Positions 1-35,901 of a DNA stretch of 35,901 bases are shown one piece after another; position 1 is the first letter of the stretch, and each line of letters starts with the position of its first letter. Source of the DNA: Deltaproteobacteria bacterium (GTDB lineage: Bacteria > Desulfobacterota > Desulfobaccia > Desulfobaccales > 0-14-0-80-60-11); NCBI GenBank assembly GCA_016208235.1, contig JACQYN010000161.1, positions 1 through 35,901 on the forward strand, written 5' to 3'. The notes below the pieces were generated by a model, which saw nothing but the letters and a program-made list of their open reading frames with translations, made no database searches and was not told the DNA's origin. The position numbers were made by a program, and so were the translations under genes.

Positions 1-6
1 AGTATC

Positions 7-65
7 GTAGGGGCGCACCCGTGTGTGCGCCCGAGTCCGGGGCGGACACATGGGTCCGCCCCTAC
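7..65. repeat. Twin-hairpin intergenic element (GTAGGGG...CCCCTAC bounded)
   Basis: GTAGGGGCGCACCCGTGTGTGCGCCC-gagtcc-GGGGCGGACACATGGGTCCGCCCCTAC: two adjacent hairpins inside inverted ends. Confidence 0.75.
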
Positions 66-211
66 AAGAAAATTGTCTTTTGTTTGCGACTTGGTATTAG
101 CGCAGAGACGCAGAGAACGCTTACGTTCAGTTACTCAAGTGGCTGCGATTTAAATGGGAAAAGAGAATTTTTTAAAACCAAGGGCGCGGTGTCCGAAAAG
201 TCGGAATATCC

Positions 212-1288
212 TTGCTTATCCCCTTATTTTTCAGTATTTTTATGGAAGAAATTGCTGCCAAATATCCAATGGAGGTAAGGCTGGGACAGGTGGCCGGGCA
301 GGAACAGGGGGCGAGGAAAATGCGGGGGCTTGAACCTGAGGAATGGGAACGGCGCCTCAAGGTTCGCTACCCCATGCTGCAATATTTCTCCGATCGTCCC
401 TTTGGGGTGGAGATTGAGACCTTCGGGTTAAAATATTCCGTTTCCCCAGGTGACCGGGATGTGATCCCGCCTTATAAAATCACCAGTCGGGCCGCGGACG
501 GGACCTTGCTGCCCCAGGTATTTGAGCGCCACGGCCTCACCTTGAACGGCTTTTCTCCTGATGAACCCCAATATGCGGCGTGGTCCTTCGTTCTGGACGA
601 CAGCATCAAAGGCGCGAGGGGCAGCGAACTGGTGAGCCCCATTCTCCGCGGCCTTAAGGGAATCGCCCAGGTTTATGACGCGTTGCTGCTGTTAAAGGAA
701 TTCCCCGAGATCCAGGTCAACGAAACCTGCGGTTTCCATGTGCACCATGGAGTAGAGCCTGAGAAATTCGGTGATCTCCAGCTCTTCCAGTTGTTGAGAA
801 TAGTCTCCATTTTTGAAGGCTACATTTACCGCCTGCTCCCGGAGGAACGCCGCCAGGCCGAGACCTGCCGCCCCCTGGAGATCGATCTTTATGATTGGTA
901 CCGGAATGATACCAGGCGCCGGACTCCTGGAGTGCAGCATCTCTGGTATTCTCCAGAGAACTGCAACGATCCTCAGGTGCCCCTGAACCGCAGGATACAC
1001 CCCACCCGTTATCATGGCCTCAATCTCCATTCCTACTGGTATCGAAAGACCATCGAGTTCCGTTATTTCCCGTCCTTGTTGGACGAACCGGAAGAGTTGA
1101 TGCAGTGGATCATTTTCACCCAGTTTTTGGTGGACTGGAGTGAAGGCCGGCGTCCCCATTTGGAATATCTTCCCAAGCCGAATAAGTGGATGAATACCCT
1201 ATATAAAATATATCTGGGCACCGGGATGTTGTCTCACATCCGCTTCCCCGGGAGTCTCAGCCCTGGCACTGGAGAGGAAGGTTCATGA
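212..1288 (+). CDS. Putative amidoligase (Amidoligase_2-like); true start may be 242, 269 or 320
   Basis: 358-aa ORF with FGVEIETFG, GSELVSPILRG, CGFHVHHG and KTIEFRYFPS motifs typical of the glutamine-synthetase-fold amidoligase family; GAGG ribosome site upstream of ATG 320. Confidence 0.8.
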   Translation: MLIPLFFSIFMEEIAAKYPMEVRLGQVAGQEQGARKMRGLEPEEWERRLKVRYPMLQYFSDRPFGVEIETFGLKYSVSPGDRDVIPPYKITSRAADGTLLPQVFERHGLTLNGFSPDEPQYAAWSFVLDDSIKGARGSELVSPILRGLKGIAQVYDALLLLKEFPEIQVNETCGFHVHHGVEPEKFGDLQLFQLLRIVSIFEGYIYRLLPEERRQAETCRPLEIDLYDWYRNDTRRRTPGVQHLWYSPENCNDPQVPLNRRIHPTRYHGLNLHSYWYRKTIEFRYFPSLLDEPEELMQWIIFTQFLVDWSEGRRPHLEYLPKPNKWMNTLYKIYLGTGMLSHIRFPGSLSPGTGEEGS

Positions 1289-1638
1289 CCCATTACGGCC
1301 TGCAAACCATGGATTTTTTGGATCGAATAAAGAAGTTTGAGGGAGAGCTCCCCCCTTTGTTGTTGGAAATGGCCGAGCTGCTGAAGCGGATGATCACCGA
1401 GATCGAGCGCCCGCAACTGGAAGATGTCCAGAGGATGCAGGCGGAGCTGCGCCGGATGATCGGCGGCTCTGAGCGGTTGGTGGCCGTCTGCGGCGCCGAA
1501 GGAAAGCTCTGCTTGCAATGCCCCTTTGGGGCTTATCTGCCTTCCGGGTTTCCCTTCGCCTCACCTGAACAGCCCCTTTGCCTGCCCTGGATTGTCCTGA
1601 CCTACCCCGAAGCCCAGGTTCAACCGGCTTCGCAATAA
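1285..1638 (+). CDS. Hypothetical protein, translationally coupled to amidoligase
   Basis: 117-aa ORF whose ATG overlaps the amidoligase stop (ATGA); N-terminal amphipathic helix pattern, CxxC near C-terminus. Confidence 0.6.
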   Translation: MTHYGLQTMDFLDRIKKFEGELPPLLLEMAELLKRMITEIERPQLEDVQRMQAELRRMIGGSERLVAVCGAEGKLCLQCPFGAYLPSGFPFASPEQPLCLPWIVLTYPEAQVQPASQ

Positions 1639-1997
1639 GGCCATACCGCCGTCAAATAGGGCGCAGAATATTATAATTTCTGCGCCCTGGATGATTTTTC
1701 CAGAATTGTGGAAAGCACCTGAGTCTTCCCTCGTCCTCCGCAGGCTTTTTCTTGTAATTAATTATTTACAATTTATTTATCTGGAACTTTGTGGCATTAT
1801 AGGCGCATTCTACCATAAGGGGGCTTTCCGTCTGTGGGGGGAAAGTCCATTAGCCAACGCTGGTTTAATCCAGCCGTCCCGAACAACGCCTGTATGGGCT
1901 GTTATTAATCGGGCTGGCGGCGCTAGCGCAGTTGGTCGCGGCCTTTTTACCGTGAGGCTGCCCCGGGTCACTGGGCGCAGGACGATCGGGGTGATGA

Positions 1998-3179
1998 TTG
2001 CCGGTGGACGGTAAACTGCTTCTCCAGGCCATTCGCTCTGCCACCCAGCGCACCCGCGCCATGGAGGCGTTGGAGAAGAGTGAAGAAAGATACCTCCTGG
2101 TCAACCAGGTCCCGACCCTGGTGTTTAAAGGCTATGCAGACTGGAGCGTGGATTTCTTTAATGAGAAAGTCGAGGTCTTAACCGGCTACAGCAAAGAAGA
2201 ATTCGATTCCCGCCGGGTCAAATGGTGCGACGTGATCCTGCCGGAAGACCTGGATCATGCAAGTAACGTCTTTACTGAGGCGCTTAAAACTGACGGCGCC
2301 TATGTGCAGGAACACCGCATCCGTAGAAAAGATGGAGAGGTTCGCTGGATCCAATGCCGGGGCCAGATATTTCGCGATCCTGAGGGTAAGATTGACTATG
2401 TCAGCGGCGTATTTTTCGACATCAATGATCGCAAGGCCGCGGAAGAGTCTCTGCGCGCTACCCAGGAGCGCCTGCAAGAGTCGGAAAAAACCCTGCGCTA
2501 CTTCGCGTCCCAGCTCTTAAACGCCCAGGAAAAAGAGCGCAACAGAATTTCCCGGGAACTACATGATGACCTGGGGCAGTCCTTGCTGTGGCTGAAACTC
2601 CAGGCCGGGGTCATTGATCAGAAGCTGGAATCAGATTCCCAGAAACCCAGAGCAGAATGTGCCGCCATGCTTTCCTGCTTGGATGGTTTGATTGACAAGG
2701 TCCGCCGCCTGTCCCGGGACCTGAGCCCTCACATCCTGGAAGACCTGGGAATTACCGCCGCGCTCAGGTACCTTTTCAATGAATTTGAAACACACTATCC
2801 AACGTGCTGCTGTTCTTCGGCAATTGATGAGATCGATGAGCTCTTCAAACTGGAGGACCAGATAAATATCTACCGGATTTTCCAGGAAGGCCTCAACAAT
2901 ATCGGCAAGTATGCCCAGGCCACGCGGGTCTCCGGGGTAGTGAGCCGAAAAGGGGATAGGGTTTCTTTCCTGGTGGAGGATAACGGCCGTGGGTTTGACG
3001 TGCTCCAGGCCATGACTGCCGACGTCACCGGCAGAGGCCTGGGCCTGGCCTCCATGCAAGAAAGGGTGCGGATGCTGGGGAGCGAGCTGCAGCTTTGGAG
3101 CGAGGAGGGTAAGGGAACTCGCCTCTCTTTTGCCATCAACCTCCCGCAAAACGCGGGAAAATCGATTGCCGGCAACTGA
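1998..3179 (+). CDS. PAS domain sensor histidine kinase (HisKA_3/NarX-type, HATPase_c); TTG start at 1998 or ATG at 2061
   Basis: PAS/PAC (EHRIRRKDGEVRWIQCRGQIFRDPEGKIDYVSGVFFDINDRKAAE), ERNRISRELHDDLGQSL, EDNGRGFD, GRGLGLASMQERVRMLG. Confidence 0.9.
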   Translation: MPVDGKLLLQAIRSATQRTRAMEALEKSEERYLLVNQVPTLVFKGYADWSVDFFNEKVEVLTGYSKEEFDSRRVKWCDVILPEDLDHASNVFTEALKTDGAYVQEHRIRRKDGEVRWIQCRGQIFRDPEGKIDYVSGVFFDINDRKAAEESLRATQERLQESEKTLRYFASQLLNAQEKERNRISRELHDDLGQSLLWLKLQAGVIDQKLESDSQKPRAECAAMLSCLDGLIDKVRRLSRDLSPHILEDLGITAALRYLFNEFETHYPTCCCSSAIDEIDELFKLEDQINIYRIFQEGLNNIGKYAQATRVSGVVSRKGDRVSFLVEDNGRGFDVLQAMTADVTGRGLGLASMQERVRMLGSELQLWSEEGKGTRLSFAINLPQNAGKSIAGN

Positions 3180-3191
3180 GAGAACGGTTCT

Positions 3192-3545
3192 CTACCGGCC
3201 GGCAGAGCCCTCCAGAAAGGTGTGCAGGTCCTCCAGGGTCTGGGTGGCCTTCTCCGGGGTCAAGTCCCAGAGCACCAGGTACATGGCCCCCATGACCCCG
3301 TCGCCCCAGGAGCAACTGCATTTGACGGTAGGCTCCAAGCGGGGGGCGCCCAGAATCTCAGTGAGACGGGCGATAAACTCCCGTCCCCCGGGGGAGGCGG
3401 GGATATTCAGGGATATCTGATCGGCATAGAGGGTCAGGGTAAATTCCACCTCTTCAGCCTCAGCCTGTTCGGCAGCCGCCCGGGCCCGGCCTTCCACCTG
3501 GGACACCCGGCGTCCTTTTTCCCAATTATCCAGCAAAATTACCAT
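3192..3545 (-). CDS. Hypothetical protein, apparent paralog of the 4607..5005 product
   Basis: 117-aa ORF; by-eye alignment to the 132-aa protein encoded at 4607..5005. Confidence 0.65.
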   Translation of the reverse strand: MVILLDNWEKGRRVSQVEGRARAAAEQAEAEEVEFTLTLYADQISLNIPASPGGREFIARLTEILGAPRLEPTVKCSCSWGDGVMGAMYLVLWDLTPEKATQTLEDLHTFLEGSAGR

Positions 3546-3617
3546 TTTGCTCAGGTTCCTTGAGGAAGGGGGACCAGGAGCCGTGGACCCCTACCCCCCT
3601 CCCACAATTTTCTTCAC

Positions 3618-4610
3618 TCACCTCATCTGCCTCAGCTTCGCCGCGAAGCCGGGGAGGCTCAGAGCCTCTTCGGTGCGGCCCAGGCCCAGGAGGGCGAAGC
3701 CTTTGCCCATCACCGCCTCTTCCAGGTTGGGCGCGAATTTCAAAATTTTATCGAAACACTCCAGGGCCTCGTCGTAGTGCTGCAGTTCGGTGAGGGTGGC
3801 GCCTTTATAGACCAGGGCCTCGAAGTTGCCCGGGTCCGCCATCAGGGCCATATTGTAGCATTCCAGGGCCCGGGTAGGCTGTCCTGCGTTTCCCAGGATG
3901 ACGGCCGCGTCCAGATAAGGCTTGATGGCGTCTTCTTCCTTGCCTTTGCGGGTTTCCAGGTAGGCGTTGAGGACGTACGCCCCGCCGTCGGCAAAGGCCG
4001 GCATGCCGTGCCCCGGCAGCAGGAAATCCACCTGATAGGGGAGCAGGCGGCCCAGGGAGGCAATGAGTTCCTTCATATCCCCCAGCTTCTGGTCCGCGTC
4101 CGCGAGGTAGTTTTCCATGGGCGGGGAGACAAAGACCATGTCTCCGGAAAAGAGAATCCGGTTATGGTGCTCGTATAGGCAGATGTCCCCCCCCGTATGG
4201 CCGGGGGTGGCGATCACCTCCAGGAGGTGGGGGCCGGCCTCGAACTTCTCGCCGCCCCGGAGCAGCACCACCTTATCCACCCGCCCGGCCTTCTCCATGA
4301 TCTTCATGAAGGGAACGCCTTGAAAATTGATGTAGCCTAAGGTGTCCCTGTGGGCCAGGACCTGGGGATTGCACCAGTCGAAGAGTTCTCCCATACCCCC
4401 TATGTGGTCGTAGTGGCAGTGGGTGAGGAAGAGGCGCTCCATGAGGGAGATGTCGAATTCATCGCTCAACTCATGCAGCAGGCCGTAGTAGTTGCCCGCG
4501 TCGATCATGGTGCGGCCTTGGTCCAGGACGTAAACATTGGAGCTCATGCCCGTTTCCTGGACCCACCAGATGCCTTCCAGGCGGGGATCGTATTCCGTCA
4601 GATGGATCAT
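3618..4610 (-). CDS. MBL-fold metallo-hydrolase with C-terminal TPR repeats
   Basis: THCHYDHIGG (HxHxDH), TPGHTGG, FSGDMVF, LPGHG metal-binding motifs; C-terminus with two TPR units (GQPTRALECYNMALMADPGNFEALVYKGATLTELQHYDEALECFDKILKFAPN). Confidence 0.88.
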   Translation of the reverse strand: MIHLTEYDPRLEGIWWVQETGMSSNVYVLDQGRTMIDAGNYYGLLHELSDEFDISLMERLFLTHCHYDHIGGMGELFDWCNPQVLAHRDTLGYINFQGVPFMKIMEKAGRVDKVVLLRGGEKFEAGPHLLEVIATPGHTGGDICLYEHHNRILFSGDMVFVSPPMENYLADADQKLGDMKELIASLGRLLPYQVDFLLPGHGMPAFADGGAYVLNAYLETRKGKEEDAIKPYLDAAVILGNAGQPTRALECYNMALMADPGNFEALVYKGATLTELQHYDEALECFDKILKFAPNLEEAVMGKGFALLGLGRTEEALSLPGFAAKLRQMR

Positions 4611-5005
4611 GCTTCCTCCGTGGGGGATGGACCGTTGGGGGCGGCGCCGGGTAAAGGGTGACCGAGAAAGGCAGCCAGGCGATTAAGCACCTTTGGCCGC
4701 AGGTCGAGCAGGAAATGGTACTCCACCAGTTGCAGGGCGCCTTCTTCGTCGTCCTGGCGGCCTCCCACCTGGATCCTGGGCCCTTCCTCGGGCGGGCCCC
4801 AAAGCCGGGCGAGATAGGCCAGGAAGTTGTCCCCGTCGAAGTCCCGGCTCACTTCCAGGGAGAGATAATCGGGCCCCAGCACCAGGTAGAAGAAAAGGGG
4901 GTCGTGATAAGGCCGGGGATAGGGAGGGGTGATGTGGCCTTCCAGAATGAGGCGCCGGGAGCGGGCCTCCTGGTGCAGGATTTCGAATTTCCAGGTTCCT
5001 TCCAT
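4607..5005 (-). CDS. Hypothetical protein, apparent paralog of the 3192..3545 product
   Basis: 132-aa ORF with 4-nt ATGA overlap to the downstream MBL gene. Confidence 0.65.
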   Translation of the reverse strand: MEGTWKFEILHQEARSRRLILEGHITPPYPRPYHDPLFFYLVLGPDYLSLEVSRDFDGDNFLAYLARLWGPPEEGPRIQVGGRQDDEEGALQLVEYHFLLDLRPKVLNRLAAFLGHPLPGAAPNGPSPTEEA

Positions 5006-5212
5006 TAAAATACGGTTTTTCGTTTTGGGTTTTTCATTTTTGGTTAAAAGAATATAGATTAGTGAGCAATTTTACCCGCTTTCCCGTGGGATGTCAAACC
5101 GGGGTGCCGGTTTTGTGCTGCTGGATGTGGCTGGGAATCCTGGAGGAAATTATCTCACGCAAAGACGCAAAGACGGCAAAACCAGGACGCCAAGGCCAAA
5201 GACGCAGCTCCG

Positions 5213-5261
5213 GTAGGGTGCGTTTCACGCACCAAAAGGCTGTGGGTGCGCCCTATGCACC
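5213..5261. repeat. Twin-hairpin intergenic element
   Basis: GGTAGGGTGCGTTTCACGCACC-spacer-GGTGCGCCCTATGCACC. Confidence 0.6.
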
Positions 5262-5296
5262 AACAACGGCTGATCATGATTCAGAGCCAAGATTTT

Positions 5297-5350
5297 GTGG
5301 AGCAGGCGCCCTCGCCTGCGCCGGAACAGCCGGGGGCGGCTGTTCCACAC
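5297..5350. repeat. Twin-hairpin intergenic element
   Basis: GTGGAGCAGGCGCCCTCGCCTGC-gcc-GGAACAGCCGGGGGCGGCTGTTCCACAC. Confidence 0.65.
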
Positions 5351-5437
5351 AAGCTTGGGCCGCGGCCGGCTAAAACCATGTTCACATGCAACAGCAACAA
5401 ATCCAATGAATAAGTATCTGATATCTCATCATTTATT

Positions 5438-5470
5438 AACCGAAAACCGAAAACCGAAAATTGAAAACTG
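5438..5470. repeat. CCGAAAA-type short tandem array
   Basis: aaccgaaaaccgaaaaccgaaaattgaaaactg. Confidence 0.8.
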
Positions 5471-5900
5471 TATAAAGGGGGCTGCCGCTAAGGAATTGGT
5501 GGGCAGTGCCCACCCTACATCTGCGGGGGCCTGCACCACGGCCCCAACATTTTTTGTATCCCAGGAATTTAGGGGAAAAGAGGGAGAATTCCAGAAAGGA
5601 TGAAATGATTGACGCGCATTTGGGAGAATTTTAGAAATTACGGATATAAACAGTAATCAGCACTTCCCAATAAAGGCTTATGGTGGAGAGGGCGGAAGAT
5701 TGGCAGGGGGGAGTATTGGAGATTAATGTACTTGATGTATAAGACAAAGCAGGAGCTTGGGAAAGAGCGTAAATTAAAATACGTCTGTCCCATTTCTCCC
5801 ACCATTTTTACCATTTCTTCCACTATTTTTCCCCGCACTACAAGACACAGCGAATTGGGCGGGAGTTCGTGCCTATTTTCACTAACCCTGGACAGAAATC

Positions 5901-5930
5901 TTGACAGGGGGCGGGGAAGTGAACTATATT
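5901..5930 (+). promoter_or_regulatory. Candidate sigma70-type promoter for the aminotransferase-serA operon
   Basis: TTGACA (5901-5906), 18-nt spacer, TATATT (5925-5930). Confidence 0.4.
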
Positions 5931-5992
5931 TATTAATTCAAGAATTTTCTAAAAAACCCGTTGTGTGGCCGGTGAGAAAAGCCATCCTGGGG

Positions 5993-6085
5993 CCGGGAGA
6001 TTCTTCGCTTCGCTCAGAATGACAAATTTGGGCAGAATGACAGATTTGGGCAGATGGCAAATTTGGGCAAATGACAAATTTGGGC
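5993..6085. repeat. 'ERSEES'-type intergenic repeat with 17-18-bp tandem units
   Basis: gggagattcttcgcttcgctcagaatgaca followed by four units like agaatgacaaatttgggc; minus-strand reading gives ICHSERSEESPG. Confidence 0.75.
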
Positions 6086-6158
6086 GAAATGAGGTTTTGA
6101 AATAGCCCCCTATCGGAAGGTTTTCTATTCGGCAAGGGTGCAAGGTTAGGTACAAGCG

Positions 6159-7304
6159 ATGAAAATGTATCTGATGACTCCGGGTCCCACCCCGGTGGCC
6201 CCGGAAACCAATCTGGCCATGGCGCAGCCCATCATTCACCACCGTTCCCCCCTGTTCATGGAGATCCTGGGGGAGGTGCGGGCGGACCTGAAATATCTCT
6301 TTGAGACTGAGCAGGAAGTGCTGATCTTCGCAGCCACGGGCACCGGCGCCATGGAAGGGGCGGTGGCCAACACCCTGAGCGCCGGGGACACCGCGCTGGT
6401 GGTGGACGGCGGCAAATTCGGCGAGCGCTGGACGGAACTGTGCAACGTCTACGGCGTCAAGGCGGAGCGCCTGGCGGTGCCCTGGGGCCGGGCCGTGGAC
6501 CCCAAGGAAGTTGCCAAAATGCTGGACGCCAACCCGGCCATCAAGGCGGTTTTTGTCCAGGCCAATGAGACCTCCACGGGCGTGCAGCACCCGGTGAAGG
6601 AGCTGGCGGAGGTTACGAAAAACCGCCCCGGCACCATTCTGGTGGTGGACGCGATCAGCGCGCTGGGGGGCTACGAACTGCCCATGGATGAGTGGGGCAT
6701 CGACGTCCTGGTGGCGGGCTCGCAAAAAGCGATGATGCTGCCCCCGGGGCTGGCGTTTGCGGCGCTTAGCCCTAAGGCCTGGGAGTTCGTAAAGAACTCG
6801 AAACTGCCCAAGTATTATTTCAACTTTGCCAAGGCGCTGAAATCCGCAGAAAAAAACCAGACGCCGTACACTTCGCCGGTGTCTCTGATCCTGGGGCTGC
6901 GGGAAGTGCTGGGGAAAGTGAAGAAGGTGGGGCTGAACAAAATTTACGCGCATAACCGGCGGCTCTCCAACGCCTGCAAGGCGGCCATGAAGGCCATGGG
7001 CCTGGAGCTGTACTCCAAGGATTATCCTTCGGTGGTCTTGACCGCGGTGATGGCGCCCGCGGGGGTGGACGGCCAGAAGGTGGTGGCGGAGCTGAGGAAG
7101 AAGGGCATCTGGATCGCCGGGGGCCAGGCGGAAGCCAAGGGCAAGATTTTCCGCATTGCGCACATGGGCTTCATCGACACGGTGGACCTGTTGGGCACCA
7201 TCGGCGGCCTGGAAGAAGTGCTGACCGGCCTGGGGTATAAAGTGCAGCCCGGCGTGGGGCTTAAAGCCGCGCAAGAGGTCCTGGCCAAGGAGGCGGCGGT
7301 ATGA
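6159..7304 (+). CDS. Class V pyridoxal-phosphate aminotransferase (alanine-glyoxylate / serine-pyruvate type)
   Basis: MYLMTPGPTPVAPE, HHRSPLFMEI, SQKAMMLPPGL (PLP-lysine motif); 4-nt overlap with serA. Confidence 0.9.
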   Translation: MKMYLMTPGPTPVAPETNLAMAQPIIHHRSPLFMEILGEVRADLKYLFETEQEVLIFAATGTGAMEGAVANTLSAGDTALVVDGGKFGERWTELCNVYGVKAERLAVPWGRAVDPKEVAKMLDANPAIKAVFVQANETSTGVQHPVKELAEVTKNRPGTILVVDAISALGGYELPMDEWGIDVLVAGSQKAMMLPPGLAFAALSPKAWEFVKNSKLPKYYFNFAKALKSAEKNQTPYTSPVSLILGLREVLGKVKKVGLNKIYAHNRRLSNACKAAMKAMGLELYSKDYPSVVLTAVMAPAGVDGQKVVAELRKKGIWIAGGQAEAKGKIFRIAHMGFIDTVDLLGTIGGLEEVLTGLGYKVQPGVGLKAAQEVLAKEAAV

Positions 7305-8884
7305 AGGTCCTGATCAGCGATAATTTGCACGACGCGGGCGTGGCGGTCCTGGAGGCCCAGCCCAACATCGAGGTGGTGAACCGGCCGGGCATGAAACCCG
7401 AGGAGCTGAAGGAAGCCATCAAGGACGCGGACGCCCTGGTGATCCGCAGCGCCACCAAGGTGACCGCGGACCTGATCGACGCCGCGCCCCGTTTGAAGGT
7501 CGTGGGCCGGGCGGGCACCGGGTTGGATAACGTGGATATCCCCGCGGCCAGCAAGCGGGGCATCGTGGTGATGAACACCCCCGGGGGGAACACCATCACC
7601 ACCGCGGAACACGCGCTGTCCCTGATGATGGCCCTGGCCCGGAACGTGCCCCAGGCCGCGCAGTCCATGCGGGAAAGCAAGTGGGAGAAGAAGAAGTTCC
7701 AAGGCACGGAGCTGTTCAACAAGACCCTGGGGGTCATCGGCATGGGGCGCATCGGCTCCATCGTCGCGGACCGGGCCCTGGGGCTGAAGATGCGGGTTCT
7801 GGCCTACGACCCCTTCATCACTAAGGAAGTGGCTGAGAATCTGGGGGTGGAGCAGGTCTCTCTGGACGATCTCATGGCCCGGGCCGACTTCATTACGCTG
7901 CACACGCCCAAGACCAAGGATACGGCCAAGCTGTTGAACAAGAAAGCCTTCAAAAAGATGAAGCCCGGGGTGCGCATCATCAACTGTGCCCGGGGCGGCC
8001 TGATTGACGAAGAGGCCCTGCTGGAGGCCCTGAAAGAGGGCAAGGTGGCGGGCGCGGCGCTGGACGTGTATGAGACGGAGCCGCCGGGCGCGGAATTCCC
8101 CTTAAGGGACATGCCCAACGTGATTTGCACCCCGCACCTGGGCGCGTCCACGGAAGAGGCCCAGGCCAACGTGGCGGTGGCGGTGTGTGAGCAGATCGTG
8201 GAGCTGCTGCTGTACGGCACCATCAAGAACGCGGTGAACGCGCCGTCGGTGAGCCAGGAGACTATGGCCAAACTGAAACCCTACCTCACCCTGGCCGAGG
8301 CCCTGGGCTCCTTCCAGGGGCAGATGACGGAAGGGGCCATTTCCGCGGTCAGCATCGCCTACATCGGCGAAGTCTCCAAGCTGGACACCAAGCCCTTGAC
8401 GCATTCCCTACTCAAGGGGCTGCTCTATCCGGTGATGCACGATGAGGTGAATTACGTGAACGCCCCGTCCGTGGCCGCGGCCCGGGGGATCCACATCACC
8501 GAGGAGAAGGTGGCCTCTGCGGAAGACTTCGCGAACCTGATCCGCCTGACCGTGCGGGTCAACAACGAAGAGAACACCGTGGCCGGCACCATTTTCGGGA
8601 AATATGAGCCTAGATTGGTACGGATCAACAAGTTCCGCCTGGAGGCCGTGCCCGAGGGCCACATGCTGTTCATTTACAACACCGACCGTCCCGGGGTGAT
8701 TGGGGCCATCGGCACCACCATCGGCAAACACAAGATCAATATCGCCCGGATGACCGTGGGCCAGGAACGGGAGCGGGGTCAAAACATCATCCTGCTGACC
8801 ACCGACACCCCGGTGACTCCGGAATGCCTGAAAGACGTGCGGGCCCTGGAACACGTGGCCATGGCCATTCAGTTGGAGTTGTGA
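7301..8884 (+). CDS. serA: D-3-phosphoglycerate dehydrogenase
   Basis: 527 aa; GRAGTGLDNVD, GVIGMGRIGSIVADRA, NCARGGLIDEEAL, CTPHLGASTEEAQ, C-terminal ACT domain (NTDRPGVIGAIGTTIGKHKINIARMTVG). Confidence 0.97.
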   Translation: MKVLISDNLHDAGVAVLEAQPNIEVVNRPGMKPEELKEAIKDADALVIRSATKVTADLIDAAPRLKVVGRAGTGLDNVDIPAASKRGIVVMNTPGGNTITTAEHALSLMMALARNVPQAAQSMRESKWEKKKFQGTELFNKTLGVIGMGRIGSIVADRALGLKMRVLAYDPFITKEVAENLGVEQVSLDDLMARADFITLHTPKTKDTAKLLNKKAFKKMKPGVRIINCARGGLIDEEALLEALKEGKVAGAALDVYETEPPGAEFPLRDMPNVICTPHLGASTEEAQANVAVAVCEQIVELLLYGTIKNAVNAPSVSQETMAKLKPYLTLAEALGSFQGQMTEGAISAVSIAYIGEVSKLDTKPLTHSLLKGLLYPVMHDEVNYVNAPSVAAARGIHITEEKVASAEDFANLIRLTVRVNNEENTVAGTIFGKYEPRLVRINKFRLEAVPEGHMLFIYNTDRPGVIGAIGTTIGKHKINIARMTVGQERERGQNIILLTTDTPVTPECLKDVRALEHVAMAIQLEL

Positions 8885-8911
8885 GGATTTGTGGGGGGAG
8901 GGAGGGAGAGG

Positions 8912-8936
8912 AGCACAGGCGAGACGCCTGTGCTAC
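8912..8936. repeat. Single-hairpin member of the CACAGGC/GCCTGTG palindrome family
   Basis: AGCACAGGCGAGACGCCTGTGCTAC downstream of serA. Confidence 0.6.
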
Positions 8937-8999
8937 TGGCCTGTCTCCCACAAGACCTTTTTAGAAATCTAGAGCCTACTCCAGGATGAGGAGGCAAGC

Positions 9000-9416
9000 A
9001 TGTCCGAAGAAGAGGACAAAGGCTACACGGTCAAGGATCGGCGTTTCCTCCACATGAGCGAAGAAGAGAAGGCCAAGCTCCAGGAAGAGGAGGCCCACAA
9101 AGCCGCAAGTGGGGAGGAGAAGGCGCCCAAAGAAGAGGCCGGACGCAGCGCCCCGGGCCCCGAAGTGCCCTTGCCGGAGATCACTTTCTCTTCCTTTCTT
9201 TTCTCTCTCAGCACCGCGGCCTTCGTTAACCTGGGAGCGGTGCCGGACCCGGCCACCGGCGGGACCGAAAAGAATCTGCCCCTGGCCAAGCAAACCATTG
9301 ATCTTTTGGGACTGCTGCGGGAAAAGACCCGGAACAACCTCTCCCGGGAGGAAGAAGACCTGTTTGACCACCTCCTTTACGATTTGCGGATGCGTTATAT
9401 CAAGGAGGCGGGATAG
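9000..9416 (+). CDS. DUF1844 domain-containing protein
   Basis: TFSSFLFSLSTAAFVNLGAVPDPATG...NLPLAKQTIDLLGLLREKTRNNLSREEEDLFDHLLYDLRMRYI. Confidence 0.85.
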   Translation: MSEEEDKGYTVKDRRFLHMSEEEKAKLQEEEAHKAASGEEKAPKEEAGRSAPGPEVPLPEITFSSFLFSLSTAAFVNLGAVPDPATGGTEKNLPLAKQTIDLLGLLREKTRNNLSREEEDLFDHLLYDLRMRYIKEAG

Positions 9417-9564
9417 TTTCTTCCCGGCTCTTTTTTATGCGCGGAGTTCATAGACTTTTCCGGGGGAGGATGGCTCGCGAGTCCTCCCCTGCTTTTTCTG
9501 GAGCCCTCTCTTAATCGCCGTTGCCGGCTGCTAGGCGATGAAGAAGTAAATAAACCTGACGCCC

Positions 9565-10533
9565 ATGCGCGGTCCGCAAACCTCCCATTTTCCCTCCACC
9601 ACCCCCGGCGTGCCCCGGCCTTTACGCAAATTAGCTCCTAAACCCGGGGGTGCGGGCCTCCGGGTTTTTTGTCCCGCCAAGGTCAATCTGTATCTCCGGG
9701 TTTTGGGGCGCCGTGACGACGGCTACCATGATTTACTCTCCATTATGCAACCCCTGAGCCTGGCTGATGAATTGACCGTCAGCCCCACGCCGCCGGGCAT
9801 CTTCCTGGATTGCGACCAACCGGGGATACCCCGGGGACCGGGGAACCTGGTATGGCAGGCGGCCCTGGGGTTCCAGCGGGTCACGGGCCGCAGAGTGGGG
9901 GCGCATTTCGGGCTTAAAAAACGGATCCCCGCGGCCGCGGGCCTGGGAGGCGGCAGCAGCGACGCGGCCGGGGCTTTGCTGGCCCTGAACACTTTGGCGG
10001 GTGAGCCCCTTAAGGCCGAGGCTCTGCATAATCTGGCCGGGGAATTGGGCGCGGACGTGCCCTTTTTCCTGGGGCTTGGGCCGGCAGTGGCCCGGGGCAT
10101 CGGCACCGAGCTTTCTCCAGTGGAATTGCCCGCATACTGGTACCTGCTGCTCAATCCCGGGGTGCGGGTTTCCACCCGCTGGGTCTATGAAAGTCTGGAC
10201 CTGAAGGCCTTAAAAGGGTATAAGATTCTGGGGGAGGGGGATTGGGACCCGGAACAGCCGGGAACCTGGGTCCATAACGACCTGGAGAGCGTCACTTTGA
10301 AGAGGTATCCCCAACTGGCGGACCTGCTGGAGACCCTGGGGCGCCTGGGAGCCCAGGCCCGGGGCATGTCCGGCAGTGGCCCCACCCTTTTCGGGCTCTT
10401 CCCCACCCTGGAGGCAGCCCGGCAGGCCGGACAAAAATTGCGGGGGACTTTTGAGGGGTGGATGGCCCTGGCCCGGGGCCTTACCGGCCAGGAAGCGGAC
10501 GCGGTTTGGGGGGAACAGGCATGGATGGTTTGA
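9565..10533 (+). CDS. ispE: 4-(cytidine 5'-diphospho)-2-C-methyl-D-erythritol kinase
   Basis: [55 protein letters not shown] (GHMP kinase motifs). Confidence 0.95.
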
Positions 10534-11456
10534 AGATTTTTAGCGGCAACGCCAACCGGCCCCTGGCCGAGAAAATCTGCGGGCACCTGGGGGTGCCCCT
10601 GGGCCAGGCGGTGGTGGGGCAGTTCTCCGATGGGGAGCTGATGGTGGAGTTCCGGGAGAACGTCCGGGGCCAAGACGTGTACGTCCTTCAACCCCTGTCT
10701 GTGCCCTGCAATGAACACCTGATGGAACTATTGCTGATGGTGGATGCCCTGAAAAGGGCCTCCGCCGCCTGCATCACCGCGGTGGTGCCCTACTACGCCT
10801 ATGCCCGGCAAGACCGCAAGACCGCGCCCCGAGTGCCCATTTCCGCCAAGCTGGTGGCGGATTTAATCACCGCCGCGGGGGCCAACCGGCTGGTGACCAT
10901 GGACCTGCACGCGGGCCAGATCCAGGGATTTTTTAATATCCCCGTGGATCACTTGTTCGCGGCGCCGGTGGTCCTGGATTATATCCGCCAGCGCTTCGGC
11001 CCTGACGTGGTGGTGGTCTCCCCCGACGCCGGGGGCGTAGAGCGGGCCCGGGCCTTCGCCAAGAGGCTGCACACTTCCCTGGCCATCATCGACAAACGCC
11101 GGGAAGGGCCGGCCATCAAAGCCATGACCCTCATCGGCAACGTCTGGGGCAAGGAGGCCATCATCCTGGATGACATGATCACCACCGGCTCCACGGTGGT
11201 CATGGCCGCGGAACTGCTGATCCGCCACGGGGCCCGGGGCGTGCACGCCTGTATCACCCACCCGGTGATGGCCCGGAACGCAGTGAGTAACCTGCAAGGG
11301 TCGCTGCTCCAGAGCCTGGCGGTGACCGACACCATTCCCTTGACCCCGGAGGCCGCGACCCTGGAAAAGGTCAAGGTGCTGTCCGTGGCGCCGCTGCTGG
11401 GGGAGGCCATCCGCAACATTCACAACCAGGATTCGGTGAGTTCGTTGTTTGTTTAA
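10521..11456 (+). CDS. prs: Ribose-phosphate pyrophosphokinase
   Basis: [66 protein letters not shown]; start overlaps the ispE end. Confidence 0.96.
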
Positions 11457-11458
11457 AG

Positions 11459-11493
11459 ACAGTTTTCGGTTTTCAGTTTTCGGTTTTCGGTTA
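11459..11493. repeat. TTTTCGG-type short tandem array, 5' arm of inverted pair
   Basis: acagttttcggttttcagttttcggttttcggtta, 3 nt after the prs stop. Confidence 0.85.
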
Positions 11494-11673
11494 GCAGTGA
11501 TAATCATCTGTTCTTCGCGCCAGCCAAGCCGCTGAAATCATGCCTCATTATCGTCTTATTCTAATATCCATCGAATTATTAAGAGAAGTGGAGATTACAT
11601 TCCCCCCTCACCCTAGCCCTCTTCCCCGTTGGGAGGAGGGGATAAAGATGGAATTTCTTTAATGCTTCCATCC

Positions 11674-12282
<609 letters not shown>

Positions 12283-12286
12283 CAGG

Positions 12287-12380
12287 CTTTTAAGTCCCCC
12301 TTTTTTAAAGGGGGATTTAGGGGAATTTTCAGAGGCTTACAAAATCCCCCCTGACCCCCCTTTAGAAAAGGGGGGAAATA
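12287..12380. repeat. Palindromic C/G-tract repeat, copy 1
   Basis: AAGTCCCCCTTTTTTAAAGGGGGATTTAGGGG...AAAATCCCCCCTGACCCCCCTTTAGAAAAGGGGGGAAAT; near-identical copy at 34354..34451. Confidence 0.85.
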
Positions 12381-12451
12381 CCTCTCCCTTCCCAAGCTTT
12401 TTGCCTTAAATGGAAATCATTTGAATTATCGAACATAGCTGAAACTCAAAG

Positions 12452-12556
12452 CAGTTGCTCATGGGCCGTTGGCCCACCCGTAAATGATGAAAAAGCTGGT
12501 GGGGCGGGCCTCCGTGCCCGCCATTAAGAAAGGCGGCCAGAGACGGCCGCCCCACC
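12452..12556. repeat. Composite element copy A (leader plus twin hairpin)
   Basis: cagttgctcatgggccgttggccca...GGTGGGGCGGGCCTCCGTGCCCGCC-attaagaaa-GGCGGCCAGAGACGGCCGCCCCACC. Confidence 0.65.
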
Positions 12557-12588
12557 AACTCACTGCTTATTTTTTTAACTTATCGGAA

Positions 12589-12695
12589 CAGTTCCTCATG
12601 AGCCATTGGCTGCCCCGGAAATTATGAAAAATCGTAGGGCGGGCGTCCTCGCCCGCCTCGTTAATCCGCACAGGCTGGAAAGCCTGTGCTACCAC
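12589..12695. repeat. Composite element copy B (leader plus twin hairpin)
   Basis: cagttcctcatgagccattggc...GTAGGGCGGGCGTCCTCGCCCGCC-tcgttaatcc-GCACAGGCTGGAAAGCCTGTGCTACCAC. Confidence 0.7.
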
Positions 12696-12728
12696 TTCTA
12701 AGAACTCTTCAGGAGCAGGCGATAGAAC

Positions 12729-14027
12729 ATGCGCATCCTTTTCATCTCCCCCAACCGGCTGCGCCTGGTAGTGCCGCCTCTGCCCCTGGGGTTGGCCTCG
12801 GTGGTGGCCGCAGTAAAAAATGAGTATGAAGTCCGGGTCCTGGATTTCATGTTTGCGGATGACCCTCTGGGGCAGGTGCGCCGCGCGGTGATCGAGTTTT
12901 CGCCGGACGTCATCGCCTTATCGGTGAGAAATATTGATAACCAGGACAGCCGTAATCCCGAATCTTACATCAGCGAAGTGAAGGACCTGGTGCATCTGCT
13001 TAAAGAACTCAGCGCTGCTCCCGTCGTGGTGGGGGGAGCCGGCTTCAGCATTATGCCCCGGGAATTTATGGAATACCTGGAGGCCGACTTCGGCGTGGCC
13101 GGGGAAGGGGAGGGGGCTTTCCGGGAATTTCTTTCGGCCTCTAGCGGCAGCCGGGATTGGGAGACGGTCTCCGGGTTGGCATGGCGGCAGGGAGACACGT
13201 GGCGGCTGAATCCGGTGCAAAGGGTGGCCGACCTCAAGAGTTTGCCGGCCCCGGCCCTGGAATATTTTACTCCCGACCTTTACCAGGAGGCCCAGGGAAG
13301 CGCCAAACTTCCCGGGATGGTGCCGGTGCAGACCCGCCGGGGCTGCCCCATGAAATGTATCTATTGCACCACGCCTTTGCTGGAAGGGCGGCGGTTCCGG
13401 GCCTGGGAGCCCGGGCAAATCGCTTCCTGGCTGGCGGCCTGGCATGAAAAATGGGGTTTAACGCGCTTCTATTTCGTGGATAATCTCTTCAACTGCCCGC
13501 CCAGCTATGCCAAGAGTCTCTGCCGGGCCATCCTCGATCTCAACCTGCCTTTGGAGTGGGGCGCTCTCCTCAATCCCGCGGCCCCGGACCGGGAACTTTT
13601 TCGTTTTATCCGCCAGGCCGGGGGAGCCTTCATGCAGGTGGGCAACGAAAGCGGCTCGGAATTGGTGCTGACGAAGTTGGGCAAGGGTTTCGGCCGGCGG
13701 CAGGTGGAGCTCACCTTCCGCTTACTGGAGGAAGAAGGGATTTCCTACTCCTGCTTCCTGCTCCTGGGCGGCCCCGGTGAGACCCCGGAGACGGTCAAAG
13801 AGAGCGTGGCCCTGCTGGAGCAATACCGGCCCCAAATGGTCAACCTGACGGTGGGAGTGCGCATCTATCCGGGGTTGGCCCTGCACCGGCAAGCCCTGGA
13901 GGAAGGTGTGGTGGCCCCTAAGGATAACCTGCTCCGGCCCCGGTTTTATCTGGCTCCGGCTATTCGGGAGTGGATTTGGGAGTATCTAGAAGGAGTGACG
14001 GCGAGACACCCGAATTGGATCTTTTAA
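12729..14027 (+). CDS. B12-binding-domain radical SAM protein
   Basis: N-terminal PPLPLGLASVVAAVKN...VRVLDFMF and PDVIALSVRNIDN; RRGCPMKCIYCTTP (CxxxCxxC); GGPGETPETVKES. Confidence 0.9.
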   Translation: MRILFISPNRLRLVVPPLPLGLASVVAAVKNEYEVRVLDFMFADDPLGQVRRAVIEFSPDVIALSVRNIDNQDSRNPESYISEVKDLVHLLKELSAAPVVVGGAGFSIMPREFMEYLEADFGVAGEGEGAFREFLSASSGSRDWETVSGLAWRQGDTWRLNPVQRVADLKSLPAPALEYFTPDLYQEAQGSAKLPGMVPVQTRRGCPMKCIYCTTPLLEGRRFRAWEPGQIASWLAAWHEKWGLTRFYFVDNLFNCPPSYAKSLCRAILDLNLPLEWGALLNPAAPDRELFRFIRQAGGAFMQVGNESGSELVLTKLGKGFGRRQVELTFRLLEEEGISYSCFLLLGGPGETPETVKESVALLEQYRPQMVNLTVGVRIYPGLALHRQALEEGVVAPKDNLLRPRFYLAPAIREWIWEYLEGVTARHPNWIF

Positions 14028-14029
14028 AG

Positions 14030-14067
14030 ACGGTTTTTAGTTTTCAGTTTTTAGTTTTTAGTTAAAA
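14030..14067. repeat. TTTTTAG-type short tandem array (variant unit), 5' arm
   Basis: acggtttttagttttcagtttttagtttttagttaaaa, just after the radical SAM stop. Confidence 0.8.
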
Positions 14068-14199
14068 AATAGAAAAGAAATATTGCCCTGCCTTTATTGC
14101 TCAGGTCAGCCTGAGATTATTCTTTTGGAGATTTATTTTCCCTCATAATAGACGATCTTTTAATTATGTAATTTTTGACGATTTCCAGGGAAATTTTTC

Positions 14200-14238
14200 A
14201 CCAAAAACCAAAAACCAAAAACCAAAAACTAAAAACTG
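14200..14238. repeat. CCAAAAA/CTAAAAA-type short tandem array, 3' arm
   Basis: accaaaaaccaaaaaccaaaaaccaaaaactaaaaactg, ends about 10 nt before ATG 14248. Confidence 0.8.
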
Positions 14239-14247
14239 GAAAGAAAA

Positions 14248-14733
14248 ATGACTCCAAAACAAGACGACGACGACCGGGAACGCCCTAGCTGGCGGGAGAT
14301 CGACCAGCGGCGGGACCGCCAGCAGCATGGGGCTCCCAAAAAGGCGCGGCTGCCCAAAAAAGAGGCGGAGCGGGTCCGGCAGCAGGCCTTGGCCCAGGCC
14401 GAGGCCTTATTCAAGGGGAAACGGGGCCGGCCCGAGTACCGGGAGGCACTTCGGAAACTGGAGGCCCTGCACGGCACCAAAAAGTTTACAGAATTTGTAA
14501 AGTTTTTTTTGCAGGAATATGGTTTGCCGGAGGAGTGGGGGGCCCTGACCCGGCTGCTGGATTATCCGGAGCCGGAGGTGGTGGTGGAGGTTTTGGGGGC
14601 CATGGCCGCTCAGGCAGGGTCCCGGAGCCGGGTGGAACAACAGGGTTTCAAGGGGCGGTTGCAGGTTTTGGCCTTAACCAGTCCTTACTCAGAAGTACGC
14701 AGCCGGGCTGAGGAAATTTTGGCCGGCCTCTAG
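14248..14733 (+). CDS. Hypothetical protein, HEAT-like C-terminus, charged N-terminus
   Basis: 161-aa ORF; SPYSEVRSRAEEILAGL and TRLLDYPEPEVVVEVLGAMAAQ resemble HEAT helices. Confidence 0.7.
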   Translation: MTPKQDDDDRERPSWREIDQRRDRQQHGAPKKARLPKKEAERVRQQALAQAEALFKGKRGRPEYREALRKLEALHGTKKFTEFVKFFLQEYGLPEEWGALTRLLDYPEPEVVVEVLGAMAAQAGSRSRVEQQGFKGRLQVLALTSPYSEVRSRAEEILAGL

Positions 14734-14792
14734 TCGGGAAAGGAAAGGGGTAATAAAAATTAGGGGGCTACATAATTTATTGAAAAAATATA

Positions 14793-14822
14793 TTGACAAT
14801 ATATTTTATCTTTTATTATTAT
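14793..14822 (+). promoter_or_regulatory. Candidate sigma70-type promoter in an AT-rich patch
   Basis: TTGACA (14793-14798), 18-nt spacer, TATTAT (14817-14822), upstream of the AAA+ regulator. Confidence 0.4.
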
Positions 14823-14944
14823 TTTCGCAATAAATTTTATAACAAGCCGCCTAGAAAATGGATCGCCGTAAGCCTTTGGTCTGACCTCCATTTTTATCTC
14901 ATAGTCTTCCTTAAGCTACAAGACTTCAAGGAGGGGCTGGGTTC

Positions 14945-15979
14945 ATGGTGGGGAACGATTGCCAGGTGGTCTCTGGGGAGGGAGCGCTTCTAAACCCCGG
15001 CCAGATTCTGCCCTTGGGCCGGATCATCACCTGTTATCCTCCTTTGCAAAAAATACTGGCCAACCTGCCCCTTTACGCCCGCTCCGAACTGCCCGTGCTG
15101 TTGGTGGGAGAACCGGGCACCGGCAAGGAATTGGTGGCGGAAGCCCTCTGGCAGTTGAGCCCCCGCCGGGGCCAGCCTTTCCTTAGGACCAATTGCGCCA
15201 CCTTCCTGGAACCTCTGGCTGCGAGCGAGCTTTTCGGCCATCTCCAGGGCTCTTTCACCGACGCCCGCCGCACCCGCACCGGGAAGTTCAAGTCGGCCCA
15301 CCGGGGCACCCTCTTCCTGGATGAAGTGGGGGACCTGCCTCTCTCCGTCCAACCCCGGCTGCTCAGGGCGGTGGAGCAGGGCGAGATCGAGCCGGTGGGG
15401 GCCGACGCCCCCGTCAAAGTGGACGTGCGGCTGGTGGCCGCCAGCAATCAGGACCTCCCGGGTCTCATCTTCCAAGGCCGGTTTCGCCAGGATCTGTATG
15501 ACCGCCTGGCAGTGCTTCTGATCCATTTGCCGCCCTTAAGGGAACGGGGGGAGGACGTTCTATTGCTGGCTTCCCATTTGGCCCAGACCGCGACCCGCCC
15601 CTACGGGCGGGAGCAGATGGTGCGTTTCACCCCGGCCGCGGCCCGGAGGTTACAGCAACATCACTGGCCGGGAAACATCCGGGAGCTGAAGAACGTCATC
15701 ACCCGGGCGGTGCTCTTCAGCACCGGGGGAGTGATCCGGGAAGGGGACCTGTCCTTTACCTTCCAGTCGCCGGGCCCGGCGCTGCCGGCCTTAATTCCCC
15801 GGATCACCGACATGCCTTCCCGCCCGGGCCGGGCCCAACTGGAAGAACTCCTCCTCGCAGAAGGGGGCAATATCTCCGCGCTCTCCCGGCGGCTCAGGGT
15901 CTGCAGCAAGACCATCTACCGCTGGCTCCAATCCCACCATATCGACCTGATGCAAATCCGAGCCGCGCCGGGGGGGTAA
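14945..15979 (+). CDS. Sigma54-type AAA+ transcriptional regulator with Fis-type HTH, no N-terminal sensory domain
   Basis: GEPGTGKE Walker A, ELFGHLQGSFTDA, GTLFLDEVGDLP Walker B, VAASNQDL, WPGNIRELKNVI, C-terminal GNISALSRRLRVCSKTIYRWL. Confidence 0.9.
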   Translation: MVGNDCQVVSGEGALLNPGQILPLGRIITCYPPLQKILANLPLYARSELPVLLVGEPGTGKELVAEALWQLSPRRGQPFLRTNCATFLEPLAASELFGHLQGSFTDARRTRTGKFKSAHRGTLFLDEVGDLPLSVQPRLLRAVEQGEIEPVGADAPVKVDVRLVAASNQDLPGLIFQGRFRQDLYDRLAVLLIHLPPLRERGEDVLLLASHLAQTATRPYGREQMVRFTPAAARRLQQHHWPGNIRELKNVITRAVLFSTGGVIREGDLSFTFQSPGPALPALIPRITDMPSRPGRAQLEELLLAEGGNISALSRRLRVCSKTIYRWLQSHHIDLMQIRAAPGG

Positions 15980-15986
15980 AAATATA

Positions 15987-16030
15987 CCACAAAGGCACAA
16001 AGGCACAAAGACACAAAGAGTCACAAAGGA
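15987..16030. repeat. CACAAAG-type short tandem array, 5' arm
   Basis: accacaaaggcacaaaggcacaaagacacaaagagtcacaaagg. Confidence 0.85.
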
Positions 16031-16040
16031 AAAAAGAAAA

Positions 16041-16067
16041 TGCCCTGGCAAGCCAGGGCATTTTTTT
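16041..16067. terminator. Bidirectional Rho-independent terminator
   Basis: aaaaagaaaa-TGCCCTGGC-aa-GCCAGGGCA-ttttttt between the convergent AAA+ regulator and nuoN. Confidence 0.85.
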
Positions 16068-16070
16068 CTC

Positions 16071-16112
16071 TGTGAACCTTTGTGTCTTCGTGTCTTTGTG
16101 GTTAATATTTTT
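16071..16112. repeat. CTTTGTG-type short tandem array, 3' arm
   Basis: tgtgaacctttgtgtcttcgtgtctttgtggttaat, inverted relative to 15987..16030. Confidence 0.85.
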
Positions 16113-16115
16113 CTT

Positions 16116-17531
16116 TTAAAGCACTGTTTTCACTGCAGCCTTGGCCAGTTCCACGATGCGGTCCGGGAAGACCCCGAAGCCCAGGACGATGGCGATCAAG
16201 GCATAGTTCAGGACGCGGATGGGGGTGGACACGGTGATGGGCCCGAGGCTCGGGTCATCGGTGAAATACGAAGCGTAGATCACCCGCAGATAGTAGTATA
16301 GGGAGATGGTGCCGTTCACCGCGCCGATGAGGACCAGCCAGAAGTACCCCTGGCTCATGGCCGAAGTGAAGAGCAGGAGCTTGCCGGTGAAGCCGATGGA
16401 GGGTGGCACGCCTGCCAGGGCGAAGAGGCCGACGATAAGGCTCAGGCTCAACAAGGGGCTGCGGCGCCACAATCCGGCCAATTCCTGGATCTTCAAGTCC
16501 CGGCCGTCTTTGGCCACTTCCGAGATGACCATGAAGACGGTGAAGTTCATTACCAGGTAGGCCAGGGCATAGTAGATGGCGGCTATATACCCAGCCTCTT
16601 TCATGGTGAGGATGCCGATCAAGAAGTAGCCTGCATGGGCGATGGAGGAGTAGGCCAGCAGGCGTTTGAAATCCCTCTGGATGATGGCCACCAGGTTCCC
16701 CAGGGTCATGGAAATGATGGAGAGGATGACCAGGGCCTGGGCGAAGCCGTAGCCGTAACCGGCGCCCAGGGCCACCAGGCGGAGCAATAGGGCCACCGCC
16801 GCGGCCTTGGACGCGGTGGCGATGAAGGTGGTCACCTGATTGGCCGCACCCTGGTAAACATCCGGAGCCCAGAAGTGGAAGGGAAAGACCGAGAGCTTAA
16901 AGAAAAACCCCGCCAGGGCCAGGAGCAGACCCAAAAGGCCGATGGGGCTGGCCACCAGTTGGGGCAACTTCGGCAGAATATCCACAAGATAAGTGCTGCC
17001 CGTGGCCCCGAAGAGATAGCTCAACCCGAAGAGCATCACCCCGGAAGAGACTGCGCCGATGAGGAGGTACTTGATGCCCGCTTCCACGTCGATGCCGTCT
17101 CCCCGGCGCAGGGGCACCAGGATGTAAAGGGAATAGGACGAAAGCTCCAGGGAGACGTAGATGGTGAGGAGTTCCACGGAGCTGACCAGCATCATCATGC
17201 CGATGGTGGTGGTGGTGAGGAATAGATAAAATTCCGCGTGGTAGCGTTCCTCGATGTGGGCCAGGTTATGGGAGATGGTCAACACGAAAAAGAAGGCCAG
17301 GGCCAGGGCGAATTTAAAGATCTGGCTGAAGAGATCCACCCGGTAGGCCTTGAAGAACAACTCCCCTTGCTGGCAGAGGCACAAGCCGGTGACCACCAGG
17401 CCCCCCATGGCCAGGGCCAGGGCGATTTGGTAATCAGCTTTAGGCTCCACCCGGCGTTTCAGGCTGAGGAGAAAGAACACCAGGGCCGCGCCCAAGTAAT
17501 AGAGTTCCGGTCCGAAGAGCATCACGTTCAT
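16116..17531 (-). CDS. nuoN: NADH-quinone oxidoreductase subunit N
   Basis: 471 aa multi-TM; LELSSYSLYILVPLRR, FPFHFWAPDVYQGA, LLAYSSIAHAGY. Confidence 0.95.
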   Translation of the reverse strand: MNVMLFGPELYYLGAALVFFLLSLKRRVEPKADYQIALALAMGGLVVTGLCLCQQGELFFKAYRVDLFSQIFKFALALAFFFVLTISHNLAHIEERYHAEFYLFLTTTTIGMMMLVSSVELLTIYVSLELSSYSLYILVPLRRGDGIDVEAGIKYLLIGAVSSGVMLFGLSYLFGATGSTYLVDILPKLPQLVASPIGLLGLLLALAGFFFKLSVFPFHFWAPDVYQGAANQVTTFIATASKAAAVALLLRLVALGAGYGYGFAQALVILSIISMTLGNLVAIIQRDFKRLLAYSSIAHAGYFLIGILTMKEAGYIAAIYYALAYLVMNFTVFMVISEVAKDGRDLKIQELAGLWRRSPLLSLSLIVGLFALAGVPPSIGFTGKLLLFTSAMSQGYFWLVLIGAVNGTISLYYYLRVIYASYFTDDPSLGPITVSTPIRVLNYALIAIVLGFGVFPDRIVELAKAAVKTVL

Positions 17532-17534
17532 CTT

Positions 17535-19007
17535 TTACATTCCCTGGAGGAAGGGGACCACCGCGGACTTGATCATGCCCACCATGGTCTGGGGAAAGAT
17601 CCCGAAAAAGACCAGCGTGGCGATGAGCATCATCCGGGGCAGACCCAGAAAGGGGCTGACGTCCTCAAAGTGCACAAACTTGGGATTCGGTTCGTTGAAG
17701 AAAGTGGTTTGCACGACCCGCAGGGCGAAGAGCGCGCCCACCACCAGGGCGGCGATGGCCAAGAGTCCCTGCACCGGGAAGACCTTAACGGTGGCGATGA
17801 AGACCAGCAGTTCCGCCCAGAAGCTGGCCATGCCCGGCACCCCCGCACCGCAGAGCGCGGCAGTAATGAAGAAGGCCGAAGCTACGGGCATGATCTTGGA
17901 GAAGCCACCCAATTCGTGGATGTCCCGGGTGTGGGTGCGGTCATAAATATAGCCCACCGAGGAGAAGAAGAGGGCGGTCATAATGCCGTGGGCGAACATC
18001 TGGAAGACGGAGCCGTTGATGCCGTCAACCGTGCCCGTGGCCAGTCCCAGGCAGACGATGCCCATGTGGGACACGGAAGAGTAACCGATGACGTACTTCA
18101 GATCGGTTTGGGCCAGGCCCACGAAGACCCCGTAAACAATGCCCGTGGTGGCCAACAGCGCCATGAGTTGGGCCCAGTAATGGAAGCCCTCCGGACAGAG
18201 GAACATGGCCACCCGCAGAACCGCGAAGGAGCCCAGCTTCATGAGCACGCCCGCGTGAAGCATACTCACCGCGGTGGGCGCAGCCACGTGGCCCACGGGA
18301 GACCATGTGTGGAGCGGCCAGACCGCAGCCAGCACCCCGAAGCCGAAGAAGAGCAGCACAAAAGCCACCTTCTGGACCCAGGGGGAGAAGTGGACCGCGT
18401 GGAGCTGCAACATGTTGAAGGTGCCCAGGCCGGAGGAGGCGTAAAGCAAAAGAATACCGGGGATAATCAAACCGCTGCCTGCCATCAGGTAGAGGGTCAG
18501 CTTCATGGCCGCGTATTCTTTGCGGGTGGAGCCCCAGACCAGAATCAGGATGTACATGGGGACCACGGCAATCTCATAAAACAGGAAGAACATGAACATG
18601 TCATAGGACATGAAGACGCCGAAGACCCCGGTGACCAGGGCCAGAATCCAGATAAAGAATTCCTTGGTCCGTACTTCCAGCTCCCACATGGTGAGCACGC
18701 CGGTGAAGATGACGATGCCGGTGAGCAGCAGGAGCGGCGCGTTCAGGCCTTCGACGCCCACAAAGTAGGAGATCCCGAAGGTCTTCACCATTTCGTACTT
18801 TTCGACGAACTGCAGTCCTCCCAGACTCTTGTCATAGGCTACGAAGGTATAGATGGAGAGAGCCAGGGAGATGCCCGCGGACACCAGGGAGACGGCCCGG
18901 ATAAGGAACTTCTGCTCCTCCTTGAGCAACAGGAGGATAATCAGGCCCACCAGCGGCGAGATGAGCATGCACGACAATACCGGAAAAGTGGCAGCATGTT
19001 CGGTCAT
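17535..19007 (-). CDS. nuoM: NADH-quinone oxidoreductase subunit M
   Basis: 490 aa; FFLFYEIAVVPMYILILVWG, WPLHTWSPVGHVAAPTAVSMLHAGVLMKLG, GYSSVSHMG. Confidence 0.96.
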   Translation of the reverse strand: MTEHAATFPVLSCMLISPLVGLIILLLLKEEQKFLIRAVSLVSAGISLALSIYTFVAYDKSLGGLQFVEKYEMVKTFGISYFVGVEGLNAPLLLLTGIVIFTGVLTMWELEVRTKEFFIWILALVTGVFGVFMSYDMFMFFLFYEIAVVPMYILILVWGSTRKEYAAMKLTLYLMAGSGLIIPGILLLYASSGLGTFNMLQLHAVHFSPWVQKVAFVLLFFGFGVLAAVWPLHTWSPVGHVAAPTAVSMLHAGVLMKLGSFAVLRVAMFLCPEGFHYWAQLMALLATTGIVYGVFVGLAQTDLKYVIGYSSVSHMGIVCLGLATGTVDGINGSVFQMFAHGIMTALFFSSVGYIYDRTHTRDIHELGGFSKIMPVASAFFITAALCGAGVPGMASFWAELLVFIATVKVFPVQGLLAIAALVVGALFALRVVQTTFFNEPNPKFVHFEDVSPFLGLPRMMLIATLVFFGIFPQTMVGMIKSAVVPFLQGM

Positions 19008-19008
19008 A

Positions 19009-20985
19009 TCAGCGACCCATCAAGAGATATAGCCCGACCCCAGCCAGGACCAGGACCATGAAGAGCATGTTGAGTTGCACGAACGCGGTCTGGATGAAAG
19101 ACAGCAGGCGGCCGCTGCCGATAGTGGAGAAGGCCACCGCGTCCACGCCGCCGTCCACCACCCGCCGGTCGTTATAAGTGAAGATCCGGGAAAAGGTGCC
19201 GTAGATGAAAGTGTTGAGGAACCAGCGCCAGAAATGGTCCATATACCATTTCTGGATGAAAAAGTTCTCCAGGGCCGGGAACTTCTTGATGAAGCCCTGC
19301 CACTTGGCCTTGGGAGAGCCCCAGTCGAGCCAGGCCACGCCGATGCCCCCCAGGGCGCAACCCACCGCGGAGAAGAGGAGCATATAGTTCATGTCGTGGG
19401 GATGGGATTCGCCCAGGAGGAACTTCTCCAGGGGGGTCTGCAAGAATCCCAGGACCAGGGTGAAACCGGCCAGCACTATCAGAGGGAAGGACATGACCCA
19501 GGGGACGCCGTGGTGTTCGTCATGCCCGCCGGGGGCATCATCATCATGGGCCCCATGCCCGTGCCCGCCCGGTTCCCGCACGTAATACTCCTGCCACACC
19601 GGATCATCGTCTTTGCGGGGAAAGAGGAGGACGAAGATCACCCGGAAGGTGTAGTACGCGGTGAGGAAAGCCCCGAAGAGGGCCAGGCCGACCCACATCT
19701 TGTTGGGCAGGTGCCACAACTGGGCCAGGATGGCTTCCTTGCTGAAGAAGCCGGAGAAGGGGAAGATTCCCGACAGGGCCAGGGCGCCGATGGTGACTGT
19801 GATCATGGGGATGGCCAGTTTGCGGCCCCCGTCTTTGCTCATGACGAAAAAGTCATTGGTCCCGAAGTGGTGGATAAAGACGCCGGCGCAGAGAAAGAGC
19901 AGCGCCTTAAAGGCCGCATGGGTGGTGAGATGATAGTAACCGGCGAACAGGGTGCTGCCGCCCAGGGCCGCGGCCGACAGGCCCATGGCCATGAACCCCA
20001 ATTGGCTCACCGTGGAGTAGGCCCAAACCTGCTTTATGTCCTTAGCCACCATGCCGATGGTGGAGGAGAGCAGCAGGGTGATGGTGGAGATGACCAGGAC
20101 CACCGACATGGCGGTGACGGAGGCGGCAAAGAGGGGGAAGAGCCGGGTTATGAGATAGATACCGGCAGCCACCATGGTGGCGGAATGCAGCAGCGCGGAG
20201 ACCGGCGTGGGACCTTCCATGGCATCCGGCAGCCAGACATGGATGGGGAACTGCGCGCTTTTGCCGGACACACCGCAGAAGATGAGCAGGGCGCAGAGGG
20301 TGACCTGGGCTTCCGTCAACTTGTGGGTGAGAGCGGCGTTATTGATGTCAAAAATGCCGAGACCGAAGATATTGAGATCCTTCAAAAAGAAGGTGAGGAA
20401 GACCAGACCCATAAAGAAGCCGATGTCCCCGAAGCGGGTGACCACAAAGGCTTTCTTGCCGGCTTCGGAAGCGGAGAACTTCTCATACCAGAAGCCGATT
20501 AAGAGATAAGACGCCAGACCCACCAATTCCCAAGAGATGAACAATTGAAGCATGCCGCTGGCCGAGACCAAGCTCAACATGGACATGCCGAAGAGAGACA
20601 AGTCGGCAAAAAAGCGGGCAAACCCCGGGTCCCCCTCCATGTAGCCGATGGAGTAAATCTGGATCAGCCAACTGATGGTGGCGACGATGGCCAACATCAA
20701 CAGGCTCACCGGATCGAGAAGAAAGCCGAAGGGGACGATGACCGCGTCCGACACCAGCCAGTTGACCTGGGTGACGATGGGCTTGGCCATGGTGACCGCG
20801 TCCTTTAGCCTAAAGAACAACGACCAGGCCAGAATCAGGGGAATGGTGGAGCAGGTCAAGGAAATGGCCAGGGAGAGTTTGTGTCTTCTCCAGGTAAAGA
20901 TCATGATTACCGCGAAGGACAGGAGCGGTAAGGCAACAATGAGCAAACAGGACAGGAAATTGGGATCACACGCGCCCATGATCAA
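19009..20985 (-). CDS. nuoL: NADH-quinone oxidoreductase subunit L
   Basis: 658 aa; YSIGYMEGDPGFARFFADLSLF, WELVGLASYLLIGFWY, FPIHVWLPDAMEGPTPVSALLHSATMVAAG. Confidence 0.97.
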   Translation of the reverse strand: MIMGACDPNFLSCLLIVALPLLSFAVIMIFTWRRHKLSLAISLTCSTIPLILAWSLFFRLKDAVTMAKPIVTQVNWLVSDAVIVPFGFLLDPVSLLMLAIVATISWLIQIYSIGYMEGDPGFARFFADLSLFGMSMLSLVSASGMLQLFISWELVGLASYLLIGFWYEKFSASEAGKKAFVVTRFGDIGFFMGLVFLTFFLKDLNIFGLGIFDINNAALTHKLTEAQVTLCALLIFCGVSGKSAQFPIHVWLPDAMEGPTPVSALLHSATMVAAGIYLITRLFPLFAASVTAMSVVLVISTITLLLSSTIGMVAKDIKQVWAYSTVSQLGFMAMGLSAAALGGSTLFAGYYHLTTHAAFKALLFLCAGVFIHHFGTNDFFVMSKDGGRKLAIPMITVTIGALALSGIFPFSGFFSKEAILAQLWHLPNKMWVGLALFGAFLTAYYTFRVIFVLLFPRKDDDPVWQEYYVREPGGHGHGAHDDDAPGGHDEHHGVPWVMSFPLIVLAGFTLVLGFLQTPLEKFLLGESHPHDMNYMLLFSAVGCALGGIGVAWLDWGSPKAKWQGFIKKFPALENFFIQKWYMDHFWRWFLNTFIYGTFSRIFTYNDRRVVDGGVDAVAFSTIGSGRLLSFIQTAFVQLNMLFMVLVLAGVGLYLLMGR

Positions 20986-21302
20986 CCCCTAAGCTCAGTG
21001 GCGTGTTCGATGTTGATGGACTTGAGCTTCCGGTACACGGCCACGATGATGCTCAAGGCGATGGCGGCCTCAGCGGCGGCCACGGCCATAATGAATAAGG
21101 CAATGACCTGGCCCACCGCGGGGTGGGGAGCCAGGAAGCGGTTAAAGGCCATAAAATTGATGCTTGCGGCGTTGAGGATGAGCTCCACGGAGATCAAGAT
21201 GGCGATCAGGGAGCGTCGGGCCAATACCCCATACAGGCCGATGGCAAAAAGGAGCAGGGCCAGGTAGAGGTAGGTTTCCAGTTGATTGAAGACCAGCATC
21301 AT
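20982..21302 (-). CDS. nuoK: NADH-quinone oxidoreductase subunit K
   Basis: 106 aa; GLYGVLARRSLIAILISVELILNAASINFMAF, AAAEAAIALSIIVAVYR; overlaps nuoL start. Confidence 0.96.
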   Translation of the reverse strand: MMLVFNQLETYLYLALLLFAIGLYGVLARRSLIAILISVELILNAASINFMAFNRFLAPHPAVGQVIALFIMAVAAAEAAIALSIIVAVYRKLKSINIEHATELRG

Positions 21303-21314
21303 GGACCTCGAAAA

Positions 21315-21845
21315 TTAAGAGCTGCCGCGGCCGCCCCGGGCAATGACGATGGCGCCCAGCATAGCCACCAATAAGAGTAAGGAGACTACTTCAAAGATCA
21401 GGGAGTAATTGGTGAGCAGGTAATGGCCTATGGTGGTGACGGACCAATCCGTGCTCCGCTCGGCCGCGGGGACCCATTTGGTCTTCTTGGTTAAGAGGAG
21501 CAAAAAGATGAAGACCAGGCCCGAGCCGGCCATGGCGCCCAGGATTTTCGTGAACTTCCGGGGGGGCCGGGGCAGGTAGAGAGGCTCGGAGAGCATAATA
21601 GCAAAGCAAATGGCGATGCAGATGGCTCCCACGTAGATGAGGATTTCCATCAGCGCCACAAAGGGGCTGTTGAGGTAGAGGAACAGCCCGGCCACGCCGA
21701 TCAGGGACATGGCCAGTCCCAGGACGTTGTGGAAGATGTTGCGCGCGGCCACGGCGATGAGGGCGCCCACCAGAGTCACCGCCACCACCACGAAAAAGGC
21801 GATGGTGGCAATTCCCTGAGGGGAAAGAAAACCGGGGAAGTTCAT
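21315..21845 (-). CDS. nuoJ: NADH-quinone oxidoreductase subunit J
   Basis: 176 aa; NIFHNVLGLAMSLIGVAGLFLYLNSPFVALMEILIYVGAICIAICFAIML. Confidence 0.95.
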   Translation of the reverse strand: MNFPGFLSPQGIATIAFFVVVAVTLVGALIAVAARNIFHNVLGLAMSLIGVAGLFLYLNSPFVALMEILIYVGAICIAICFAIMLSEPLYLPRPPRKFTKILGAMAGSGLVFIFLLLLTKKTKWVPAAERSTDWSVTTIGHYLLTNYSLIFEVVSLLLLVAMLGAIVIARGGRGSS

Positions 21846-22438
21846 TCTTTCACCTCCTCAGCGGGCGCAGGCTTTTTCGCGGCCGCGGCCTTGGCTTTGG
21901 CTTCTTTTTCCCTGGCCTCTTTGGCCGCGGCTTCGGCAGCAGCCGCAGCCGCGATCTCCTCTGCCGTGGGAACCGGAGTAATGGGCACCCCGGCGGCCTT
22001 CTGCCTCTGTTGCAAGAGAATCAGGTGGTCAATGACCGCATCTTCCCGGCGATAGCCCGCCAGGCGGTATTCCGCGGAGTATTCCAGGGCCGTGGTGGGG
22101 CAGACCTCGATGCACAGGCCGCAGAGGCTGCAGTAATAGTGCTCGTGGACGTACTTGACGCCTCTTTTTTGTTTTTCGCCCGGGAACTTGGCCCCTTCCA
22201 CGGCGATGAGCTGGGAGGGGCAGATGCGGGAGCACATCTCACAGGCGATGCACCGATGGGTCTGGGTCTCGGGATCGAGGATGAGCTGGGGATAGCCCCG
22301 GTAAGCCGGGCTCATCTGGATCTTTTCCCGAGGATATTGGACGGTGACGATGGGTTTGGTGAAATAGCGGATGGTGACCGCCATGCCCGCCAGGAGGCTC
22401 CAGAAACCCACCAGAATCTCTTTAACGTAGGTCATCAT
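21842..22438 (-). CDS. nuoI: NADH-quinone oxidoreductase subunit I with Ala/Lys/Glu-rich C-terminal tail
   Basis: CIACEMCSRICPSQLIAVEG and CSLCGLCIEVCPTTALEYS, two 4Fe-4S motifs. Confidence 0.95.
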   Translation of the reverse strand: MMTYVKEILVGFWSLLAGMAVTIRYFTKPIVTVQYPREKIQMSPAYRGYPQLILDPETQTHRCIACEMCSRICPSQLIAVEGAKFPGEKQKRGVKYVHEHYYCSLCGLCIEVCPTTALEYSAEYRLAGYRREDAVIDHLILLQQRQKAAGVPITPVPTAEEIAAAAAAEAAAKEAREKEAKAKAAAAKKPAPAEEVKE

Positions 22439-22470
22439 TGCTGTTCAACCTTCATTTAAGGCACGGTTCC

Positions 22471-23442
22471 TCAAAAGATTTTCAATGCCAGGGCGGTAAG
22501 CAGCAGATTGACAAAGGACAAGGGAATCAAAATCTTCCAGGCAAAGGTGACCAACTGGTCGAAACGCACCCGGGGGAAGGTCCAACGGAACCACATGATC
22601 AGGAAGATGAGGGCGTAAACCTTGATCAGGAACCAGACCACCCCGGGGAGGATGGGTCCCCGCCAGCCGCCCAAGAAGAGGACAGCAGCCACCGCGGAGA
22701 CAATGAACATGTTGGTGTATTCGGCGAGAAAGAAAAGGGCGAAGCGCATGCCGCTATACTCGGTATGAAAACCGGCGACCAACTCGGATTCAGCTTCAGG
22801 CAGATCAAAGGGCGTCCGATTGGTCTCCGCGGTGGCACAAATAATATAAAGAATAAACGCCAGGGGCTGCACCAGGATAAACCAGTAACGGCCCTGGGCG
22901 GTGACGATGTCCGTGAGCTTGAAAGAGCCCACCATGAGGATGATGCTCATCACCGTGACCAGCAGCGGGATCTCATAGGCGATGTTCTGGGCCACGGAGC
23001 GGATGGCCCCGAAGACCGAGTACTTGTTGTTGGAGGCCCAACCGGCCATGAGAATAGCCAGGACGGTGAGGGTGGAGAAGGCCAGGATAAGAACGATCCC
23101 CACGTTCATATCCTTGATGATCATGGTCTGGGAGAAGGGGATCACCAGGAAGGTAAGGAGCACCGGCAGAAAAACCACGATGGGGGCCAGGTAATAGATG
23201 GGCCGGTCCACCTCTTCCGGGGTGATCAGCTCCTTGCCCATGAGCTTTACGGCGTCGGCGATGGTCTGGATGGCGCCGTGCCAGCCCACTTCCATGGGGC
23301 CGGGGCGGAGCTGCATATGGGCGGAGACTTTGCGCTCCATCCAGATGAGGAACAAGGCGTTCACCGAGACCAGGGCGATGACCGCGATGAGGCCCACGAT
23401 CATCCTTACCCCTTCTATTCCCAAATGCGTTAGCAAATCCAT
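22471..23442 (-). CDS. nuoH: NADH-quinone oxidoreductase subunit H
   Basis: 323 aa; [58 protein letters not shown]. Confidence 0.97.
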
Positions 23443-23462
23443 AAGTCGCTCGCAGAAGGTTC

Positions 23463-24575
23463 TTACCGGTCGATTTCCGGGATGACCACGTCAATGGAAC
23501 CGAGGATGGCCACCACGTCGGCCACAAGGTTGTCCTTAAAGCTCTCCACCATGAGGCTTAAGTTGGAAAAGGACGGGACCCGCAGTTTGATCCGGTAGGG
23601 TTTGATATCCCCGTTACTGACGATGTAGGTGCCGAATTCGCCCCGGGCGGTCTCCACGGCCTGGTAGACTTCTCCAGCCGCGGGTTTCAGGCGCTTGGGC
23701 ACCTTCTCCGCCATGATGGGGCCGTTGGGGAGCTTGTTCAGGGCCTGTTCAATGATGCGGCAGCTCTGCTCCATCTCCCGGAGGCGGACGATATAACGGT
23801 CGTAGATGTCGCCGTTGTCGCCGATGGGAATCTCAAAGTCGAACAAGGGATAGGCGGAGTAAGGCTCGCTTTTACGGATGTCATAGGGGATGCCGCTCCC
23901 CCGGAGGCTGGGGCCGGTGATCCCGTAAAGCTGGCACTGCTCCTTGGTGAAGACGCCCACCCCTTTGGCCCGGTGGATAAAAATGACGTTTTTGGTCACC
24001 AGGTTGTGGTAATCCACCCAACGGCTGCGCAGCCGCTTGATGAAGGTCCGGACCCCGGAGATGAAATCATCGTCGATATCCTTGGGCACCCCGCCGAAGC
24101 GGAAAAAGCAATAGGTGAGGCGGGAGCCGGTGATGCGGTCCAGGAGGTCCAGGATGTGCTCCCGGTCGTCGAAGCAGTAAAGGAAGGGGGTGAAGGCCCC
24201 CAGGTCCATGAGATAGGCGCCGAACCAGAGCAGGTGGGAGGTGATGCGGTTGAGTTCGTTGGTGATCACCCGGATGAACTCGGCCCGTTCCGGCACGGTG
24301 ACGCCGATGAGCTTTTCCACGGCCATGCAGTAACCGTGGTTGAAGGCCAGGGCGTGGAGGTAGTCCACCCGGCCCATGTTGGGCAAGAATTGGTGATAGT
24401 TGCGGTTTTCGGCCATGTGCTCGTGGGCCCGGTGGCCGTAGCCGATGACCGGTTCCGCAGAGGCGATGTATTCCCCGTCCATCTCCAATAGGACCCGCAA
24501 GACCCCGTGGGTGCTGGGATGCTGGGGGCCCAGGTTGAGGACAAAGGTCTTTTCTTCGATTCCTGAGGTGATCAT
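23463..24575 (-). CDS. nuoD: NADH-quinone oxidoreductase subunit D
   Basis: 370 aa; [53 protein letters not shown]-terminal [17 protein letters not shown]. Confidence 0.97.
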
Positions 24576-25036
24576 TTTGGCGCTTCCGCTTTGGTTTCCC
24601 CCTCCGCGGCAAATTCTTTCCGCAGGGGGTGGATCTCGGCATCCTCGGGGAGCAGCAGGCGCTTCAGGTTGGGATGGCCGGCAAACTTGATGCCGAACAG
24701 GTCGTATACCTCCCTTTCGTACCAGTCAGCCGCGGGGAATACGTGGCTGATGGTGGGGGCTTCGGCCCCCTCAGGCAGGGTGGCGCGGACCGCAGTGCGG
24801 CAGAGTTCGTAGAAGTTGGCAAAGTGATAGACCAGGGTGAAGGCCTCCCGGGAGGTGTGCACCGCGGTGAAGGACTCCAGGAAGCAGCCCTCTTTTAGCA
24901 TGGCCTGGGCCACCGCGGGCATCTGCTCGGGCTTGGCCGTGACTTCCAGATGATAGCCCGTCTTGGCGTATTCCCCGGGTGCGACCTTTTCCAGGTTCAG
25001 GGGCGACAGGGCCTTGGGGATACTATCGGTTAGCAT
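24572..25036 (-). CDS. nuoC: NADH-quinone oxidoreductase subunit C
   Basis: 154 aa; [30 protein letters not shown]; 4-nt overlap with nuoD. Confidence 0.95.
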
Positions 25037-25592
25037 CGCGGAACTTCCTCAACCGGCCCCGTTTGGTGATCTTTTCTTCCAGGAGCAGGATGCCTTCGAT
25101 CAGGCCCTCGGGCCGGGGCGGGCAGCCGGGCACGTAAACGTCCACGGGGATGATCAGGTCAGCTCCGGGCACAATGGCGTACTGATTCTCATAATAAAAA
25201 GGACCGCCGGAGATGGCGCAGTTGCCCATGGCGATCACCCATTTGGGCGCGGGCATCTGGTCCCAGAGGCGGACAATGGCCGGGGCCATTTTCTTGGAGA
25301 TGGTGCCGGCCACAATCATCAAGTCCGATTGCCGGGGCGATGGCCGAAAGACCCCGGCTCCGAACCGGTCCAGATCGAACCGGGCCGCGCCCGCAGCCAT
25401 CATTTCGATGGCGCAGCAGGCCAAGCCGAAGGTCAGGGGCCACAAGGAGTTGGCCCGGGCCAGATTCAGGGCCTCTTCCAGGAGGCCCAGATGGATTAAG
25501 GGTGCACCTGTTTTCGTTTCCAACTGAAAACCCCCCTGCACCAGGCATCGGCTACTTGGATCCAGGCGCTGCCGATGGCCGGCATGCCGCAT
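25023..25592 (-). CDS. nuoB: NADH-quinone oxidoreductase subunit B (probable TTG start near 25523)
   Basis: [75 protein letters not shown]. Confidence 0.95.
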
Positions 25593-25735
25593 TCATAGAT
25601 CGAATCCCGGGCTGGACCGAAACTCCGGGGCGCGATCAGGAAGGCGATAATGAGGGGGCCCATAGCGAACAGGGCCGCGGCCAGCAGGTAAACCAGAACG
25701 AAGGAAAAGTCGCTCAAGGCCTCAGGGATTTCCAA
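25496..25735 (-). CDS. nuoA: NADH-quinone oxidoreductase subunit A, apparently C-terminally truncated (79 aa, TTG start)
   Basis: [46 protein letters not shown] matches the NuoA N-terminal half; later TM helices absent. Confidence 0.8.
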
Positions 25736-25872
25736 TGCCCCTAATCTCCTTGTGCTTTTTTTAACAACCTTGGCTTTTATACCCCGCTGGCAAAAATTTA
25801 GTCAAGGGTTTTTTTCTGCACACCTGGAAAAATCTCCTTGCCCCTGGACCAAGGGCGGAGTAAGAAGGGATT

Positions 25873-26588
25873 ATGGCAATGTGGGAAGAGCTGAATATGG
25901 CGGAATTTGAGGGCCTGCAAGGGCGGATCAAGACGGTTATCCTGCCCGTGGGCTCCCTGGAGGAGCACGGGCCTCATCTGCCCCTGGGCACCGACCTCTT
26001 CCACGCCCTGGAGTTGGCCCGGCGCGGGCCGTGCTGGTGGCCCCGCCGCTGTTTTATGGGGTATGCCGCTCCACCCGGGAGCATCCGGGCACGGTGAGCC
26101 TCTCCGGGGACACCCTCCGGGCGTTGGTTAAGGACCTGGGCCGGGAGTTTTACCGCCAGGGTTTTTGTAATCTGGCCATCATCAGCGGCCACGCCGGGGG
26201 CACCCATATGGCCGCGCTCCTGGAGGCGGGGGAGACCTTGCTGGAGGAACTGCCGGAGCTTAGGGTGGCGGTGGTCAACATCCTGGACCTGCTCCGGGAG
26301 GTTCTTGCACAGAACCCCCAGTTGGTGCAAACCCAAGGGGACGCCCACGCCGGCGAGGTGGAGACCGCGCTCATGCTGGCCGCGTACCCCCATTTGGTTA
26401 AAGGCGCGGCCCCCGCGGAATGGCCCGCGTTCCCTAAATATATCCTGGTGCGGGACAAACGCCGCTTTTGGCCGGGAGGGGTCTGGGGCGATCCTTCAAA
26501 GGCTACCGCGGCCCAGGGGGAAGAGATATTGCGGCTGGAGGCGCAGCGTTTGGGCCGGGTGATTGCCGCCCTGGAAGAGGAAGAATAA
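25873..26588 (+). pseudogene. Creatininase-family amidohydrolase with an internal frameshift near 26015-26031
   Basis: Frame 1: VGSLEEHGPHLPLGTDLFHALELARR; continues in another frame: AVLVAPPLFYGVC...ISGHAGGTHMAALLEA...DAHAGEVETALML. Confidence 0.8.
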
Positions 26589-26675
26589 CCTGAATACTTT
26601 TTCTTGACTTTTAATTGTAGATACTTTAGGTTGCTGGATGGATAAAGAAAATAGTTCAGGGAAGAAAGAGTATAA

Positions 26676-26927
26676 ATGATTGCAGAAGCCATTGAACGTT
26701 TAGCCGACCGAGTATTGGCCTACGACGAACCGGAACTCACCGCCCTCCTGAATCATTTTAAATCCCGCATGGAGCAATTGGAGATCTCACCCGCGTGGGA
26801 ACGCGCGGTGATCGCCTACTTCCTGATTAACGGGGTCCGGGTCAAAAACTCTCTGAAAAAAGGGAATAAGCACAAACCGGAGCGCCAATCGGATGGCCGC
26901 CCCGCCCTGCGTCTGGTAAAGGCTTAA
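26676..26927 (+). CDS. Small hypothetical protein
   Basis: 83-aa ORF with helical, charged composition; purine-rich sequence upstream of the ATG. Confidence 0.55.
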   Translation: MIAEAIERLADRVLAYDEPELTALLNHFKSRMEQLEISPAWERAVIAYFLINGVRVKNSLKKGNKHKPERQSDGRPALRLVKA

Positions 26928-26963
26928 AACTCCTGAAAACCCGGCTTTTGCCTCAGCCTTGGC

Positions 26964-26992
26964 CCTTTAAAGAGAGGGTTAGGGTGAGGGGT
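26964..26992. repeat. CCCTCACCCTAACCCTCTC-family dispersed repeat (reverse orientation)
   Basis: tttaaagagagggttagggtgaggggt; related forward copy cccccctcaccctagccctcttcccc near 11605-11632. Confidence 0.55.
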
Positions 26993-27033
26993 ATTTATTC
27001 TCTTGACTTTCCGTATCCGCAATTAAAAAACTC

Positions 27034-27079
27034 ACCACAGAGACACAGAGACACAGAGAGCACAGAGGCTCACAGAGAA
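27034..27079. repeat. CACAGAG-type short tandem array, outer 5' arm
   Basis: accacagagacacagagacacagagagcacagaggctcacagaga. Confidence 0.85.
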
Positions 27080-27082
27080 AAT

Positions 27083-27208
27083 CAGTGGCCAGTGGTCAGT
27101 AGTTATAGCGATTGCCAAAAATCTTTTCTTTATTCAATATCTCCCTATAAGCATCATCAACTGTCATTCTGAGAGAGCCTAAGCTTTTCACTGGCCACTG
27201 ACCACTGA
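27083..27208. repeat. Inner inverted pair CAGTGGCCAGTGGTCAGT / CACTGGCCACTGACCACTG
   Basis: 27083-27102 and 27189-27208 are reverse complements apart from minor differences. Confidence 0.8.
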
Positions 27209-27220
27209 AAAACTGATCAC

Positions 27221-27250
27221 TTTTCTGTGTCCTCTGTGTCTCCGTGGTGA
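27221..27250. repeat. CTCTGTG-type short tandem array, outer 3' arm
   Basis: ttttctgtgtcctctgtgtctccgtggtga. Confidence 0.85.
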
Positions 27251-27259
27251 ATCTTTCTT

Positions 27260-28636
<1,377 letters not shown>

Positions 28637-28693
28637 GTTAATTCCGAAAGCTGAATAAATGAGCAGTTTTTAGTAATAAAGGAGGATGAAAAA

Positions 28694-28716
28694 GGGGAAT
28701 GATTAGATCATTCCCC
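28694..28716. other. Perfect 10-bp hairpin between the two arrays
   Basis: GGGGAATGAT-tag-ATCATTCCCC. Confidence 0.7.
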
Positions 28717-28751
28717 CCTCAAACTTTCTATTAGCTTTATCGAAGGTCTTT

Positions 28752-28782
28752 ACCGAAAACCGAAAACTGAAAACCGGAAACC
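28752..28782. repeat. CCGAAAA-type array adjoining the S41 protease stop, partner of 28588..28620
   Basis: accgaaaaccgaaaactgaaaaccggaaacc. Confidence 0.85.
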
Positions 28783-28783
28783 C

Positions 28784-30130
28784 TCATTTAGGCTGCTGCG
28801 CCAACTTTTTTGGGGGCCAGTTGCGGAGCATCTCCACGGCCCGCTTCAGTTGGGGGTCCTGATCCAGTTCCGCGGCGGCGATGGGTTGGCTCCAGGGCTT
28901 ATCCGTCAGGCCTTCTTTGCGCATGTGCTTGCTCAGGGACTCCTCCCGGACTTTTTGCAAGCTTTTGCCCACGGGGATTTCCGGTTCCTGGACCACCTCA
29001 TCCGGGACAATGCCCTTGTCCTGGATGGTGGCGCCGCTGGGAGTGTGAAAGAGGGCCGTGGTCAGGCGCAGGGCGGACCCGTCTTCCAGGGGAATGATGG
29101 TTTGCACTGAACCCTTGCCGAAGCTCTTGGTGCCGATGACGATGGCCCGCTTCTGGTCCTTGAGCGCGCCGGCCACGATTTCCGAGGCCGAGGCGCTGCC
29201 CTCGTTGATGATGACCACCATGGGCGCGGGAACCTCTATCTTCTTGCCGGGGTGGGCGTAGAAGCGCATGTTCTGCTGGGGAGAGCGCCCTTCCGTATAG
29301 ACGATGAGCCCGGAACTGAGGAATTCGTCCGTTACCCGCACCGCCTGCTCCAGCAGGCCTCCCGGGTCATTGCGCAGGTCCAGGATCAGACCTTTGAAGG
29401 GAGTGAGGCGTTGCTGCATCTTCTTCAGGTAGGCCTGCAGGTCCTGGTCGGTCTGGTCCTGGAAATTGGCCAGGCGGATATAGCCAATGCCCCCGTCGAT
29501 GATACGGGCTTTGACGCTGCGGATGGGGATGATCTCCCGGACAATCGCAAAATCCTTGGGTTGTGCAAAACCTTCCCGGTTGATGGTGAGGGTCACCTTG
29601 GAGCCTTTGGGGCCCCGGATGGCCTTCACCGCTTCGGTGAGGCTCATGTTTTTGGTGGGCGCGCCGTTGATTTTGACGATCTGATCCCCGGCCTGGAGGC
29701 CCATGCGGTAGGCAGGGGTGCCTTCAATGGGGGAGACCACCGTCAGGATGCGGTCCTTCAGGGTAATTTCGATGCCGATGCCGCTGAATTTGCCCTTGGT
29801 TTCGATCTGCAACTCCCGGTATTCCTCCGGGTTCATAAAGGAGGAGTGGGAATCCAAAGTGCTCACCGCGCCCTGGATGGCCCCATAAATTAGATCCTTA
29901 GGGGTCTTGGGCTCCACATACTGTTCTTCCACCAGGGCCAGGGCCTGGGCCAGGACCCGGAGCTTGGCGTCTGCGACTGGGGCGACGGGTTGTGATAGCG
30001 CCGTCATTTGTACGGGGGCGCCCCGGAAGTCGGCGGCAGTGGGGACCGGCTGCCACAGGAACAGACCGCCGCAGAGGGCGAGAATCAGAAATAGGCCCGC
30101 AAAGCCGCCCGCTATTTTTCTGGGGGTCAT
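28784..30130 (-). CDS. S41 family C-terminal processing peptidase with PDZ domain (alternative start 30163)
   Basis: SGIGIEITLKDRILTVVSPIEGTPAYRMGLQAGDQIVKING; catalytic GSASASEIVAGAL and GTKSFGKGSVQTIIPL. Confidence 0.93.
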   Translation of the reverse strand: MTPRKIAGGFAGLFLILALCGGLFLWQPVPTAADFRGAPVQMTALSQPVAPVADAKLRVLAQALALVEEQYVEPKTPKDLIYGAIQGAVSTLDSHSSFMNPEEYRELQIETKGKFSGIGIEITLKDRILTVVSPIEGTPAYRMGLQAGDQIVKINGAPTKNMSLTEAVKAIRGPKGSKVTLTINREGFAQPKDFAIVREIIPIRSVKARIIDGGIGYIRLANFQDQTDQDLQAYLKKMQQRLTPFKGLILDLRNDPGGLLEQAVRVTDEFLSSGLIVYTEGRSPQQNMRFYAHPGKKIEVPAPMVVIINEGSASASEIVAGALKDQKRAIVIGTKSFGKGSVQTIIPLEDGSALRLTTALFHTPSGATIQDKGIVPDEVVQEPEIPVGKSLQKVREESLSKHMRKEGLTDKPWSQPIAAAELDQDPQLKRAVEMLRNWPPKKLAQQPK

Positions 30131-30159
30131 GGGCTTTCCCCCACGCCTCCGGCACGAAA

Positions 30160-31419
30160 TCATGGTTTTTCCACCTTTCCCGCTAATTTCCGGGGCTTTC
30201 CAGTCTTTAAAATCTCCAAGGCCTGCTCCACCCAAGGGTCTTGTTCCGGCAGGAGCTTGATTGGGGTGGTGACGCCGGCGGGGGCGGCGGGCGTTTTACC
30301 CGCGACTTCAGGCTCCAGCCCCTTGCCGTGAATCTTCTGGCCTTTGGGGGTATAACATTGGGCCACAGTCATCACCAGGGCGGAGCCGTCCTGGAGGGGC
30401 AGGACCTTGGTGAGGCCGCACAGCCCCACGGTTTTTGAGCCCAGAAGCACGGCCTGGAACTGGTCCCGGAGAGCCCCGGCCAGGACCTCCGCGGCCCGGG
30501 CCGTGCCCCCGTCCACCAGCACCACCAGGGGCAGGTTTAACTTGGAAAGCTCTTCCCGAGCGCTGCCGTGATAAGTCTGGCTCGGCTCCGGGGGGCGGCC
30601 CCGGGTGGAAGCCACCTCTTTTTCCCCCAGGAAGGGGGAGGCTGCGCGCACCGCCAGGTCCAGGCTGCCCCGGGCATTATTACGCAGATCCAGGACAATT
30701 CCCCGGATGGGCGGGTGGTGCAGTTTCAATGGTTTCAAGGTTGCGATCAACTCTCCCGGGGTTTCCGGGGTGAAGTAGGGAACGCGGATATAAGCATAGG
30801 AGTCCTGGAGGACTTTAGAGCTCACCCGCCCCGGGGCCAGGGGTTCCAGGGTCAAGGTCAGGTCCAGGGGTTTGACCAGGCCGTTGCGTAGAACTTGGAG
30901 TTTGAACGCGGTTCCCGGGTTTCCCCGGAAGCGGCTGGTGGCCTCCTGGGTGGTGAGATTGCGCACCAGTTGCCCGTTGATCTTGAGGATGTGGTCCCCC
31001 GGCCGCAGCCCGGCCCGCCAGGCCGGTCCGTATTCCATGACCGAAACCGCGGTGAGGAGGTTGTCCTTGTAAATCAAATCTACCCCGGCTTCCGCCACGG
31101 GCCCCTTCTGTCCGCTCAGAACCTGCTGATATTCCTTGGGGGTGAGGAAAGAAGAGTCGGGGTCCAAGGAATTCATCAAACCTCGGAGGGAGCCATAGAC
31201 TATTTCTTCTTCGCTCTTTTTATGGACGAATTTCTGGGAGATTTCATGGAAGGCTTCCATAATCAGCCGCAGGGCTTCATAGTTCTGGGCGGAAGTGGAA
31301 GCGGCCGCGGTGGGTTGCGTCCCGGAAAACGCCAGAAAAAGGGCCAGAAAGAAGGGCAGGATCCGGTATAGGAACACACCGCACCCGGTTCGGGAGTTTT
31401 TGATTTTGAAAAGTTTCAC
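30160..31419 (-). CDS. S41-like PDZ protease homolog lacking catalytic residues (GTG start at 31419)
   Basis: AGVDLIYKDNLLTAVSVMEYGPAWRAGLRPGDHILKING; GTARAAEVLAGAL and GSKTVGLCGLTKVLPL replace the Ser and Lys motifs; signal-peptide-like N-terminus. Confidence 0.88.
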   Translation of the reverse strand: MKLFKIKNSRTGCGVFLYRILPFFLALFLAFSGTQPTAAASTSAQNYEALRLIMEAFHEISQKFVHKKSEEEIVYGSLRGLMNSLDPDSSFLTPKEYQQVLSGQKGPVAEAGVDLIYKDNLLTAVSVMEYGPAWRAGLRPGDHILKINGQLVRNLTTQEATSRFRGNPGTAFKLQVLRNGLVKPLDLTLTLEPLAPGRVSSKVLQDSYAYIRVPYFTPETPGELIATLKPLKLHHPPIRGIVLDLRNNARGSLDLAVRAASPFLGEKEVASTRGRPPEPSQTYHGSAREELSKLNLPLVVLVDGGTARAAEVLAGALRDQFQAVLLGSKTVGLCGLTKVLPLQDGSALVMTVAQCYTPKGQKIHGKGLEPEVAGKTPAAPAGVTTPIKLLPEQDPWVEQALEILKTGKPRKLAGKVEKP

Positions 31420-31502
31420 GGGATTGCCTCTTATCTGTAATCCAGGCGGGGGAACGCAGTTAAGCAGGGATGCGAGCCCGGTCTTAACTCCGACCCTGCC
31501 CC

Positions 31503-32450
31503 TCAACGCCCGTTTTTGCGGGCCAGCGCCTTTATTGCCGCTCCTTTAATATCATCGGGCATCAAGCCGTAATGCTTCAGCAGAATTTCCGCCTTGCCGG
31601 AGGTGCCGAAGATGTCCCGGAGGCCGATGCGTTGCAAGGGCACGGGGCAGTGTTCGGCCAGGACTTCGCTCACCGCGCTGCCCAGGCCTCCGGTGGCCAG
31701 GTGTTCTTCGGCGGTAACAAAAGCGCCGGTCAGCCGCGCGGAGTCCACCACCAATTGCCAGTCCAGGGGTTTCAGGCAAGAGAGGTTGAGGACCCGGGCG
31801 GAAACGCCTTCTTGGGCCAGGAGGTGCGCGGCCTCAAGGCAGTGATGGACCATGAGGCCGACACCGGCCAGGGTGACGTCCTCTCCTTCCCGCAGGATGT
31901 AGCCTCGCCCCAGTTCGAAGCGGTGGTCCTCGTCGTAAATCACCGGGAAGGGCATGCGCCCGGTGCGGATATAGACCGGGCCTTGATACTCCACGGCCCA
32001 CCGGACCATGGCCCTGGTCTCGGGGCCGTCTGCGGGCACCAACACCACCATGTTGGGGAGGATGCGCATCAGGGCCAGGTCCTCCACCGCCTGGTGGGAG
32101 CCGCCGTCTTCGCCCACGCTGACGCCGCCATGGCTCGCCACGATCTTGACGTTGAGCTTGGTGTAGGCGATGCTTTGCCGGATCTGCTCCCAGGCCCGGC
32201 CGGTGGCGAACATGGCGAAAGTGCTGGCAAAGGGAATCTTGCCCCCCAGGGCCAGGCCCGCGGCGGTGCCCAGCATATCTTGCTCAGCAACCCCCAGGTT
32301 GAAAAAGCGCTGGGGGAAGGCCTTGGCAAAATGCTTCGTCTGGGTGGACCCGGACAGGTCTGCGTCCAGGGCGACGATATCGGGGTTCTCTTTTCCTAAT
32401 TGCAGCAGGGCCTTGCCGTATTCGACCCGGGTGCTTTCTTGCGCGGCCAA
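31503..32450 (-). CDS. Transketolase C-terminal subunit
   Basis: 315 aa; ADLSGSTQTKHFAKAFPQRFFNLGVAEQDMLGTAAGLALGGKIPFASTFAMF, SHGGVSVGEDGGSHQAVEDLALMR. Confidence 0.94.
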   Translation of the reverse strand: MAAQESTRVEYGKALLQLGKENPDIVALDADLSGSTQTKHFAKAFPQRFFNLGVAEQDMLGTAAGLALGGKIPFASTFAMFATGRAWEQIRQSIAYTKLNVKIVASHGGVSVGEDGGSHQAVEDLALMRILPNMVVLVPADGPETRAMVRWAVEYQGPVYIRTGRMPFPVIYDEDHRFELGRGYILREGEDVTLAGVGLMVHHCLEAAHLLAQEGVSARVLNLSCLKPLDWQLVVDSARLTGAFVTAEEHLATGGLGSAVSEVLAEHCPVPLQRIGLRDIFGTSGKAEILLKHYGLMPDDIKGAAIKALARKNGR

Positions 32451-32468
32451 TTTATCTCCTGATTAAAA

Positions 32469-32515
32469 AGTTCCAAGTTCCAAGTTCCTGGTTCCAGGTT
32501 CAAAGTTCAAAAACT
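32469..32515. repeat. GTTCCAA/GTTCAAA short tandem array
   Basis: agttccaagttccaagttcctggttccaggttcaaagttcaaaaact. Confidence 0.8.
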
Positions 32516-32545
32516 TCGGAAAAGGCTTGCCTGACTCAATTTTCT

Positions 32546-32571
32546 AACCGAAAACCGAAAACAGAAAACCG
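32546..32571. repeat. CCGAAAA-type array adjoining the transketolase-N stop
   Basis: aaccgaaaaccgaaaacagaaaaccg. Confidence 0.8.
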
Positions 32572-32574
32572 TAT

Positions 32575-33471
32575 TTAAGCGGCGTGCAATTCCTTCAGGG
32601 CCTGCTCGTATTCCTCTTTGCTAGGGGTCACGCCGTGGTATTTCACCTGGTTTTCAAAGATGGAAACCCCCTTGCCTTTCACCGTATGGGCGATGATCAT
32701 GGAGGGGCGGCCTTTCACCCCGTGGGTTTCTTGCAACCCGGCCAGCAGTTCCGGGAAGGCGTGGCCGTCCACTTCGAGGGTATGCCACCCGAAGGCCTCC
32801 CATTTCTGAGCCAGGGGTTCGAGACTCATCACCTCCGCGGTGCGGCCGTCAATCTGCAGGCGGTTGCGATCCAGGACGGCCACCAGGTTATCCAGGCGGT
32901 AATGGGCCGCGGTCATGGCCGCCTCCCAGATCTGCCCCTCCTGGACTTCGCCGTCTCCCAACAAGGCATAAACCCGGGTGCCACCCCCATTGAGGCGGGA
33001 CGCCAGGGCCATGCCGTTGGCAATAGAGAGGCCCTGGCCCAGGGAGCCGGTGGAGACCTCTACTCCCGGGGTGCAGGAGGAATCCGGGTGGCCCTGCAAG
33101 GAGCTGCCGAACTGGCGCAGGGTGAACAGTTCTTCCCGGGGGAAATAACCCAGCCGGGAGAGCACCGCGTATAAAGCGGGCGCGGCGTGGCCCTTGGAGA
33201 GCACGAAGCGGTCCCGCTGGGGCCAGCAAGGGTCCTGGGGGTTGAGGCGCATCTGCGCGAAAAACAGCGCCACCAGGATATCGGTGGCCGACAGCGACCC
33301 TCCCGTGTGGCCGGAGCCGGCCTTAAAGAGCATTTCAATGATATCCAGGCGGACCTGCCGGGCTATCTCCCGGAGATGGGAAATGTCGGGAATCTCTTGG
33401 CAATTCTTTGTCACGATGGTGTGGACCCCTGTTTTATTAATATAATAAATAATGGGATTATTTGCTACCAT
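32575..33471 (-). CDS. Transketolase N-terminal subunit
   Basis: 298 aa; GSGHTGGSLSATDILVALFF, LSKGHAAPALYAVL, GSLGQGLSIANGMAL, LLGDGEVQEGQIWEAAM. Confidence 0.94.
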   Translation of the reverse strand: MVANNPIIYYINKTGVHTIVTKNCQEIPDISHLREIARQVRLDIIEMLFKAGSGHTGGSLSATDILVALFFAQMRLNPQDPCWPQRDRFVLSKGHAAPALYAVLSRLGYFPREELFTLRQFGSSLQGHPDSSCTPGVEVSTGSLGQGLSIANGMALASRLNGGGTRVYALLGDGEVQEGQIWEAAMTAAHYRLDNLVAVLDRNRLQIDGRTAEVMSLEPLAQKWEAFGWHTLEVDGHAFPELLAGLQETHGVKGRPSMIIAHTVKGKGVSIFENQVKYHGVTPSKEEYEQALKELHAA

Positions 33472-33548
33472 AACCCCAAAAAACCTGCAAGGTTTGGAAA
33501 ATTATCCGGGCATTTGACCATCTGGGTGGGCTTACGGGTGAACCGAAA

Positions 33549-33606
33549 GTTCCAAGTTCCAAGTTCCAAGTTCAAAGTTCAAGGTTCAAGGTTCAAGGTT
33601 CAAAAA
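33549..33606. repeat. GTTCCAA/GTTCAAG short tandem array
   Basis: gttccaagttccaagttccaagttcaaagttcaaggttcaaggttcaaggttcaaaa. Confidence 0.85.
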
Positions 33607-33609
33607 GCC

Positions 33610-33669
33610 GTAGGGCGGGCGTCCTCGCCCGCCCCTTTAGTCCGCACAGGCTGGAAAGCCTGTGCCACC
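33610..33669. repeat. Twin-hairpin element
   Basis: GTAGGGCGGGCGTCCTCGCCCGCC-cctttagtcc-GCACAGGCTGGAAAGCCTGTGCCACC; nearly the same words as 12634..12695. Confidence 0.8.
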
Positions 33670-33672
33670 AGT

Positions 33673-33733
33673 GTAGGGTGGGCACTGCCCACCTTTTCTT
33701 GCGGTTGTTAATGGCGGGCAGTGCCCGCCCTAC
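33673..33733. repeat. Twin-hairpin element
   Basis: GTAGGGTGGGCACTGCCCACC-spacer-GGCGGGCAGTGCCCGCCCTAC. Confidence 0.8.
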
Positions 33734-33748
33734 AAAAAAGATAAACCT

Positions 33749-33881
33749 CGTTCCCAAGCTCCCGCTTGGGAACGGAATTGGCAGCGAAGCTCCTGCTTCG
33801 CTTAAAAAGGGGGCAATGGATTCTGTGAAAAAGCAGGAGCTTTTTCCTCCATTTGGGTTCCCAAGCAGGAGCTTGGGAACC
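33749..33881. repeat. Three-hairpin cluster (AAGCTCC / AAGCAGGAGCTT family)
   Basis: GTTCCCAAGCTCCCGCTTGGGAAC; AGCGAAGCTCCTGCTTCGCT; GGTTCCCAAGCAGGAGCTTGGGAACC. Confidence 0.75.
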
Positions 33882-33980
33882 AGAAAAATCATCCTTGTCC
33901 TTCCTCCGGCCAAGGTTATATAATGACTTTTTAAGTATCTGCGACCCTGGAGCCCAGGGCCGCTCTGAGGAGAAGAAAGC

Positions 33981-34265
33981 ATGGCCTTGACCCGGGAAGA
34001 AGTGCTGCACGTGGCCAACCTGGCGCGGCTCAGCCTGGAGCCCGCGGAAGTGGAGCTGTTCACCCGGCAGCTTAACGATATCCTGGCCTACGTGGAGAAA
34101 TTACAGGAGCTGGACACCACCGGAGTTACGCCCATGGCCCACGTCGTCCCGGTCTTTAACGCCTTCCGGGAGGATGAGGTAAAACCCGGTCTGCCCCGGG
34201 AAGAGGCCCTGGACAACGCGCCCTCCCGGGAAGAGGGGAGTTTTGTGGTGCCCAAGATCATTTAG
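33981..34265 (+). CDS. gatC: Asp/Glu-tRNA amidotransferase subunit C
   Basis: 94 aa; EEVLHVANLARLSLEPAEVELFTRQLNDILAYVEKLQELDTTGVTPM. Confidence 0.96.
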   Translation: MALTREEVLHVANLARLSLEPAEVELFTRQLNDILAYVEKLQELDTTGVTPMAHVVPVFNAFREDEVKPGLPREEALDNAPSREEGSFVVPKII

Positions 34266-34267
34266 AG

Positions 34268-34326
34268 ACGGTTTTCAGTTTTCGGTTTCCAGTTTTCGGT
34301 CTTAGGTCTTCGGTCTTAGGTCTTCA
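34268..34326. repeat. TTTTCGG plus GGTCTTA/GGTCTTC array, adjoining the gatC stop
   Basis: cggttttcagttttcggtttccagttttcggtcttaggtcttcggtcttaggtcttc. Confidence 0.8.
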
Positions 34327-34353
34327 ATTATTGGGAAGGAGCGCTGAGCACCA

Positions 34354-34451
34354 GTTTTTAAGTCCCCCTTTTTTAAAGGGGGATTTTTAGGGGGATTTTC
34401 AACAGGTTGCATAAAATCCCCCCTGACCCCCCTTTAGAAAAGGGGGGAAAT
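34354..34451. repeat. Palindromic C/G-tract repeat, copy 2
   Basis: TTTTTAAGTCCCCCTTTTTTAAAGGGGGATTTTTAGGGGG...AAAATCCCCCCTGACCCCCCTTTAGAAAAGGGGGGAAAT. Confidence 0.85.
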
Positions 34452-34522
34452 TCGGCCGATTCAAGGCTTTCTCCTTTGAATTAAGACCTTTTAATATCGG
34501 GACTAAATATAGGTTAAGGTTA

Positions 34523-35901
34523 ATGACGGATTCTTTATACAGCCTGAGCATCAGTCAGTTGGCCCCGCTGCTGGCCCGGCGGGAAGTCTCCCCGGTGGAG
34601 GTCGCGGACCAGCTCCTGGACCGCATCAATAGCCTGGATGGGCAGCTTCACGCCTATCTCACCGTGGATGCGGAGGGGGCCCGGGCCCAGGCCCTGGACG
34701 CGGAGGCCCGCCTGGGCCGGGGAGAAGCCACGCCCTTGACCGGCGTCCCCCTGGCTTTGAAAGACGTGCTCGTCACCCAGGGTTTGCGGACCACCTGCGC
34801 GTCCCGGATTCTGGAGAACTTTATCCCGCGCTTCGACGCCACGGTCTGTGCCCGGCTGCGGAGCGCGGGCGCGGTCTTCCTGGGGAAGGTGAACATGGAC
34901 GAGTTCGCCATGGGCTCTTCCACGGAAAATTCGGCTTTCGGCCCCACTCACAACCCCTGGAACCGTGATTACATTCCCGGCGGCTCCAGCGGCGGGTCCG
35001 CGGCCGCGGTGGCCGCGGACCTCTGCACCGCGTCTCTGGGGTCCGACACCGGGGGCTCCATCCGCCAGCCCGCGAGCCACTGCGGGGTGGTGGGCCTGAA
35101 GCCCACCTACGGGCGGGTCTCCCGCTACGGCCTGGTGGCCTACGCCTCCTCCCTGGACCAGATCGGCCCGGTCACCAAAGAGGTGCGGGACGCGGCCCTG
35201 CTGCTCAACTGCATCGCCGGCCACGACCTCCGGGACTCCACGTCCCTGGACGCGGCCGTGCCGGATTATCTAGAAGGGCTGGGACGGGAGATCAAGGGGC
35301 TGAAAATCGGCGTGCCCCGGGAATATTTTTGTAATGGCCTGGACCCGGAAGTGGAAACTGCGGTGCGGGAAGCGCTTAAGACCCTGGAGGGGCTGGGCGT
35401 GGAACTGGTGGAGGTGAGCCTTCCCCACACCGAATACGCGGTGGCCGTCTATTACGTGGTGGCCGTGGCCGAAGCCTCATCTAACCTGGCCCGTTATGAC
35501 GGGGTGAAATACGGGGTCCGGAAAGAGGGCAAAAACCTCTTGGAGATGTACGCGGCCACCCGCACCAAGGGGTTCGGGGCCGAAGTGCGGCGGCGCATCA
35601 TGTTGGGGACGTACGCCCTGTCCGCAGGTTATTACGACGCCTATTACCGGAAGGCCTCCCAGGTGCGGGCCCTGATCCGGAGAGATTTTGACGCGGCCTT
35701 TGCGCAGTGCGACCTGCTGGCCACCCCGGTTTCCCCCACCCCTGCGTTCCGCCTGGGGGAGAAGATGGCCGACCCCCTGACCATGTACCTGTCGGACATC
35801 TTCACCATCTCCGCCAACCTGGCGGGAGTGCCAGGGATTTCAGTTCCCTGCGGCTTCAGTTCCGGGGGGCTCCCCATCGGCTTGCAACTCATGGGGCCGC
35901 C
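34523..35901 (+). CDS. gatA: Asp/Glu-tRNA amidotransferase subunit A (partial, runs off window end)
   Basis: [89 protein letters not shown]. Confidence 0.96.

Follow-up and report, generated by a model that had tools for sequence, protein, structure and literature searches.

The window, which is the whole stretch of 35,901 nt analysed here, corresponds to contig C120 of a metagenome-assembled genome (the host) comprising 272 contigs and 3.08 Mb. Its hairpins are intergenic (pth / radical SAM and transketolase / gatC being the gene pairs concerned). Hairpins were found at all seven places for which a preliminary description had proposed a plan of two hairpins enclosed by boundary motifs, and the plan held for six of these places, which have two hairpins with their tags outside (GTAG or GTGG on the left, CTAC or CCAC on the right). 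The window contains 16 GC-rich hairpins tagged with GTAG or GTGG, versus a mean of 1.84 and a maximum of 6 in 100 dinucleotide-preserving shuffles, and six tags-outside pairs, versus a mean and a maximum of 0. An Rfam search gave no match, and a tRNA scan detected none.

The first element, at 7-65, is a dimer of ABC-class REPs with its tags outside (GTAGGGGCGCACC... / ...GGGTCCGCCCCTAC). It forms the core of a MITE-like element (shell 1, described below), the right arm of which occupies positions 66-99, with the terminal inverted repeat GCGACTTGGTA at 86-96 and TTA at 97-99; the left half of this copy lies beyond the contig edge. The place departing from the plan, 5213-5261, holds two REPs of class F, both oriented along the plus strand (GTAGGGTGCGTTTCACGCACC and GTGGGTGCGCCCTATGCACC), GTAG... 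followed by GTGG..., without the CCCTAC or CCACC right boundary, and is not a tags-outside dimer; F is the cognate class of the RAYT gene L002. The I-class dimer at 5297-5350 and the E-E dimer at 12498-12556 have GTGG tags outside and each combine two different stems (GGCGGGC / GGCGGCC in the E-E dimer), and an E-D hybrid dimer with a conserved 10-nt spacer is located at 12634-12695. Two single REPs on the minus strand, one of class F at 5498-5517 (GTAGGGTGGGCACTGCCCACC) and the other of class D at 8913-8935 (GTAGCACAGGCGTCTCGCCTGTGC), were absent from the earlier list. The three elements previously described as stacked in tandem are, in substance, an E-D dimer, an F-E dimer and an H-class cluster. 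The E-D hybrid dimer, at 33610-33669, is a second copy of that described above (91% identity to 12627-12694 over 68 nt) and is followed by the F-E hybrid dimer at 33673-33733 (GTAGGGTGGGCACTGCCCACC / GTAGGGCGGGCACTGCCCGCC). The hairpins of the three-hairpin cluster at 33749-33881 are present, but they constitute a separate class (H; GTTCCCAAGC...GCTTGGGAAC) with no GTAG or GTGG tag. The two outer hairpins, at 33749-33774 on the plus strand (CGTTCCCAAGC...GCTTGGGAACG) and at 33856-33881 on the minus strand (GGTTCCCAAGC...GCTTGGGAACC), belong to the class framing the RAYT gene L001.

Other repeats were also observed. A second shell (shell 2), composed of a GGCC hairpin, CCCGTAAATTATGAAAAG, an exchangeable core and AACTTTTCNGANCAG, is present at 12448-12492 (plus strand, GGCC hairpin followed by CCCGTAAATGATGAAAA), at about 12585-12629 and at about 40 places in the genome, with E-D, D, E-F, E-E, F or heptad cores. 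Degenerate heptad arrays (AAGTTCC/AAGTTCA) adjoin REP dimers at 32468-32513 and 33540-33605, the latter being of the AACTTTG/AACTTGG type on the minus strand and a recurrent neighbour of E-class dimers; many genome copies of these arrays close a shell-2 unit. Heptads of the ACCGAAA type (5439-5478, 11452-11493, 11680-11719, 14023-14064, 14200-14239, 28590-28622, 28752-28791, 32540-32579 and 34261-34302) sit at gene borders, often as inverted pairs. A perfect 39-nt repeat (AAAATCCCCCCTGACCCCCCTTTAGAAAAGGGGGGAAAT) at 12341-12379 and 34413-34451 represents another palindromic family, and CACAAAG-type repeats in inverted arrangement occupy 15996-16100.

The genome was investigated through a sample of 1.57 Mb of the 3.08 Mb, in which REPs were called by approximate matching that took orientation and tags into account, in seven sequence classes defined here from a consensus set built from the host genome. 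The hairpins are dispersed and present in high copy number, with 484 REPs of the seven classes in 1.57 Mb, a density that is approximate because the sample consists partly of contigs picked for carrying a REP motif. Each is a perfect palindrome preceded on its 5' side by GTAG or GTGG; the tag was found overall, class H being the exception. When no tag was presupposed, the 4-mer with the strongest enrichment at the bases of hairpins in the 1.57 Mb was again GTAG (4.9-fold), and the CGTC tag of the CGTC-tagged REP superfamily is not that of the host. The stems did not occur mostly singly, at random spacing and without a boundary motif: 43% of neighbouring REPs lie no more than 60 bp apart, versus 1.8% expected, and, with pairs including a class H member left out, 116 of the 145 close pairs have their tags outside (13 have them inside and 16 are in tandem), the tags-outside pairs having class-specific spacers. 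The test of stem covariation suggested in the preliminary description was positive, with 18 double-changed cells for class F (shuffle mean 6.2) and 14 for class ABC (shuffle mean 4.8), neither value being reached in any of 500 shuffles; kinship can inflate such counts, and slid controls dropped to 0-1. The tags and the tags-outside dimers bear out the earlier suggestion of a REP/BIME-like family. The twin hairpins are REP dimers of the REPIN/BIME type, consisting of two REPs head to head with their tags outside, and their stems change by compensatory mutation.

A RAYT-type transposase, which had been predicted to lie elsewhere in the genome, is indeed encoded there, by five genes matching PF01797. 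All five also match the NCBIfam model REP_Tyr_transpos (NF047646), four above the cut-off and L003 below the curated value (63.3 of 80 bits), and HUH motifs (PDHVH etc.) and Y(I/L)xxNP are visible in their translations. L001 is framed by GTTCCCAAGC hairpins (class H), L002 by GTAGGGTGCGTTTCACGCACC (class F), L003 by GTAGGGGCGNACC (class ABC), and L004 and L005 by GTGGCACAGGC (class D); the flanking classes of all five also occur genome-wide. NF047646 matches were obtained in 32 of 40 genomes (host included), and the RAYTs of relatives carry matching REPs. In a tree including these relatives, the D, H and F/E RAYTs formed separate supported clades, and clade matched REP class. The association between RAYTs and REP classes is thus observed directly; by analogy with characterised RAYTs, at least five RAYT (TnpA-REP, HUH/Y1) transposases would each spread their own REP class. 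The RAYT gene at L003:1288-2265 (G000:C219) continues in frame into a YraN-family domain downstream, and both the linker and an insert in its RAYT part consist of REP sequence. At the start of the L004 and L005 frames, in-frame translation of the D-class REP located upstream yields PGGTGxxPV; the N-terminus of these annotated transposases may therefore be derived from REP DNA.

No dedicated class E RAYT was found in the host genome, and class E, as defined here, lumps together at least two RAYT affinities. In the relative G013, class E REPs with a short GTC loop lie less than 50 bp from both sides of a D-clade RAYT, which displays 45% identity to L005, versus about 27-30% for non-D RAYTs of comparable length, and the loop GTCTC is common to some D and some E REPs. 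These few cases suggest that E and D may be read by one RAYT clade, in which case the E-D stem swap would be a stem change between REPs of a single clade. This reading would fit the dependence of group-3 RAYTs on loop positions (PMC8266576), if the host RAYTs belong to group 3. Similarly, RAYTs L185 and L186 of relatives are flanked by the two REPs found in the window dimer at 33673-33733, and we infer, from a small number of cases, that both partners of this F-E dimer may belong to one RAYT clade.

In aligned ABC dimers, conservation extends past the tags, into a MITE-like shell that surrounds many dimers and lay beyond what could be seen in the preliminary description. Shell 1 is about 120 bp long and has the structure TACCAAGTYGC..TCAAA...TTTGA..GCRACTTGGTA, bordered on both sides by TNA, with terminal inverted repeats in which 18 positions are matched between the ends in at least 70% of copies. 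In the sample, it encloses a dimer of class ABC, a D-G dimer or a palindrome unrelated to these (GTCATTCTGAGCGCAGCGAAGAATCTC type); three entries called as having an H core are probably false shells. The two-ended pattern was found in 47 copies in the host and also in eight relatives (9 of the 40 genomes), and the reversed control pattern yielded 0 in the 40 genomes. Shell cores differ between relatives: that of G016 and G021 is GTAGGGGCGGTTCGCGAACCGCCCCTAC, and G008 has the same shell with an ABC-like core at C1, C14 and C101, together with D-G dimers less than about 50 bp from shell ends at several other sites. The cores are interchangeable, both within the host genome and between relatives. 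Contigs C91, C108, C120, C190 and C226, and many contigs of G021, end inside shell copies; such repeats probably break assemblies, leading to underestimation of copy number.

The trinucleotides bordering the shell are informative. For shells picked regardless of their flanks, the flanking 3-mers were identical in 27 of 31; of the 29 TNA pairs, 27 had the same N at both ends and none had complementary N. A genome-wide hand count for exact shell ends gave identical TNA in 38 of 39 pairs among the matches listed, and a hand count of the ends listed for G016 and G021 gave agreement in 18 of 19 pairs. Any of the four bases can occupy the central position (T 11, A 10, G 10, C 7), but the base matches between the two ends, and the trinucleotide is therefore a target duplication rather than part of the inverted repeat. 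Copies of shell plus core that are identical over 120 bp are present at unlinked sites; their trinucleotides differ, and their flanks display 30-43% identity. The duplication argues that the shell, together with its core, would move as a unit; it resembles what we take to be that of the IS5/IS1031 group, and the enzyme responsible would probably be of the DDE type.

Under an alternative explanation, the shell is a passive palindromic target for repeated RAYT insertion of REP dimers and is not mobile with its core. Insertion by a RAYT into hairpin-forming single strands is plausible, and there is a precedent: in the section of PMC3733652 concerned, many GTAG-15 dimers of Anabaena variabilis lie inside long palindromes (TATAGGA...TCCTATA) treated as targets. 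These dimers have the same position, in the middle of an inverted repeat, as those of the host, and palindromes without REPs were likewise not found; the inverted repeat is different, however, and neither target duplication nor core exchange is reported in that section. A passive target accounts poorly for matching TNA at both shell ends and for identical shell-plus-core copies at unlinked sites with different trinucleotides. Further evidence against it is that no empty shell of 40-260 bp was found in the 1.57 Mb and that a search for shells of 58-88 nt in the 40 genomes returned a single match, itself bearing a GTAGGGGCG sequence. We consider this explanation unlikely. That no empty shell was seen could reflect a need for the core in movement or, alternatively, the co-amplification of a few founders.

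It is also improbable that a RAYT, rather than a DDE transposase, mobilises the shell, with the TNA match reflecting sequence preference. In its favour, RAYTs are present in the host, the shell always has a hairpin core and RAYT genes can have long terminal inverted repeats on their flanks (PMC3733652). Against it, a preference would not explain a free N that is equal at both ends and never complementary, and, to our knowledge, target duplication would not be expected from HUH/Y1 transposition. No autonomous element with TACCAAGTYGC ends was detected in half of the genome or among the genome-wide ends matched and listed, and a loose-mismatch search for far shell-end pairs returned only noise. 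The host has two DDE_Tnp_1 genes, and the one examined is an IS fragment without shell ends. We retain, as the preferred reading, a TNA-duplicating shell mobilised by a second, probably DDE-type, transposition system, through which REP copies would also spread as cargo, with core classes exchanged within the same shell. The nesting may have arisen by insertion of a REP into a MITE or, in the opposite order, by the acquisition of MITE ends around REPs. A more specific proposal, which we advance tentatively and at slightly less than even odds, is that, in this bacterial family, a MITE family that duplicates TNA permanently has REP dimers as its core, one dimer being exchangeable for another; the same sequence would then be spread by two unrelated transposition systems, a RAYT acting on single strands and a DDE enzyme acting on the shell, and a hairpin core would be needed for the shell to move.

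Hybrid dimers account for 37 of the 116 tags-outside dimers (about 32%) with the class labels used here. This is fewer than the 82.6 expected under random labelling, same-class pairing being the rule, and would be compatible with hybrids being chance neighbours among independent REPs. The spacers make this very improbable: the D-E lineage, with 11 copies in the sample, has a spacer of exactly 10 nt in 9 of the 11, the D-G lineage has a spacer of 1-3 nt in 14 of 16 pairs, and the spacer sequence is conserved. The pairings also recur across taxa. The D-E junction is present in six of the seven genomes of the genus (host included) and in none of the 33 others, and the 14 genomes, of the 40, that carry the D-G dimer belong to a single family, G018 having 89 copies; the exact E-D dimer was found in genome_contigs in one other genome only, the MAG Syntrophobacterales DeMMO6_13. 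The stems presented earlier as exchangeable do differ between copies, but the hybrids are fixed dimers with conserved spacers, which would have multiplied as units. The accompanying view that modular pairing is under-described needs qualification. Hybrid dimers have already been described (about 10% of the dimers of S. maltophilia, in the part of PMC3733652 considered), as have GTGG variants, from Opitutus (same source). Modular pairing therefore has at least some precedent.

The possibility that the hairpins act at gene ends, as intrinsic terminators or as regulatory elements in RNA, and are not mobile DNA, suggested by their intergenic position in the window and by the effects of REPs on mRNA elsewhere, can be rejected on the basis of the absence of T-runs and the presence of near-identical dimers dispersed at unlinked sites, in addition to the location of the tags outside the two hairpins, the lack of an Rfam match and the framing of RAYT genes by the same hairpins. 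Overall, we assign a probability of about 0.88 to the whole explanation, in which REP dimers would be spread by RAYTs and many would form the exchanged cores of a TNA-duplicating shell.

TNA-duplicating MITEs, presumably IS5/IS1031-like, share with shell 1 terminal inverted repeats of about 18 bp, a 3-bp TNA duplication, a lack of coding capacity and identical dispersed copies; they differ in that the host shell always has a REP dimer or other palindrome as its core. The GTAG REPs/REPtrons (Di Nocera 2013, PMC3733652; Nunvar 2010, PMC2817692, and 2013, PMC3686654) have, in the passages considered, the same tag, short perfect palindromes and dimers, and likewise several classes each with its own RAYT, and hybrid dimers. 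In comparison with those passages, the host is distinguished by its frequency of hybrids (about 32%), its two fixed multicopy lineages with conserved spacers, its different stems and the location of many dimers inside a shell with a trinucleotide duplication. The REPINs of Pseudomonas fluorescens SBW25 are the same inverted REP doublet, RAYT-linked and multiplying as a unit, but their doublets are rarely mixed (PMC3116915), whereas mixed doublets are common in the host. The BIMEs of E. coli (y-z1 and y-z2 mosaics; PMC8266576) display the same alternation of REP types in inverted pairs, with one RAYT and bulged, related REPs rather than the five RAYTs and perfect palindromes of the host. In the open-access literature, assessed from titles and abstracts, we found no paper describing REP-in-MITE nesting with duplication; this provides weak support for its novelty.

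The dissemination of REPs is still poorly understood (PMC8266576). A REP-carrying shell with target duplication would provide a second, conventional route for REP spread, and its duplication makes it possible to test the interpretation, in earlier reports, of REP dimers as insertions into palindromes. The hybrid dimers, of which one extends across the genus and another across the family, would allow the birth of new REP pairs to be dated and may serve as a probe of what a RAYT recognises when stems vary.
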